From assembly GCA_004297825.1 (NCBI GenBank), contig SCSX01000025.1, positions 1 through 56,767 on the forward strand: a DNA stretch of 56,767 bases, read 5' to 3'. The DNA comes from Spirochaetota bacterium (GTDB lineage: Bacteria; Spirochaetota; UBA4802; UBA5368). The translations under genes and the position numbers were made by a program. Positions 1 to 56,767 of this stretch are shown here, one piece after another; within the stretch, counting starts at the first letter, position 1, and every line of letters starts with the position of its first letter. Under the pieces are notes generated by a model. That model did no database searches and was not told the origin of the DNA. It saw only the letters and a list, made by a program, of their open reading frames with translations.

Positions 1-439
1 CATAGATCGGGATATTGAGCACGAAAAACCCGATGAGTATCCCGGTAAGCGTCATGAGCACCGTCGACACGATATGGATGGTCCGGTCGAGCACCACGGA
101 GGCGAGGCCTATCCTGAAGGGAATGATGTCCTTGACATAGATGGCGCGCAGGGCCTCCCCGGCAAACGTGGCGATGGCGTTCACGGAGGACGTGGAATCC
201 CCTGCGATACGCGCGAGCAGCAGTTTAGGGTAATGCGAGCGATCGAGCGGATGGTTGATGAGTATCCGCCAGGCGTAGGTCATGAAGATATTATTGAAAA
301 GGAAGATCGCGACGATGATCCAGAAATTCCATCCCATTTCGATGATGTCGCTCAGGGTTTTTTCCACGCCGAAGCTGTAAAAAAGCAGGAGGAGTATCGC
401 AATGCCCACGACGACGAATATTGTTCGGTAATGCTTCAT
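1..439 (-). CDS. Flippase-like (LPG synthase TM region / UPF0104) membrane protein, partial
   Basis: The reading frame opens with ATG at 439 and runs off the left edge of the window, so only about the first 146 residues are seen. The start of the protein is MKHYRTIFVVVGIAILLLLF, a clear first membrane segment. A second hydrophobic segment follows (WNFWIIVAIFLFNNIFMTYAW), and then a stretch containing FAGEALRAIYVKD and a further membrane segment. The pattern of short helices with a GE..R motif between them is that of the lysylphosphatidylglycerol synthase TM region / UPF0104 family, integral inner-membrane proteins that move or modify lipid-linked substrates. The gene begins 23 bp after the stop of the GAF-PP2C gene on the same strand, so the two are probably cotranscribed. 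The substrate cannot be told from this fragment. Confidence 0.7.
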   Translation of the reverse strand, partial: MKHYRTIFVVVGIAILLLLFYSFGVEKTLSDIIEMGWNFWIIVAIFLFNNIFMTYAWRILINHPLDRSHYPKLLLARIAGDSTSSVNAIATFAGEALRAIYVKDIIPFRIGLASVVLDRTIHIVSTVLMTLTGILIGFFVLNIPIY

Positions 440-462
440 TTTCAGACCAGCCGCTCCGGAAA

Positions 463-2226
463 TTAAAACTTGAAAAAGAGAATGGTAAAATCATCCATGA
501 AATCGCTGTGTAGTGACTTCTCGCTCAGCTTTTCTTCCAGCAGGCCGATAAGCTCCACGGGGGATTTTTCAAAATTGCCGAGGGCGATTTCGATGAGCCT
601 TTCCTCGCCCTCGTCGATGTCACGGTCGCCCAGGTATTCGAGGACGCCGTCGGTGAACAAAATGAGCATATCGCCCGGCTCGAAGAGTATGATGCGCTCC
701 TCGAACGCCGACTCCGCGGCAATGCCGAGGGCCTTGCCGCGCGCGTTCAGTTTCACGATTTCCCTGGTTTTATTCCGGATAAGGAGCGGCGGATTGTGGC
801 CCGCGCATCCGTAGTTTATGATGCTGTTATGGGTATCCACCAGCATGTAGAAGAGCGTCACGAACATGCCGTGCTCCGAGTCCTCGCGCACGTACTTGTT
901 GGAATGCGCAAGGAGCGTCGCGGGCTGGTTGTTGATGCGCATCTCGGCCCTCACGATGTTGCGCGCCGACCCCATGAACAGCGCGGCAGGAATACCCTTT
1001 CCCGAGACGTCGCCGATAAGCACCGCGTACTTGTTTTCGTCTATGCGGGAAAAATCGTAGAAGTCGCCGCCAACCTCCTTCGCGGGCTTGTTGAACGCGG
1101 CCATCCGGTGCGTCCTGAAAGATTTCGGAATGGCGGGAAGGATCTTTCTCTGAATCTCCGCGGCGATGTCGATCTCCTGCTCGAGCCGGCGCTGCGCCTC
1201 GATGTTATTCAGATACTCGATGTTCCTGTACGCGTCGGCGACGTGATTGGCGATGGTCGTGATCACCCTGAGGTTTATCGAATCGAAAATCGAACTGTCT
1301 TTCCTGTCCGTGATGCTCAGGACCCCGATAGTCTGGTTGTTGTGCCTCACCGGCGCCGCGATGAAGGATTTCGTCCGGTAGGTCCGGGTGGGATCCACCG
1401 GAAGAAAGGGGAAATCCTTTGCCCTGTCCACGACGATGAGCGGGTCCCCGGTTTTGTACACGTACCCTGCGACGGAGTCGTCAATATCGATTTGTGTGCC
1501 CGGGGTGATTGTTTCGGGCAGGCCGTAGCTTGCGATGAGGACGAGCTTTTTCCGCTCCTGGTCGTAGAGCATGAGGGAGCTTCGCTCCGAGGACAAAGCC
1601 TTCGAAATCGACGACATGATGTTGTTGAGCACATTATGGTCGAATTTGAGGACCGAGAGCGTTTGCGAAATCTCGTAAAGGGCGGTAAGCTCGTCGATAC
1701 GGCTGGTGAGCTCGTCCACGAGGCTCCTGTAATTAAGCGCTATGGCGGCCTGGTCGGCGATATAGGTAAGCAGCCGCTGGTCGGTTTCGTCGAAGCCTTG
1801 ACGGCCGATCGCGTTCACCGCCTCGAGCACGCCGACGAGCTTCCCCATGACCATCATCGGGACGCACACCAGGTTCTTGGTGTGAAACTCCGATTTGCTG
1901 TCGATCTCTTTGAAAAACCTCGGGTCATTCTGCGCGTCCGTCACTATGAGCGGCTTGCCGGTATCAGCGACGATGCCCACGATGCCCTTTCCCCGGGGCA
2001 CCTTCTGATCCTTGATGACCTCGCGCTTATCGCCGTGCACCACGAGGAAGACGAGATCGCCCGTAGCCCCGTCGGCCAGGAGGAGTGAGGAGCCCTCGGC
2101 GTTGACTATCTCCTTTCCCGTTTCAAGAATCACATTCAGCAGGGTTGAAAGCTCCATGCTGGAATTGATTTTCTGGTTGATAAAACTGATCTTCGCGAGG
2201 CTGAGTGTCTTGCGATCATTTTCCAT
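463..2226 (-). CDS. GAF-GAF-PP2C serine phosphatase (RsbU/SpoIIE type)
   Basis: A cytosolic signalling phosphatase of about 587 residues. Two GAF sensor domains occupy roughly residues 20-170 and 185-335, then a short linker helix (RRLEQEIDIAAEIQRKILP) leads into a SpoIIE/PPM phosphatase domain to the C-terminus. The metal-binding motifs look intact: EVGGDFYDF, IGDVSGKGIPAALFM, ILFTDGVLE and the terminal DDFTILFF. Enzymes of this design dephosphorylate STAS-type anti-anti-sigma factors in partner-switching pathways. A STAS protein lies at 55724-56374, but no direct link is shown. I chose ATG 2226 because AGGGA sits 7 nt upstream; a TTG two codons earlier is also possible. The gene probably shares a transcript with the flippase-like gene downstream. 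Confidence 0.9.
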   Translation of the reverse strand: MENDRKTLSLAKISFINQKINSSMELSTLLNVILETGKEIVNAEGSSLLLADGATGDLVFLVVHGDKREVIKDQKVPRGKGIVGIVADTGKPLIVTDAQNDPRFFKEIDSKSEFHTKNLVCVPMMVMGKLVGVLEAVNAIGRQGFDETDQRLLTYIADQAAIALNYRSLVDELTSRIDELTALYEISQTLSVLKFDHNVLNNIMSSISKALSSERSSLMLYDQERKKLVLIASYGLPETITPGTQIDIDDSVAGYVYKTGDPLIVVDRAKDFPFLPVDPTRTYRTKSFIAAPVRHNNQTIGVLSITDRKDSSIFDSINLRVITTIANHVADAYRNIEYLNNIEAQRRLEQEIDIAAEIQRKILPAIPKSFRTHRMAAFNKPAKEVGGDFYDFSRIDENKYAVLIGDVSGKGIPAALFMGSARNIVRAEMRINNQPATLLAHSNKYVREDSEHGMFVTLFYMLVDTHNSIINYGCAGHNPPLLIRNKTREIVKLNARGKALGIAAESAFEERIILFEPGDMLILFTDGVLEYLGDRDIDEGEERLIEIALGNFEKSPVELIGLLEEKLSEKSLHSDFMDDFTILFFKF

Positions 2227-2309
2227 ATGCAATTCCCTGATCCATAGCCATAGGGATCCCTCTAATATCGTGCGCAGGCCATGGTGCCGTTAACTACTTT
2301 TTATGGATA

Positions 2310-5204
2310 TCACTTCTTGATGACGATCGTGAAATCCCTGACGGTTTCCGGCTTGGCCGTGACCGGGGTCTGCTTGCCGTTGGTGAGCTCCTTTACCCGC
2401 TCCGAGAGGTACAGGTCGAGCTGGTTTATGGTAATCTTGTTTTTCCCCACGTAATCGGCCTTGCCCGAGAGACCCTCAAGCAGCGCCTTGGTAAAGGCTC
2501 CGTTTCCCCACTTTTCGCTCTCCAGGGAATACTGTTTCCCCGACGAGGAGCAGAATACGATCGCGCCGTTCTCCGCCGATGAAAGCTCGTTCAGGGCCTG
2601 GGTAAGATCGATGTCGCCCCCCCGGCGTGCCACGGTCATGTTTCCCGAGTGGCACGTGTCCATGAAATATATCACCTTTCCCGCGATCGCCGCGACGGTG
2701 CGGGAAATTTCCTCGGTGGGAAGCCCGGTCCGTTTCAGTTTTTCGACGATCACGTCCGCGGGGAGGAAATAGAGGTGGCCGTTGTTGTCGTTCATCCCGT
2801 GACCGGCGATAAAGATCATCGCGACGTCCTTCGAGGTGGTCTCGGTCTGTATCCATTCGAGGCCTTCGAGTATGCTGTCGCGCGTGGCCTTTTCGTCGGT
2901 GATGAGGTTTGTCACGACGTCACGGTAAAGGGCGCCCTTCTGTTTCGCCATGAGCTCGGTGAAATCCTTTGCGTCCTTGGAGGGGTAGCGCAGGCGCAGA
3001 TTCTCATCGTTGTAATTAGACACGCCGATCGCGAGGATGTAGAGCTTGGGCTTGATGAGGAATTCATCGTCGCCGGAGGTGGTGACCCGTCCGTAGATGA
3101 TGCGCACCGTAGCGGGCTCGCTGTATCCCATCGAGTTTTTTGCGAGAATGGAGATTTCGCACTCCCCCTCGGGGATGGTGATCTTCAGGGTATGGGGCTC
3201 TCCCGCCTTGGAGCGCGGGCGGATCATGATCCCGCGCACGTCCTCGCCCGAGGGGCGCCCGTTCACCAGGGTTCGAATTTCGGTCACCGGATCGTTTTCC
3301 GGGGTTTTAATGAGCACCTGGATCTGGACCAGCGCGCTCGTCATCGTGGCGCCGTTTTCCGGCGAGAGTATCGTCACGGTGGGCGGAAGCGACTGTAGAA
3401 TGTTTTTACGTCCCGTGTCCGTAATCCCCCGGGACTCTCCGGATTTTTGCAGCGCAAGATCGACGTCCAGCAGGTCGAGGATATAGGTGCCTATGTCCGG
3501 CCTGTAGGTGGTGCTTGCGAAGCGCCCGGCAGGATAAAAGCTTGCCGTGCGGTCGGTCCCCTCGTTCACGTGCCAGCCGATGAGGTCCTGGCCGCCCGGC
3601 GAACTGTCGTAATGTCCGGAGGGGGTCCAGAGCACCCATCGCTTTCCGTCATTCGTGACGAAGAGGGCCAGGAGCTCCCTGCCGTCCGAAAGCCGGTGCC
3701 AGCGGACCGTTCCGTCGCTGTAGGTCGCGGCGAACACCTCCCTGCCGTCGGCGATGTTAACCGACCACACGGTCCCGGGTGCCGTAATCTTCCATTTCTG
3801 GGTCCCGTTCGCGTCAAGCCCGTAGATGCTGTAGTCGGCGCTGAACACGATCGTGCCGCCGTCGCTGGATATATCCGCGCTGATGCAGCGCTCGTACTTT
3901 TCCAGGAACGAGAGTTGAGTGCCGTTTAGCCGCGGCGCGGTGGAATTCAGCCAGTCGGTGATGGTGATTCCCCCCCGCGATGTTACCGACGCGGGGAAAT
4001 TGGCCTGCTTTTCGAGGAGCTGGCGCTCGCGCAGCGAAAAGGTATATGCAGCGCCGGAGTAGGGAGCGAATCCTATGGTAAACCCGTCATCGGAAATCTT
4101 CAGCTTGCTCTTGTCGTTGTCGGCGAAGCTGAAAACCTCGCTCGACTTGTAATAGAGCTGTTTTCCGTCCCGGTCGAACCGGCCGAAATCCGGGTAATAC
4201 CCGGAAAACACGAAGCTGTCGTCGGTGAGCGTCTTGATGTCCCAGCAGGTATTCAGGCATAGCGGGAAGTCCTTGAATTTGCCCTTCCCCTCTTTTTCCC
4301 AGCGGCGCATGTGGCTCCACCACTTTCCGTTGACGTAGATCATGTAATAGCCGCCCGCGTAGAGCTGCTTTCCGTCTTTGGACCAGCATACCGTGTTAAG
4401 GAAATTCTTCCCGTTGTCGACGCCGGCAATATCGGGCTCATAAAGCAGTTCCAGGCTCGAGGCGTCAAAGACCTGCACGCGCGGGGAATCCTGGTAGCCC
4501 AGCGCGATCTTTTTCCCGTCGGGGCTGAACGCGAGCCCGTAGGGCTTCTTCCCGCCCTGCACCAGGACATCCTTCTGGAGCTGGAACGAGGAATCGTACA
4601 GGCGCAGGTGACCGTCGAAAGAACTGGTCACGAGGTTGCCCTTTTTATCGAATGCGGCGCAGTGGCTCTGGTCGGAATAGCCAGTAAGCGACGCGGTCAC
4701 CGTCCAGTTCGCGGTGCTGATTATCTTCGCGCCGTTCCTGCCCATGGTCGCGGCGAGGAATTTTCCGTCCGGGGAGAATTCCAGATCGTAGACCACGCTG
4801 TCCAGTCCCGTGACCCGCGCGACCATCTCGCCGCTCGAGGTGTTGAAGATATATACTGAGCACTGCGCGTGCCAATCCCAGCCCGTCCATCCAGAGGCCG
4901 CGACGAACCGGCCGTCTTTTGAGATCGCGCTGCTGTACACGCGGCCCTCGTTGCCCTTGTCGATGGGGGGGCGAAGGGTCTTCAGGTATTCACCTGTCTT
5001 CGCGTTCCATACCATGACGCTCTTGTCGTCGGACGCCGTGACAAGGTAATAACCCTGCGTGTCCATATCGATGCGCCATATGCTCGACGTGTGCATTTTG
5101 GTATTGAGCTTCAAGATGGGCTCGGAGGACGGTTCACCCGCGACCGCCGTTCCCGCATACACCATCGAAAAAATCATCATAAAAACCAGAAGCAGGCGTT
5201 TCAT
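2310..5204 (-). CDS. Exported WD40-repeat protein with C-terminal caspase-like (peptidase C14) domain
   Basis: A protein of 964 residues. The chosen ATG at 5204 follows AGGGGG by a good spacing and starts a clear signal peptide (MKRLLLVFMMIFSMVYAG, cleavage probably after TAVAG). WD40-like repeats fill roughly residues 35-340, with a recognisable ASDDKSVMVWNAKTGEYLKT unit; more divergent propeller-like sequence follows to about 600. An Ig-like segment (PPTVTILSPENGATM) precedes a caspase/metacaspase fold at about 720-964. The catalytic dyad is present: His in IFIAGHGMND (about 802) and Cys in YFMDTCHSGN (about 851). Bacterial WD40-caspase proteins are usually described as cytosolic regulators, so the export signal is notable. 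The substrate is unknown. The downstream neighbour is the PP2C phosphatase, 83 bp away on the same strand. Confidence 0.88.
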   Translation of the reverse strand: MKRLLLVFMMIFSMVYAGTAVAGEPSSEPILKLNTKMHTSSIWRIDMDTQGYYLVTASDDKSVMVWNAKTGEYLKTLRPPIDKGNEGRVYSSAISKDGRFVAASGWTGWDWHAQCSVYIFNTSSGEMVARVTGLDSVVYDLEFSPDGKFLAATMGRNGAKIISTANWTVTASLTGYSDQSHCAAFDKKGNLVTSSFDGHLRLYDSSFQLQKDVLVQGGKKPYGLAFSPDGKKIALGYQDSPRVQVFDASSLELLYEPDIAGVDNGKNFLNTVCWSKDGKQLYAGGYYMIYVNGKWWSHMRRWEKEGKGKFKDFPLCLNTCWDIKTLTDDSFVFSGYYPDFGRFDRDGKQLYYKSSEVFSFADNDKSKLKISDDGFTIGFAPYSGAAYTFSLRERQLLEKQANFPASVTSRGGITITDWLNSTAPRLNGTQLSFLEKYERCISADISSDGGTIVFSADYSIYGLDANGTQKWKITAPGTVWSVNIADGREVFAATYSDGTVRWHRLSDGRELLALFVTNDGKRWVLWTPSGHYDSSPGGQDLIGWHVNEGTDRTASFYPAGRFASTTYRPDIGTYILDLLDVDLALQKSGESRGITDTGRKNILQSLPPTVTILSPENGATMTSALVQIQVLIKTPENDPVTEIRTLVNGRPSGEDVRGIMIRPRSKAGEPHTLKITIPEGECEISILAKNSMGYSEPATVRIIYGRVTTSGDDEFLIKPKLYILAIGVSNYNDENLRLRYPSKDAKDFTELMAKQKGALYRDVVTNLITDEKATRDSILEGLEWIQTETTSKDVAMIFIAGHGMNDNNGHLYFLPADVIVEKLKRTGLPTEEISRTVAAIAGKVIYFMDTCHSGNMTVARRGGDIDLTQALNELSSAENGAIVFCSSSGKQYSLESEKWGNGAFTKALLEGLSGKADYVGKNKITINQLDLYLSERVKELTNGKQTPVTAKPETVRDFTIVIKK

Positions 5205-5401
5205 AGATACCCCCTTGACAAGTTCTGGAAATCGGGTCGCACACACCAGTGTGCTACTAAATAGCATAGTCGAGAGCCGCGAGGCAAATCCCCGGAAGGA
5301 AAAAAGGGTTGCCGTGCGCCCTTCAATGGGCGCTGAGTAGATAACTCTACGGCGCGCGCGGCCGTTTGTCCATTCTTTTCTTCCCAGGGGGTTCACCAAT
5401 C

Positions 5402-6985
5402 ATGATACTCGTATTCGACAATATCCTCCTTCCGCCGGGAGATCCCGAGAGCGCGCTCGGTGAAGCCCTGCGCCGGAAATTCCAGATATCGTATGCCGTC
5501 TCGCCCAGGATCACGCGCAAATCGCTGGATGCCAGGGACAAGTCGCGCATCGCCTATCGATACCGCGTGGAATGCGAGGTTCCCGACGACGATGCCCAAA
5601 GGCTCCTCGGGCACGAGGGGGTAGCGCATGCGACGCAGGAACCCCTGCCGGCCGTCCCAAGGCTCCACAGGCCGTTGCGCGTAATAATCGTGGGATCGGG
5701 ACCTGCGGGACTATTCTGCGGGCTCCGTCTCCTTGCCGCGGGGGCGCAGGTTACCATCCTCGAGCGGGGAAAACCGGTCGAGGAACGGATGCACGATATT
5801 AATGCGCTCAGGTCCCACGGAACGCTCGATCCGGAAAGCAACGTGCTTTTCGGCGAGGGAGGCGCGGGGACCTGTTCGGACGGCAAGCTCACCACGCGCA
5901 CCCGCCGGCCCGAGGCCGCGTGGATATTCGAAACGCTTGTCGCCCACGGGGCCCCGGAATCGATCCTGTACGAACAGAAGCCCCACCTGGGGACGGACCG
6001 TCTGGTTAAAATACTAAAGAGCATCCGCGCCGGGATTACCGGGCTTGGTGGCGCGCTCGTCTTCCGCGAACGCGTGATCGACATCGTGACGGAGGGAGCC
6101 GTCGCGAAAGGCGTCGTCGGGACGCACGGGGGCGAGATCAAAGCCGATAGCGTGGTTCTTGCGACGGGGCATTCGGCCCGTGACACGCTGTACATGCTCC
6201 AGGGGAAAGGCGTCCGCATGGAGAAAAAAGGATTCGCCGTGGGGCTTCGCGCGGAGCACCCGGCAGAGCTTATAAATTTCATCCAGTACGGAAAGGCCGC
6301 GCGCGCGGGGACGCTCCCGCCGGCCGACTACCAACTTGCGTATAACGACAGGGAAACCGGGATCGGCGTGTACACGTTCTGCATGTGCCCCGGCGGCGAA
6401 ATCATCAACTCCTCCTCGGAGGACGGATTGCTCTGCACGAACGGGATGAGCGGTTCCGCGCGAAGCGGAGGGTATTCCAACGCGGCCGTGGTCGTAGCGG
6501 TGTCGGCGGAGGCATTGGGGGCCGATGCGCTCTCAGGCGTCGAGTTCCAGCGGGAGATCGAACGGAACGCCTTTGAAGCCGGGCGGGGCGGTTACCGCGC
6601 CCCCGCGCAGCGCCTCACGTCGTTTCTCGAATCCAGGCTCGACGAATCCCTTCCCCGTTCTTCGTACAATCCCGGTGTCACGCCCGCGAACCTGCGCACG
6701 CTTTTCCCCGGGTGGATTTCGCGCGAAATAGAGGCGGGGCTGAAAAGCTTCAATGCGCGCATGAAGGGCTACATCACCCGGGAGGCGCTTCTTATCGGCG
6801 CGGAAACCCGGACCTCGTCCCCGGTGCGCATCGTGCGGGGAGACGATTTCCAGTCCCTGTCTCACCGGGGACTTTACCCCGCGGGCGAGGGCGCCGGCTA
6901 CGCGGGGGGGATCGTGAGCTCCGCGGTCGACGGCGTTCGAACGGCCGACGCCATTTGCAGAAATTGCGGGGAAGATTTGAATTGA
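5402..6985 (+). CDS. FAD-dependent dehydrogenase (COG2509-like)
   Basis: A flavoprotein of about 527 residues. An N-terminal segment of about 85 residues precedes the dinucleotide-binding motif VIIVGSGPAGLFCGLRLLAA, followed by LERG at the end of the second beta strand. The body carries NVLFGEGGAGTCSDGKLTTR and a late FAD-binding segment GLYPAGEGAGYAGGI, both typical of the uncharacterised FAD-dependent dehydrogenases of COG2509. The physiological substrate of this family is not established. ATG 5402 is preferred because AGGGGG lies 10 nt upstream; a TTG at 5366 would add 12 residues without a ribosome site. The gene is divergent from the WD40-caspase gene, and the 197 bp between them must hold both promoters. 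Confidence 0.88.
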   Translation: MILVFDNILLPPGDPESALGEALRRKFQISYAVSPRITRKSLDARDKSRIAYRYRVECEVPDDDAQRLLGHEGVAHATQEPLPAVPRLHRPLRVIIVGSGPAGLFCGLRLLAAGAQVTILERGKPVEERMHDINALRSHGTLDPESNVLFGEGGAGTCSDGKLTTRTRRPEAAWIFETLVAHGAPESILYEQKPHLGTDRLVKILKSIRAGITGLGGALVFRERVIDIVTEGAVAKGVVGTHGGEIKADSVVLATGHSARDTLYMLQGKGVRMEKKGFAVGLRAEHPAELINFIQYGKAARAGTLPPADYQLAYNDRETGIGVYTFCMCPGGEIINSSSEDGLLCTNGMSGSARSGGYSNAAVVVAVSAEALGADALSGVEFQREIERNAFEAGRGGYRAPAQRLTSFLESRLDESLPRSSYNPGVTPANLRTLFPGWISREIEAGLKSFNARMKGYITREALLIGAETRTSSPVRIVRGDDFQSLSHRGLYPAGEGAGYAGGIVSSAVDGVRTADAICRNCGEDLN

Positions 6986-7039
6986 ACTTTAAGGCGCCGG
7001 ATGCATACTACGCTATCAATCTTACCGGGGTGAGATCAT

Positions 7040-8920
7040 ATGGAGCCGATACGCTGCACGCTTAAATCTGCGCTCAAAAGCGAGGGCAGGGACGTCTTTC
7101 CCCGCCCGGAATTCATCCGGAGCCCCTCGTTCATCCTGAACGGGGAATGGCTGCTCTGCCCGGACAGAAGCGGGATGGGCATGCTCAAGCAGTGGTTCGA
7201 CAGGGAGTTTGCAGTGAGGCTTTTCGGCGGAACCGCCGTCGAGGGCGTTACCCCGGTAAAGGTAAGGGTTCCCTTTTCCCTGGAATCGGAGATAAACCAG
7301 GAGGCGCTCGCACCGCGCGGGCTCACGCCCGCGGGCATCATGAAAACCGGGCGCTTCTGGTATTTCAGGCATTTCAAGCGTCCCCAGGGACTGGGCACCG
7401 GCCTCCTGAAATTCGGCGCCGTGGACTACCGGGCGAGCGTCTGGTTGAACGGCGAGCTCCTGGGTTCTCACGAGGGCGGGTACACGCCCTTCTCGTTCCC
7501 GGTCGAACGATTTCAGGAAGACAATATACTCGCGGTGATGGTCGAGGATTCGCTTTCGATGAGCCAGGTCCGCGGCAAGCAGACATTCCTGAAAAAACCG
7601 TTCATGGTATGGTACCCGGGCTGTACCGGGATATGGCAGGACGTGTGGATCGAACCCGTCGGCGCGGTGCACATCGAATCGTTCTGGTGCAGGCGCGACG
7701 GGAACAGGAACGTGATTTTTTTCGCGGGCATCAGGGGAACCGGCTCGGCGGTCCATGGAAGCGTGCGCGCGATATGCCGGGTCTATCAGGCCCAGGTGTA
7801 TGGTAAGGACCGCACCCCGGATAAAAAGGCGCGGTATGAGCAGCTGGAAATATCGGCGCTCGATCCAATGGGTGCCGGGCACGTCGAGTTCGAGATCCCG
7901 GAGAAGGTGTTCGAAAAATGGAGCGTGGAATACCCCGCGCTGCACCCGGTTGAGATCATCCTGACCACGGGGACCAGCGAATATGACAGGATATATCTCC
8001 TGTTCGGGGCCAGGTCCATCGAGGCCGCGGGCGGTGAAATTTTCCTGAATAAGAAGAAACTCTACCAGACGCTTTTACTGAACCAGGGATACTACCCGCG
8101 GGGACATTACACGCCGGTCAACCGTGCGGAATTCCGCGCCGACGTACAGCTCATGAAGTCGGCGGGCTTCAACGGGTGCAGGCTTCACCAGAAGCTCGAA
8201 CATCCCGCGTTCCTTTACTGGGCCGATATGCTGGGTTTCCTGGTATGGGAGGAAATGCCGTCCTATTACTGGCCGTCCCGGAAAAACCTGCGCTCCCTCG
8301 AGATGCAGCTCAGGGAGGCGATGCAGCGGGACGCGCTGCACCCGAGCGTGATCACCCTCGTTCTCTACAACGAGAGCTGGGGAATTTACAATATATTCGG
8401 CTCCCGCGCGGCGCGCGACGAGATCGTGGAATTGTATTCCCGCTGCAGGGAACAGTACCCCGGCTATCTCATCATCGACAACAGCGGCTTTCACCACATG
8501 AAGACCGACGTTATGGATATTCATCACTATATCCCACGCATGGATGAAACGGGGCGCTTTTATGAGCTTCTTGCCAAAGGGGTGCGCGTGGCGTCGCTCT
8601 GGCCCAATTTCCTGAAAATGCTCATGGGCAAGGAGAACATCCAGACCCCCTGCCTGAAGGGATGCGCGGATGCGGAATCGCCGCTTGTAATCAGCGAGTT
8701 TGGGGGATACGGGTTCGGCATGTACGCACACGAGGAGCTTCCGCTAGAGGAATTCCTCAAGAAACACCTGCAGCTCATCGCCGCGCATCACGAGATCAAG
8801 GGCCTGTGCTACACGCAGTTCACCGATACCTTCCAGGAAAAAAACGGGCTGTTCACGATCGAGCGCAAGCCCAAGCTTCCGAATCTCCGGGAGGTTATCT
8901 CGCGGGGGATGCGCAGATAA
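7040..8920 (+). CDS. Glycoside hydrolase family 2 protein (beta-galactosidase/glucuronidase-like)
   Basis: A protein of 626 residues with the family 2 layout: an N-terminal jelly-roll sugar-binding domain (about 25-205, with FGAVDYRASVWLNGELLGSH), an immunoglobulin-like middle domain (about 205-340) and a TIM barrel. The acid/base Glu is in VLYNESWGIY (about residue 450) and the probable nucleophile Glu is in VISEFGGYGF (about 556). No signal peptide is seen, so it probably acts in the cytoplasm. The first residues begin after GGGGTGAG at a usual ribosome-site distance. The exact sugar cannot be inferred; no transporter or other sugar gene lies nearby. It follows the FAD dehydrogenase by 54 bp and may share its transcript. 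Confidence 0.87.
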   Translation: MEPIRCTLKSALKSEGRDVFPRPEFIRSPSFILNGEWLLCPDRSGMGMLKQWFDREFAVRLFGGTAVEGVTPVKVRVPFSLESEINQEALAPRGLTPAGIMKTGRFWYFRHFKRPQGLGTGLLKFGAVDYRASVWLNGELLGSHEGGYTPFSFPVERFQEDNILAVMVEDSLSMSQVRGKQTFLKKPFMVWYPGCTGIWQDVWIEPVGAVHIESFWCRRDGNRNVIFFAGIRGTGSAVHGSVRAICRVYQAQVYGKDRTPDKKARYEQLEISALDPMGAGHVEFEIPEKVFEKWSVEYPALHPVEIILTTGTSEYDRIYLLFGARSIEAAGGEIFLNKKKLYQTLLLNQGYYPRGHYTPVNRAEFRADVQLMKSAGFNGCRLHQKLEHPAFLYWADMLGFLVWEEMPSYYWPSRKNLRSLEMQLREAMQRDALHPSVITLVLYNESWGIYNIFGSRAARDEIVELYSRCREQYPGYLIIDNSGFHHMKTDVMDIHHYIPRMDETGRFYELLAKGVRVASLWPNFLKMLMGKENIQTPCLKGCADAESPLVISEFGGYGFGMYAHEELPLEEFLKKHLQLIAAHHEIKGLCYTQFTDTFQEKNGLFTIERKPKLPNLREVISRGMRR

Positions 8921-9010
8921 GGCTCCCGGCAGGGCCATATTTTTCATCAGGGTAGGGGGTCTTTCTGCCGATATAATATCAGAGAATTGTATACAGGGCA
9001 CGCAGTGCGC

Positions 9011-9982
9011 ATGAAGATAAAAAAGCTCATCATGTTCGTCATCATTATGGCTGGAATCCCCGCCTGGGAATCGATAGTACATGCGGTCAGGGTGGAGGAC
9101 CCGGTCGAACGATCACCGTTCCGGGTGACGATCGGCATGGACAGGTTCGTCTTTACCGAGGACGAGCCCGTCACGGTGAACATCGTCATCCGAAATAACT
9201 CGGACAAGAAGGAAAGCTTCCGCGTGTACGACACGAGCGGCCACACGAACGCGTACACCACCTTCCAGCCCGTAGTGATGGATTCGGGGGGAAGGGAAGC
9301 GGAAACCACGGTTCCCCATCGCCTGATGAACCGGAATTTCGACGAGGTGGTGCGCGACCTCGATCCGCGCGAATTGACCCTTATGCCCAACGAGACGATG
9401 GTGCACACCATCAACCTGAAGACGCTGTACTCGCTCGACATGGACATCGAATATCGGGTAAAGGGATACTTTTACCCCGACGCCCGCGACCAGGCAGTCC
9501 TGATGAGCGAGAACACCCTCACGTTCAAAATTGTGCGCTCCCCGGGCCGGGAGCGAAAGAGCGTGATCGCGGGCATTAAGCGCGAGCTCGCGCCCTCCGA
9601 GGTCGTGGTGCTGCTTCTGAGCGCCGAGCGGGAGAACAATTGGAACAATTTCTTCAAATACCTGAGGGCCGAAAAGTTTATCAACGCCTATCCCCAGTTC
9701 GTACAGATGTATACGAACGCGGACGAAATGGAAAAGTTGAAAATCATCGAGGATTTTAATAAATTTCTCATGCGGCCGCGGACCGATTACATCAAGGAAT
9801 TCCGCGTGCTCAGGGAATCCATCGAGGACGATAAAAGCGCCGCGTACGTGGATGTGCAGGTCAAGAGGTATGCCCCCAGGAAGCCTATTTCATACACGTA
9901 CCGATATACGCTTGAAAAATTCAGGGATTTCTGGCTTTGTACGGATATAGAGGCGACGGTGAACAAGGGTGAGTCCAGATGA
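9011..9982 (+). CDS. Secreted protein of unknown function, translationally coupled to fliM
   Basis: I do not recognise a named family. The protein of 323 residues begins with a hydrophobic signal sequence (MKIKKLIMFVIIMAGIPAW). Residues about 30-175 look like a beta-sandwich (FRVTIGMDRFVFTEDEPVTV, then NIVIRNNSDKKESFRVY). The C-terminal 120 residues (NNFFKYLRAEKFINAYPQFV onward) resemble a small alpha+beta cone fold ending in strands. The stop codon overlaps the fliM start by 4 bp (ATGA at 9979-9982), so translation of the two is probably coupled. That makes an accessory motility role possible but not shown. The start is uncertain: ATG 9011 lacks a strong ribosome site and a TTG at 8987 is in frame. 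Confidence 0.75.
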   Translation: MKIKKLIMFVIIMAGIPAWESIVHAVRVEDPVERSPFRVTIGMDRFVFTEDEPVTVNIVIRNNSDKKESFRVYDTSGHTNAYTTFQPVVMDSGGREAETTVPHRLMNRNFDEVVRDLDPRELTLMPNETMVHTINLKTLYSLDMDIEYRVKGYFYPDARDQAVLMSENTLTFKIVRSPGRERKSVIAGIKRELAPSEVVVLLLSAERENNWNNFFKYLRAEKFINAYPQFVQMYTNADEMEKLKIIEDFNKFLMRPRTDYIKEFRVLRESIEDDKSAAYVDVQVKRYAPRKPISYTYRYTLEKFRDFWLCTDIEATVNKGESR

Positions 9983-11004
9983 CCGAAATACTTTCGCAGG
10001 ACGAAATTGATGCGCTATTGACCGCGATTTCCACCGGAGAGGTGGACACGACGGACTACAGCGCCGCAAAGGAGCAGCGGAAGGTCAAGATTTACGACTT
10101 CCGGCGTCCCGACAAGTTTTCCAAGGACCAGATTCGTACGCTCCAGATGATGCACGAGACCTTCGCGCGCCTCACTACCACCGCGCTCTCGGCGCAGCTG
10201 CGCGCCCTCGTGTCCGTGCACGTGGCCTCGGTGGACCAGCTCACCTACGAGGAATTCATCCGGTCGATTCCCAACCCGACGACCCTGGCCGTCATCAACA
10301 TGGACCCCCTCAAGGGATCCGCCGTGCTCGAGATCGACCCGTCCATCACCTTTACCATCATCGACAAACTTTTCGGCGGACTGGGCGAATCGGCGAAGAT
10401 AAGCCGCGAGCTCACCGATATCGAGCTTTCGGTCATGGAGGGGATCATCGTCCGCATCCTGGGGAACCTTCGCGAGGCGTGGTCGAACGTGATAGACCTG
10501 CGTCCCCGGCTGGGAAACATCGAAACGAACCCGCAGTTCGCCCAGATTGTACCCCCGAACGACATGGTCGTGCTCATCACGCTCGAAACCAAGGTGGGCG
10601 AGGTCGAGGGAATGACGAACCTTTGTATTCCGTATATCACCATCGAGCCCGTCATTTCCAAGCTTTCAGCACAGTACTGGTATTCGAGCATACGCAAGGG
10701 CGCTACCGACGAAAATATGACGATCATCCAGGGACGTCTGGAATCCGTTGAGCTTCCCATTTCCGCCGAAATAGGGGAGGTCGAGGTCACCATGCAGGAG
10801 GTAATGAACCTTACGGTGGGCGACGTCGTCAAGCTTCCCGACACCAAGATCAGCTCGGACATGGTGCTCAGGATAAGCGGGCGGAAAAAATTCAAGTGCC
10901 GGCCGGGGGTGGTGGGCACACGCCTCGCGGTGCAGATCGGCGAACACATCGAAGAGGTGCCGGACGAGCTTCTCATCAGCAAGCGCAGCGAAGAGGACAT
11001 GTAG
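9979..11004 (+). CDS. fliM: Flagellar motor switch protein FliM
   Basis: A protein of 341 residues at the usual FliM length. The N-terminal CheY-P-binding peptide is present as LSQDEIDALLTAIS (residues 4-17). The CheC-like middle domain covers roughly 45-230, and the C-terminal SpoA/FliN-like domain roughly 250-330, containing VGDVVKLPDTKISSDMVLRI. FliM forms the middle of the cytoplasmic C-ring and, when bound by phosphorylated CheY, changes the direction of motor rotation. It is the last gene of a plus-strand run and is followed 17 bp later by a strong intrinsic terminator. Other C-ring genes are not in the window, which means fliM here is separated from a large flagellar operon. Confidence 0.97.
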   Translation: MTEILSQDEIDALLTAISTGEVDTTDYSAAKEQRKVKIYDFRRPDKFSKDQIRTLQMMHETFARLTTTALSAQLRALVSVHVASVDQLTYEEFIRSIPNPTTLAVINMDPLKGSAVLEIDPSITFTIIDKLFGGLGESAKISRELTDIELSVMEGIIVRILGNLREAWSNVIDLRPRLGNIETNPQFAQIVPPNDMVVLITLETKVGEVEGMTNLCIPYITIEPVISKLSAQYWYSSIRKGATDENMTIIQGRLESVELPISAEIGEVEVTMQEVMNLTVGDVVKLPDTKISSDMVLRISGRKKFKCRPGVVGTRLAVQIGEHIEEVPDELLISKRSEEDM

Positions 11005-11021
11005 AAGAATTCCACGCAATG

Positions 11022-11060
11022 AATAATAAAAACCCCGCCATGGTGCGGGGTTTTTATTAT
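11022..11060 (+). terminator. Intrinsic terminator after fliM
   Basis: Inverted repeat with arms AAAACCCCGC and GCGGGGTTTT around a short loop, extended by flanking AATAATA/TATTATT pairing and ending in a T-run. It lies 17 nt after the fliM stop and marks the end of that operon. Confidence 0.9.
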
Positions 11061-11182
11061 GGATGACCCTTCTAATCTTCTCGATTATTGTTGACTATTC
11101 ATCACCATTATGCAGAATCTGTGGAACGGTCGATGGCCGTTTTGCCCAGGCTTTTAAAAAAAGCTCGATTCAGGACGTTCGC

Positions 11183-11305
11183 AAATTCTAAGCCCTCTGC
11201 CCGGAGGCTTTTTGACGGGGAAGGGCAGCTTCTTTGAGGAGCACACTTCCGAGGAACACGGTTATGTCGGGACACTATCACCGTGGCGAGGACGCAAATT
11301 CCTAT
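11183..11305 (+). repeat. Structured dispersed repeat, copy A
   Basis: First of three same-strand copies of an element of about 120 bp (others at 12325-12443 and 16603-16718). The 5' half, beginning TAAGCCCTCTGCCCGG, is nearly identical in all three for more than 60 nt. It can fold with CTGCCC (11197-11202) pairing GGGCAG (11223-11228). The 3' half differs in sequence but keeps a hairpin: CACGGT (11257-11262) pairs ACCGTG (11280-11285). The copy ends next to an M23 peptidase remnant. No open frame spans it and I do not recognise the family. Confidence 0.85.
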
Positions 11306-11311
11306 GTATAA

Positions 11312-11563
11312 ATAGCAAAGAATATATTTGGCATTGAAACGACAGGAATGCATTTTTCAGAAAGATATGTTGAAGCTGGGAAAATCGTTTTTCCAGGGAC
11401 CATGATAGGGCGCAGCGGTGCTACTGGAGTTTATTCAACTGGACCTCATTACCATGAACAGATAATTAATCCTTTCACTAATGAGGCTTATAATCCTAGA
11501 ACAAAGAGCTGGATTAAAATTCCGAGGTGCGTTGATCCCGAGAATGGATCTGTGGTCTACTGA
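11312..11563 (+). pseudogene. Remnant of an M23 (LytM) peptidase C-terminus
   Basis: The frame is open from just after repeat copy A (stop at 11309-11311) to the TGA at 11561. The sequence includes ERYVEAGKIVFPGTMIGRSG and then STGPHYHEQI, which match the C-terminal part of M23 metallopeptidases, including the last HxH zinc/catalytic motif. The N-terminal half, with the first His and Asp ligands, is missing. The only good in-frame ATG (11348) would give 71 residues, too short for an enzyme, and no clear ribosome site precedes it. It looks like a gene truncated at the repeat. Its stop overlaps an ATG at 11563, just upstream of the SH3-like lipoprotein, so both were probably once one operon. 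Confidence 0.7.
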
Positions 11564-11580
11564 TGGAGGAGGAAATTAGA

Positions 11581-12324
11581 ATGAAATTAAGCAAAATGGG
11601 AATCGTTGCATGTGTATTGATTCTTATTGGAAGTTGCAATAATAAACAAACAAAAGTTACTTTTAAAGGTGGTATTGTTATTAACGATAACGTTGCATTA
11701 TATAGAGATACCAGCGGCAGTATGCCAGTAGAAATGTTGAAGTATATGGATAAAATTGAAGTAATGGATGAGGAGATTGTTAATAATTTAATCCAAGTAA
11801 AAGTAATAAACGGAAATATTGGTTGGGTAAAAGTAGATGAGGTTTCATATCTAACAAAAGAGTGGATACGGTACACAAAACTAGAAGAAATCGTGTTTTA
11901 TATACCAAATAATATTAATTATCAGTCAATGGGTGGAGAAAAGCGCAAAATAAATAAAATCAATACTCTTGAGAAGGAGTACAAATTCATCAGCAGAGAA
12001 AACACGATTGGAATATTATTCTTAAATGAAGATTATGCGAATCGCTTGAAAATTGAAGAAGAAGGGAAATCCCCATCCATGAAAGCTCTCGGGGCGGAGA
12101 GGGACTACGACGAATTTATTTCATACAATCATAATAACATAGAATCATACTATAAAGCTGGTAAAATTCCTGAAGGGAATCCTTATTACTCGCTAATTAT
12201 AAAAAGAAATAATGGAAAAACAATTATATTTCACATACATGTTAATTTCGATATGAACGATTCACAGGTTAAAACGAGAATCGATATAGCAAAAAAGATA
12301 CTTTTCTCTATTTCAATGAAATAA
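11581..12324 (+). CDS. Lipoprotein with SH3-like domain
   Basis: A protein of 247 residues in A+T-rich DNA unlike its flanks. ATG 11581 is preferred over ATG 11563 because GGAGGAGG (11565-11572) precedes it by 8 nt. The N-terminus MKLSKMGIVACVLILIGSC is a lipoprotein signal with Cys19 as the acylated residue. Residues about 27-95 resemble a bacterial SH3 domain: a GGIVINDNVALYRD start, internal beta strands and a closing GNIGWVKVDEV. SH3 domains of this type bind peptidoglycan, which fits the M23 remnant just upstream. The C-terminal 140 residues are not recognised. The stop codon abuts repeat copy B. Codon use suggests acquisition from an A+T-richer genome. Confidence 0.75.
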   Translation: MKLSKMGIVACVLILIGSCNNKQTKVTFKGGIVINDNVALYRDTSGSMPVEMLKYMDKIEVMDEEIVNNLIQVKVINGNIGWVKVDEVSYLTKEWIRYTKLEEIVFYIPNNINYQSMGGEKRKINKINTLEKEYKFISRENTIGILFLNEDYANRLKIEEEGKSPSMKALGAERDYDEFISYNHNNIESYYKAGKIPEGNPYYSLIIKRNNGKTIIFHIHVNFDMNDSQVKTRIDIAKKILFSISMK

Positions 12325-12443
12325 AATTTAAGCCCTCTGCCCGGAAGCTTTTTGACGGGGAAGGGCAGCTTCTTTGAGGAGCACACTTCCGAGAAGCTGG
12401 TTTATGGCCGGGAGCTTTAACCAGGAAGAGGCCGGAAATTCCT
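12325..12443 (+). repeat. Structured dispersed repeat, copy B
   Basis: Starts directly after the stop codon of the SH3-like lipoprotein. It differs from copy A by a single base (GGAAG for GGAGG) over the conserved 5' half. In the 3' half CTGGTT (12397-12402) pairs AACCAG (12419-12424), replacing the CACGGT/ACCGTG stem of copy A, and TTCCG (12387-12391) can pair CGGAA (12433-12437). Copies A and B align without a gap over the last 60 nt despite many substitutions. Confidence 0.85.
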
Positions 12444-12525
12444 AGATCATAATTCCTATATAGAAAAATGCGGCGTCACTCTGCGACCGGTGTGTCTGGC
12501 GAGGGGAGACGCCCCACTTGTATAA

Positions 12526-15312
12526 TCACTCCTTACCTTCCAGGTATTTTTTTAGATTAGGCATCAATGCCCTGCTCACAATAAGACGCGTATCGTCAGC
12601 ATCATTTAGGAATGCCTCGTAGCGGCCGCTGTCGATATGTGTTACCCTGGCCAGGTATGCAGTGTTTATTATGCACTGTCTGTGTATCCTTACGAATGTG
12701 CGCGGGAGCCTGCGCTCCATATATTTCAGCATCATATTGACCTCCTCATCGCTGCCGGTTTTGTGGATTACAGTCTTTTTCCCCGATGAGGAAAGGTATA
12801 CAATGTCCCTGTATGGTATGATGCAGCTTGTCCCCCTCTCTCTTAACATGAGGCCGGGCTCTTCGGGAAGAAGCGCATTCTTCAGTTTCAGTATGTTCTC
12901 TATGCGGAGTGAGAGCTCCTCCATGTTGAATGGTTTTATTATGTAATCGTTTGCTCCTGCTTCAAAGCCCCTGTTGATATCATCGAGCTGTGATTTCGCG
13001 GTTATCAGTATGACCGGGAGCTCTCCTCGTGACCGGTTCATCCGTATGCTCTTTAGAACGTCATATCCGGAAATGACGGGCATCATCACATCAAGGAGAA
13101 CCAGGTCGAATTTTATATCACCCTGCAGTTTTTCAAGGGCAGCCCTGCCCTCAGTCTCTGTATATATGCAGTAGTTCAGGCCGGAAAGAAAATCGTTAAG
13201 TATCTTCACAGAGACAGGGTCATCATCGACGACAAGAATGGTCGGTCCTGTTTTTTGCCCGATGTCAGCATGTTCAAAACCGGAATCAGATGAAACTGCG
13301 GCCCGGAGTCCTGTAATTGTGCCGTGTAGCATGTGTTCATGTCCCGGGCGTGTATTATCCTGTAACGCGTTAGTAGTAGCCACAGGAAGTGTAAAGGTAA
13401 AGGTCGAACCTTTCCCCGGTTCGGATTTCACGCTGATGGTGCCTCCGTGTAGTTCCACAAGTTTTTTTGTAATTGCAAGACCAAGGCCCGTGCCGCCCCT
13501 GGAACGGGATATTGAATCTCCCAACTGTTCGAACGCATTGAAAATGCGTTCAAAATCTTCAGGCCCGATGCCGTTACCGGTATCGCTTACGGATATCTCT
13601 GCCATGCCTTCACTGTTGACCAGGGAAGAAGCTTCGATAACACCGAATGACGTGAACTTGAGCGCGTTCCCCACAAGGTTGGTCAATATTTGGCGTATTC
13701 GTACCTCGTCTGCAGATACGGCCGCGAAGTCTATCGGGATGCTGTTGCGCAATTCAATGGCCTTACCCTCGGTCACGGGCTGGAGAAGCGAGAACACGGA
13801 GGATACAGTTCCGCGCAGTTCAACCGGTACTGTACTGATAGCCAGACTGCCGGACCTTATGCTGGAAAAGTCCAGTATGTCGTTTACCAGTGACATAAGC
13901 CTTCTTCCGCTACCGGAGATGAGCGAAATGTTCTCCCTGGTCTTCGTACCGAGCTTTTCAGTTCTGTTTTTAAGCATGAGCTCCGAGAGTCCCACAATTC
14001 CATGAAGCGGCGTTTTAAGTTCATGGGATGTATTGGCAAGGAACTCATCCTTCAGCCTTTCGGATTTTTCAAGGCTTTCTATAGCCAGGGCCTGGGCCGC
14101 AATCCTATCCTTCTCCATCCTCCTTATCCGGAGGCTTATGGCGTACGATATGATAAAAGCGGACGTGATCGAGAAAACCGGCCGGGCATATTCGGTAAAC
14201 ATGTTAAACGGCACAAGGTCGATCCTCACAAGGGTATTTGAAAAATTGCTCACCATATTGAGCAGATAAATGATAACAAAGTAAACCGCGATATCGTATC
14301 CCTGGACAAGCCTTATTACCGCGACCGCTACCATTATCAGGTTGGCGGTTATTGTCAGCAGGAAGAAAATGTTCCAGGCCAGTTTGGGAGGAAGCAGGAT
14401 AGCCGCAAAAGCCAGAAGCATAATGATGCAGATAAACGCATAGAATAACCTTGCTGCAGCGGGCAGATCCTCCCGGAGGTTCAGCAGGCTGATTGAAAAG
14501 ACCGTAGCCAATGTGACAGCTATTGACGATAAAAGCATGATAATGACAGTGCGTACCTGTTCCCCCGCGGGAAGAACAAAGAAATACTGAAGCCCTTCGT
14601 TCAGAACGTAATAGAGTATCTGGGAGATTATGAACAGCGTGAAATATAGATAGTCCCTGTCCCTTACTGCTGTGTAAAGAAACAGGTGGTAGAAGAGTAT
14701 TAAAAACATTATGCCGGTAAAAGCGCCTCTGAGTATGAAGTCCAGCTCCATTTCGCTGAATACTTTTTTTTCAGATAAAATGGAAAGCGGTATGATGATT
14801 ACCCCGTCGGATTCAATACGCATATAAACCGGGACAGTTTCACCGGGATGCGCGGCCAGCCTGAATAAATATGATTTATAGGGGACCTCTCTTGAACTTG
14901 CAGGATAAAACGCGCCTGTTTCAGTTTTCCTGTAGCCTCCTTTCGTTTCCGGTATATATGCGGTTACGGACGATATGTTAGGCCATCCATATTTTATAAA
15001 CCAGGTACTCCCCCGATTGTCTGTCTCGGGGAAAGTGACCCTGAACCTTACCCAGTAGATGGACCTTGAGAACCGGAAATTGAGCATGGACCTTTCCGAA
15101 GGTATGAACATTGAAGAGTAGCCAGGTGAACTCACAGTGGAATAATCCAGCCTGCCGCTTTTGTCTTCAAGGATTTCCAGGTTGAGGCCTATGGGGTAAA
15201 CTTCGTTTATACCGTCAATAACTACGGGAAGCGCCCTGTTGTTGGAATAAAGTGGTGCGGCTGCAAGCAGGATCGCAGCATAAATATATAAATATAACGG
15301 GTTCTTTTTCAT
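12526..15312 (-). CDS. 7TMR-DISM hybrid histidine kinase with REC and LytTR domains
   Basis: A multidomain sensor of 928 residues. After a signal sequence (1-23) comes a 7TMR-DISM extracellular beta-sandwich (about 30-180) and seven membrane helices (about 190-395). A HisKA domain follows with the phosphoacceptor His430 in [12 protein letters not shown]. The ATPase domain has its N box (NLVGNALKF), G1 (DTGNGIG) and G2 (GGTGLGLAI) intact. A receiver domain follows ([21 protein letters not shown]), and the last 100 residues form a LytTR DNA-binding domain ([15 protein letters not shown]). A LytTR domain on a membrane-anchored kinase is unusual. The gene is convergent with the lipoprotein at 11581 and lies between repeat copies B and C. 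Base composition is less G+C-rich than the surrounding chromosome. Confidence 0.92.
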
Positions 15313-15521
15313 ATTAGAGCTTTCATTTCTTAAGAATATTATATATCAGATCTTGCAAGCATGAAAATTTCTTATAAAAAGACGTTTCACTTGCTGTTCA
15401 TTCCTTCTCAGTGTATGTCCATTCCGCCCGGGCTTGAATTCTGAAGGTTCCCTGTTTTATAGTAATAAAATATCATATGAAGAAATTATGGGAATGAATC
15501 TAAAGAGGAGCAATGCAGAAA

Positions 15522-16400
15522 ATGAAAAAATTATTTTATTTTATCATGCTGAGTTTATTACTGACCGCCATGTCCGGCGGCTGCGCCGGGGGAGACAGCG
15601 GCGGCGAAACGGACGATGATACATCAGTTATATTTTCCGGTGTAACACAGGTAGGCGGAACATCCGGCACTGCTGACACAACAAGCTTGACTTTGACATT
15701 TAGTGTTGACCCTGCAACATTGACAGAGGACGACATTACCGTTACCGGTGCAGCAAAGGGGACTTTAACGGGTACAGGAATAACAAGAACACTTGCGATT
15801 TCCGGCATAACCGTAGCCGATGGAGCGACAGTTTCTGTTGAAGTTATAAGCCCCGCAGGTTTTGTAATGTCAGGATCACCCCGGACGGCGGTTGTGTGCA
15901 GATTACTGACTATCGGAATGGATTATCTTGGAGGGAAGATCGCGTATTTCTTCGTGTCAGGCGACACTGGGTATGTTCCAGGTGAAACTCACGGCCTCAT
16001 CGCTGCTGCATCTGATCAGGCAAGTAATCTCGAATGGGCTTTAGCTCAAGACAAGATCGGGACAACTAACACGGATATAGGTACAGGCCTTACCAATACA
16101 GAAGCAATTGTAGATCAGAATGATCCGTCACATTCAGGACTTACTACCTATGCAGCAGGGTTATGTGCAGCATATAACGGAGGAGGTTATACAGACTGGT
16201 ATCTGCCGTCAAGATACGAGCTTGAGAAAATATTCGCCAGTAAAGATCTTGTGGGCGGTTATGCTGTGAACAGCTATTGGAGTTCGACGGAGTGCCTCGC
16301 CGGGGACGGCGCGTATGGCCGGCAATTTTGGGGAGGTGGCATAGCGTTTATCTTATTTAAGTACGACAGGATCCATGTCCGGGCTGTCCGGAATTTTTAA
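15522..16400 (+). CDS. Lipoprotein with Ig-like domain and DUF1566-like C-terminus
   Basis: A protein of 292 residues. ATG 15522 is chosen because AGGAG at 15506-15510 is 11 nt away; ATG 15513 would be only 2 nt from it. The N-terminus (MKKLFYFIMLSLLLTAMSGG then C) is a lipoprotein-type signal, followed by a Gly/Ser/Asp-rich linker. Residues about 30-125 form a bacterial Ig-like strand repeat (TLTFSVDPATLTEDDITVTG). The C-terminal 160 residues carry the DUF1566/lectin-like signature: GYTDWYLPSRYELEKIF, SYWSSTE and HVRAVRNF. Such proteins are surface-exposed in many bacteria, but a function is not established. It is divergent from the 7TMR-DISM kinase, with 209 bp between them. Confidence 0.8.
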   Translation: MKKLFYFIMLSLLLTAMSGGCAGGDSGGETDDDTSVIFSGVTQVGGTSGTADTTSLTLTFSVDPATLTEDDITVTGAAKGTLTGTGITRTLAISGITVADGATVSVEVISPAGFVMSGSPRTAVVCRLLTIGMDYLGGKIAYFFVSGDTGYVPGETHGLIAAASDQASNLEWALAQDKIGTTNTDIGTGLTNTEAIVDQNDPSHSGLTTYAAGLCAAYNGGGYTDWYLPSRYELEKIFASKDLVGGYAVNSYWSSTECLAGDGAYGRQFWGGGIAFILFKYDRIHVRAVRNF

Positions 16401-16468
16401 CCATTTAACCTATACAGAGCATTCAATCTAAACTCTCTGGTGTTTATCGCAGCTTCCTTTATAGAAAA

Positions 16469-16496
16469 CATCCCTACTGCTGTCGCAGCAGGGATG
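16469..16496 (+). terminator. Hairpin downstream of the DUF1566-like gene
   Basis: CATCC and CTGCTG pair with CAGCAG and GGATG around a TCG loop, with a three-base bulge on the left arm. It lies 69 nt after the lipoprotein stop. The T-tract after it is poor (GTGCTTGTTCT), so termination is only a possibility. Confidence 0.4.
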
Positions 16497-16602
16497 GTGC
16501 TTGTTCTAAATCGTGCATGGTTACGCTTTTGGCACACCCCTTGCGAAAAATAGCAAGAGTTGTGTCAATCAGCAAGCTGAAACTGCACAACTGGAATTCC
16601 TT

Positions 16603-16718
16603 AAATTTTAAGCCCTCTGCCCGGAGGCTTTTTGACGGGGAAGGGCAGCTTCTTTGAGGAGCACACTTCGAGAAACTGGCAAATGTCCGGGAGCTTTAAT
16701 CAGGAATAGGCCGGAAAG
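16603..16718 (+). repeat. Structured dispersed repeat, copy C
   Basis: Third copy, same strand as A and B. Its conserved half is identical to copy A up to CACACTTC. A one-base deletion follows (CTTCGAG for CTTCCGAG). The variable hairpin is weaker here: CTGG (16676-16679) can pair TCAG (16700-16703). It lies outside any gene, 159 bp before the SRPBCC start. Confidence 0.85.
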
Positions 16719-16876
16719 AAATCATAATTACAAAATCCGATAAAAATTCAGCAGGGTCTATACATAATAGTTGTCTTTGAATTGTTATATTAGTATTTTT
16801 TAAAATTCTGTAAGTTAAAAAGCGGGGGACGGATGCAAGTATTCAGGCAATCCACCCGCACATGCGGAGGATCAAT

Positions 16877-17335
16877 ATGATAAATCTGCATTTTACGGTC
16901 ACGATTAACGCGCCAAGGGAAAAAGTATGGGACACCGTTATCGGGCCCGAAACATACAAGGCGTGGACCAGCGCGTTCGCGGAAGGCTCATATTACGATG
17001 GTTCGTGGGAAACAGGATCAAAGATCAGGTTCCTTGGTCCAGGCGGCGAAGGAGGAATGAGCTCCGAGATCGCCGAAAACCGGAAACATGAATTCCTCTC
17101 GATCAGGCATCTCGGAATAATTAAAGACGGCATTGAGGATTTCACGAGCCCCGAGGCGAAGGCATGGACCCCGGCAGACGAGAATTACACCTTTACAGCC
17201 GGCGACTGTGTCACCCACATGGACGTCGACGTCAGTGTGCCTCCGGAATACGAAAAAATGTTTGGGGAGATGTGGCCCAAAGCGCTCAGGAGCCTAAAGG
17301 ACATCTGCGAGGGAAGGGCGCACGCGGCTGCGTGA
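16877..17335 (+). CDS. SRPBCC (AHSA1/START-like) domain protein
   Basis: A small cytosolic protein of 152 residues consisting of one SRPBCC fold. It opens with the typical strand and helix (INLHFTVTINAPREKVWDTV) and the following KAWTSAFAEGSYYDGSW. It ends in a long amphipathic helix (EKMFGEMWPKALRSLKDICE). These proteins bind a hydrophobic ligand or act as co-chaperones; the ligand here is unknown. The start at 16877 follows CGGAGG by 6 nt; an ATG five codons earlier contains that ribosome site and is less likely. Base composition is back to the G+C-rich chromosomal type, so the gene lies outside the A+T-richer island. Confidence 0.85.
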   Translation: MINLHFTVTINAPREKVWDTVIGPETYKAWTSAFAEGSYYDGSWETGSKIRFLGPGGEGGMSSEIAENRKHEFLSIRHLGIIKDGIEDFTSPEAKAWTPADENYTFTAGDCVTHMDVDVSVPPEYEKMFGEMWPKALRSLKDICEGRAHAAA

Positions 17336-17480
17336 ATCGGCCGAACAGTCCCCTCGATTAAGAGCTCAGGCAACGAAAGTCGTTCTTGGGAGGTGTGAAC
17401 AGTCGGTGTGAGTTCAAGTTGCCGGGCGTCCGGCGCTGAAAGAGGGAAAGCTTGAGCCGTCGTATCATGATCATATTTAA

Positions 17481-18494
17481 TTACTGGGCGATCTTGTTGA
17501 GGTATGGCGCGGGATCCACGAACTCGGTCCCTATTTTAATCTGGTAGAGGCACAGCGGCCTGGTCGCCTTGCCCGTGCGTCCCACGTAGGCGACGATTTC
17601 GCCCTTTCCCACCATCTGTTCGACGTTCACCGATACACGCTGGCAATGCGAATACACCGTTTCGAAGCCGTACTTGTGCGATACGGACACGGAAAGCCCC
17701 AGAACCGGATCCCACCAGATGTTTTCTATTTTTCCCGGCGCCGTTGCGCGTATCTCCGCGCCGGGGAAGCCGGCGATCTCCACCCCCTGGGAAAACTCCT
17801 TCCTGAACGTATAGGGGGACACGCGGTCTCCGAATTTCGATATAATGTAACCGTCGACCGGCCACAGCGACGGGGTGTGTTCGATGATCTTTTTGCGCGC
17901 CTCCAGGAAGGTCTTGACCTTCTTTAAAACTTCCCTGGTCGTTTTAAGCTCCTTGTCCATCTCCTCGATGTTGAGGACCTCGATGGGGGGCGATTCCTCG
18001 TCGGAGGTTACGTTTTCGCCGTCGGGATTGGGAACCCCGCCCTTGGCCCACAGGGAATCGACATTGCTCCCGGGGGTGAGGGAATACAGGTGTGTGATTT
18101 CCGGTTTCAGCTTCTGAAAAATATCGTAGAGTACATTGATCTCGCCTTTGAAGCGGCCGATCTGTTCCTTGGAGTTTGTGCCGTACATCTTGAGCTTCGA
18201 TATCTCCTTCACCGTGGAGGTATGATTCACTATAATGATGGATGTTATAACGATGGTGATTATGAGCGCCGTCGTGAAGGAGAATATGGCGAAAATCGAG
18301 ATATGAAAATTGACGATTTTTTTCTCGGAATGAGGGATGAACATCACGGTGATCCGCTCCCGGCCTTTTTTGACCATGAGCGCCCACTGCAATTTCATGC
18401 GTTCTGAAAGATCGCCGAAATGATCCGAAAAGAAATCCCGGAGGTTCTTCTGCAGATCGTTCAGATTGGATTCTTTAAAAGGATTTAAGCCCAT
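17481..18494 (-). CDS. Degenerate M23/LytM-domain membrane protein
   Basis: A protein of 337 residues with a cytosolic N-terminus, one membrane helix (about 64-88, FAIFSFTTALIITIVITSII), a coiled region (about 90-215) and a C-terminal M23 fold (about 215-337). The fold is recognisable from ISKFGDRVSPYTFRKEF and VGKGEIVAYVGRTGKATRP. The zinc and catalytic residues are mostly lost: the usual HxGxD is SQGVE, and the last HxH is LCL, with only the His of YSHCQ kept. It is therefore probably not a peptidase. Degenerate LytM proteins such as EnvC and NlpD activate amidases or build cell-envelope complexes, so a scaffold or activator role is plausible. It stands alone on the minus strand. Confidence 0.88.
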   Translation of the reverse strand: MGLNPFKESNLNDLQKNLRDFFSDHFGDLSERMKLQWALMVKKGRERITVMFIPHSEKKIVNFHISIFAIFSFTTALIITIVITSIIIVNHTSTVKEISKLKMYGTNSKEQIGRFKGEINVLYDIFQKLKPEITHLYSLTPGSNVDSLWAKGGVPNPDGENVTSDEESPPIEVLNIEEMDKELKTTREVLKKVKTFLEARKKIIEHTPSLWPVDGYIISKFGDRVSPYTFRKEFSQGVEIAGFPGAEIRATAPGKIENIWWDPVLGLSVSVSHKYGFETVYSHCQRVSVNVEQMVGKGEIVAYVGRTGKATRPLCLYQIKIGTEFVDPAPYLNKIAQ

Positions 18495-18836
18495 GAACTC
18501 CAGCTACCGCCTTGAAACGTGCTCCCGGATGGACCTGCTTCGTGCAGCCAACCGATCGCTATCGGGTAATAATTACCTTCCACGGTCCCCGCGCTCGCAT
18601 AGATGCTCCCGGCGGGAGTTCTATCTATAAAAACTGACAAATACTCATCCTCGTATACTATATTTATCGGACAAAAAGTGTCAAGATTAATTGTTGTTTT
18701 TGAATAATCAAAGTCGGATATTGGGGCTGCGAGCGCCTTTTTGTGGTCATTATTTATGATTCTTGATATATAAATTAATACATATGTCAACCCACTTTCC
18801 TAGAAGGATCGTACCTTATCGGAACGAAAACCCCAT
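18495..18836 (-). other. Intergenic region, possible promoter or small relic
   Basis: This 342-bp stretch between the chemoreceptor stop and the M23-like start is A+T-rich. An open frame of 101 codons covers most of it on the minus strand, but its only start is a TTG that forms part of a perfect -35 hexamer (TTGACA, 18790-18785). TATCAA 16 nt further on is a weak -10. I read it as the promoter region of the M23-like gene. The end of the frame (WLHEAGPSGSTFQGGSW) has no family I recognise. Confidence 0.4.
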
Positions 18837-21167
18837 TTAACTTGTGTATCGGCTCATGATATTTTGAAGCTGGACTGCCTGACGGTGCAGCGAAGCGACC
18901 GATTCGGTTATGGCTTGTGAGGAACCCGCAAGTTCCTGGATCGAATCGCTGATATGTGAAACGGTATTAAGGATTTCGGCGCTTGTGGATTTCTGCTCTC
19001 CTGTCGCGAGCGCGATCTGTTCCGAAACGCTGTAAATGTCGCTCACCTCTGCGCGCACCAGGTCGCTTCCGCTGATTTGATCGCGCGTGAGTCCCGCGAT
19101 CTGATCGATTAATCCGGCCGCCCCCTCTATATTTTTTATCATTCCGGTAATCACTACAGCGGTGTTCTTGACGAGCCCCGCGCCCGTCTCTATATCGCCG
19201 CGCACAGCTTTAATAAGACCTTCGATCTCCTTGGTGCTTGCCGCTGTCGCTTCCGCGAGCTTGGAAATTTCCTGCGCGACTATCGCGAATCCCCGCCCCT
19301 GTTCTCCCGCGCGTGCCGCTTCTATCGAAGCGTTGAGCGAAAGGAGATTAATCTGGTCCGATATATCGTTGATGATGGCGACGATATCGACTATCCTTTT
19401 CGAGCTTTCGGAAATCTGGTTGATACTCTGGATGGAAGTCTTGAGCATGCTTTCGGTGTTGTGTGCCTCCTGGACGGTCTCGCGTCCCTTCCGGGTCGCG
19501 TTCAATGAATTGTCATTCACCACGTGAATCGTGTTCGAGAGCGATTCCATGGCAGTGTTCGTCAGGTTGACCTTTTCGGCCTGTTTCCTGGTTGAGCCTG
19601 CGACATTATCGATGCTGGCGGTGAGTTCCTCATACACGGAACTCGTTTCCTCTATCGCGGCCGCCTGGTTCCTGGATTCCAGGTCCACTTTGGCACTCAC
19701 CTCAGACAGGACGATAGTGCTGTTGTTGAGCTCATCGCTGATAGACCTGATGGATTCCATGAGGGTGCGGAAGTTGACAATCATGTTGTTGACCGCCTCG
19801 ATGAGCTCGTCCATCTCGTTACGAATGGATTTTTTATACACCTCACACGTGCTGCATAACTCCAGTTTGCCTGATTGCTCAATAGTTCTCCCGTCGTCAC
19901 ACAGCGTTCCCTCGATTCGCCAACATGCCTTGTTGCGAGAGTCGTGCGCGGGACAGTCTTCGCGGGTGCAGTTTTTCTCCTCGACGCATTTTACGTAGTG
20001 GGGCTGCGGAATGAAGGTGCTGAGGTTCCCGTTGCTTATCATAACGGCGGTGTCGATGATTTTTCTGAAGGGTCCGGTAAGCCGCTTAGCGAGGATTCTG
20101 CTGCTGAATACAAGGACCACCGCGAAACCGATCAGCAGCGCCAGCGAAAGGTAAAGTAGTCGATTGATAGGAGCCAGAATATCGCGGTAGGTTACCGCGG
20201 CCACAATATGCCAGTCCCATTTATCGAAGGTAGTGAAGCTCGCGATTTTCTTCTCTTCTGAAGAACCTTCTTCGAAGGAATAAATTATCGTTCCTTCCTT
20301 CCGGTCGATGATATCCCGGATGAAAAGCTGCCCGGTTTGAGAGTCCTTGATATCGTACATGCTCTTCCCGCGGAGGCTCGGATGCGCGATCGCTTGCCCC
20401 GTGGAATTAATCACATAGATGTACCCGCTCGCGCCTATCCTGTTTTTTGCAATCATATCGAAGACGGCGGTTTTAGGTGCGGGTATTCCGATATACCACG
20501 CCCCGATAACGGCTCCGTTGGCGGCGCGTATAGGCTCATAGCAGGTAATCTTCCATTTATTGACAACGATTGCCCTTCCCCTGTAGGTTTTACCTTCCAT
20601 GATCGTCTTGAAAACGATGGAACTGGACGGGATGTAGGTCAGGATCGCGCGTCCACCCGTTTCGGATTTTACATTAGTGGAAACGCGTATCAGCTTGTCT
20701 TCGTGGAGCTGGAATATGGTCGCAGTGGCTTCGGGATTACCGATTCGGTCTACGATCTGGTCTACGATAGCGGTGTTTTTCAAAAAGACCGTAGCGCCGG
20801 ATTTCATCTCGGGCAGGTCAACCTGACTTTCCTCCAGACTGTCCTGGTTCGTGATCTTTGCCGTGGTTTTCTGGGGGCTCAGCAGGATGTTCCGATACTC
20901 AGCAAGCACCGCCCTGGCAGCGCCGGACGATCGATCGATATCCTGTTGAAGACGCGCATCCACTTCCTCGCTTTGAATTTCGCATACCCGTACAATGTTT
21001 TGAACGGCATTTTTCATATCCTCTTCCGCAAGGGAAAGGATAGCCTGTCTCGATGTGACGTAGAAAAGGATGATGGATAATAAAAGCGGGATTATCGCAG
21101 ATAGAAGTATGAAAAAATTTATGCGCTCGCGAAGTCCTTTTATCCGGAATTTAAAAAGGGTAGCCAT
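18837..21167 (-). CDS. Methyl-accepting chemotaxis protein with Cache domain and two-CW cysteine insert
   Basis: A chemoreceptor of 776 residues. TM1 lies at about 18-40 (FFILLSAIIPLLLSIILFYV), followed by a large periplasmic Cache sensor (about 45-335, with GASGYIYVINSTGQAIAHPS) and TM2 (about 338-360). The HAMP domain is interrupted: after its first helix comes a cysteine-rich stretch with seven Cys (CVEEKNC, EDC, ACWRIEGTLC, LELCSTC). This resembles the two-CW type. The second HAMP-like helix follows as NEMDELIEAVNN. The signalling hairpin tip is intact (LNASIEAARAGEQGRGFAIV). ATG 21167 has AGGAG upstream at a good distance. It is divergent from the flaB pair. The ligand is unknown; the Cys cluster could bind metal or heme. 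Confidence 0.93.
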   Translation of the reverse strand: MATLFKFRIKGLRERINFFILLSAIIPLLLSIILFYVTSRQAILSLAEEDMKNAVQNIVRVCEIQSEEVDARLQQDIDRSSGAARAVLAEYRNILLSPQKTTAKITNQDSLEESQVDLPEMKSGATVFLKNTAIVDQIVDRIGNPEATATIFQLHEDKLIRVSTNVKSETGGRAILTYIPSSSIVFKTIMEGKTYRGRAIVVNKWKITCYEPIRAANGAVIGAWYIGIPAPKTAVFDMIAKNRIGASGYIYVINSTGQAIAHPSLRGKSMYDIKDSQTGQLFIRDIIDRKEGTIIYSFEEGSSEEKKIASFTTFDKWDWHIVAAVTYRDILAPINRLLYLSLALLIGFAVVLVFSSRILAKRLTGPFRKIIDTAVMISNGNLSTFIPQPHYVKCVEEKNCTREDCPAHDSRNKACWRIEGTLCDDGRTIEQSGKLELCSTCEVYKKSIRNEMDELIEAVNNMIVNFRTLMESIRSISDELNNSTIVLSEVSAKVDLESRNQAAAIEETSSVYEELTASIDNVAGSTRKQAEKVNLTNTAMESLSNTIHVVNDNSLNATRKGRETVQEAHNTESMLKTSIQSINQISESSKRIVDIVAIINDISDQINLLSLNASIEAARAGEQGRGFAIVAQEISKLAEATAASTKEIEGLIKAVRGDIETGAGLVKNTAVVITGMIKNIEGAAGLIDQIAGLTRDQISGSDLVRAEVSDIYSVSEQIALATGEQKSTSAEILNTVSHISDSIQELAGSSQAITESVASLHRQAVQLQNIMSRYTS

Positions 21168-21588
21168 GGTCAAATCTCCTTCGCAGAAATTTAATGGTGA
21201 TTCAGGTCATGCGACGCTTCCCTTCCGCAGTTTTTATATGGCACATCTGTCTCCACGCCATGGAGATTATGACACAATTGCCAGATTGTGTAAATTACAT
21301 CAATAACAAATCTGCAATTTAAATCGACCAGGGTGATTATTTACAAGGATGTAAAAAAGAGCTTATCGGGCAAAGGGATAAAAGTTTTTGCTCATGGAAA
21401 ATTGCCAAATGCCGATTTGAGCAATGAGGGGAATTATGCAAAAAATGTCGAAATGGGTCTAAACTGGTTAAAATAGAGCCATATTATTATATATACGGAT
21501 ATATTCCAGAATATCAGCCTAAAATCGCCTTCAATTCCGTCTCATCTCTCACCGACTAATAATCTGTAAGGGAAAAATCCCAAGCACG
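21168..21588. other. Divergent promoter region between chemoreceptor and flaB
   Basis: No gene is supported in these 421 bp. The region must contain the chemoreceptor promoter and the flagellin promoter. A flagellar-sigma-like site at 21460-21485 is listed separately. The A+T-rich run 21480-21510 follows it and is the likely start region of the flaB transcript. Confidence 0.6.
21460..21485 (+). promoter_or_regulatory. Possible sigma-28 (FliA-type) promoter for flaB
   Basis: TAAA at 21460-21463 is followed 14 nt later by GCCATATT (21478-21485). The FliA/SigD consensus is TAAA, 14-16 nt, then GCCGATAT or GCCGATAA, so the match is good in the -35 and GCC parts. It would give a leader of roughly 145 nt. 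A GCCATATC also lies 149 nt before the flaB at 40181. Confidence 0.45.
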
Positions 21589-21637
21589 GTGGCACGGAGG
21601 TCGCCGGAGTCGCAGTCTTGATTCATGGAGGAATCAA
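21589..21637 (+). promoter_or_regulatory. Paired ANGGAN hairpins in the first flaB leader (CsrA-type sites)
   Basis: Site 1: GTGGC / GTCGC (with two G-T pairs) closes the hexaloop ACGGAG at 21594-21599. Site 2: TTGATTC (21618-21624) pairs perfectly with GAATCAA (21631-21637) around ATGGAG (21625-21630), which is the Shine-Dalgarno sequence of the gene. High-affinity CsrA/RsmE sites are ANGGAN hexaloops on short stems, closed by C-G; both loops fit. Binding at site 2 would block ribosome access. CsrA itself is not in this window, so this is inferred from structure. Confidence 0.65.
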
Positions 21638-22482
21638 TGATCATCAACCACAACCTTTCTGCAGTCAATGCACATCGTGTGCTCAAGTTCAAGCACTGGG
21701 AAGTGGACAGGAACATGGAGATGCTCTCCTCCGGCATGAGGATAAACCGGGCCGGGGACGACGCCTCCGGACTTGCAGTTTCCGAGAAGATGCGCTCGCA
21801 AATCATGGGATTACGCCAGGCCGAACGGAACACGGAAGACGGCATGTCGATGATCCAAACCGCCGAAGGTTATCTCCAGCAGGTTTCCGACATCATTCAA
21901 CGCATGAGGGTTCTCGCCGTCCAGTCATCAAACGGTATTTATACCATGGAAGACAGGCAGCTTATCCAGGTGGAGGTTTCCCAGCTGGTCGATGAGGTGG
22001 ACCGGATAGCCTCGCAGGCGGAGTTCAACAAGATGAAGCTCCTGCAGGGAGATTTCGGGCGGGGAAGCCATACGGGGTCAATGTGGTTTCACGTGGGTCC
22101 CAACATGCACCAGCGGGTTCGGGTCTATATCCAGACGATGACGGCCTTCGCGCTCAAGCTCAAGGACTTCACCGGCGAGCCGGTGACGCTTTCGACCGCA
22201 GAGTACTCCAATAGGAATATCGGCGTGTTCGACAATGCGCTCAAGCTGATTTCAAAACAGCGGGCAAATCTCGGTGCGTATTACAATCGCCTGGAACATA
22301 CGGCGAAGGGTCTCATGAACGCGTATGAAAACATTCAGGCCTCCGAAAGCCGCATTCGTGACGCGGACATGGCGGAGGTCATGGTCGATTTTACGAAGAA
22401 TCAGATACTTGTTCAGAGTGGTACCGCGATGCTGGCTCAGTCGAATGCCAGGATGCAGGGCATTCTCCAGCTATTGCGTTAG
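21637..22482 (+). CDS. flaB: Flagellar filament core protein FlaB (first copy)
   Basis: A flagellin of 281 residues, the usual length of spirochaetal FlaB. Both conserved ends are present: the N-terminal D0/D1 segment ([20 protein letters not shown], then [20 protein letters not shown]) and the C-terminal coil ([20 protein letters not shown]). The variable middle domain is very short, as in all FlaB proteins, and carries the [12 protein letters not shown] motif. It assembles into the core of the periplasmic filament. ATG 21637 is chosen because the next ATG upstream (21625) lies in the Shine-Dalgarno loop and all paralogues start MIINHN. A second flaB follows 210 bp downstream. Confidence 0.97.
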
Positions 22483-22498
22483 GGAGATAGATCGTATT

Positions 22499-22525
22499 CC
22501 CCCGCCGGTTTGCCCCGGCGGCGGG
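22499..22525 (+). terminator. G+C-rich hairpin between the two flaB genes
   Basis: CCGCCGG and CCGGCGG pair around a short loop 17 nt after the first flaB stop. The following bases (AAGGTTCTTTG) give only a weak T-tract, so it may be an attenuator or RNA-stabilising hairpin that allows read-through to the second flaB. Confidence 0.5.
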
Positions 22526-22645
22526 AAGGTTCTTTGAAAACTGATGGGAGCGGCTGTAAGCATCGTGTTCCGATGTTCGGGACAGGATGGTTGCAGCGGC
22601 AACTGGTATTCCCAGAAAACATAGACGGTGCAACCTGGTATCAAT

Positions 22646-22687
22646 GCCTGATAGGGAGATTAGGCATAACACAAAACAAAGGAGTGT
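22646..22687 (+). promoter_or_regulatory. Paired ANGGAN hairpins in the second flaB leader (CsrA-type sites)
   Basis: Site 1: GCCTGAT (22646-22652) pairs along its full length (one G-T) with ATTAGGC (22659-22665) around the hexaloop AGGGAG. Site 2: ACA (22676-22678) pairs TGT (22685-22687) around AAGGAG (22679-22684), the Shine-Dalgarno sequence. The second stem is short. The order and spacing (26 nt between loops) match the leaders of the other two flaB genes. Confidence 0.62.
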
Positions 22688-22692
22688 AGTTT

Positions 22693-23544
22693 ATGATTAT
22701 CAATCACAACATGAGTGCGATCAATGCCAATAAGGTGTTGAAGTTCAAGCACTGGGACGTGGACGCCTCGATGCAGAAACTGTCTTCCGGTCTTCGCATA
22801 AACCGTTCGGGCGACGATGCCTCCGGTCTTGCGGTATCCGAGAAGATGAGAACCCAGATCCAGGGTCTCCGCCAGGCCGAGCGCAATACCGAAGACGGTA
22901 TGTCGTTCGTCCAGACCGCGGAAGGCTACCTGGACCAGACTGCGTCAATCCTGCAGCGTGTTCGCGTGCTGTCGGTCCAGTCTTCGAATGGTATTTATAC
23001 CTCGGAAGACAGGCAGCTCATGCAGGTCGAGGTTTCCGCCCTTGTAGACGAAATCGACAGGATCGCGTCACAGGCGGAGTTCAACAAATTCAAGCTCCTC
23101 CTCGGGGAGTTCTCCAAGACCAACCCGAAGGCGAGCATGTGGTTCCACATGGGTCCCAATATGCACCAGCGGGAGAGGGTGTATATCGGAACTATGACCT
23201 CGGTGGGACTCAAACTGAAAGAGCAGACCGGTGCATTCCGGGCGAACCTGAGCACGGCGGACAACGCCAACAGGACGATCGGCGTCATCGACAGCGCTCT
23301 TCAGAAGGTTTCCAAACAGCGTGCGGACCTTGGCGCGTATTACAATCGCATGGAAAGCGCATCCAAGGGCCTCATGACCGCGTACGAAAACATCCAGGCG
23401 TCGGAAAGCCGGATAAGGGACGCGGACATGGCGGAGACCATGGTGAACTTCACGAAGGACTCGATTCTTGTCCAGAGTGGTACGGCGATGCTTGCTCAGG
23501 CCAATATGAAATCAAGGACTGTTCTTCAGCTTCTTGGTGGATGA
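22693..23544 (+). CDS. flaB: Flagellar filament core protein FlaB (second copy)
   Basis: A flagellin of 283 residues, closely related to the copy just upstream. It has [20 protein letters not shown] at the N-terminus, [20 protein letters not shown], the short middle domain with [14 protein letters not shown] and the C-terminal [20 protein letters not shown]. It probably forms the filament core together with the other two FlaB proteins. The Shine-Dalgarno AAAGGAG lies 8 nt before ATG 22693. No separate promoter is evident in the 210-bp gap, so cotranscription with the first flaB is likely. A strong terminator follows at 23585. Confidence 0.97.
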
Positions 23545-23584
23545 CAAATAAAAACGGGCCTACTAACAGAAGGGAATACCCAAC

Positions 23585-23616
23585 AAAAAAACCCGCTCGA
23601 AAGAGCGGGTTTTTCA
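23585..23616. terminator. Bidirectional intrinsic terminator
   Basis: AAAAACCCGCTC pairs with GAGCGGGTTTTT around GAAA. There are T-runs on both strands, so it can serve the flaB pair (plus strand) and the convergent outer-membrane protein gene (minus strand). Confidence 0.9.
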
Positions 23617-23637
23617 TTTTAGGGATACTGCCCGGAA

Positions 23638-24270
23638 TTAGTATTCCGACTGCGTCGCCCTGTATCCTATGCCGACATAAAGGGTCACGTCGTAATTGGA
23701 TTTTATCTTGTCACCAGTGTCTTTATCCTTAAACTGGTTGTTTGTGAGATTGTATCCGAACCTGCCTTCCAGATCGAAGAAGACGCCATCCCACGGGCTT
23801 ACCATGTAGTAGCCGAGAATTCCGTCCACCCAGAGGTCGATTTTTTTATCCGCTTTTTCTCCTCCCGCAGGGACCTTAGAGGAAATCAGGTATTTTCCCT
23901 CAACACCTGCGCCTACATAAAGACCACCAAGAGCAGCAAATTTTGCTGAAAACTGGGGGGAAAGGAATTGGTTAATGTATTTATCCTCTCCGGTTACCGT
24001 TGAACCAAAATCGTCCCCCTGCATCCTTTTCCATTCAAGCCCGAAACCGAGCCAGAAATTATCGAAATTTAAATTATATTCACCGGCTACCGCAAAACCG
24101 GTCCAGTCGTATGTTTCCGAGCCCGCTACATCATATTCAAAAGTGTAAACCGGAACATATCCCAGCTTCAGGAAAACGATATCCGTCGTGAGCGTCTGCG
24201 CGCTTGCACCATATGAAAAAGCGAATACCGCAACGAGAGCCGCAAGGATAACGAAAAACTTGCTTTTCAT
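23638..24270 (-). CDS. Predicted outer-membrane beta-barrel protein
   Basis: A protein of 210 residues with a clean signal peptide (MKSKFFVILAALVAVFAFSY, cleavage after GASAQ). The rest alternates hydrophobic and polar residues in strand-length units (FAVAGEYNLNFDNFWLGFGL, then SPQFSAKFAALGGLYVGAGV). This is the pattern of a small outer-membrane barrel of eight to ten strands. The C-terminal strand is YDVTLYVGIGYRA. I know no specific family. ATG 24270 has AGGAGG 7 nt upstream; an ATG five codons earlier is less well placed. It is convergent with the flaB pair and shares their terminator. Confidence 0.8.
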   Translation of the reverse strand: MKSKFFVILAALVAVFAFSYGASAQTLTTDIVFLKLGYVPVYTFEYDVAGSETYDWTGFAVAGEYNLNFDNFWLGFGLEWKRMQGDDFGSTVTGEDKYINQFLSPQFSAKFAALGGLYVGAGVEGKYLISSKVPAGGEKADKKIDLWVDGILGYYMVSPWDGVFFDLEGRFGYNLTNNQFKDKDTGDKIKSNYDVTLYVGIGYRATQSEY

Positions 24271-24428
24271 TAAAATCCTCCTCATCCGTGTAGTAGTGTT
24301 TATACCGAAGGTAAGCTAATTGTTAGAGAATATATAACGAAGTTGAGAAAGAAGCAAGTTTTTTCCGGTGTGGTCTAGTGCATGAACTCTCTGGAAGGGA
24401 AAGATAATAAGAAAAAGAATACCGGGCT

Positions 24429-24728
24429 TCAGGCGAGCGCGTCAAAAAAGGTTCCCGGCGCGTACACGGTTCCTCTTTTGTCCATGGATGTGCCGGAGGC
24501 GGTGTATTCGGACTGGCGCGAGCGCTCCAGGTCCTCGAACAGGCGAAGATGCTCCTCGGGTGTCGGCTTGATGTAGGTGATGTTGGACTGGGTCCGTTTT
24601 GCAATGCCCTGGACGCGCGTCACGCTGCCGTTATCGTACACCGGCCAGATGAAGGTTTTGTCGACCGCCCCGGCCCCGGATTTGGGCGCCAGGAACGAGA
24701 TCTCGGAAATGCCCGTGGATATCCTCAT
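24429..24728 (-). CDS. Small protein of unknown function downstream of the XPB helicase
   Basis: A protein of 99 residues, not recognised. It is hydrophilic, without a signal peptide. The first half is beta-rich (ISEISFLAPKSGAGAVDKTF) and a short helix follows (TPEEHLRLFEDLERSRQSEY), with a conserved-looking ending GTFFDALA. It starts 32 bp after the helicase stop on the same strand, so it is probably cotranscribed. The ribosome site is weak. Codon use on this strand looks coding, whereas the other frames here are irregular. The function is unknown. Confidence 0.6.
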   Translation of the reverse strand: MRISTGISEISFLAPKSGAGAVDKTFIWPVYDNGSVTRVQGIAKRTQSNITYIKPTPEEHLRLFEDLERSRQSEYTASGTSMDKRGTVYAPGTFFDALA

Positions 24729-24760
24729 GCCTTGAATATCGGCACGGCAGGCGAAAATCT

Positions 24761-26443
24761 TTAGGCGGGAAAGCGCTCCCCGAACATCTGTTCGTTCAGA
24801 ATCACGTAGACGTAACCCTGCTCCGTGAGAAAGAGCTGGCGGTTATGGGCGAACTTTTCTTCGACGCTGTTCGCCGATATTATCGTGTAAAAATAGGCGC
24901 GGTTTTCCCCTTTCTTGGGGCGCAGTATCCTGCCGAGCCTCTGCGCCTCCTCCTGACGGGAACCGAATGTCCCGGAGACCTGGATGGCGATGTTCGCGTC
25001 GGGTAGATCGATGGAAAAATTGGCGACCTTGGACACGATGAGGGTCTTGATCTCGCCGCGCTTGAACTGGCCGTACAGCGCCTCCCGCTCCGATACGGGC
25101 GTCGCCCCCGTGATGAGCGGGAACTTGAATATGCGAGCGAGCTCTTCGAGCTGTGAAATGTACTGGCCTATGATGAGCACGCTCGCTCCCTTGTGATGCG
25201 TGAGGATGCGCTTCGCGAACTCCACCTTGCGTTCGTTCTCGGAGGCGATGCGGAACCGCTCGCGGTCCCTGGCGATGGAATACTGGTAGCGCAGGTGTTC
25301 CGGGAGCTCCACGCGGAGTTCCGTGCAGAGCGCCTCGGCGATCCAGCATGACTTCTCGAGTATCTTCCACGGCATGTCGAATTTCTTGGGACCTATAAGG
25401 CTGAAGACGTCCGCCTCCATGCCGTCTTCCCGGATGAGCGTCGCGGTGAGCCCCAGCCTGCGCTTGGATTGGATTTCCGAGGTCATGCGGAAGACGGGCG
25501 CCGGGAGAAGGTGAACCTCGTCGTAAATGATGAGTCCCCAGTTCTTTTCCCGGAAGAGATTGAAGTGCACGAAATCCTCGTTTTTTTTCTTCCGGTAGGT
25601 GAGGATATTGTATGTCGCGACTGTGATCGGCCGAATCTCCTTCTTTTCGCCGGAAAACTCGCCTATCTGCTCGGGCTGCAGGTGAGTTTTATCCATGAGC
25701 TCTTCGCGCCACTGGCGCAGGGCGACGGTGTTCGTGACGAGAATGAGCGTCTCGGTCTGCAGCCGTGCCATCACCCCGATGCCCACGATGGTTTTTCCCG
25801 CGCCGCAGGGAAGCACGACGACCCCGCTTCCCCCCTCCGGCCCGCCGCCTCGGTAAAATGCGTTGATCGCGCTCACCTGGTAGTCCCGTATGGCAAACGG
25901 CTGGGCGTGCTGCGAGGTGTCGCGCAGGCCGATATCGCAGCGGTCGCCCTCCTCGTAACCGGCAAGGTCCTCCACGGGGAATCCGAGCTTGATGAGGGAC
26001 TGCTTCACGTGACCGCGAAGGTTAGGCTTCACCACCAGTGAGGCGTCGTCGCCGGCGCGCTCGATGAACGGCTGTATTCTCTTTTCCCGTACGATTTCGG
26101 CGAGGAGCATCGGGTCTTTCGACCTGAGGACGAGGGAATCGCCCTCACGTACGAGCTTGATGAGGCCGTAGCGGCGCATCTGCTCCTTCACCGTAACCAG
26201 CACGATCTCCGGGATGTCGTAACGGGAATACTGTTTGAGCGATCCGATTATCTGTTCGGCGTCCAGGCCGGCGGCCGCAGCGTTCCACAGGGAGAGCGGG
26301 GTGACGCGATACGTGTGAATGTGTTCGGGACTCTTCTCCAGCTCGGCGAAGGGAAGCACCGCGTCGCGCGCGGTCTCGTAATCCGGGTTGTCCACCTCGA
26401 GGAGAATGGTGTTGTCGCTTTGAACTATGATGGGTTTTGTCAT
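24761..26443 (-). CDS. XPB/Rad25-type DNA repair helicase
   Basis: A superfamily 2 helicase of about 561 residues. An N-terminal XPB-type domain (about 1-180) precedes Walker A in VVVLPCGAGKTIVGI, motif II LIIYDEVHLLPA, motif III RLGLTATLIREDG and the C-terminal RecA domain with motif VI EEAQRLGRILRPK. The ending GYVYVILNEQMF is usual for bacterial XPB proteins. XPB opens DNA at damage sites and promoters in eukaryotes; bacterial copies are scattered and their role is less clear. No Bax1 nuclease partner is next to it. ATG 26443 is chosen because the family begins near here and it lies 2 bp after the upstream gene's stop. Longer in-frame starts exist but overlap that gene. Confidence 0.92.
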   Translation of the reverse strand: MTKPIIVQSDNTILLEVDNPDYETARDAVLPFAELEKSPEHIHTYRVTPLSLWNAAAAGLDAEQIIGSLKQYSRYDIPEIVLVTVKEQMRRYGLIKLVREGDSLVLRSKDPMLLAEIVREKRIQPFIERAGDDASLVVKPNLRGHVKQSLIKLGFPVEDLAGYEEGDRCDIGLRDTSQHAQPFAIRDYQVSAINAFYRGGGPEGGSGVVVLPCGAGKTIVGIGVMARLQTETLILVTNTVALRQWREELMDKTHLQPEQIGEFSGEKKEIRPITVATYNILTYRKKKNEDFVHFNLFREKNWGLIIYDEVHLLPAPVFRMTSEIQSKRRLGLTATLIREDGMEADVFSLIGPKKFDMPWKILEKSCWIAEALCTELRVELPEHLRYQYSIARDRERFRIASENERKVEFAKRILTHHKGASVLIIGQYISQLEELARIFKFPLITGATPVSEREALYGQFKRGEIKTLIVSKVANFSIDLPDANIAIQVSGTFGSRQEEAQRLGRILRPKKGENRAYFYTIISANSVEEKFAHNRQLFLTEQGYVYVILNEQMFGERFPA

Positions 26444-26445
26444 GG

Positions 26446-26886
26446 TTATAACGCGCGAGCCAATTCCAGCTTTTCTATGCGTGCAAATTCCCGTTCGATG
26501 CGCCTCCGCAGGAGCGGCTCGATAAGGAAGGAGATGATCATTGCGAAACCGAACCTGAAGCGTATGGTGACTGATACGGAAATATCGGTCCCCCCCTGAG
26601 AATCCGAGAGCTCGTAAATGCACAGGTACTCGCGGAATTCCCCCTTGACCTGCTTCAACTCGCAATATTTTTCCAGCCTGGTTGCGCAGGATAGACGCGC
26701 CCTGAATGAAAGAAAAAGCGGCAAGCCTATGGTCGCGTCCGCGATCTGGAGACCTGATTCGCTGCGTACGAGGGAAAGCTCCCTGATGTCTTTTTTCAGC
26801 GCTCTAAGCTTGACGATATCGTCAAGCCTGCTGAATATTCCCGCCAACGGAAACGGCAGGGTTCGCTGAATTTCAATTTTTATCAT
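26446..26886 (-). CDS. SRPBCC-like protein upstream of the XPB helicase
   Basis: A protein of 146 residues. It begins MIKIEIQRTLPFPLAGIFSR, a typical first strand and helix of the SRPBCC fold, and ends in a long basic helix (LRRRIEREFARIEKLELARAL). The middle strands are consistent with the fold (GGTDISVSVTIRFRFG). The ligand is unknown. It ends 2 bp before the XPB start, so it is almost certainly in the same operon. Whether this link is functional or only positional cannot be told. There is no signal peptide. Confidence 0.7.
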   Translation of the reverse strand: MIKIEIQRTLPFPLAGIFSRLDDIVKLRALKKDIRELSLVRSESGLQIADATIGLPLFLSFRARLSCATRLEKYCELKQVKGEFREYLCIYELSDSQGGTDISVSVTIRFRFGFAMIISFLIEPLLRRRIEREFARIEKLELARAL

Positions 26887-27014
26887 TTAACGGTGACCGG
26901 GAAACGACGGGAATGCCTGCCCCGATTCCGCAGTTTTCCCTGTATTCACGGTGAGGGATAAGTATGGGGATTCGCGCCATTTTGTCAAATCAATTGTTCG
27001 GCATCCCCCAGGGA

Positions 27015-28604
27015 CTAAAAAGACGCCTGCCCGGAGATATCCAGGGTATGTCGGACAGGCTCACCGGCGGATAGAAGGTGAAAAGTCCGGATGGAAAATC
27101 GCGCACCGGCGCACGATGCGCTGATGCGGGCCGCGATGACATGCGCACTCCGTTTGAGCATAGTTCCGGGAATGCTCGCGTGCTCCGGGGGCGCGATTAC
27201 GGCGTAGAGGGAATTGCCCGCAGAGACAAGCGCGCGGCAGTAGGCTGCGGTGGCGTTGATTTTTCCAAATTCCGTCCCCAGGGAGGTCGAAACCAGTTTC
27301 GACGTTCGGGCCCCCGATCGGGACTGGACAACCGTCCCCAGGGCGGCTGCCAGCCTGTCAAAGGCCTTGAATTTCAGGCGTGCGTTCAGCTGGCGCTTTC
27401 GGGAGGTCTCGCCGTTTCCCGTCACGGTGAGTACGCGATACGAGAGCTGCGATCCGTCGATGGAGGAGCGTTGCGCCCGGAGAAAAAGTTCTTCCTTGAC
27501 GCTTAAAGGCAAAGCATCGTCCCGGGAATCGGGCTTCAGTTTTTTTTCGGATGAAAGCGAGGTGCCCGCGCTGAAAACCCCGCACGGAAGCGCGCAGTCG
27601 AAAAACCAGGCCCTCTCCGGGAACTGCTCGCCGATCGACGCGCCATAGGGGGCGTAGTACTCCGGAGCGGTATATTTTCTGATTAGTGTGCCCTCAAGGC
27701 GCGGACCCTGGAAGGTAAATCCGCACAGGTACGCATACCCGGTCAGGGTGCGTAGAGGGCCGTCGTCGTTTTCCCGGTCCACGAAACTCACGGCGGGTTC
27801 GAAAAAAAGACCCAGGGAGTCCTCGCGGTACTCGACGAACAGCTCGGAGTTGGAAACCGAACGGGTTCCGGGGCGCCCCGGTGAACCGCTTTCCCTGTCC
27901 CAGAGCAGGCTTCCGCCCTGGGGCCTGCTCATCCTGGTCAGGAGCGATGACGCCTGCACCCGGAGCGAACCGCCCATGACCGCGGAGAAGCCGAATCCGA
28001 TATTTTCGAGGCAGACAGGTTCCGACTTGGCGGCGGTGCGATTCGAGGATCGCACGGTGTCGATCCCGGCATCCGTGCCCCCGGAGAAATAGCCGTCCGC
28101 GTCCAGGAATCTTGTCGCCGATGAAAAAAAGGAATCGAATCGGGCGTGCAATTCGGCATCGCCGGTATCCACGCTTACCGCCGCCCCGTAAAACGCGTAT
28201 TGCGGGTTACCGCTTGTCACGCCAGAAAACGTATCCCGTTCTGTAGAGGAGACGCGCCGTGAAAGATCATCGGGATTGAAGGGGGAGCGTCTCCCGAGGA
28301 CAAGCCCCCCGCCGAAGCGGGCGGTGTAATGGCCGACCATGAGACGACCACCGCTTACCGCGTCGTTCAATGCCAGAAACCAGGTATAGTCGCAGTGTTC
28401 CGCGCCCGCGGAACGGACGAGAGCCGCGTTGAAGGAGCTTTTCTCGCTGAAAAGAAGCCCCGTTTTCAGCCGGTAGAATTCCGATACCGATTCGTCGTAG
28501 TCGACGGCATCGCGGCGGTACTCCGCCTGGAGGGATACCTCCTGCGCAGGCGCAGGCCCCCCGGCGGCGAGCAGCAGCGCGATTAAGGCAAGAGCGTGCC
28601 GCAT
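27015..28604 (-). CDS. Predicted outer-membrane beta-barrel protein (third gene of the lamin-tail/HhH operon)
   Basis: A protein of 529 residues with a signal peptide (MRHALALIALLLAAGGPAPA). The remainder is a long series of amphipathic strands (SLQAEYRRDAVDYDESVSEF, then DYTWFLALNDAVSGGRLMVG), and it ends RHTLDISGQASF with the C-terminal Phe common in barrels. I do not recognise a family. The start overlaps the end of the upstream HhH gene by 22 bp. This tight order (lamin-tail protein, HhH-barrel protein, barrel protein) indicates a single exported complex or pathway. The 128-bp gap upstream of the SRPBCC gene shows no other gene. Confidence 0.78.
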   Translation of the reverse strand: MRHALALIALLLAAGGPAPAQEVSLQAEYRRDAVDYDESVSEFYRLKTGLLFSEKSSFNAALVRSAGAEHCDYTWFLALNDAVSGGRLMVGHYTARFGGGLVLGRRSPFNPDDLSRRVSSTERDTFSGVTSGNPQYAFYGAAVSVDTGDAELHARFDSFFSSATRFLDADGYFSGGTDAGIDTVRSSNRTAAKSEPVCLENIGFGFSAVMGGSLRVQASSLLTRMSRPQGGSLLWDRESGSPGRPGTRSVSNSELFVEYREDSLGLFFEPAVSFVDRENDDGPLRTLTGYAYLCGFTFQGPRLEGTLIRKYTAPEYYAPYGASIGEQFPERAWFFDCALPCGVFSAGTSLSSEKKLKPDSRDDALPLSVKEELFLRAQRSSIDGSQLSYRVLTVTGNGETSRKRQLNARLKFKAFDRLAAALGTVVQSRSGARTSKLVSTSLGTEFGKINATAAYCRALVSAGNSLYAVIAPPEHASIPGTMLKRSAHVIAARISASCAGARFSIRTFHLLSAGEPVRHTLDISGQASF

Positions 28605-29914
28605 CGATCCTTGATCTGTTCGCGGGTTTCTTCGGAGATCTCCTCCATGCGGTCCACCGCGCGCAAAAATTCTTCACGGGGAATGCCGCGCGCCATCTCG
28701 GCAAGACGCAGCGCAGTGGCCGCGGGAACCTCACTTTCGAGCAGACAGTTGAAGAGCCGGCGCACCCCGGCCTGCCGCGTGGCCTCGGCTTCCTGGTGCG
28801 TGCGCTTGAAGAAGGTACGGGCTCGTTTTTCGCCGTCGGCGCCCGTTTCATGATCCGGGACAAGGCCGTACACGTGCGCGAGCAGGGAATCGAGCACCCG
28901 ACCCGATGCGCCCATCTGGACCATCGCTTTACGGCTTACGGGTCCGATAATCCCGCGGTACTTCACGATGCGCGCGGCGAGTTCCGGGCTCGTCAGTGGA
29001 ACCGTTCCGAGCTCCTCCGGCGTGCAGGTGACGATATTGATCCGGGCGCGGGATCCCTTTTCCAGGGAATGCGCAATTGGTGACAGATAATGCATGTGTT
29101 CGAATCCGGGATCGCCGGAGGCGAACGTAAGGCTGACAACATGCGTGGTGCCCAGGTAGGCGTGAAATGCCGCGCCATACGATACGAGCAGCCCGCTCAG
29201 GGAGAGCGTCGCCGCGAAGGCGAAGCTCGAGGTTTCGCGTGAATACCCCGCCCTGAAGCTGAGCGAGCGCATGAGGTTTGCTGTCAGCGCGAGGCTGTTG
29301 ATACTGGAAAACCTTGTGTGCGTGAGGTTCCAGGAAATGCTGGCACCGGGGGCGGGCTTGAGCGAAAGCCCGGCACTCCAGGAAGGATAGGCAATTTCAA
29401 CGTGATCCCTATTAGCGAGCGAGGATATATTGTCCTGAACGAATGCCAGGGTGAGCCAGGTACAGGGTACGACGATTAGTCCCGCGTCGAAATCGGTGAA
29501 TCGCTCCGAAAGGGAGTAATCCGCGGTGTGGATGGTGAGGAACGATTCACGAACGCGCACTCCCGCGCCCATCCAGGAAAATGGCCGGCAGGACGCGGAA
29601 AATCCCGCGCTGTCTTCCCTGTATTCAGGGATACCGAAGGTGGCGAAATCGAGCGTGAACCCGGCGGCCGCGTCCTTCCACGTAAGCGAGGCGCCGCCGG
29701 AGCTCAATCGTTCGAGCATGTAAGGTTTCGCGTAAAAGGAAGTGAACCCCCAGCCGGACGGGAACGCCCCGTATGCGGGGTTGTAGGGATGCGGAAATGT
29801 CCACTCATCGGCGGCGGCGACGGGGTAGGGGAACAGCACCGCCGGGTACAGGGGGGCGCGCTCGAACGCGAGCAGTTGGCCCGTGATTGCCGCATACAGG
29901 ACGAGCGCGGTCAT
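28583..29914 (-). CDS. Exported beta-barrel protein with a ComEA-like helix-hairpin-helix segment
   Basis: A protein of 443 residues. The N-terminus (MTALVLYAAITGQLLAFERA) is a short signal sequence. Residues about 30-285 are strand-rich with many aromatic residues, as in an outer-membrane barrel. At about 293-345 is a ComEA-type HhH unit: RINIVTCTPEELGTVPLTSP then ELAARIVKYRGIIGP. In this class, HhH units bind the DNA backbone without sequence preference. A charged helical tail of about 90 residues ends the protein. Its first codon overlaps the stop of the lamin-tail gene by 4 bp (ATGA). Combination of a barrel and an HhH in one chain is unusual; DNA binding at the cell surface or periplasm is a reasonable inference, not shown. 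Confidence 0.75.
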   Translation of the reverse strand: MTALVLYAAITGQLLAFERAPLYPAVLFPYPVAAADEWTFPHPYNPAYGAFPSGWGFTSFYAKPYMLERLSSGGASLTWKDAAAGFTLDFATFGIPEYREDSAGFSASCRPFSWMGAGVRVRESFLTIHTADYSLSERFTDFDAGLIVVPCTWLTLAFVQDNISSLANRDHVEIAYPSWSAGLSLKPAPGASISWNLTHTRFSSINSLALTANLMRSLSFRAGYSRETSSFAFAATLSLSGLLVSYGAAFHAYLGTTHVVSLTFASGDPGFEHMHYLSPIAHSLEKGSRARINIVTCTPEELGTVPLTSPELAARIVKYRGIIGPVSRKAMVQMGASGRVLDSLLAHVYGLVPDHETGADGEKRARTFFKRTHQEAEATRQAGVRRLFNCLLESEVPAATALRLAEMARGIPREEFLRAVDRMEEISEETREQIKDRCGTLLP

Positions 29915-30942
29915 CTATACCTGCTTATGATTAGGTAAACGGTTTTCGATTCAGTTTTACGTATACGTGCCCCCGTGCATTCGATGGAGCCGATATAGAG
30001 CCCCGTACACGCGCTTCGGCCGCGGCCTCGCAGGTCCCATGCGAGGGTGAACGCCCCGGGGGAGACGCTCTTGTGGAGCGGTGATTCGTACACCAGCAGA
30101 CCCGTCGTCGTGAAAATCCTGAGATGAATACTGCATGGCTCGTACAGGAAGACAGGGATATTTAAACAGGATGATCCGCGCCGGGACGGGAGGGCGGTGA
30201 ATGTCGTCCGTGATACCGTGAAAAGACGCGCCGTCCGCGTACCGGCATTCGCGAACATATTGGGCCTTCCGGGAGTCTGGAACGGTGAGATCGAAAAGTC
30301 CTCTTTTGAATTGGTATCCGCGCCGGGAATACGCGCCAGGCACTGGTGCGGGGCAAGTCCCTGGTTGGGAAGGGGAACAGTGCTTTCACCCACGCTGCCC
30401 TGGCCCAGCTTCCACTGGCCTGCCGATGCAGCGTCCCGCACATAAGATTCCATGACCGCGTTGTACGCCTCGTCCATGATCGAATACGCCATGAAATCGA
30501 CGATGCCGCCGTTCGACGGGCTGTCATCGGTGTCGATCGCAAGGACGCAGTCGGTGTTCCAGAGGCTCCCCGAATAATTGTTGCAATAGACGTCGATGGC
30601 GCCGTTTCCGTTCGTGTCGCCGGTAAAATCGGTCTCGTCGGGGGTGGCGGGGGCGGTGAGATGAACCACGGCGAACCGATCGTCGTACGGGGTCTGCGGC
30701 CTGTCGGCGGCGTAGAGGGTTATCGGGTGCGTGCCGAGCGGCTCGTTCACGCCGTAGTACATGGTGACGTACAGGCCGGAAATATCCATGGATTCGCCGC
30801 GTGCCCCGTCCAGGTACAGTTCGACCCAGTCGCCGCCGGATGTTCCGCACGCGACCTCGTTGATAACGAGCCCCGCGGCGGCCTGTGAGGCGCACGCGGC
30901 GACTGCCATAAGTGATATCAGCCCCCTGAAAAAACAGCGCAT
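29911..30942 (-). CDS. Exported lamin-tail-domain protein with FlgD-like Ig C-terminus
   Basis: A protein of 343 residues with a signal peptide (MRCFFRGLISLMAVAACASQ). Residues about 24-215 are a lamin-tail (LTD) domain, opening with LVINEVACGTSGGDWVELYL and containing GDTNGNGAIDVYC. In bacteria this domain is common in secreted nucleases and surface proteins. The last 90 residues resemble the FlgD Ig-like domain found at the end of many exported proteins (IHLRIFTTTGLLVYESPL, then GLYIGSIECTG). No nuclease motif is visible. It is the first gene of the three-gene minus-strand operon; GGGAGA precedes ATG 30942. The 167 bp upstream, shared with the divergent CPBP gene, must hold the promoter. 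Confidence 0.8.
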   Translation of the reverse strand: MRCFFRGLISLMAVAACASQAAAGLVINEVACGTSGGDWVELYLDGARGESMDISGLYVTMYYGVNEPLGTHPITLYAADRPQTPYDDRFAVVHLTAPATPDETDFTGDTNGNGAIDVYCNNYSGSLWNTDCVLAIDTDDSPSNGGIVDFMAYSIMDEAYNAVMESYVRDAASAGQWKLGQGSVGESTVPLPNQGLAPHQCLARIPGADTNSKEDFSISPFQTPGRPNMFANAGTRTARLFTVSRTTFTALPSRRGSSCLNIPVFLYEPCSIHLRIFTTTGLLVYESPLHKSVSPGAFTLAWDLRGRGRSACTGLYIGSIECTGARIRKTESKTVYLIISRYR

Positions 30943-31109
30943 TCATGTCTCCCGATTCGTGTATCTGACCTGAATACGATCGGGGGGCCGAAATAATGAA
31001 TATTTTTGAATCCGGGTACGATTCGAGGCCGGAGGCGGGATTGCAGGACGGAAAGCGGGTCGAAAAATTATTCCTTGACCGGAGCATTATGATGCCCTAG
31101 ACAAATGAT

Positions 31110-31745
31110 ATGGTAAAGCTGGACAACCGTTATCCGGCACCCAGGCCGCCATTATCGAGACTATTCGCGCTCGCCTGCGTCCTTGTTCTCGGGTACCTCG
31201 GGTTCACGAGGCATTACGTGTCCTTCGCGTACCAGTACGCGCTGTTCGGGCTGGCGGGGCTTTTAATCTGTGTCGCGTTCGACAGTGATCTGCTTACCGC
31301 CCGCCGGCTCCTGGGTTACGAGCGTCCCTTCCGGAAAAGACACGTGCTCCCCGCGGTTACGGCAGGGGCGTGCGTCGTGATCGCGGTGGTGACGAGGCTT
31401 TTTTACGCGCATTCTCCGCTCTACCTCTGGTACCGGCAGTCCTCGATCTCGCCGGTGGAATATTTCATTGTCATCGTGCTGCTCGTTACCGTGATCGAGG
31501 AGATCGTGTTCAGGGGATTCGTCCAGCGCAACCTGTCGGACCTTGTCGGCTCGATGGCGGGATTCGTGATGGCGTCGATCCTGTATGGGTTCTATTTTCT
31601 TCTTTCGGGAAATGGTGGCGCGACCGTTATCTTCGCCCTTGTAGGCGCATTCACGGGTTTTATTTACATGAAAAGCGGTTCCGTCTGGCTTGCCGCGGCG
31701 CTTCGCGCGCCGGTCATGATCCTCGTGTATATTGCGAGCTTTTAA
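31110..31745 (+). CDS. CPBP (CAAX/Abi) family membrane protein, probably inactive
   Basis: An integral membrane protein of 211 residues with five or six helices. The first CPBP motif is present as VTVIEEIVFRGFVQRNLSDL, with the two catalytic Glu and the Arg. The later motifs are not: the usual FxxxH helix reads ASILYGFYFLLSG, and the HxxxN helix reads WLAAALRAPVMILVY, so both zinc or catalytic His positions are replaced. CPBP proteins cleave prenylated proteins or peptides in the membrane; this one may only bind. The ribosome site is weak: GGAG is 26 nt from ATG 31110, so the start is uncertain. It is divergent from the lamin-tail operon. Confidence 0.78.
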   Translation: MVKLDNRYPAPRPPLSRLFALACVLVLGYLGFTRHYVSFAYQYALFGLAGLLICVAFDSDLLTARRLLGYERPFRKRHVLPAVTAGACVVIAVVTRLFYAHSPLYLWYRQSSISPVEYFIVIVLLVTVIEEIVFRGFVQRNLSDLVGSMAGFVMASILYGFYFLLSGNGGATVIFALVGAFTGFIYMKSGSVWLAAALRAPVMILVYIASF

Positions 31746-31772
31746 GCCCGCCTTTTCGCCGGAAAAATCCCG

Positions 31773-32675
31773 TCAATCCTTCAAGTGCACCGCGTGAGGC
31801 TTTCTCAGGGAAAGATTGTAAAATTCGACATCCGGGTATCCGAATGCGACTGCCGCGTGCACGCGGTGCGCATCGGGGATGCCCAGGTATCGGCGCAATT
31901 TTCCCGAGGTATTGATGGCCTCCGACGCGTACCCGATAAAGCAGCTTCCCAGGGCGAGCGCATGCGCGAGCAGCGTCATGTTGTAAGAGGCGTACTGGGC
32001 GTCGAAATGTGGCATGCTCCCCTCCCCGTCACTGTGCACGAGGATGAGCGCGGCCGCCCCGTAGAAGAGCGGGTCTTTCCCCTGGTTCGATTCCACGAGC
32101 CTCCTCGCAACGCTTTCGTAGTTGTTCCGATAATACCGTACGAGTTTCATGCCCAGGAAGGGAACGGCGCCCCACCGCACGAGGGGATTTCTCACCAGGG
32201 CGTTCAACCCGGCGAAGAAATTGCCGATTTCCTGCGCGAGCCCGTAGACGCGCTCCCTGGTCGGGAGCACCGTATACTGCCAGTTTTGCGTGTTGCTGCC
32301 CGAGGGCGCGGTGATCGCGAATTCGACGAGATCGAGAAGCGTGCGCTGTGGAACAGGCTTGTCCATGAAGCGCCTGGTGCTCCTGCGGGAGCGCGCGAAG
32401 TTGACCAGGAGACCCGGTTCGATCTTTCCCGGCTTCACCACCCGCTCTTTGTAGGGGAATGATTTGTAAACCGGCTTCCTGAGCGCACCCTGGAAATCTA
32501 TCGCGCCGAATTTGCAGACGTCGTGGCAATGCGCGCAGAGTATGCATTCCTCCCCTGTCGTCCCGACTCCGCCGGCCGCCATGGCAAGCACGCCCCTGGG
32601 GCATACCTTGACGCAGCGCCCGCACCGCGTGCATTTTTCCGTAATTATATCGGGACCGAATGTCCGAAGTGCCAT
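31773..32675 (-). CDS. Nitroreductase with N-terminal 2x[4Fe-4S] ferredoxin domain
   Basis: A protein of 300 residues. Two 4Fe-4S motifs open it: CTRCGRCVKVCP (about 15-26) and CILCAHCHDVCK (about 44-55). A nitroreductase-fold FMN domain follows from about 85, with RSRRSTRRFMDKPVP as the FMN-binding start and TAPSGSNTQNWQ. This ferredoxin-nitroreductase fusion is common in anaerobes and reduces quinones, nitro groups or flavins with electrons from ferredoxin. The physiological substrate is not known. AGGGGG lies 9 nt before ATG 32675. It is convergent with the CPBP gene (27-bp gap) and divergent from the HEAT-like gene. Confidence 0.92.
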   Translation of the reverse strand: MALRTFGPDIITEKCTRCGRCVKVCPRGVLAMAAGGVGTTGEECILCAHCHDVCKFGAIDFQGALRKPVYKSFPYKERVVKPGKIEPGLLVNFARSRRSTRRFMDKPVPQRTLLDLVEFAITAPSGSNTQNWQYTVLPTRERVYGLAQEIGNFFAGLNALVRNPLVRWGAVPFLGMKLVRYYRNNYESVARRLVESNQGKDPLFYGAAALILVHSDGEGSMPHFDAQYASYNMTLLAHALALGSCFIGYASEAINTSGKLRRYLGIPDAHRVHAAVAFGYPDVEFYNLSLRKPHAVHLKD

Positions 32676-32840
32676 GGAAGTATTCCCCCTGTTTCAAGAG
32701 TTCAAGCTGCGCCTGAATGACGCTCAGTGAAGATGAGCCGCCGGGGAGCCGGGATGTCAAGCCTTTCGCCCTGCGAAAATCGCCGAAAAAAGCCTCGACA
32801 GAACGGTACCCTGTTTTATCAATAGCCAGGAAGCGGGAAT

Positions 32841-33962
32841 ATGCGCGGAAAAGAAAAACTGATCCCGGGAAGCGAAATCGAGGCCTTCGCGCGACGATGC
32901 GCCGAGGATTTCCGTTCGTGCGAGGACCCGGTCCGGGCCCTGGAACTGCTCGCGGAGCGCGCGGAGAGCGAGTTGGGCGAATACCTGAGCACCTCCATGA
33001 TCGCGGACCCGGATGAAATATCCATGGCGTTCGTGGAGCTCCTGGACCAGGTAATATTCCAGGCCGGGGAGCGCCGCGTCCGCGGGAGCGAGCCGGGCGA
33101 GGAGTATGTGCTGCAAGATCTCTATTCGAGGGCCGAGATTTTCCTGGACGCCTACGAGGGCGCCGAGGTTTACAGGAAAAACCTCGCCGGACGGATCCTG
33201 CTCCACGACGACACCCTCGTCATCCAGAGCCTGCGGCTCCGCGATCTCGTGCCTTTTCTTATCAGCGAATTTTTCGAGCAGCCGCACCTGAGAATCGCCA
33301 TCATGCGCGCACTGGTCTATTTCCCCAACGAGGAGCTGCTCAACTTCTTTTACGAGGTGTCGCGCAACGAGTACGATCCGGAGCTGAAGATCCTCGCGCT
33401 CATTGGCCTGAAGCGCAACGAATCGGTGTTCTACGGGTGGAAGAGGCTGGCGGAATCGAACGGCGAATGGTACCGCGGTCTTGTGGCGCACGCGTCCTCG
33501 TGCGAAGGAAACTGCGCGCACCCCGACGAGGAAGGGGACGACCCCCACCTGTTATTGTATCAGACCATATGCCTCGAGCTGTCGCTTGCCGGCGGGGCGG
33601 ACGCGATGAAATTCCGCCGATTCTACGGGGTGCTCAACGGGATCGCGCGCCAGAATTTCGAAACCTATCCCTACCGGAGCACGATACTGGATTCCCTTTC
33701 CCGGACGCTCAACCGCGTGGGCGGCGAGGCGCTCATGGAATTCCTGTCCGCGGGCGGCGAGATGAAATCGTTCATTCACCTGCTTGACTGCGTGCCGGTC
33801 GAGGTGTTCGACAGGGTATTGCCCGTAATCGAGTCGATGGAGGACAGGTTCGCCTCGATCCTTGGACGCATGGCCGAGCGCGGGGAACTGCGCATGGATT
33901 ATGCCGCATCGCGCCTGACCGCGCACCTCCTGCCCGCCGGGCTTACGGGGCGCGTGGTCTGA
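32841..33962 (+). CDS. Cytosolic protein of unknown function with HEAT-like helical repeats
   Basis: A protein of 373 residues, not recognised. It has no signal peptide or membrane segment. It is almost wholly helical and acidic, with repeated helix pairs reminiscent of HEAT repeats (LRIAIMRALVYFPNEELLNF, then DPELKILALIGLKRNESVF). One small cysteine cluster occurs in the middle (HASSCEGNCAHPDEEGDD) and could bind a metal. The ribosome site AGGAAG stands 8 nt before ATG 32841. The thiolase follows after 91 bp and may share its transcript, though no functional link is visible. Confidence 0.78.
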   Translation: MRGKEKLIPGSEIEAFARRCAEDFRSCEDPVRALELLAERAESELGEYLSTSMIADPDEISMAFVELLDQVIFQAGERRVRGSEPGEEYVLQDLYSRAEIFLDAYEGAEVYRKNLAGRILLHDDTLVIQSLRLRDLVPFLISEFFEQPHLRIAIMRALVYFPNEELLNFFYEVSRNEYDPELKILALIGLKRNESVFYGWKRLAESNGEWYRGLVAHASSCEGNCAHPDEEGDDPHLLLYQTICLELSLAGGADAMKFRRFYGVLNGIARQNFETYPYRSTILDSLSRTLNRVGGEALMEFLSAGGEMKSFIHLLDCVPVEVFDRVLPVIESMEDRFASILGRMAERGELRMDYAASRLTAHLLPAGLTGRVV

Positions 33963-34053
33963 TACCCGGGTATTAATGCTTTACAAATAATGTTGCCGTA
34001 TAATCATGATCCCGTAAATTTGGACTGGAATCCAGCATTGAAGGAGAGCGCAT

Positions 34054-35229
34054 ATGAGAGAGGTGGTGATCGCTTCCGCTGCAAGAACGCCGGTGGGCGC
34101 TTTTGGGGGCACCCTGAAGGATATAGCCGCGGTCAAACTGGGCACGCTTGTGGTGAAGGAGGCTTTGAAGAGGGCGAAGATAGAGGCCGGCCAGGTCGAT
34201 AACCTGGTGATGGGAAACGTTCTCCAGGCGGCGCTGGGACAGAACCCGGCACGCCAGGTGCTTATACATGCGGGCATCCCCCAGGAGGTTCCCGCAATGA
34301 CCATTAACAAGGTGTGCGCATCCGGACTCAGGTCCGTGTCGCTCGCGGCGCAGATGATCAAGGCCGGGGATGCCGACGTCGTGGTCGCCGGGGGTTTCGA
34401 GAACATGAGCGCGGCCCCCTACGTGCTCCCGAACGCGCGCTGGGGATACCGGATGGGTGAGGCTCCCTTCGTGGACGTCATGATCAAGGACGGCCTGTGG
34501 GACGCGTTCAACCAGTACCACATGGGGATCACCGCGGAAAACGTCGCCGAGCGCTGGAAGCTCACCCGCGAGGAACTGGACCGGTTCTCGTGCGAAAGCC
34601 AGCAGAAGGCGGAGAACGCCGTCAAGTCCGGCCGCTTCAAGGACGAGATCATAGGCGTGGAAATATCCTCGAAAAAAGGGACCGTCGTATTCGATACCGA
34701 CGAGTATCCCAAGTTCGGAACGACCATGGAGACGCTTGCGAAATTAAAGCCGGCCTTTAAGTCGACCGGCGTGGTCACGGCGGGAAACGCATCGGGCATT
34801 AACGACGGCGCGGGCGCCATCATCGTCATGTCGGCCGACAAGGCGAAGCAGTTGGGCGTTACGCCGCTCGCGCGGATCGCGTCCTATGCGTCGGCGGGAG
34901 TCGATCCGGCGATCATGGGAACGGGACCCATTCCCGCGAGCCGGAAGGCCCTTGAAAAGGCCGGATGGAAGCCGTCCGATCTCGACCTCGTGGAGGCGAA
35001 CGAGGCGTTTGCGTCGCAGGCGATCGTGGTGAACCGCGAGCTTGGCTGGGACACGACGAAGGTGAACGTGAACGGCGGCGCGATCGCGATTGGCCATCCC
35101 ATAGGAGCATCGGGCGCGCGCATTTTCATCACCCTGCTGCATGAGATGAAGAAGCGCGGCGCGAAGAAGGGCCTCGCGACGCTGTGTATCGGCGGCGGCC
35201 AGGGATGCGCGATCTGCATCGAGATGTAG
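34054..35229 (+). CDS. Acetyl-CoA C-acetyltransferase (thiolase)
   Basis: A thiolase of 391 residues, the usual length. It condenses two acetyl-CoA to acetoacetyl-CoA or runs the reverse reaction, in the cytosol. The acylated Cys is in [12 protein letters not shown] (about residue 89). The catalytic His is in [17 protein letters not shown] (about 347), and the second Cys in [10 protein letters not shown] (about 377). The start [20 protein letters not shown] is classical and follows GAAGGAG at good spacing. No other beta-oxidation or ketone-body gene is adjacent, so the direction of flux is unclear. A terminator follows at 35275. I do not assign atoB or phaA because nothing here separates them. 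Confidence 0.95.
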
Positions 35230-35274
35230 GCTCCCCGCGCCCCCTGAAGGGGCAAGGATTCGATTGAAAGAAGG

Positions 35275-35302
35275 AAAGCCCCGTTCGAGAGAGCGGGGCT
35301 TT
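35275..35302 (+). terminator. Intrinsic terminator after thiolase
   Basis: AAAGCCCCG (35275-35283) pairs with CGGGGCTTT (35294-35302), 45 nt after the thiolase stop. It separates that gene from selD. Confidence 0.8.
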
Positions 35303-35370
35303 GCATATGCGTATCGGCCCCCGGCGAATAAAAACCTTGCAAAAACCCGCGCTCAGGCTAGATTAACGAC

Positions 35371-36438
35371 ATGGAAGATGTGTGTAAAATAACGCCGCTG
35401 GATACCCAGCGCCTGACGGAATCCGTCAAGGGAGCCGGGTGAGCGTCCAAGATCGGGCCGGCGGAGCTGGCCCAGGTGATGAAGGGGCTCGATATTCGCT
35501 ACGACCGCAACGTGATCGTCGGCTTCGATCATAACGACGACGCGGGGGTCTACCGCCTCACCGACGAGATCGCGCTCATCCAGACGCTCGATTTTTTCAC
35601 GCCCATCGTGGACGACCCGTTCGTATTCGGCCAGATCGCGGCCGCGAACGGGCTGTCCGACGTATATGCCATGGGCGGGAAACCGCTGACCGCGCTGAAC
35701 ATCCTCTGTTTCCCCACGCGAAAATTCAGCATGAAGGTGATGGGCAGGGTGCTCGAAGGCGGGCTCGATATGCTCAGGAAGGCGGGTGTCCAGCTCCTGG
35801 GCGGCCACAGCGTGGACGACGACGAGCTTAAGTACGGCGTATCGGTGACGGGCGTCGTGCACCCGGAGCGGGTTCTCACGAACAGGGGGCTGCGGGACGG
35901 TGACGCGCTCGTGCTCACGAAGCCGCTGGGGACGGGGATTATCGGCACCGTGATAAAGGGCATGCCCGTGGAACCGGGCGAGATGGACGCGTTCGTTTCG
36001 TCGATGACGGCCCTGAACGCACGGGCCGCGGAGATCGCGCGGGATTTCGAAATCCACGCCTGTACGGACGTCACGGGTTTCGGGCTCGCGGGGCATCTTC
36101 TCGAGATGTGCGGCGACGACGGCGTCGAGGTTTCGATAGACGCGTCCGCGCTGCCGCTCCTTCCCGGCGCGGCGAAATACGCGGATATGGGGATGATACC
36201 GGGCGGCCTTTACCGGAACCGCGATTTCGCGGGGGAGAGGGTGTCCATCGGCAAGACGGTGCCGCGCGCGGTCGCCGACCTCGTGTTCGACCCCCAGACC
36301 TCGGGCGGCCTCATGCTCGCGCTGCCGGCTGATGAAGCAGAATCGCTGGCCCGCGCGCTCGTGGCGGGAGGCGTGCCGGACGCGCGCGTGATTGGACGGG
36401 TCGCAAAGGCCCCGAAGCAAAGGGTTATTATCGCATAG
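35371..36438 (+). CDS. selD: Selenophosphate synthetase SelD, selenocysteine-containing (in-frame TGA)
   Basis: Makes selenophosphate from selenide and ATP for selenocysteine and 2-selenouridine. ATG 35371 starts MEDVCKITPLDTQRLTES, then GAG, TGA (35440-35442) and ASKIGPAEL. In SelD the catalytic position is Cys or Sec in the G(C/U)ASK motif, so the TGA is read as Sec24. With it the protein is 355 residues, the family length; starting after the TGA would lose the active-site Lys and Gly-rich loop. Further motifs are present: GGHSVDDDELKYG and TDVTGFGLAGHL. A stable hairpin just after the TGA fits a bacterial SECIS. MnmH, which uses the product, is at 52847-53875. PyrK follows after 65 bp. Confidence 0.93.
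35440..35473 (+). promoter_or_regulatory. UGA codon and probable bacterial SECIS hairpin in selD
   Basis: After the TGA, GGGCCGGC (35455-35462) pairs with GCTGGCCC (35466-35473), one pair being G-T, around the apical loop GGA. About 20 nt separate the UGA from the loop, within the usual 16-37 nt, and G stands first in the loop as in known bSECIS elements. SelB would bind it to deliver Sec-tRNA; selA, selB and selC are outside the window. Confidence 0.7.
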
Positions 36439-36503
36439 GGATTGCATCGATTATTCCCGGCCGGGTGAAGCACCCGGCCGCGGCACACTACAAGGCGGAT
36501 ACA

Positions 36504-37265
36504 ATGACACGATTGATAAAAGAGCCCCGTGAGGTCTCGAAGGGGCATATGGAACTGGCGTTCGAATGGGAAGGCGAGGAGCCGCACCCCGGCCAGTTTG
36601 TAAATGTGAAGGTGGATGCGGGAAGCGACCCGCTTCTGCGGAGGCCGTTTTCCGTGTACGATTACGAAAACGGTATTCTCCGGATAGTGGTCAAACGCGT
36701 GGGGCGCGGAACGAACCGCATGGCCCTCTATGCCGCGGACGAAATGGTCGATATACTGGGTCCGCTGGGGAAGGGCTTTTCCGTCCCGGAGGACGCCCGC
36801 GTGCTCCTCGTGGGGGGCGGCGTGGGGAATGCCCCGCTGTTTTTTCTCGCCCGTGAGCTCCGGGAGGCCGGATCGCGTGTGACGTGCGTGTACGGCATGC
36901 GCTCGGCCGAATATGTCTACTGCGCCGGCGAGTACCGGGACGCCTGCGAGGAATTCATAATTGCCACCGACGACGGGAGCGAGGGAACGAAGGGCACCGT
37001 CGCCGACGTGATGCCGGGATTGCTAGACCGTACACAGTACGACGCGATATGCGCCTGCGGGCCGCTGCGGATGTTGGAGGCGGTCACCGGGATCGCGGTC
37101 GAACGCGCGGTCCCCATCGAGGTTTCGCTCGAAAACTATTTCGGCTGCGGTGTGGGGCTGTGCGTGGGATGTACCGTGGAAACCACTTCCGGGAACAGGC
37201 GCGCCTGCGTGGACGGGCCGGTCATGGATGGGAGCGCGATCGTGTGGAGTTCGCTCGAAAAATGA
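36504..37265 (+). CDS. pyrK: Dihydroorotate dehydrogenase electron transfer subunit-like (PyrK)
   Basis: An iron-sulphur flavoprotein of 253 residues. The N-terminal FAD-binding barrel carries the RRPFSVYDYENG motif (about residues 38-49), and a ferredoxin-reductase NAD domain follows with LLVGGGVGNAPLFFLARELR. Near the C-terminus are the four 2Fe-2S Cys in YFGCGVGLCVGCTVE and RRACVDGPV. PyrK passes electrons from PyrD to NAD+. No pyrD is adjacent, so a related ferredoxin-NAD reductase role is possible. ATG 36504 follows AAGGCGG by 5 nt; an upstream in-frame start at 36465 lacks a ribosome site. It may be cotranscribed with selD. Confidence 0.88.
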   Translation: MTRLIKEPREVSKGHMELAFEWEGEEPHPGQFVNVKVDAGSDPLLRRPFSVYDYENGILRIVVKRVGRGTNRMALYAADEMVDILGPLGKGFSVPEDARVLLVGGGVGNAPLFFLARELREAGSRVTCVYGMRSAEYVYCAGEYRDACEEFIIATDDGSEGTKGTVADVMPGLLDRTQYDAICACGPLRMLEAVTGIAVERAVPIEVSLENYFGCGVGLCVGCTVETTSGNRRACVDGPVMDGSAIVWSSLEK

Positions 37266-37301
37266 GGCGCGTATCGCGCCGGGGAGAGTATCGGCGCCCG
37301 A

Positions 37302-39845
37302 TTATTCCAGCAAATCCTTCCCGATGTTGTTCATGATGGGCTTGTCGTCTTTCCTCTGCTGAAGATTTTCCAGCACCGCGCCCTTGCGGCTCCCGGAGAT
37401 GTTTTCGCTGGGGCTGCGCAGGAGCACCTTCGCGTTTCTCCCGCCGTCCTTGCAGACCTTGCATTTCTCGGTGGGTTCGCTTCCGGGAATGAATACCTCC
37501 GAGACCGTATTTCTGCATTCCGCGGAGAGCGCCATGCCGGACAGGGCGCACACCTCCTTCTTGCTTAGACCCCCGTACACCGGGAAATCGGACGCCGGGG
37601 TGTCCTTCATCGCCGACCTCATGTACTCGCCCCACAGGGGCGCGACCACGCCGCCGCCGGTCTGGTTGAGACCCAGTGAAAGCCCCATCTTGTCGTAGCC
37701 CATCCAGATGCCCGTGGTGAGCTGGGGCGTAAACCCGACGAACCACGCATCCTTCCAGTTGTTGGTGGTGCCGGTTTTTCCGGCGACGGGCCTGCCTATG
37801 TTGGCGGACCCCCCGGTGCCCCCGGTTATCACCGATTGCATCATGCTGATCATGATTTGCGCGGTCTCGGGGCGGATAATCTGGATGGTGCCTTCCTTCG
37901 CTTTTTCCTCGATCTGCTTCTTCACATCCTGCTCGTAATTCTCCAGCGTGTTTCCCTTGCGGTCGGTGATGTACCTGATGCTGAAGGGAATCACATCGCG
38001 CCCGCCGTTGGCGATGATGCCGAACGCGCGGGTTATTTCATACGGGCTCACCTCGATGGAACCGAGCGCGATGGAGAGGTCCCTGCGGATGCGGCGCTTG
38101 GCCTCGTCGTCGTTCAGCTTGAGGAGCTTCTGGTAATAGTTCGCAACGCGCGATATGCCGATCGTGTCGGCGATGCGGATGGAGACGACGTTCACCGAAA
38201 GCGCGAGCGCCTTCCTTAAGCGGATCATACCGGTATAGTCGCCCTCGTAGTTCTCGGGAATCCAGTCGCTGCCGTCCGTCTCGATGAAGACGAGGGGCGA
38301 ATCGAGCACGCCGGTCGCGGGGGTGAACTTCTTCGATTCCATGGCTGCCGTGTACAGGAGCGGCTTGATCGATGAGCCCGGCTGCCGGTACGACTGCATG
38401 ACACGGTTAAGCTGGTTTATGGATGTGAACTCGCTTCCGCCTACCAGGGCCTCGATATATCCGTTCCTGTGGTCGATCGAGACGAGGCATCCCTCGACCT
38501 TTTGGAATTCCTTGTCTTCGCTATAATCCTTGCGGTATTCGTCCAGCACCTCTCCCAGGCGGTCAGTCCCGGAGATGTAATTCAGCATGTCGGTTTCATC
38601 GATCACCTGGTCGCGAAGCGCGTCGTTGAGACGCGCCACGTCCAGCGAGCCCGTGCGCCGCATGGGATTGACCGGGAAGAAGTGCGAAAAGATATCCACG
38701 AGCTCGGTAAAGTTGTCCTGGATAAAATCGTCGCGCTTGAGCATGAGGTTGTTCGAGATGGAGGTCTGTCGTTCCAGGGCGTTTTTCAGGAGCTTCTGGG
38801 CGGCCATCTGCTTATGCACATCCAGGGTGGTGTACACGTTCAGTCCGTCCTCGAACACCTTCTCCTCGCCGTATTTCTTGATGAGGGTGCGCCGGATATA
38901 CTCGGTGAACCAGGGGGCCTTGTCGATGCGGTTGGACATCGCGTTTATCGTGGGTGGCAACTCGTTGATGACGTAGAGATAATCCGGCCAGAAGGAGAGG
39001 TAGGCCTTTTCCGCCTCGGGTATCGTGATGAATCCCATCTCGACCATCCTTGCAAGCACGATCTTGTGCCTCTCGAGCGCGCGCTCGGGATAACGGATGG
39101 GAGAATAGGTATTGGGGGACGAGGGCAGCGTCGCCAGGAGCGCGCATTCGGCAAGGGAGAGCCTGCCCACATCCTTGTTGAAGAAGAACTCGGCCGCGGA
39201 TTCCACCCCGTAGGTGCCGTGGCCCAGGAATATCTGGTTCAGGTACAGCTCCATGATCTCGTCTTTCGAGTAAAATACCTCCATCATGAGCGCGATAATG
39301 GCTTCCTTGATTTTCCTGAATATGGTGCGCTCGCCCGAGGTGAGAAGGATCTTGGAAACCTGCTGCGTGATGGTGCTCCCGCCCTGCCGTATCCTTCCTG
39401 AGAAGATATTGATGAAGAACGCGCGCACGATGCCCTTGATATTGATCCCGTGGTGGTCGTAAAACTCGTTGTCCTCCATGGAGATGAACGCCTGGACGAG
39501 ATACGGCGACATCTTCTTGAGGGGCATAACCTCTCGCTTCTGCTTGAAGAGCTCGGCGACCAGGACGTTGTTCTTGTCGAAAATCTTCGTGGGGACATTG
39601 GGCTGGAAAGAGGCGATCGAACGGACCTTGAAGAAATCGACGACTACGATCACCATGAACGCGATTATGATGCCCGCGACGATTCCCGTGGCCACGGCCC
39701 TTCTCTCCCTGATGGTGAAGAGGGCTGAGGATACGAGATTTTTCACAATTCCTACCAAGCGCGGCTCGGCGCCGGAGGACCCGAAACGCCGCGCGGGGGC
39801 GGGTCTTTTCAACCGCGAAGAGGGAGCGGAATATTTGCGTACCAT
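37302..39845 (-). CDS. mrcA: Penicillin-binding protein 1A (bifunctional transglycosylase/transpeptidase)
   Basis: A class A PBP of about 847 residues that polymerises and cross-links peptidoglycan outside the inner membrane. A cytosolic basic N-terminus is followed by one membrane anchor (about 50-70). The GT51 domain has its catalytic Glu124 in ISMEDNEFYDHHGINIKG and the QGGSTITQQVSKILL motif. The transpeptidase domain has SxxK in QPGSSIKPLLY, the SVN motif and GKTGTTNNWKDAW. A C-terminal Cys-containing tail (CALSGMALSAEC, EKCKVCKDGG) ends the protein. I chose ATG 39845: an upstream frame of 47 residues lacks coding character. An LpoB-type activator is encoded at 52122-52691. It is convergent with pyrK. 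Confidence 0.94.
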   Translation of the reverse strand: MVRKYSAPSSRLKRPAPARRFGSSGAEPRLVGIVKNLVSSALFTIRERRAVATGIVAGIIIAFMVIVVVDFFKVRSIASFQPNVPTKIFDKNNVLVAELFKQKREVMPLKKMSPYLVQAFISMEDNEFYDHHGINIKGIVRAFFINIFSGRIRQGGSTITQQVSKILLTSGERTIFRKIKEAIIALMMEVFYSKDEIMELYLNQIFLGHGTYGVESAAEFFFNKDVGRLSLAECALLATLPSSPNTYSPIRYPERALERHKIVLARMVEMGFITIPEAEKAYLSFWPDYLYVINELPPTINAMSNRIDKAPWFTEYIRRTLIKKYGEEKVFEDGLNVYTTLDVHKQMAAQKLLKNALERQTSISNNLMLKRDDFIQDNFTELVDIFSHFFPVNPMRRTGSLDVARLNDALRDQVIDETDMLNYISGTDRLGEVLDEYRKDYSEDKEFQKVEGCLVSIDHRNGYIEALVGGSEFTSINQLNRVMQSYRQPGSSIKPLLYTAAMESKKFTPATGVLDSPLVFIETDGSDWIPENYEGDYTGMIRLRKALALSVNVVSIRIADTIGISRVANYYQKLLKLNDDEAKRRIRRDLSIALGSIEVSPYEITRAFGIIANGGRDVIPFSIRYITDRKGNTLENYEQDVKKQIEEKAKEGTIQIIRPETAQIMISMMQSVITGGTGGSANIGRPVAGKTGTTNNWKDAWFVGFTPQLTTGIWMGYDKMGLSLGLNQTGGGVVAPLWGEYMRSAMKDTPASDFPVYGGLSKKEVCALSGMALSAECRNTVSEVFIPGSEPTEKCKVCKDGGRNAKVLLRSPSENISGSRKGAVLENLQQRKDDKPIMNNIGKDLLE

Positions 39846-40140
39846 GGGATTGATAATCCTGAGAAAATAAAAATGAAATTGGCGATACCTTGTGCGCTCA
39901 CAGGGGATGAACCGAAAAACCTGTTGAACCACGCCAATACAGTCAGTTATCAGCGCAAAATACAACAAAAAGAATCGCAGGGACAAAATTTTTATAAAAT
40001 GGCGAAATTAATAGTTAATGGGGCCTGGGGAGCCATATCGTAATATAAATGCTATAAATCAACCACAATAGCCTTAAATCGTTATTAACTAGAATCGAAA
40101 ATTGGACGACCAAGAGAGTGATAATTCCGCTCTCATTCCG
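39846..40140. other. Divergent promoter region between PBP1A and the third flaB
   Basis: A+T-rich DNA with no supported gene. GCCATATC at 40032-40039 resembles the -10 part of a flagellar-sigma promoter, and matches GCCATATT in front of the first flaB, but no good TAAA lies at the right distance. The PBP1A promoter should be near 39850-39950; I could not place it. Confidence 0.5.
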
Positions 40141-40178
40141 GCTATCAAGGACGATAGCTTGAAATTTCAAGGAGGAAA
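40141..40178 (+). promoter_or_regulatory. Paired ANGGAN hairpins in the third flaB leader (CsrA-type sites)
   Basis: Site 1: GCTATC (40141-40146) pairs perfectly with GATAGC (40153-40158) around AAGGAC. Site 2: TTTC (40165-40168) pairs GAAA (40175-40178) around AAGGAG (40169-40174), the Shine-Dalgarno sequence, 6 nt before the ATG. Both are hexaloops of type ANGGAN closed by C-G. An overlapping palindrome, CTTGAAATTTCAAG (40157-40170), could form an alternative hairpin that frees or hides site 2. Confidence 0.68.
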
Positions 40179-40180
40179 AC

Positions 40181-41029
40181 ATGATTATTAACCACAACGC
40201 CAGCGCTATATTCGCTCACAGGACGTTGAAGTTTCATGACTGGAGCATGACGAAGGATATAGAAAAGCTGTCCTCGGGCATGAGAATCAACCGCGCGGGG
40301 GATGACGCTTCAGGCCTGGCCGTTTCCGAAAAGATGCGCTCACAGATACAGGGCTTACGACAGGCGGAGCGCAACACCGAGGACGGCATGTCCATGATCC
40401 AGACCGCTGAAGGTTACCTGCAGGAAGTGCACGACATTCTTCAGCGCATACGGGTACTCGCCGTCCAGTCGGCAAACGGCATTTACACCCCCGAAGACCG
40501 CCAGCAGATCCAGGTTGAAATTTCGGAGCTTGTGGACGAGGTCGACCGCATCGCGTCGCAGGCCGAGTACAACAAGATGAAGCTCCTGACCGGGGCTTTT
40601 GCGAGGCTCCACCCCACGGCGTCCATGTGGTTTCACATGGGTCCCAATATGCACCAGCGCGAACGGGTTTTCGTGGAGACCATGACCACCGCGGCGCTTG
40701 GACTGCGCAATCCCACGGTGCTCACCTTCATTTCGATTTCCACTCCCGGGAAAGCGAATGCGGTGATCGGGATCGCGGACGAGGCGCTCAGGAGCATCTC
40801 GAAGCAACGCGCGGACCTTGGCGCCTATTTCAACCGGCTGGATCACGCGGCGAAGGGCCTCATGAACGCGTACGAAAACGTGCAGGCGTCGGAAAGCCGC
40901 ATTCGCGACACCGACATGGCCGAGCAGATGTCCTCCTTCGTGAGATACCAGATTCTCACCCAGGCGGCCACGGCAATGCTCGCGCAGGCCAATACGAAGT
41001 CGCAGTCCGTACTTCAGCTCCTCAAATAA
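40181..41029 (+). CDS. flaB: Flagellar filament core protein FlaB (third copy)
   Basis: A flagellin of 282 residues, about 17 kb from the tandem pair. It has [20 protein letters not shown] at the start, [36 protein letters not shown] in the short middle domain and [20 protein letters not shown] near the end. The middle segment ([20 protein letters not shown]) differs most from the other copies, so this paralogue may serve a different part of the filament. It has its own leader and terminator and is a single-gene transcript, divergent from PBP1A. GGAGG at 40171-40175 is the ribosome site. Confidence 0.97.
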
Positions 41030-41059
41030 GACTGAGCCAGCATCGCAGTACCACTATGG

Positions 41060-41086
41060 AAAGCCGGGTCCTCCCACCCGGCTTTT
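41060..41086 (+). terminator. Intrinsic terminator after the third flaB
   Basis: AAGCCGGGT (41061-41069) pairs with ACCCGGCTT (41076-41084), and a short T-run follows, 31 nt after the flaB stop. Confidence 0.85.
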
Positions 41087-41133
41087 GCATTTCTAAGAGC
41101 AGGTTTTTTGCGGCCCTCAGAAGATTCACCATA

Positions 41134-42012
41134 TCATTGCGTCACCGTGCTTTTTACTTTGTCCTTCGGCAACTCCACCGTCCCCTGGGGCGTAATGATT
41201 TTAATGCTGATACCGCGGCTGATGATTGCGCCCTTATATACTTTCCCGGAGTAAAGCGTCACCACGTCGATCCTGCCGTATTTGGTCCGGATTGATTCCA
41301 TGCTCATGAGATCAAGCTCCTCGATCTCCCTGTCGATCGTATCGAGCGCGGGCAGGAATGAGCGGCCCTTCTCTTCCAGCACCTCCGGCGTGATGGTCTG
41401 CGTGTTTCCAATGTAGCCAATCGCTTCGGCCTTGCTCAATACAAGCGACTCGGTCCTGGCAAGATCGCGCAGTGTAATCCCCCCGAGGACATCCGCGGCC
41501 TTTCCAATAACCACCTGTTCCGCTTTTCCGGAGGCGATATCGGTCACCTCCACACTGCCCCTGGAGACGCCGATCGAGCTCGCCGCGCCGCCATACGAAA
41601 CACTGAAGACCGTTCCCCGCACCGAGGCGACGGAGGTGGGGGTCTTCACCAGGTAGTTCCCCGACTTGCCGAGTTTGTCTATCTTTGAGATCACCGTCCC
41701 CCCGGTCAGGTACAATTCGCAGGTCCCCGACTCGAAGAGCGAGACAGCTTCGAGGGTGCTTTCCGGCAATACCTGCACAATCCCGCGATCGCCGATCTGT
41801 ATGGAGATGTGGGACTGCGGTCCCGTAGTAATGATATCACCCTTCCGGATAATTTGTGCCACCCTTGCCGGGACGGGCCCCTCCCCCGGGGTCTTCACCT
41901 GCACGTCCCCCACGGCCAGTACCACCACCGGGGTGGAGTCGCCGTTTCTACTGCATGAAATCGCCAATAAAAGCGCCAGGAAACACGGCAGCATGCTTTG
42001 TGTCCTTCTCAT
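41134..42012 (-). CDS. FecR-domain lipoprotein
   Basis: A protein of 292 residues. ATG 42012 has GAGGTAACG upstream and starts a lipoprotein signal (MRRTQSMLPCFLALLLAIS then C20). Residues about 30-160 are a FecR domain: an RKGDIITTGPQSHISIQIGD start, VLPESTLEAVS and the hallmark PTSVASVRGTVFSVSYGG. FecR-domain proteins outside the sigma-regulator family are common exported proteins in spirochaetes and probably bind cell-wall or surface polymers. The C-terminal third is helical and then beta-rich, ending with TPQGTVELPKDKVKSTVTQ. It is divergent from the FN3-barrel gene across a 548-bp gap and may belong to the same surface group. Confidence 0.87.
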   Translation of the reverse strand: MRRTQSMLPCFLALLLAISCSRNGDSTPVVVLAVGDVQVKTPGEGPVPARVAQIIRKGDIITTGPQSHISIQIGDRGIVQVLPESTLEAVSLFESGTCELYLTGGTVISKIDKLGKSGNYLVKTPTSVASVRGTVFSVSYGGAASSIGVSRGSVEVTDIASGKAEQVVIGKAADVLGGITLRDLARTESLVLSKAEAIGYIGNTQTITPEVLEEKGRSFLPALDTIDREIEELDLMSMESIRTKYGRIDVVTLYSGKVYKGAIISRGISIKIITPQGTVELPKDKVKSTVTQ

Positions 42013-42560
42013 CTGCGTTACCTCTTCAAAATGTAAAATAATTGATTGGGTGCGGCCTTTCTGTTCCTTGTAATCCATATCAATAAGTTGAATAAGAACG
42101 AAAAAAGGACAAATTTTTTGTCCGATATCGCCCCCTTGAACCACTTATCCGGTGGTTCCCATGCCCGGAATCGCTGAAAGCAGGAATCTCTTTATTGACG
42201 TGTATGAGCGTTATTATGCGTTCCTTGAGACCCTAGAAAAAAATGTGATTTCCGCGAACAGTTCATTCCCCGGGAAGCACATCTTGTTCTTTGCTTGTTG
42301 ACATATTCGTAACATCAATTTATTCTTTGATGGGTGGAAGCCCCGCATACAGGGCTTTTATGATAAATATCAGGGTATGCGGCGATTTTCCAGCGTAAGG
42401 GGAGTTTTCCATCGATATCCAGGTTTCCCGGGCAAAATAATTTGTCCGTTTTTCACGTCAAGATCGACTTATACGCAACGGACAGCGGAGCGCCGCGCCG
42501 TGCGAGGGAACAGCATGAGAAATATGCTCTTTATAACAAAGACCGAGGGGTTGGTGTAAC
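42013..42560. other. Long intergenic region with one hairpin
   Basis: No gene is supported in these 548 bp. An inverted repeat (AAGCCC / GGGCTT with a T-run, 42338-42359) looks like a terminator but no gene precedes it on the plus strand; it could be a leader hairpin of the FN3-barrel gene. A 60-codon frame at 42377-42559 has poor codon use and no ribosome site. The region must contain the promoters of both divergent genes. Confidence 0.5.
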
Positions 42561-44009
42561 ATGCAGGGTACTGTGATAAGAACGCTGCTGCGTTCCTGTT
42601 CATGCTGCTTCATTGCGCTCATTATCGTCATCGCCGCCGCGGGCACGAGCAGCCTGCGGGCCGAGCACGTTTTCCTGAAGGACGGGCGCATCGTAAGCGG
42701 CGCCATCGTCAAGGACGCCCCCCAGTCCATCACCGTGAAGACAACCGAGGGAAAGACCGACACCATCGCGCGCGAAGACATCCTGCGCATTCTTTACACG
42801 GAGCTCTCCATGGGCAAGATCCACGTGCAGATGCGCGACGGCAGGAACTTCGAGGCCTTCATCGTGGACGAGGACCAGAAGTCATACATCTTCCGCAAGG
42901 TGCTCCTGAGCCCCGAGGAGATGACGGTGAACCGGAGCGAGGTCCTCTTCATCTCCGAGCGCAACCCCTCCGGGCTCAAGGGGGAGCCTGAAGCGGATAG
43001 AATCGAGCTCGCGTGGTATCCGCCGTACAACCCGGTGAAGCATTATCTCGTGTATTTCAAGGAACAGGGAGAGCAGGAGTACCGTGAGCCCCTGAAGAGC
43101 AAGGGCACATCCCTCACATTAAAGAACCTCAAGAGCAACACCACCTACGTCGTCAAGACCACGGCCGTTGACGACGCCGGCGAGGAGTCCCTCCCCTCCA
43201 ACGAGCTCACCGTGACCACGAAGAACATTCCGCCGGAAGAGCCGGGAAAGGTCACGCTGACGAAGCGCCCCTCCGGGGATGGAAAGAATCCGACCGCCAT
43301 CCTCCAGTGGGAGCCGGCACGGGACCCTGACGGGACCGTGAAAGAGTACCGTATCTACAAGGATACGAAGGAAGGTCCCCGTGAGATAGGAAAATCCGGG
43401 GAGCCCTTCTACGAACTTCCTGCGGGAATGGGCTCATGGCGTCTTTACCTTCGTGCGGTGGACGACCACGACGACGAGAGCCCCGACCGGATCGTGTATC
43501 TGTACTCCCGGCTGCATCTGCGCGCCGGCGCGGGTCTGGGCTTTCCTTACGCGACGCTGGGCGAGCTTGTGGAACAGGGTACGGGACCTACGGCAGGAAT
43601 ATTTCGTACCGGCTTTCTTCTTGAGAATCTGGCATTTGGTGCAGACCTGGGGTACTTCTATTGGAAGAGCGGCGATTCGCTCTTCTCGTCCATGCACATG
43701 GCGCCCCTGACCGCCTGGGCCGGATGGCGCTTTGTGTTCCTGGAGAAATACACGCTCATGCCGGCCGCCCACTGTGGCATGGCGTTCATGTACTCCAGAT
43801 ACAGAAGTATGGGGACGAGCGGACTTGATCCGCTGGAAGAGCGGAACAAGTCCGGGGCCGAGTTTCTTGCGGGGGGTTCCGTCACGCTTGAATATGCGTT
43901 CACCCCGGAATGGTTCCTGTACCTGAAAACGGACTACACGGCGATCATCGAGAAGTCCGGGCCCCAGCCCTGGCTGGGCGTAAGCCTTGGCGCGGGTATG
44001 AACCTGTGA
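42561..44009 (+). CDS. Exported protein with FN3 domains and a C-terminal barrel-like domain
   Basis: A protein of 482 residues. The N-terminus contains a signal sequence (CFIALIIVIAAAGTSSLRA). Residues about 35-135 are strand-rich and may be an Sm-like or SH3-like unit (HVFLKDGRIVSGAIVKDAPQ). Two fibronectin type III domains follow at about 145-225 (NTTYVVKTTAVDDAGEESLP) and about 230-320 (YRIYKDTKEGPREIGKSGEP). The last 160 residues alternate like a small outer-membrane barrel (LHLRAGAGLGFPYATLGELV, ending GVSLGAGMNL). FN3 domains fused to a barrel would be surface-anchored and able to bind a partner. The function is unknown. GAGGGG lies 12 nt before the ATG. The FG-GAP lipoprotein follows after 38 bp. 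Confidence 0.78.
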   Translation: MQGTVIRTLLRSCSCCFIALIIVIAAAGTSSLRAEHVFLKDGRIVSGAIVKDAPQSITVKTTEGKTDTIAREDILRILYTELSMGKIHVQMRDGRNFEAFIVDEDQKSYIFRKVLLSPEEMTVNRSEVLFISERNPSGLKGEPEADRIELAWYPPYNPVKHYLVYFKEQGEQEYREPLKSKGTSLTLKNLKSNTTYVVKTTAVDDAGEESLPSNELTVTTKNIPPEEPGKVTLTKRPSGDGKNPTAILQWEPARDPDGTVKEYRIYKDTKEGPREIGKSGEPFYELPAGMGSWRLYLRAVDDHDDESPDRIVYLYSRLHLRAGAGLGFPYATLGELVEQGTGPTAGIFRTGFLLENLAFGADLGYFYWKSGDSLFSSMHMAPLTAWAGWRFVFLEKYTLMPAAHCGMAFMYSRYRSMGTSGLDPLEERNKSGAEFLAGGSVTLEYAFTPEWFLYLKTDYTAIIEKSGPQPWLGVSLGAGMNL

Positions 44010-44047
44010 ATCCGCGCGGACGCGGCATGCACGTTCGGGAGGCGACA

Positions 44048-45535
44048 ATGAAACGATTTATGATTATCATGATGCTCTCGCTGGCGGTGTTCCTGCACTG
44101 CACCGATTACATTTCCGGCATCAAGGACGAGCTTGACCTGGCCCGAAGGGTCTGGTTCCAGGATGCCTACCTCAAAGCCTCGAACGTGGATGCGGGTGAT
44201 AAGTTCGGTGTTATAGTCGCGGTAAGCGGGGATACGATGGTAGTGGGCACGCCCTGGGAATCCAGCAACCAGACCGGGATCACGAATATAGACGGAAGCG
44301 CGGCCACGGATAATGGTGCACTTGAATCTGGCGCGGCATATGTGTATAAAAAGGACGGTTCCGGGAACTGGATACAGGACGCCTACATCAAAGCATCGAA
44401 CGCTGGGGCGAGTGATTGGTTTGGCGTTTCAGTCGCGGTGAGCGGGGATACCATCGTGGTGGGCGCATCCGGAGAAGATGGTTCCGGCGCGGCATATGTG
44501 TTTAAGAAAAACAGTTCAGGAGACTGGATAGAAGATGATCTCCTTAAAGCCTCGAATGCGGAATCGGGTGATAATTTCGGCCATTCAGTCGCGGTGAGCG
44601 GGGATACGATCGTGGTGGGTGCATACGGAGAAGACAGCGGCCAGATCACGATCGACAATAGTGACAATCAACCCACGAGCGTGAATAATTTGGCAAGTGA
44701 TTCCGGCGCTGCGTATGTGTATAAAAAGGACGGTTCCGGGAACTGGATCCAGGATGCCTACCTCAAAGCCTCGAACGCAGAATTGAGTGATCATTTCGGC
44801 TATTCAGTTGCTATAAGCGGGGATACCATCGTAGTGGGCGCAACAGGAGAAGCTGGTTCCGGCGCGGCATATGTGTTTAAGAAAAACAGTTCAGGAGACT
44901 GGATCGAAGATGATCTCCTCAAAGCCTCGAACGCTGAAGCGAGTGATAATTTTGGCATTTCGGTCGCGGTGAGCGGAGATACCATAGTCGTGGGCGCATA
45001 CGCTGAAGACAGCGATCGGACGTTTATTACCAATGATGACGAGCTCGCGAGCACGGATAATTCGGCAGGTGATTCCGGCGCTGCATATGTGTTTAAGAGG
45101 GATGGTTCCGGGAACTGGATCCAGGATGCCTGCCTCAAAGCCTCCAACGCTAGAGCGAGTGATGGGTTTGGCGATTCAGTCGCGGTGAGCGGGGATATTA
45201 TTGTGGTGGGGGCACACTCGGAAAAAAGCGGCCAGACCACCATCACGAATACAGACGGGCTCGCAAGCACGGTATTTACGTCGCCTGATTACGGTGCGGC
45301 ATATGTGTTTAAGAAGGACGGTTCCGGGAACTGGTTCCAGGATGCCTACCTCAAGGCCTCGAATGCGGGTGGGGGTGATTTCTTTGGCTATGTCGCGGTG
45401 AGCGGGGATACGATCGTGGTGGGCGCAATCGGGGAAGACAGCGGCCAGACCACGATCATGAATACAGATGGAAGCGCGAACGCGGATGATTCGGCGGTTG
45501 AATCAGGCGCGGCATATGTGTTTACCTTGAAATAA
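44048..45535 (+). CDS. FG-GAP repeat lipoprotein (seven repeats, probable beta-propeller)
   Basis: A protein of 495 residues. ATG 44048 has GGGAGG at a suitable distance and begins MKRFMIIMMLSLAVFLHC, a lipoprotein-type signal with Cys18. The body holds seven units with the core DxFGxSVAVSGDTIVVGA, each followed by GAAYVYKKDGSGNWIQDAYL or a close variant. Unit lengths alternate between about 45 and about 65 residues. Seven FG-GAP units are the number needed for a closed seven-bladed propeller of the integrin alpha type, which suggests a surface adhesion or binding role; this is an inference. The repeats are strongly alike at the DNA level, so slippage is likely. It sits 38 bp after the FN3-barrel gene and is convergent with the hydrolase gene. 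Confidence 0.88.
   Translation: MKRFMIIMMLSLAVFLHCTDYISGIKDELDLARRVWFQDAYLKASNVDAGDKFGVIVAVSGDTMVVGTPWESSNQTGITNIDGSAATDNGALESGAAYVYKKDGSGNWIQDAYIKASNAGASDWFGVSVAVSGDTIVVGASGEDGSGAAYVFKKNSSGDWIEDDLLKASNAESGDNFGHSVAVSGDTIVVGAYGEDSGQITIDNSDNQPTSVNNLASDSGAAYVYKKDGSGNWIQDAYLKASNAELSDHFGYSVAISGDTIVVGATGEAGSGAAYVFKKNSSGDWIEDDLLKASNAEASDNFGISVAVSGDTIVVGAYAEDSDRTFITNDDELASTDNSAGDSGAAYVFKRDGSGNWIQDACLKASNARASDGFGDSVAVSGDIIVVGAHSEKSGQTTITNTDGLASTVFTSPDYGAAYVFKKDGSGNWFQDAYLKASNAGGGDFFGYVAVSGDTIVVGAIGEDSGQTTIMNTDGSANADDSAVESGAAYVFTLK
44174..45530 (+). repeat. Tandem repeat array within the FG-GAP gene
   Basis: Seven in-frame repeats of about 135 or 190 bp, each containing GTCGCGGTGAGCGGGGATAC or a near copy and GCGGCATATGTGTTTAAGAA or a near copy. 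The last unit has lost one codon (FGYVAVSG against FGYSVAVSG). High DNA identity suggests recent expansion. Confidence 0.85.
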
Positions 45536-45542
45536 GGGATTG

Positions 45543-46337
45543 TTACCTCTGCCCGCTCAGTTTCGCGACCAATCGCCCGACCGCCGCGAGGTAATCCTTC
45601 ATTCCGTAATAAAAAATCGTGTTGTGGTCCGCCCGCGATATGGTGTACATCTCCTTGTCCGGCGAGGGCGACGCCTGGAAAAGCTCAACGCCGTCCGCGT
45701 AGGGTATGATATGATCCCGTTCCGCATGGATGATGAGGGTGGGCCCGGGGTACCCCTTGATCTTTTCCGCGTTCCTGAAAACCGGGTCGTTCCGGATTCC
45801 AAGGGCCTGCGTGTTCACGCCCAGGAGCCTTAGCAGCGGCACCGCGTTGGCGAACCCGCTCTCGATGATGAGCCCCTTGATCTCGCCGGGATTCGCGGAG
45901 GCGATCTCGAGGGCCGACGCGCTTCCCAGCGAACGGCCCATGATCACGAGGGGGCCGATAAACCCGTTCTGACGCGCATAGCTTTTAATAAACGTGAACG
46001 CAACGAGCGCGTCCTTCATCATGGACGATACCGAGGGTTTTCCGCCGGAGCGGCCGTACCCGCGGTAATCAACCGGGATGAAGTTGATTCCCATCTGCAC
46101 GAAGAGCGGTCCAAGGTCGGCGTAATCCTCGACGATCTCACCGTTCCCGTGAAAAAATATGAATAGCGGCGCGTCCTGACGCGCCGCGTAGAACCTGCAC
46201 CCTATGGAAACGGATCCCTCCACGGGGATAAGCAGGTCCGTGTATCCCCCGCCACGGGAATCGCCGGTTTCAGGGCGCGGATGAAAAAGTATTGAAGTAA
46301 TCGAGGGATGATCGAATGCGGAATAATCGGCGCTCAT
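45543..46337 (-). CDS. Alpha/beta hydrolase
   Basis: A protein of 264 residues of the alpha/beta hydrolase fold. The oxyanion strand is PLFIFFHGNGEIVEDY, the nucleophile elbow is VIMGRSLGSAS (Ser), the acid is in IIHAERDHIIPYADGV (Asp) and the His is in SRADHNTIFYYG. This set of motifs is close to the BEM46/FAM108-like serine hydrolases, which are poorly characterised. ATG 46337 has GGAGG 7 nt upstream and begins MSADYSAFDH; an in-frame start 41 codons earlier would add an Arg-rich segment of doubtful reality. It is convergent with the FG-GAP gene with only 7 bp between stops. Confidence 0.87.
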   Translation of the reverse strand: MSADYSAFDHPSITSILFHPRPETGDSRGGGYTDLLIPVEGSVSIGCRFYAARQDAPLFIFFHGNGEIVEDYADLGPLFVQMGINFIPVDYRGYGRSGGKPSVSSMMKDALVAFTFIKSYARQNGFIGPLVIMGRSLGSASALEIASANPGEIKGLIIESGFANAVPLLRLLGVNTQALGIRNDPVFRNAEKIKGYPGPTLIIHAERDHIIPYADGVELFQASPSPDKEMYTISRADHNTIFYYGMKDYLAAVGRLVAKLSGQR

Positions 46338-46604
46338 GATGGACCTCCGGTCGGATAGCAGTAGCGGCACCGCAAAAATGGCGCAGATACACACCCGGGC
46401 GCATCGCCGCGCGATTCCGCGTACCCGGGTGCGGGTTAATGATGCCGAATACAGTGCCATTGGTTACGAGAATCGTACGCCATCCTGAAAAAGTTTTCAA
46501 GTAAATCATCGCACAGCGGAGAAACACCTGGCGGAGGCGGCACGGCAAAGCGGGACCGGTGTATCGGCCCCCCTTCTTTATTTTTCCCGAGCGCGCAAAT
46601 AAAA

Positions 46605-46629
46605 AAGGCTGCCATATTCGGGCAGCCTT
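46605..46629 (-). terminator. Intrinsic terminator downstream of the monoacylglycerol-lipase-like gene
   Basis: On the minus strand AAGGCTGCC pairs with GGCAGCCTT and is followed by a T-run, 9 nt after the lipase stop. The rest of the 301-bp gap 46338-46638 holds the promoter of the hydrolase at 45543-46337 and no gene. Confidence 0.85.
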
Positions 46630-46638
46630 CGTGCGGTA

Positions 46639-47607
46639 CTATTTGCGCGCTTTGCTTTTCTTTTTTGCCGGCGCCGGCTTCTTTTTCGCCTTCGCCTTAG
46701 GGGCAGCGGCCTTTTTCGCCTTGACGGGTTTGGCTTTCGCCGCGGGCTTCACCTTCACCATGTGGGCGAGTATCCACGAGGAAACAATGCCGATCACCCT
46801 GGATTTTTGCGGCTCGGCCTCGTTCATCGTCTCGTGGTAAAGGTCGGGGAAGATATGCAGCGTCTTCGCGCCGCGCGGGGTCGACGCTTTTCCATAGACC
46901 ACCTCGCTTCCCCGGTAGTCCACGATCTTGTCCTCCTTGCCGTGGAACACGAGCAGGGGCATGGAAAGCTCCGCTGCGCGATCGAGGCATTCGGCGCCCG
47001 TGCCCATGAATTCCGTGAAGAATCGCGCGGACGCGAGGTTGTGCACGAGCGGATCGTTGACGTAGGCATCGATCACCTTCTGGTCGTGCGACAGGTCGTT
47101 CGCGTCCAGGCCGTTGGGCATCTGGAGCGCGGGGATATACTTTGAGAAAAATTTACCGAGGGTCTCTTTCCATTGCGGAATCGCCGCGGCGATCTTCAAT
47201 CCGGCCGACGAAAGCACGAGGGCGTCCATGTCATCCGGATAGGTGAGGGCGTACTTGCAGGCGATGAGCCCGCCCATGCTGTGTCCCATGAGCATGAGGG
47301 GAAGGTTTTTCCCTTCATCGTGGACCATGGTGACGAAGGTTTTCAGGTCGTAGATGAAATCGCCGATTGCATCGATGTGTCCGCGCTTGCCGGCCGATTT
47401 GCCGTGGCCGCGATGATCGAGCGCGTATACCGAAATGTTCTTCCCGTCGAGAGCCTCGATAATGTTCATGTACCTGCCGGAGTGCTCGCCCAGGCCGTGG
47501 GCGAGTACGAGTATTCCCTTGGGTTTTGGAGCTGTCCAGGTCTGAAAAAATATTTCAAGGCCTCCCTTCCCCACAAAAGCACCTGTTATATGTTTAAAAT
47601 TCTTCAT
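46639..47607 (-). CDS. Alpha/beta hydrolase (monoacylglycerol-lipase-like) with Lys/Ala-rich tail
   Basis: A protein of 322 residues. The hydrolase fold is close to monoacylglycerol lipases: LVLAHGLGEHSGRYMNIIEA, VYALDHRGHGKSAGKRGHID, nucleophile GHSMGGLIAC, acid in FHGKEDKIVDYRG and His in IFPDLYHETMNE. From about residue 285 the chain becomes a low-complexity tail of Lys, Ala and Pro (PAAKAKPVKAKKAAAPKAKA onward), about 38 residues long. This is like the tail of bacterial histone H1-like proteins. The tail may bind nucleic acid or anionic lipid. A lipase with such a tail is unusual. The substrate is presumably acylglycerol or lysophospholipid. ATG 47607 has no strong ribosome site but fits the family start. 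Confidence 0.87.
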   Translation of the reverse strand: MKNFKHITGAFVGKGGLEIFFQTWTAPKPKGILVLAHGLGEHSGRYMNIIEALDGKNISVYALDHRGHGKSAGKRGHIDAIGDFIYDLKTFVTMVHDEGKNLPLMLMGHSMGGLIACKYALTYPDDMDALVLSSAGLKIAAAIPQWKETLGKFFSKYIPALQMPNGLDANDLSHDQKVIDAYVNDPLVHNLASARFFTEFMGTGAECLDRAAELSMPLLVFHGKEDKIVDYRGSEVVYGKASTPRGAKTLHIFPDLYHETMNEAEPQKSRVIGIVSSWILAHMVKVKPAAKAKPVKAKKAAAPKAKAKKKPAPAKKKSKARK

Positions 47608-47734
47608 CCGATTACCTCATTTGGAATGTAGTATGCTGATCTAATGTTTTTCTCACGGCGGCGGTTAAAAATCAATTACTTTCTAGGGCCTGTTCCCTTC
47701 CGATTAAAAATATTTGACACAAGCCCCGTCAGCT

Positions 47735-48739
47735 ATGATCGTTTGGGATATGGACCTTAAGCGCGTTCGCCAGTCGCTGCTTCTCCTGGCCGGGATCATC
47801 ACGTTCGGTACCTTCGGGTATCATTTTATCGTGGGGATGAGCCTGTTCGATTCGTTTTACATGACCGTAATCACCATCAGCACTGTCGGCTTTTCCGAAA
47901 TCGCCCCCCTGGGGACCGCGGGTCGGATACTCACCGTGATCATCATTATCACCGGTACGGCGACACTGGCGTACACGGTCGGAAATATCGTAAAAATGTT
48001 CGTCGAGGGGGAGCTCTCAAAGACATTCGGGAGGCGCAAGGTGGAAAAACAGATCGCAAACCTGAGCGAGCATTACATAATATGCGGATACGGGCGCATC
48101 GGGAGCCTTATCTGCAGGGAGCTCAAATCGCAGGGTATCGATTTCGTGGTGATCGAAAATAACCTGCAGGCGATACAGTCGCTTGAGAAGGATCGGTACT
48201 ATTATGTGGCCATGGACGCGACCTCGGAGGAGGCGCTGTTCAAGGCCGGGATCGAGCGCGCGAAGGGAATCGTGACCGCGGTGGAGTCGGACGCCGACAA
48301 TGTCTATATCACCCTGACGGCGAAGGGTATCCGTCCGGATATTTACATATTATCCCGCTCCTCCGACGAAAAATCGGAGACGAAGCTGAAAAAGGCCGGG
48401 GCGACCAGGGTGGTAACCCCGTACCTGATTGGCGGCAAGAGGATGGCGCAAGTGCTCATTCGCCCCACCGTGGTCGACTTCGTCGATATCGCGCTCATGG
48501 ACAAGCGCCTGGGGCTTTCCATGGAGGAATTCAGGATCAGGGAGGCGTCCGGACTCGTGGGTAAAAACCTGGTGGAGAGCAACCTCCGAAAGGATTACGG
48601 GGTTATAATCGTAGCCATAAGCAAAACGGACGGGGACATGATTTTCAATCCGCAGCCCCAGGAAGTGCTCAGGAGCGGGGACATCATCGTACTTCTGGGG
48701 AAAAGGGAAGACCTCATGAGGATGAACATAGACCTCTAG
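47735..48739 (+). CDS. Potassium channel with RCK (TrkA-N/TrkA-C) domains
   Basis: A two-TM channel subunit of about 335 residues, probably a homotetramer. The first membrane helix is LLLLAGIITFGTFGYHFIVG. The pore loop and selectivity filter read TVITISTVGFSEIAPLG, with TVGF as in KtrB-like and MthK-type channels (TVGYG in many). The second helix follows, then the Rossmann RCK domain (HYIICGYGRIGSLICRELKS) and a TrkA-C-like end (SGDIIVLLGKREDLMRMNI). RCK domains gate the channel in response to nucleotide or cation binding. The start is uncertain: ATG 47735, ATG 47750 and a TTG at 47714 are all in frame with poor ribosome sites. It is convergent with the hybrid kinase, 3 bp apart. Confidence 0.9.
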   Translation: MIVWDMDLKRVRQSLLLLAGIITFGTFGYHFIVGMSLFDSFYMTVITISTVGFSEIAPLGTAGRILTVIIIITGTATLAYTVGNIVKMFVEGELSKTFGRRKVEKQIANLSEHYIICGYGRIGSLICRELKSQGIDFVVIENNLQAIQSLEKDRYYYVAMDATSEEALFKAGIERAKGIVTAVESDADNVYITLTAKGIRPDIYILSRSSDEKSETKLKKAGATRVVTPYLIGGKRMAQVLIRPTVVDFVDIALMDKRLGLSMEEFRIREASGLVGKNLVESNLRKDYGVIIVAISKTDGDMIFNPQPQEVLRSGDIIVLLGKREDLMRMNIDL

Positions 48740-48742
48740 GGA

Positions 48743-50617
48743 TCAGCGATCCCTGCTTTTCATCACTTTCGAAATTTCCCGAATGAGATCATCCAGTTTA
48801 AACGGCTTCGCAAGGAACAAGTCTACCACGTTTTTGTAGGCCTTGAGATCGGTCAGCATCCACCCCGAAAGCAGTACCGTGGTCACCTTCTCGTCTATCT
48901 CCTTGACGCGCGCGGCAAGCTCGATGCCGCTTATGCCCGGTATCCCGTAATCCGTAACAACCAGGTGAAAGGTGCCCTTGCGGAAGACCTCGAGCGCTTC
49001 CTCCCCGGATTCGCACAGGACCACCCGGTTGCCCATCGAATCGAAGAGCTCCTCGAGAATGTCCCTGAGGGCCTTTTCGTCCTCTACCACGAGTATGTCC
49101 AGGTCGCGCAGTTTGAACGATTCCTGTTCGGGCTCCCTGGGTCCCTTTCCGATGAGAAGCGAGGGGGGCAGGGCGGCCTTGATGCTGTAGGAGGTATTCG
49201 ATTCCTCCTCGATGATCTTGATATTGAGTTTCTCGGCGATACGCCTTATGTCGACGTCGGCGAACGGCGCCATGGGCGCCTGTTCCGGCGCTTCCTGGTC
49301 GCGCCGCTCCTTTTCCACCAGCGCTATGATCGAGGGCGAACCGTTGTCTTTTAGAATTATATTTATGGTTCCCTCGGTGCGGATGAACGAGGAAACGCGG
49401 AAAATCATGGTTACGAGGATTTCCTTGAGCAGCCTTGTGTCCGTACGGATGTTGTAAAGACAGAAGTACCGCCGTTCGATCCGTATCTTCCTGCGCTTTT
49501 CCTGCTCTTCAACCTTGAAATGAATCTTCGCGAATTCCAGGGAATCCTCGATGACGTCGATAACGTCTTCAACCTGCTGTTCATCGAGCTTCTCTCCCCC
49601 CATAAAATCCTGGATGCGCCGGATTTGCTTTACGCTGTCGATAGAGGCATTCTCGATCACCTTGAGTCCATCGAGTACTGCGTCCTTTTCCGTGATCTGG
49701 AGCAGAAGCTGGGTTTTCGTAAGCACAACGTTTATCATGTTGTTGAAGGAGTGGAGAAGGCCCTTCATGAGATCGCCTACTATCTGGATATGGCTGAGCG
49801 CGCTCAGCCGCTCCTCCATTTCCCGGAACCGGGAGATATCCTCGAGGATCATGTCGACGACCTGGATTTCCTTGTTAAGCACCACGGGAAAAATGACGGC
49901 GTTCACCCAGCGGGGGGCGTGGTCCTGGGGAATGACCTTGATCTCGCCCAGCCGTTTGAAGGGGATGATGCCGTTAAAGATATCCGCCACGGCCTTGCGG
50001 ATTCGCTCGAAATCGTACAGCGATACCGCCTTGAACAGCACGTTTCGGTGGTCCTGGAGATCGCCCAGGCCAAGTCCAAAGAAGCCCTCGAATGAAACGC
50101 TCGCGTTCACAATGCTTCCCTGGCGGTCGAAGCGGATAATGGGGAAGGGGGCGTACTCGAAAAAATGCATGCCGGTCGCCGCATCCTCATGTTCCAGGAG
50201 CATTGCCGTATTGTGATCGAAAGACTGAAGCCTGTCGTCGTTCTGGGGCTTGATGAATACCAGGATCGACGATACGGAGCCGTCCTGGAACATGGGAAAC
50301 AGGTAAATCTCCATGGGGATCTTTTTCCCATCGGAGCCCTTCATGATGGCGAATACCTGGCGCTCGACGCCCTTGAGCGCGCGCATGTATGCCATCGCTA
50401 TTCGTTTTCGATACTCCGCCGAGAAGGGGTGGGTGAAGTCCAGGGTGATGATCTGGCCCGATTTTTCGAAAAGGTCGGTGAATGGCTTATTGGTAAAGAG
50501 CATTTCCCCGGAGAGGCCTATGATGCACGCCGGATGGCTGAGTGCATCGAGCAACCGGTATGATGTGACAACGGGAGAGCCCTGCTCTCCCGTTGTGTGA
50601 TGGCTATTTTGATCCAT
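48743..50617 (-). CDS. PAS-containing hybrid histidine-kinase-like protein with degenerate ATPase and a REC domain
   Basis: A cytosolic protein of 624 residues. Two PAS domains (about 25-140 and 150-275) precede a phosphoacceptor-like helix, DLMKGLLHSFNNMINVVLTK, of the NtrB type. The ATPase region is degenerate: where the N box should be is LLKEILVTMIFRVSSFI, and no G1 or G2 glycine motif is present. The C-terminal receiver domain is complete (ILVVEDEKALR, VTDYGIPGISG, LFLAKPFK). Without ATP binding it probably does not autophosphorylate, so it may be a phosphate sink or accept phosphate from another kinase. It stands alone on the minus strand; no partner regulator is adjacent. Confidence 0.87.
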   Translation of the reverse strand: MDQNSHHTTGEQGSPVVTSYRLLDALSHPACIIGLSGEMLFTNKPFTDLFEKSGQIITLDFTHPFSAEYRKRIAMAYMRALKGVERQVFAIMKGSDGKKIPMEIYLFPMFQDGSVSSILVFIKPQNDDRLQSFDHNTAMLLEHEDAATGMHFFEYAPFPIIRFDRQGSIVNASVSFEGFFGLGLGDLQDHRNVLFKAVSLYDFERIRKAVADIFNGIIPFKRLGEIKVIPQDHAPRWVNAVIFPVVLNKEIQVVDMILEDISRFREMEERLSALSHIQIVGDLMKGLLHSFNNMINVVLTKTQLLLQITEKDAVLDGLKVIENASIDSVKQIRRIQDFMGGEKLDEQQVEDVIDVIEDSLEFAKIHFKVEEQEKRRKIRIERRYFCLYNIRTDTRLLKEILVTMIFRVSSFIRTEGTINIILKDNGSPSIIALVEKERRDQEAPEQAPMAPFADVDIRRIAEKLNIKIIEEESNTSYSIKAALPPSLLIGKGPREPEQESFKLRDLDILVVEDEKALRDILEELFDSMGNRVVLCESGEEALEVFRKGTFHLVVTDYGIPGISGIELAARVKEIDEKVTTVLLSGWMLTDLKAYKNVVDLFLAKPFKLDDLIREISKVMKSRDR

Positions 50618-50686
50618 TACAAAAGCCGGAAATTCCGCATAGGCGATTAACTTGGACTATTGCATCACCGGCGGCCTTTCTGGCAA

Positions 50687-52090
50687 CTAGAAAAGGGTGC
50701 GATAATTGAAAAAGGTTTTAGCCCCTTTCTTGATCTCTATGTCGCCCTCTTTTGCCCCGATAACCTCATTTCCCGCGTCGTCGAGAAACCTGATCTTTAT
50801 CGTGTACTTGCCCTCTTTCAGGAACAGCCTTCCCAGCTGTAGATTCGCCGGCAGGGTATGCCAGCACCTCAGGTCAGGCTTGATGTTCGCCATGAGACCC
50901 GCGCCCACCCCGGCACCCACGACCGTCCCGATGAGGCCCGCGACGCCGCTAGTTTTCTTTAACTGCTCGGCGGCCTTCTTGGCCACTAATCCGGCCACGA
51001 TCGCCGCTACGGCCTTGGTGACGACACCCGCCGCTACCTTGAAGTACATCTTGGTGTAATCGTCCTCCATGTTCTTCAATGCCGTGTCCTCGATGTTTTC
51101 CAGCATATAGGTGCGCGCGATGTCCTTCCCGTCGACGTTGATCATGAGAAAGCTCACCTTGTTGGAACGCTTTTGGAACTTGGGAATGGGATTTTCCGCC
51201 AGTTTCAGCGAGGCGAGCACCGCTGCGGCCGTCACCCCCTGCTGCAGCGTGAGCCCGTTCAGGGAAATCCGTATGCCGTCCGCCATCGCCTTGTCGGACA
51301 ACAGGCTGCCGCGCGAGGCCTTGATGGCGCCCTGCCCGGACTCGTAGATCATGATAAGCTCGCCCGCGTCTTCCGGCATCTCGTCCTGTTTGCCGTACTG
51401 GGCCTGGTACTGGGCGTAATCATCCATGTAGTCGATCTTTTTCGCCATGCGCTGAAGGTCGCGGTACACAAGCGCGAGCCGCGGATCGAGCTGCACAATC
51501 TGCTTGTACTCGATATACGCGAATTCCTGGTCGTTCTTGTCGTTATCCTTGTCGCCGATAAGCTCGAAGGCGATCGCGGTCAGATATTTCGCCATCAGGT
51601 TCTGCTTGTAGGCCCGGCCCGAAAGCACCTGGATTTCCGCGAGCAGGTCGTTAACCTTTTTAAACTCGACACGCGCCGAATCGGCGTCCTTCAACATGAG
51701 AAAATTGATTCCAAGGTACATGTGAACGAGCACCACCTCGAAATCCTCGCCGCGGTAGTTGGTGACCGTATCGTTCAGGAACAGGGAAAGCGCTTCCTTG
51801 CTTATGCTCTTGGCGATCCTTTCAGAAAGGGCCGATGCCGCGAGCAGGACCTTGTTGCTGTTCGGATAATCGCCGGCCGCATGAAGCATAAGCCCGCACT
51901 CCATCATGAAGAGGAGCTGGTCTTTCCCCTCTTTATTCACCTCGGGGAGCAGCGACTTGGCGGCATCCTTGTACTTGCCGAAGTAGAAGCTTTCCTCGGA
52001 CTTCTTGATCATCTTGTCGTAGGAAGTCGTGCACCCGATGCCCAGCATGAACACGCATGCGGCGACGACTGCCAGTATCTTTCGTGTCAT
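50687..52090 (-). CDS. COG3014-like lipoprotein with TPR-type helical repeats, next to lpoB
   Basis: A lipoprotein of 467 residues: MTRKILAVVAACVFMLGIGC ends the signal, with Cys20 as the acylated residue. Residues about 30-220 are helical TPR-like pairs (EESFYFGKYKDAAKSLLPEV and SARVEFKKVNDLLAEIQVLS). A Gly- and Ala-rich stretch (about 345-400) contains VVTKAVAAIVAGLVAKKAAE and VAGLIGTVVGAGVGAGL, perhaps a membrane-associated hairpin. The ending is beta-rich (GKYTIKIRFLDDAGNEVIGA). This layout and its position next to LpoB match the COG3014 lipoproteins. The start follows GAGGAAC at a good distance. The gene is 31 bp after lpoB and probably works with it in peptidoglycan synthesis; no experimental function is known to me. 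Confidence 0.8.
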   Translation of the reverse strand: MTRKILAVVAACVFMLGIGCTTSYDKMIKKSEESFYFGKYKDAAKSLLPEVNKEGKDQLLFMMECGLMLHAAGDYPNSNKVLLAASALSERIAKSISKEALSLFLNDTVTNYRGEDFEVVLVHMYLGINFLMLKDADSARVEFKKVNDLLAEIQVLSGRAYKQNLMAKYLTAIAFELIGDKDNDKNDQEFAYIEYKQIVQLDPRLALVYRDLQRMAKKIDYMDDYAQYQAQYGKQDEMPEDAGELIMIYESGQGAIKASRGSLLSDKAMADGIRISLNGLTLQQGVTAAAVLASLKLAENPIPKFQKRSNKVSFLMINVDGKDIARTYMLENIEDTALKNMEDDYTKMYFKVAAGVVTKAVAAIVAGLVAKKAAEQLKKTSGVAGLIGTVVGAGVGAGLMANIKPDLRCWHTLPANLQLGRLFLKEGKYTIKIRFLDDAGNEVIGAKEGDIEIKKGAKTFFNYRTLF

Positions 52091-52121
52091 ATCATCCGTT
52101 CCTCAGTAGTTTATTGGAAAA

Positions 52122-52691
52122 TCAGAAGGATATCTTGTCCTTGCTCGTTGCCTTCAGGAACTCCTTCTGGTCCTGCCATTCGATCACCTGGGTGGCGAGA
52201 TTGTAAAGCTGCATGGTGACGACCAGGTACTGGAGCCGCTTGCCGTCCACGTTGCGAACGTTGTCGCGAATGTCGCCGGTGAGGTACAGGTTGGGGGATT
52301 TTAATTGCCCCGGGGTGACGCCGCTGTCCTCGAACATGCCGGTCATGTTTTTTTCCATCTGCTCGATCGCGTCCTTCGTGAGGTTGTCGTCGACGAACTT
52401 GATGCGCTTTTTGATGAGGTTCGTGGTGATTTCATTCGTGATCATGGCGGTATCGATATGTTCGGAGGTCTTGTTCTTGAACGACTTAACCTGTATGAAT
52501 GCGGGCTGCTGCCATTCATCCTTGACAAACTTCACCATCGAGCCGACCATCTTGGATACGGTCGCCTTGACTTCCTTGGGCCCCCACTGCCCGGATCCCT
52601 TGTCCTCGGACGCCTTGCGGTACTGGGTTCCCCCCCCGCAGCTTACGAGCATGACTGCGAGCGCGATGCTGCAAATAGCGAGCTTTTTCAT
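52122..52691 (-). CDS. lpoB: LpoB-type penicillin-binding protein activator lipoprotein
   Basis: A lipoprotein of 189 residues. ATG 52691 has AAAGGAG upstream; a longer frame would add 27 non-signal residues. The signal is MKKLAICSIALAVMLVSC, with Cys18. The body matches LpoB: FIQVKSFKNKTSEHIDTAMI, TNLIKKRIKFVDDNLTKDAI and PNLYLTGDIRDNVRNVDGKR. LpoB sits on the outer membrane inner face and stimulates bifunctional PBPs; in E. coli its target is PBP1B. The PBP1A gene at 37302-39845 is the only candidate partner in the window. Cotranscribed with the COG3014-like gene. Confidence 0.86.
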   Translation of the reverse strand: MKKLAICSIALAVMLVSCGGGTQYRKASEDKGSGQWGPKEVKATVSKMVGSMVKFVKDEWQQPAFIQVKSFKNKTSEHIDTAMITNEITTNLIKKRIKFVDDNLTKDAIEQMEKNMTGMFEDSGVTPGQLKSPNLYLTGDIRDNVRNVDGKRLQYLVVTMQLYNLATQVIEWQDQKEFLKATSKDKISF

Positions 52692-52846
52692 GGTGACACA
52701 CTCCTTTTTATTCCATAGATTATCACGTGCCTTGCCTGGCACTGCTTGACGCACGGCTGGAAACTCATGCAATAATTAAGTACGGTCGAATGGAAATGTC
52801 AACAAACAAACGGGCAATTAAATAAATTAGAATATGTCTATGCAAA

Positions 52847-53875
52847 TTAATTTAATGGGCGGAGGTATTCCCGTATCGCGGCGTCCGTTTCGCGTACCGC
52901 GTCCTCCGGTACCCGGTTTTCAACCCGGGCGATAAAGCTCTTCCGGTCCAGGCTGTATTTGTAAAGCGGATCGTAGTATTTTTCGAGCACCATCGCCGTG
53001 AATTCCGCGAGGCGGCCGGCCTCAAAGAAAGAGCGAAGCTGAGCGGCATTATTATGGCCGATACGGGTCTCGAGCGTTTGGATAATGCCCAGTATCTCCC
53101 CGCAGTCCAGCCCGCGCGAATATTCTTCCATGAGGATTTCCACGCGCCGTTCGAGGCTCGCGGTTATAAGGATCGCGGGAGCGTGTCCGATATACTCTAC
53201 GATCCGCCCGGGAACATGAAGGTCGCCTATCTTGCGCGATTCGCCCTCGATAACCGCGCACCCCGCGGCGGCGAGTTCGTCCACCCTGCGCACGAGCAGG
53301 CTCTCGAACGTCTTCTGCGAGTTCGCGGTGAGCCCTATACCCCCGAACAGGGAGCTTCGGTGCCCGGCGAAATACTCAAGGTCGATTCCATACCCAAGCG
53401 CGCGTACTATGAGGGTTTTGCCCGTGCCCGTGAGCCCGTGCAGGGCGAATACCGGCGGAACTATATCCAGGGATTCGACCCGGGAGCGCACCCAATTTCT
53501 GTAACCCTTGTATCCGCCCGTAAGTTTTCTGACGGGTATTCCAAGCGAGTCAAGCAGAGAGACGAGCGAGCTGGAACGCATGCCGCCCCGGAAGCAGTAG
53601 ATGACGATATCCCTGTTTTTCATCCGGGTTATCTCTTCCACAATGGAAGAGAGCTTTTCCCCGACGATTTGCGTCCCCTTGAGTATGGCCTTTTCCTGCC
53701 CGTGGATCCTGTACATTGTTCCTATCTCCGCGCGTTCGCCGTCGTCGAGCACGGGGATGTTAACGGCGCCGGGGATGTGATCCAGACCGTACTCGACCGG
53801 GGCGCGGACATCGACAAACGCCGGGTCGGGGAGCAGGAGCGCGTCGGGGTAGGTGATTTCAGGTCTCAGGTTCAT
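52847..53875 (-). CDS. mnmH: tRNA 2-selenouridine synthase MnmH/SelU
   Basis: An enzyme of 342 residues that replaces sulphur by selenium at the wobble uridine of certain tRNAs, with selenophosphate from SelD. The rhodanese domain at the N-terminus (about 1-125) has its catalytic Cys in DIVIYCFRGGMRSSSLVSLL. A P-loop domain follows with FALHGLTGTGKTLIVRAL. The order rhodanese, short helix, P-loop is diagnostic. The start follows the Nudix stop by 22 bp; the two are probably cotranscribed. The gene stands 16 kb from selD, so the selenium genes are not clustered. Confidence 0.95.
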   Translation of the reverse strand: MNLRPEITYPDALLLPDPAFVDVRAPVEYGLDHIPGAVNIPVLDDGERAEIGTMYRIHGQEKAILKGTQIVGEKLSSIVEEITRMKNRDIVIYCFRGGMRSSSLVSLLDSLGIPVRKLTGGYKGYRNWVRSRVESLDIVPPVFALHGLTGTGKTLIVRALGYGIDLEYFAGHRSSLFGGIGLTANSQKTFESLLVRRVDELAAAGCAVIEGESRKIGDLHVPGRIVEYIGHAPAILITASLERRVEILMEEYSRGLDCGEILGIIQTLETRIGHNNAAQLRSFFEAGRLAEFTAMVLEKYYDPLYKYSLDRKSFIARVENRVPEDAVRETDAAIREYLRPLN

Positions 53876-53897
53876 GGGCGTGCGCCAAGGCTGGCTG

Positions 53898-54566
53898 TTA
53901 ACGCGGGGACGGCATGCGCACCGTAACGCTTCCGCCGGTGTAAAGTTCCCGCACCGCCTGGAACACGACGTCCATATAGATCTTCATGGGTGACTGGAAC
54001 AGGAGCGGATGAAAGTCCTTCCGTGAAACGAGCCTTTTCGCGAATCTGCCCGCGGAAAACCCCTCGATTTCAAAACTGAAATCCCCGGTCATGAGCGCTT
54101 CGGCGCTTCCGGCGGGGACCGCGAATATTCCTTCGACCTCGCCGTCGCGGAATACGTAACCGTCGAGCGTTCTGTTGTCGTGCAGCAGGTACACCCTTTG
54201 GAACTCGCGGTGGAAGAGGCCGTCCGCCCTTTCCTCGTAGCGGTAATAGCCAAGGTCGACCAGCTCGTCGTCGGGCGGGCGGATACCGACCTCCTCCCAG
54301 GACTCCTTCTGTATCTTGTTCTCGTTCTGCCCAAAGATCACATGCCCGCCCACGGTGATGTCCAGGCAGTCCGGGTAAAGTTCCTTGGTGCGGGCGCGAT
54401 GCTGGAAGAGTATATCGGGCCCCCCGGCCGTCGTACGTACGATCCACATGTGCACGCCCTCGTGCGGGATGCCGGTCCTGTGCGCCGTTTTCCGGGCTAC
54501 CGCGCGCCCGGTGGGGCGGGCGAGGTCCCAGTCCCATTCTTCTATCATTTCATCGTGCGGGTCCAT
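53898..54566 (-). CDS. Nudix hydrolase
   Basis: A protein of 222 residues. The Nudix box is GGHVIFGQNENKIQKESWEEVGI in effect, spanning about residues 72-94: the catalytic Glu pair is in SWEEVGI, but the first box Glu is Gln and the box Arg is Lys. The N-terminal part (TGRAVARKTAHRTGIPHEGV) and the strand DILFQHRARTKELYPDCLDI resemble isopentenyl-diphosphate isomerase-like Nudix proteins. The substrate is therefore uncertain and the enzyme may be weak. ATG 54566 follows GGAGG; an in-frame start 28 codons earlier has no ribosome site. It probably shares a transcript with mnmH. Confidence 0.85.
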   Translation of the reverse strand: MDPHDEMIEEWDWDLARPTGRAVARKTAHRTGIPHEGVHMWIVRTTAGGPDILFQHRARTKELYPDCLDITVGGHVIFGQNENKIQKESWEEVGIRPPDDELVDLGYYRYEERADGLFHREFQRVYLLHDNRTLDGYVFRDGEVEGIFAVPAGSAEALMTGDFSFEIEGFSAGRFAKRLVSRKDFHPLLFQSPMKIYMDVVFQAVRELYTGGSVTVRMPSPR

Positions 54567-54761
54567 GAATGCGCCTCCGGGGCTTTGGTGCCGATAAACT
54601 TCCCTGCCGTCATAACTATAGCACCATGCGCGCAAAAAAGGACCTGGCAATCACTATTTGGGCGCACACGGGTCTCACCGCGGGCGGATCGGCAAAAACA
54701 TCTGTAAAAACAGGATGGACATTCCGATAATCATTATACAGACAGGTATGCGTAACAATTA

Positions 54762-55721
54762 ATGGGTATTTCAAAGAAAAAACAGGGTTTTCCGTTCGGC
54801 ATATTCTTTCTCATGTTTTTCTTTTTGATACTGCTTTCCGCGGCGATCTCGGGGGGGTATTTTTACCAGACCGTGAGCACAAGGACAGCGGAGATCGAGG
54901 AGAACGTGAAGAAATACTCGACCGCGATAGTCGAGGCGTTCGCCAACGTCGCCGGACTCAATTTCCCCATGAACAATTATGCCGAGCTGAAGAAGCTCTT
55001 CTCGGTGAGGCTCACGGATGCCGAAAACGAAGAGGCATTTTTCATCCTGGCGGACGGGAGGATCGTGGCGCACTCGAGCGCCGCTGCCGAGCAGCAGGTC
55101 GAGGGCAACGTCGCCAATGACGAGTTTCGCTACAACATGGAGCAGCTCCTTCAGCCCGTGAACCAGAATGCGCGCGAGGCGCAGTTTTACGATTACAATA
55201 TCCAGGACCAGAAGGTCCCCTTCGACAGGCAGCTCCGGCAGTACATCAAGGAGTATCTCTACCCGGAGATAAACAGTCCCGGCTGGCTCGCCACCAGGGC
55301 GGTGTTCGTATGGGACAGGCCGGTGGGAACGGTAAACCTCATCATCTCCAAGCAGCCCATCTACACCCTCATCTTCGCGCAGTTTGAGGAATCGGTAATT
55401 ATCGGCGCTGCGCTCGGGATTTTTTCCTTTATACTGTCGCTGTTCATCGCCTGCATCGTCTATTTCCGCTACCGGGGCTTCAGGGGAGAGCCGATCGCCG
55501 CCCAGCCGGTATTCGCGGAACAGATCGGGGCCTTGGCACATGCGGGGGCTGCTTTTCCCGGGGCCGGGGTACCGGGGGGCGCCTCCGGCGCGTCGGTTTC
55601 CCCTGCACTGGAAAGGGTCGTGACCTATTCGAGGCCGGGCCCGCCCCCGCTCCGACGCGAGGGGATGGGCGCCGCCGACAGGACCGTCATCAGGGATGCG
55701 ATTCCCGTAAAAAAGAGGTAG
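54762..55721 (+). CDS. Membrane protein with periplasmic sensor-like domain, paired with a STAS gene
   Basis: A protein of 319 residues. One membrane helix lies near the N-terminus (about 12-35, FGIFFLMFFFLILLSAAISG). Residues about 40-205 form a periplasmic domain of helix plus strands similar to single Cache or PAS-like sensors (NEEAFFILADGRIVAHSSAA). A second membrane helix is at about 210-233 (IIGAALGIFSFILSLFIACI). The C-terminal 85 residues are cytosolic and low-complexity (Ala, Gly, Pro). The gene ends 2 bp before the STAS gene, so the two form an operon and probably act together, perhaps as sensor and switch. No kinase or phosphatase domain is present. The ribosome site is weak. Confidence 0.75.
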   Translation: MGISKKKQGFPFGIFFLMFFFLILLSAAISGGYFYQTVSTRTAEIEENVKKYSTAIVEAFANVAGLNFPMNNYAELKKLFSVRLTDAENEEAFFILADGRIVAHSSAAAEQQVEGNVANDEFRYNMEQLLQPVNQNAREAQFYDYNIQDQKVPFDRQLRQYIKEYLYPEINSPGWLATRAVFVWDRPVGTVNLIISKQPIYTLIFAQFEESVIIGAALGIFSFILSLFIACIVYFRYRGFRGEPIAAQPVFAEQIGALAHAGAAFPGAGVPGGASGASVSPALERVVTYSRPGPPPLRREGMGAADRTVIRDAIPVKKR

Positions 55722-55723
55722 CC

Positions 55724-56374
55724 ATGCTTTTCATCCACCATACAGAGATTTCCGGCGGGAAGATCGTAATCATCGAGGTGAAGGGAGGGCTCGATTCCGT
55801 CACCAGCCCTGATTTCGAGGGATACATCGACCGGCTCATGGAAAAGGGCAAGTACTTCATTATCCTGGACGGACTGAACCTGAACTATGTGAGCTCCGAG
55901 GGGATCGGGGTGATGCTCTATATCCAGAAAAAGATCGCCGCGCAGAACGGGTTCTTCATCGTATGCGGCCTTTCGTCCGAGATCATGACCCTGTATCGCC
56001 TGCTCGGCTTCGAGCGGGTGATCATGCTCACCTTCACGAGGGATGAAGCGGTGCAGACGATGGAAAAGCAGCTCGAGATGAGGGGGATCCCCGAGAAGGG
56101 TTCCGCCCGGGAGAGAAGGCCCGTGGCGGTCCCCACTGCCGCGGCGCGCGCGACGGCGCCGGAAGCCCGCAGGGAGGCCCATGCCGAGGCGGGTCGCCCC
56201 GACACGCTCCCCGCGGACGGTTCCGAGGGCGCGGAGGTGGATTTCGACAACCCGCTCATCGTCGAGTGTACGGAATGCAAGGGGCTCATCCGGGTCCGGC
56301 GCAGCGGCGGATACCAGTGCCCCTACTGCACCACGCTGTTCACTGTGGAACGGGACCAGACGGTTATTTTTTAA
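55724..56374 (+). CDS. STAS-domain protein with C-terminal zinc ribbon
   Basis: A protein of 216 residues. The N-terminal STAS domain (about 1-110) opens HTEISGGKIVIIEVKGGLDS and has the phosphorylatable Ser in LNYVSSEGIGVMLYIQKK. A flexible Ala/Arg-rich linker (about 120-180) leads to a zinc ribbon, VECTECKGLIRVRRSGGYQC then PYC. STAS proteins act as anti-anti-sigma factors that are switched by kinase-like anti-sigma factors and PP2C phosphatases. A zinc ribbon on a STAS protein is unusual and could bind nucleic acid or a partner protein. AGAGG precedes the ATG, which is 2 bp after the membrane protein stop. The PP2C at 463-2226 is a possible, unproven partner. Confidence 0.87.
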   Translation: MLFIHHTEISGGKIVIIEVKGGLDSVTSPDFEGYIDRLMEKGKYFIILDGLNLNYVSSEGIGVMLYIQKKIAAQNGFFIVCGLSSEIMTLYRLLGFERVIMLTFTRDEAVQTMEKQLEMRGIPEKGSARERRPVAVPTAAARATAPEARREAHAEAGRPDTLPADGSEGAEVDFDNPLIVECTECKGLIRVRRSGGYQCPYCTTLFTVERDQTVIF

Positions 56375-56565
56375 GCTCGCGTTTAATACTACCGGGTATT
56401 TTCGGGGGTCCGATATCGGCGTACAGGCGCAGGGACGCCCGGGGCATTACCGGTACTGCCGCACCTGCAAAATAATTGAACCTCCGCAAGAAGATTATTG
56501 ACTTTACACCGCCGCCCTTTAAACTTACAGCACCAATCGCCAGAAGAAGGGAAGAGGAGCCCCGT

Positions 56566-56767
56566 ATGAAGGTCGTACACGTACTCAAACGGATCGAGCT
56601 GATCGACAACGATATCAAAGAGCTGCGCAAGATGGAAAAATCGCTGCAGCGGAACAAGACCTTCACGACACCCATCTATCTTTCGATCGAAAAGCAGATA
56701 AACATACTTCTCGGGGAGCGCGTCAAGCTGTTCGAGCTCCAGATCGCAAACCCTCCCGAATACATGG
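56566..56767 (+). CDS. Start of a coiled-coil protein, partial
   Basis: The frame opens at ATG 56566 after GAAGAGGAG and runs to the right edge. The 67 residues seen are MKVVHVLKRIELIDNDIKEL, followed by KMEKSLQRNKTFTTPIYLSI and EKQINILLGERVKLFELQIA. Heptad-like hydrophobic spacing suggests a short coiled coil. I recognise no family. The 191-bp gap from the STAS gene allows a separate promoter, not identified. Confidence 0.7.
   Translation, partial: MKVVHVLKRIELIDNDIKELRKMEKSLQRNKTFTTPIYLSIEKQINILLGERVKLFELQIANPPEYM

Follow-up and report, generated by a model that had tools for sequence, protein, structure and literature searches.

What kind of element is the short repeat that occurs three times in this 56,767-nucleotide stretch of a Spirochaetota genome (the window), and how did its copies come to lie around such different genes? 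The three copies, R1 (11183..11309), R2 (12323..12450) and R3 (16603..16717), are all on the plus strand, as the sequence-only reading had reported with R2 starting at 12325. R1 is a 128-nt end-type repeat that opens with AAATTCTAAG and finishes with GCAAATTCCTATGTAT, and R3 stops ~13 nt short of the 3' end of the family consensus. A scan placed terminator-like hairpins at 11194-11207 in R1 and at 16614-16627 in R3. 

A leader (11091..11182, plus strand, 5' end TTGACTATTCATCACC) is joined to R1 and contains the promoter-like motif TTGACT-16-CAGAAT at 11091-11118, and the order of the array is leader-R1-cargo-R2-cargo-R3. Cargo block 1, between R1 and R2 (11310..12322, plus strand), holds the C-terminal part of an M23 peptidase (11348-11563) and, after it, a lipoprotein-like ORF of 253 aa (11563-12324). 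In cargo block 2, between R2 and R3 (12451..16602, both strands), the minus strand encodes a hybrid histidine kinase (12526-15312), and the plus strand has an Lcl_C lipoprotein-like ORF (15513-16400). An M23 peptidase gene (17481..18494, minus strand) lies in the flank downstream of R3. The copies are intergenic, as first described, yet the stop codon of the 253-aa ORF overlaps R2, its TAA (12324) falling exactly at the R2 start.

R is a discrete recurring unit with fixed ends and a length of ~124-128 bp. In the host genome (4.89 Mb), BLAST with R2 as query gives 14 clear copies, and a sequence-only model gives 33 matches at E<=0.01, many of them grouped in arrays of two to four; chance is ruled out by own-genome E values of 5e-41 to 3e-63 with a window copy as query. 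The model also found 54 matches in the sister species G001 (MAG CALMJO01), 15 and 22 in two genomes of the same family (G002 and G005), and 15, 16 and 10 in three of the same order (G010, G023 and G034). It reached further than the exact pattern, which, searched in 84,980 genomes, occurred only in the sister MAG apart from one chance match in NaphS2. Most of the genomes compared are fragmented MAGs, as is that of the window. Genome-specific profiles from the genomes of the order share AAATTTTAAG...CTTCCGATA...TTATGTC...TTTCCTNGATATT, and the ends of R in other genomes have in common CTTCCGATA...TTATGTC...TTTCCT. A phage or plasmid origin was discarded, since the R pattern had no match in viral contigs and the repeat end of the spirochaete G095 had none in plasmids.

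We then considered whether R is a structure. The stems CACGGT/ACCGTG and CTGGTT/AACCAG had been read as compensatory changes; however, their 3' arms are shifted by one column, so they form different base pairs and are not compensatory changes in one helix. RNAalifold returned zero pairs both for the 33 own-genus copies and for 38 cross-species 3' halves from seven genomes; the many-copy check that the sequence-only reading had itself proposed thus yielded no covarying pairs, and its claim of selection on structure is not supported. The covariation score of the named stem was 0.151 against 0.148 after shuffling, with no excess, and a register-tolerant helix test was negative overall (observed mean reached by 52/300 shuffles; by subset, 9/300 in the own genus and 185/300 elsewhere). 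Minimum free energies of R were at the shuffled level, with a median z of -0.8 on the plus strand and -0.1 on the minus strand. Only one structure recurs, a hairpin resembling an intrinsic terminator in the 5' half of R, with 82% of cells paired. This hairpin speaks for an intergenic RNA, either a structured ncRNA or a cis-regulatory one, but R had no family match in an Rfam scan (nine weak matches fall elsewhere), shows neither covariation nor excess folding stability, and is found on either side of unrelated genes; we regard such an RNA, including the new ncRNA suggested earlier, as highly improbable. Coding through the repeat, the consensus of which is open in frame 2 (ILSPLPGGFLPGKGSFFEEHTSEKQGYVGELSPERGRSFLDI), was also rejected, the synonymous fraction being equal to expectation and codon periodicity absent. 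In several R copies (L164, L169 and L174) the terminator loop carries the insert GGCGATGTGCTGAGCCTGTCGAAGC, a palindrome-like repeat, and the similar GGCTCAGGACAAG adjoins R in G034.

The almost invariant 5' half and the variable 3' half of the window copies were borne out: columns 1-70 are 98-100% identical among R1, R2 and R3, and columns 71-126 are 55-62% identical between R1 and R2/R3, with a sharp break at column 70/71, beside the best conserved motif, CTTCCG. Over all R copies, mean identity is 65% in the first half and 62% in the second, that is, equal divergence. Copies within one array are often near identical over one half only, and the R pair on host contig C23 has the reverse pattern (85% and 100%) with apparently the same break, as read from the alignment. 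Since the halves diverge equally across the family and the break falls at 70/71, the copies are mosaic, and the 5' invariance can be explained without selection on the first half. For the mosaic window copies, an additional process, for example gene conversion, has to be assumed.

Cargo DNA lies in rows between R copies that share a strand. In four genomes, 36 of the 37 neighbouring R pairs within 12 kb are on the same strand (p = 3e-10), and the median gap between neighbours is 1.6 kb. The cargo blocks contain mostly unrelated genes and can be antisense, multi-gene or gene fragments; their function is mostly unknown, and they include a HicAB toxin-antitoxin pair, an ECF sigma factor, hydrolases, a MORN protein and kinases. 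The same loci carry different cargo in the host (G000) and the sister species, namely those of efp (C20 / C364), an acyl-CoA dehydrogenase gene (C8 / C200), etfA (C93 / C211) and ilvC (C14 / C552), and between the two efp-locus arrays the sole protein match is efp. The sister orthologue of the M23 gene of the window is directly adjoined by the leader and one R only. On host contig C36 (L039 8051-8130), an ECF sigma factor ORF begins in frame inside a half-length R copy.

The leader is ~90 nt long, has the 5' end TTGACTTTTCATCACC and a promoter-like motif, and stands only ahead of the first R of arrays, later copies being without it. Outside the window, it lies directly 3' of an IS91-type transposase gene or its remnant: on C23 it follows immediately a gene whose zinc-binding and Y2 domains are those of IS91-family transposases, and on C8, C93, C36 and C47 only the 3' tail of that gene is left. 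The sister MAG has a C23-type transposase-leader unit, 80% identical, at another place. Compared with the remnants, the host C23 transposase has a frameshifted C terminus, and the sister gene is split; because the host transposase copies are damaged, the window array is probably either a relic or dependent on mobilisation in trans. The leader and the C23-type R have GTTGACTTTTC and ACCGTTATG in the same order (L044 7608-7734), which suggests that a diverged R core is contained in the leader.

A Y2/IS91 transposase match with R starting ~100-450 nt after the gene was found on G000 C23, G001 C211, G002 C41, G010 C15, G023 C411 and G034 C39, and in G095, G107 (two loci) and G049; in G002, G010, G034 and G023 the transposase matches adjoining R were found independently. 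In the order of the window, the leader is present between transposase and R. G038 has two tandem R copies by the transposase, G185, G031 and G035 have direct repeats at the corresponding place, and on G023 C47 R is at the contig end. The more distant Spirochaetota G095, G107 and G049 carry an analogous ~124-bp repeat, with the end GCAATTTCTTATATACT, ~105 nt past the transposase stop, which recurs downstream around cargo and is like the window R in position, size and end.

The NCBIfam IS91 model NF033538 (cut-off 125 bits) scored 151.1 bits in G095, 147.2 in G023 and 136.3 for G000 C23, with G107a just under the cut-off at 123.5; PF14319 and PF04986 are above cut-off in the C23 transposase, and the HUH motif NPHVH is conserved. 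The two catalytic tyrosines of the IS91 family are spaced Y-x3-Y; the corresponding segment is EYLAAGY (Y-x4-Y) in the order of the window and QYIAFGL, with one tyrosine, in the G095/G107/G049 group. The protein sequences support a place in the IS91 family, with the second tyrosine apparently displaced or missing. The terminus of R, ...TTCCTAT..., may resemble published oriIS (IS91/ISCR ori) sequences. What is observed, then, is a discrete repeat that lies downstream of an IS91-type HUH transposase and bounds one-way arrays, the cargo of which changes from species to species; from the comparative evidence we infer that R works as an ori-type end with capture of cargo. We consider it probable that in Leptospiria/Spirochaetota an IS91-family rolling-circle (HUH) transposon lineage has R as its right, ori-type end and forms arrays of ori-ended cassettes. 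The earlier guess of a mobile structured element or recombination site survives in so far as R appears to act as a transposon end or cassette junction, and loses the selection on structure; the connection to a known transposon end, also raised there, comes from IS91-family association by position and conservation rather than from matching R to a known end in a database.

The complete chromosome of G095 (4,384,015 bp) carries an apparently recent example that would suit a direct test of capture. Downstream of the transposase stand six 124-bp copies, identical and all on the same strand; three are in tandem behind the gene, and cargo blocks of ~0.56, 1.8 and 1.6 kb follow. The sequence past each of the six copies diverges exactly after ATATACT, where the next bases are aaaa, aaat, taaa, gaac, cgag and taag. 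These are junctions within an array and not previously unoccupied target sites; IS91 itself inserts next to the fixed tetranucleotide GAAC/CAAG. One cargo block contains two ~230-bp segments that recur about 150 times on the same strand at C1 3.46-3.66 Mb, which looks like a ~200-kb chromosomal integron or CALIN, and the R array has taken up pieces of it, with integron cassettes among its cargo. Another block contains a purH fragment and two more minus-strand ORFs, and therefore the cargo is not chosen by gene or orientation.

These copies also bear on the proposal that R is a small non-autonomous element inserted singly, with arrays and mosaicism made by homologous recombination and tandem duplication and the transposase incidental. 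Such processes would suit the within-array copies that are near identical over one half, the break at column 70/71, the tandem duplications seen inside cargo and the damaged transposases of the genus. They sit badly, however, with a first R directly behind the transposase in several families, the near-total strand bias, the unrelated cargo in blocks, and the six exactly identical copies of G095 with unrelated cargo between them, and we consider this explanation unlikely.

The arrays resemble integrons and CALINs in that one-way rows of mostly unrelated genes, a HicAB pair included, are each followed by a conserved ~125-bp site, with a fixed first unit and gene stop codons that overlap the site. 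If R were a divergent attC, recombined by an integron integrase since lost, the gene ends abutting R, the leader with its promoter-like motif and a group II intron within one R copy, as reported for attC sites, would also be accommodated. In contrast to integrons, the linked enzyme is an HUH transposase, and cargo may be antisense, several genes or gene fragments. The integron integrase model TIGR02249 had 0 matches above cut-off in the host genome, and the R''/R' boxes were found in 0/33 copies at <=1 mismatch on either strand, whereas 9/9 attC-like sites of the spirochaete G366 passed, a control picked by a pattern that contains part of the boxes. With no integrase match above cut-off and attC boxes absent, membership of the integron family is refuted; moreover, R in G095 is separate from the integron-like array of that genome and encloses pieces of it, so R is not attC, and a true integron is very improbable here. 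The control sites come from an array on G366 C3 (L206; TAACAACT...TGTTAG), and the same contig has eight near-identical IS91-like transposase genes across ~160 kb.

Returning to R as an ori-type end, the transposase would nick the 3' end of R (TTTCCTNGATATT / TTTCTTATATACT), and displacement would proceed leftward through the cargo until it reached the preceding R or halted somewhere arbitrary. The resulting single strand of [cargo + R] would then insert at or behind another R. The nick site at each R end would serve as start, stop and landing point, stacking [cargo + R] units one way, and zero-length units would give tandem RR, as in G095 and G038. R would be a cassette junction in an integron-like arrangement without an integron integrase. 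One-ended transposition accounts for the fixed right end of R and does not alone account for its sharp left end. The full version, in which an IS91-type HUH transposase runs integron-like capture at fixed loci across Leptospiria, each cassette carrying its own ori end for single-strand excision and one-way stacking, is a possibility that we put forward tentatively.

Known systems offer partial parallels. In ISCR elements, the ori end follows the transposase gene and bears promoters that point outward (PMC6218425). When a rolling-circle transposase fails to stop at its end, adjacent DNA is taken along (PMC5714925). The R system is like IS91/ISCR in passing the curated IS91 cut-off, in its HUH motif, in the end-type repeat downstream of the gene, in the promoter-like sequence by the end and in neighbouring DNA apparently captured; it is unlike them in that the end is repeated many times one way with separate cargo between, and in its tandem end-end copies, and apparently unlike IS91 in its second catalytic tyrosine. 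The eukaryotic Helitrons work alike, a bypassed end leading to flanking DNA being carried to new places (Helraiser, PMC4778049), but the protein here is bacterial and IS91-type, end sequence and polarity differ, and membership is not claimed. Neighbour-gene capture by IS91/ISCR is widely cited to explain how resistance genes spread, but the evidence for a transduction mechanism was termed circumstantial in a 2016 paper (PMC4778049); a natural record of captures would exist in arrays where unrelated cargo stands between many identical ends. If true, bacteria would have a second way to build integron-like cassette arrays, one that does without an integrase. A literature search, with subscription papers and preprints outside its coverage, found no arrays of this kind described.

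Group II introns recur near these units. Group IIC introns could have built the arrays by retrotransposition at terminators, leaving remnants ahead of several leaders: group-II-D1D4-3 matches lie upstream of the leader on G001 C200 (110 bits) and G000 C36 (48 bits), and on C23 and C211 the transposase unit has intron-5'-like sequence at its left end. Most R copies, however, are without an intron, the window interval has no intron match, and a full intron is present in one R only (L081); with remnants only at some leaders, introns were rejected as the driver of the arrays, a role that we find scarcely credible. That intron (L081, G001 C18, 4271-6268) lies inside the R copy directly after GGGGTTATG and has an RVT_1 + GIIM ORF with D1-D4 and D5 matches. 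Intron 5' parts or remnants just upstream of leader or transposase were seen at L072 930-1103 (minus strand), L039 7731-7818, L044 ~6150-6247 and L037 ~6945-7000, and the left end of the C23/C211 unit opens with its intron-like sequence after a terminator. Elsewhere in the window, self-comparison of 44152-45524 revealed strong tandem-like internal repeats, in several blocks of 150-675 bp with 73-79% identity.

Follow-up and report, generated by a model that had tools for sequence, protein, structure and literature searches.

Two-hairpin leaders of predicted CsrA type upstream of flaB3 and other spirochaetal flagellin genes

The leader of the flagellin gene flaB3 in a Spirochaetota bacterium is, judging from comparative sequence analysis, very probably a CsrA-responsive translational operator of the FliW-CsrA repression type. 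It was studied in a window of 56,767 nt, by which we mean the whole stretch of DNA analysed (assembly GCA_004297825.1, contig SCSX01000025.1, forward strand), and it holds two predicted hairpins, the second of which carries the Shine-Dalgarno (SD) sequence in its hexaloop. A CsrA-type leader of this kind had been proposed in an earlier note on this DNA, and covariation, order-wide conservation and the presence of a fliW-csrA pair all argue for it. The same note held that the layout is repeated in other flaB genes, and we find it in the leaders of flaB1 and flaB2. The features are given below.

21584..21636, + strand, flaB1 leader with the same layout, GGTGGC-ACGGAG-GTCGCC and GATTC-ATGGAG-GAATC
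22641..22692, + strand, flaB2 leader with the same layout, ATGCCTGAT-AGGGAG-ATTAGGCAT and ACA-AAGGAG-TGT
40085..40089, + strand, putative weak -35-like element, TTAAC
40105..40112, + strand, sigma28-like -10 element, GACGACCA (putative promoter function; relatives share the consensus G[A/T/C]CGA)
40141..40158, + strand, hairpin H1, GCTATC-AAGGAC-GATAGC, predicted stable upstream CsrA-type site with a CANGGANG hexaloop
40158..40171, + strand, palindrome CTTGAAATTTCAAG, best seen as incidental and outside the element
40159..40164, + strand, linker between H1 and H2, of varying sequence and length among orthologues
40165..40178, + strand, hairpin H2, TTTC-AAGGAG-GAAA, SD within the loop, predicted second CsrA-type site
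40181..41029, + strand, flaB3, flagellin of 282 aa (Pfam Flagellin_N 3.7e-44, Flagellin_C 4.6e-25), proposed regulated gene

Architecture of the flaB3 leader

The arms of H1 (40141-40146 and 40153-40158) enclose the loop AAGGAC (40147-40152), and those of H2 (40165-40168 and 40175-40178) enclose the loop AAGGAG (40169-40174). The loops lie 22 nt apart, a distance of 21-24 nt among orthologues, and the flaB3 ATG is found at 40181; both hairpins and their spacing agree letter by letter with the earlier description. The 6-bp stem of H1 was predicted at -7.4 kcal/mol and, whatever the context folded, with P about 0.998. H2 gave -0.5 kcal/mol when folded alone and P about 0.42 within the leader context, and over the orthologues it was predicted weakly (median P 0.08), hence the SD site may be bound by CsrA in a nearly single-stranded state. 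An Rfam scan of the window gave no match at the gathering threshold.

A further hairpin of 7 bp, GAGAGTG-ATAATTC-CGCTCTC, is found at 40113-40133 of the window, between the predicted promoter and H1. It is strong here, and we considered it as a conserved third element, but rejected it as stems of at least 5 bp were found in 66% of the orthologues versus 47% of the shuffles.

Upstream of the hairpins the sequence [GA][ACT]CGA[ACT] was found at -90..-55 in 32 of 39 flaB3 leaders (13% expected from mononucleotide shuffles), with most matches positioned at -74..-79. Relative to GACGA in the aligned leaders there is a T at -20 in 94% and an A at -18 in 69%. Lying at about -75, the G[A/T/C]CGA motif resembles a sigma28 -10 element (GCCGATAA). 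As this conserved sigma28-like element lies about 35 nt 5' of H1, transcription may begin near 40118 and thus ahead of H1, and the sequence gives no indication of a start downstream of 40141. Relatives from a neighbouring genus (L018-L020, L022 and L024) keep the hairpins and have a different upstream region.

Conservation and covariation of the hairpins

H1 was found in nearly all flaB3 orthologues examined, and we aligned H1 and H2 over 36 distinct orthologous flaB3 leaders. The closing C-G pair of H1 and the A, G, G and A of its loop are invariant in these, and the stem occurs as GCTATC/GATAGC, GCAATC/GATTGC, GTCATC/GATGAC and GTTGTC/GACGAC. The pairs were formed in 88% of the cells, with a covariation score of 0.284 versus at most 0.133 in slid controls. 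Compensatory changes were seen at 7 of the 12 pairs counted and at 4 of the 6 core pairs of H1, and RNAalifold recovered H1 unaided from the alignment.

The inner pairs of H2 are invariant inside flaB3 and thus uninformative on its pairing there. Across the flaB paralogues the H2 stem reads TTC/GAA versus ACA/TGT, with the longer variants GTTTC/GAAAC and GATTC/GAATC, and compensatory change is seen at each of the five pairs. The covariation score across paralogues was 0.717 with slid controls at or below 0.288, and none of 500 shuffles scored as high. In both hairpins A, G, G and A of the loop are fixed, and variation falls on the stems and on the second letter of the loop.

To judge chance occurrence, an H1-type hairpin was defined as an ANGGAN hexaloop on a stem of at least 4, and the strict count of both hairpins required stems of at least 4 for H1 and at least 3 for H2. 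H1-type hairpins were present in 62 of 94 non-redundant flagellin leaders versus 0.5% of dinucleotide-shuffled leaders, and both hairpins in 54 of the 94; among 340 other ORFs, each at least 150 aa long, no leader had both. The H1 type occurred in 5 of these 340, and three of the five are flagellin genes whose mechanical start is wrong. The whole window holds nine ANGGAN hairpins with a stem of at least 5 on both strands, and four of these lie within the three flaB leaders.

The mechanical start of flaB1 is misplaced: the ORF begins at an ATG inside the SD hairpin loop (GATTC-ATGGAG-GAATC-ATG, window 21625-21637), and by alignment with the paralogues we place the true start at 21637.

A covariance model built from flaB3 leaders, R1, scored 63 bits at the flaB3 locus; elsewhere in the genome it gave no convincing site, with weak matches at chance level at C36 and C68. 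It matched 45 of the 46 genomes of the order, the single miss (G030) being a 71% complete genome without a close FlaB3 match. Over the phylum it matched 137 of 392 sampled genomes (E <= 0.01), with weaker scores beyond the order, and 12 of the 13 stretches inspected from there have a two-hairpin leader immediately 5' of a flagellin start. In the thirteenth (L168, G085:C1:128500-130000) a two-hairpin ANGGA leader precedes an ORF that we identified by eye as FlgL-like, which suggests that CsrA targets in some spirochaetes extend beyond the flagellins.

Several other observations were made among the relatives. At locus L169 (G059:C122), one of these twelve stretches, a second two-hairpin leader lies at about position 1093, 5' of an ORF of 183 aa and directly downstream of a flagellin gene. 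Flagellins of the flaB5 type, which start with MRI[NS]HN (L013:3653-4495, L103, L111 and L115), lack both hairpins while their neighbours have them, and this type is possibly outside CsrA control. Extra copies of the flaB3 leader were found in G017:C27, G029:C34, G032:C1 and C5, and G196:C50; those in G017, G029 and G032 lie close to the end of a contig, which truncates the gene, and this suggests that a duplicated flaB3 breaks the assemblies. A relative of the same genus (CALMJO010000327, 'uncultured Spirochaetes bacterium') has a FlaB that is 99% identical.

Putative regulation by CsrA and FliW

The genome has a single csrA and a single fliW, with csrA directly after fliW and both behind flgN-flgK-flgL, a gene order reported for Leptospira and Treponema denticola too (PMC8668096, PMC9481697). 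Of the 46 genomes of the order, 42 have both genes and four have neither. CsrA is 102 aa long and keeps L4, R44 and N55, i.e. RNA-contact and FliW-contact residues; at asparagine 55 an N55D change has been studied in B. subtilis (PMC6529632). A search of the genome for a CsrB-type sRNA found none. Several features of a CsrA-FliW flagellin leader are seen together here: two ANGGA sites of which one is on the SD, loops with compensatory support, and csrA and fliW present with the contact residues kept.

In the mechanism we propose, H1 would be a stable preformed hairpin whose ANGGAN hexaloop serves as the anchor for CsrA, and H2, whose ANGGAG hexaloop holds the SD and whose stem is short and weak, could be captured by the protein. 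A single CsrA dimer would span both sites, which lie 22 nt from each other, and keep the ribosome from binding. FliW would remove CsrA during flagellin export, being free to take it because exported flagellin would no longer occupy FliW, and flagellin synthesis would thereby be coupled to filament assembly. We infer from homologous systems that CsrA binds here, that its dimer bridges the sites, that translation is repressed and that FliW acts as the antagonist. The stable H1 and the weak H2 fit an anchor plus a capture site. Among CsrA/RsmE motifs, an ANGGAX hexaloop placed immediately on a stem has the highest affinity (PMC4005645), and a high-affinity upstream site can pass the dimer on to a weaker site at the ribosome-binding site (PMC4005645, PMC7652899). 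The spacing in flaB3 falls inside the published bridging limits of 10-63 nt, for which the optimum is about 18 (PMC7652899).

The closest parallel is C. jejuni flaA, where the GGA spacing of SL1 and SL2 is 21 nt, both loops are bound by CsrA as footprinted, and FliW is the antagonist (PMC4894983). In both leaders two adjacent ANGGA hexaloop hairpins lie about 21-22 nt apart, the second at the ribosome-binding site; relatives show compensatory changes, the genome carries fliW, and no CsrB-type sRNA is found. The present leader differs in that it comes from another phylum, is unrelated in primary sequence and has a weaker H2, and in that there are several flaB paralogues, each with its own version of the layout.

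In Borrelia burgdorferi, also a spirochaete though of a distant family, CsrA is described to repress translation initiation of the flagellin gene flaB (Sze et al. 2011, as cited in PMC9481697, PMC3757020 and PMC4066749), and flaB is listed as a CsrA target that has several sites around the SD (PMC4066749); the likeness is by description. For L. biflexa flaB3 and L. interrogans flaB4, EMSA is reported to show CsrA binding at a GGA hexaloop that precedes the start codon (PMC8668096), so Leptospira resembles our case in this hexaloop as well as in the flgN-flgK-flgL-fliW-csrA order; the passages of PMC8668096 consulted describe the SD-proximal site and not an upstream hairpin. According to the same paper, csrA overexpression in L. 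interrogans raised the flaB1, flaB2 and flaB4 transcripts, hence the sign of CsrA regulation can differ. The B. subtilis hag leader has, as outlined in PMC7652899 and PMC6529632, two CsrA sites with one on the SD, and FliW antagonism; it differs in belonging to a Firmicute with a single main flagellin, and again the likeness is by description.

We regard it as rather unlikely that titration is the main output, i.e. that H1 and H2 bind CsrA and the flaB leader, being abundant, soaks it up and so releases its other targets. H1 does belong to the highest-affinity motif class (PMC4005645), there are several flaB leaders per genome with two sites each, the C. jejuni flaA mRNA sponge is an established precedent (PMC4894983), and the FlgL-like and 183-aa ORFs of relatives are possible further targets. 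However, the SD stays in the loop even in leaders with a weak H2, a sign of local repression. The titration reading and the CsrA-operator explanation are compatible, not exclusive.

A conserved RNA structure working without CsrA, e.g. an mRNA stabiliser or a thermosensor, is very improbable: the stems are conserved and H2 is weak enough to melt, but this leaves unexplained why A, G, G and A are invariant in both loops while the stems vary, and the SD is in a loop and not sequestered in a stem as in usual thermosensors.

The palindrome and the wider role of the leaders

The palindrome at 40158-40171 is exact, as the earlier note had it, and its 5-bp hairpin folds alone at -3.8 kcal/mol versus -0.5 for H2 alone. 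The note had held that the palindrome and the hairpins cannot coexist, and had raised the possibility of a bistable leader, in which the palindrome hairpin rivals both H1 and H2 and toggles access to the SD between an open and a closed state. The exclusion holds for H2, the only hairpin with which the palindrome competes, but not for H1, with which it shares the single base C40158. Either the full H1 forms together with four palindrome pairs, or five inner H1 pairs together with the whole palindrome hairpin, at similar energies of -8.2 and -7.9 kcal/mol respectively. The palindrome helix reached P 0.56 in the shortest fragment folded (40141-40181) but 0.16-0.18 in longer leaders, where it displaces only the weak H2, and the P of H1 stays at about 0.998 throughout.

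A bistable switch calls for exclusive structures of similar stability and for an alternative pairing kept in relatives; here H1 persists beside the palindrome hairpin, and the pairing is not kept. The palindrome is present in 1 of 38 flaB3 leaders and missing in the 37 relatives, sister species included, with CTGAACTTTCAAG in its place in the sister of the same genus. Its helix shows no compensatory change in the flaB3 leaders and is formed by 47.8% of the cells, not above slid controls. A switch is thus scarcely credible, and the palindrome is best seen as incidental to this one genome, without a role in the leader. A palindrome of this size is also little above what chance would give, as the window holds 10 perfect palindromes of at least 14 nt versus 3.7 expected; the longest, GCTTGACGATATCGTCAAGC and GGCTGAGCGCGCTCAGCC at 26808-26827 and 49792-49809, are possible operator sites. 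A tempting but wrong palindromic switch is thereby dropped from the picture of the flaB3 leader.

The CsrA-FliW flagellin leader is a known kind of element, and of interest here is how widely it is spread over the order and over the paralogues. The flagella of spirochaetes contain several flagellins, and part of their control acts after transcription. Both hairpins, with covariation, are kept in nearly every member of the order, which predicts a single conserved point at which many genes are controlled; the covariance model of the leader is a search model ready for use. Further, we tentatively raise the idea, for this order and scattered over the phylum, that several flagellin paralogues each have a private covarying two-hairpin leader, through which one FliW-CsrA system might set the FlaB ratio and the leaders might jointly titrate CsrA; stems and strengths differ between the leaders, and one class lacks the layout. 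If true, a single FliW-CsrA system would determine in what proportions the FlaB paralogues enter the periplasmic filament, which is heteropolymeric.
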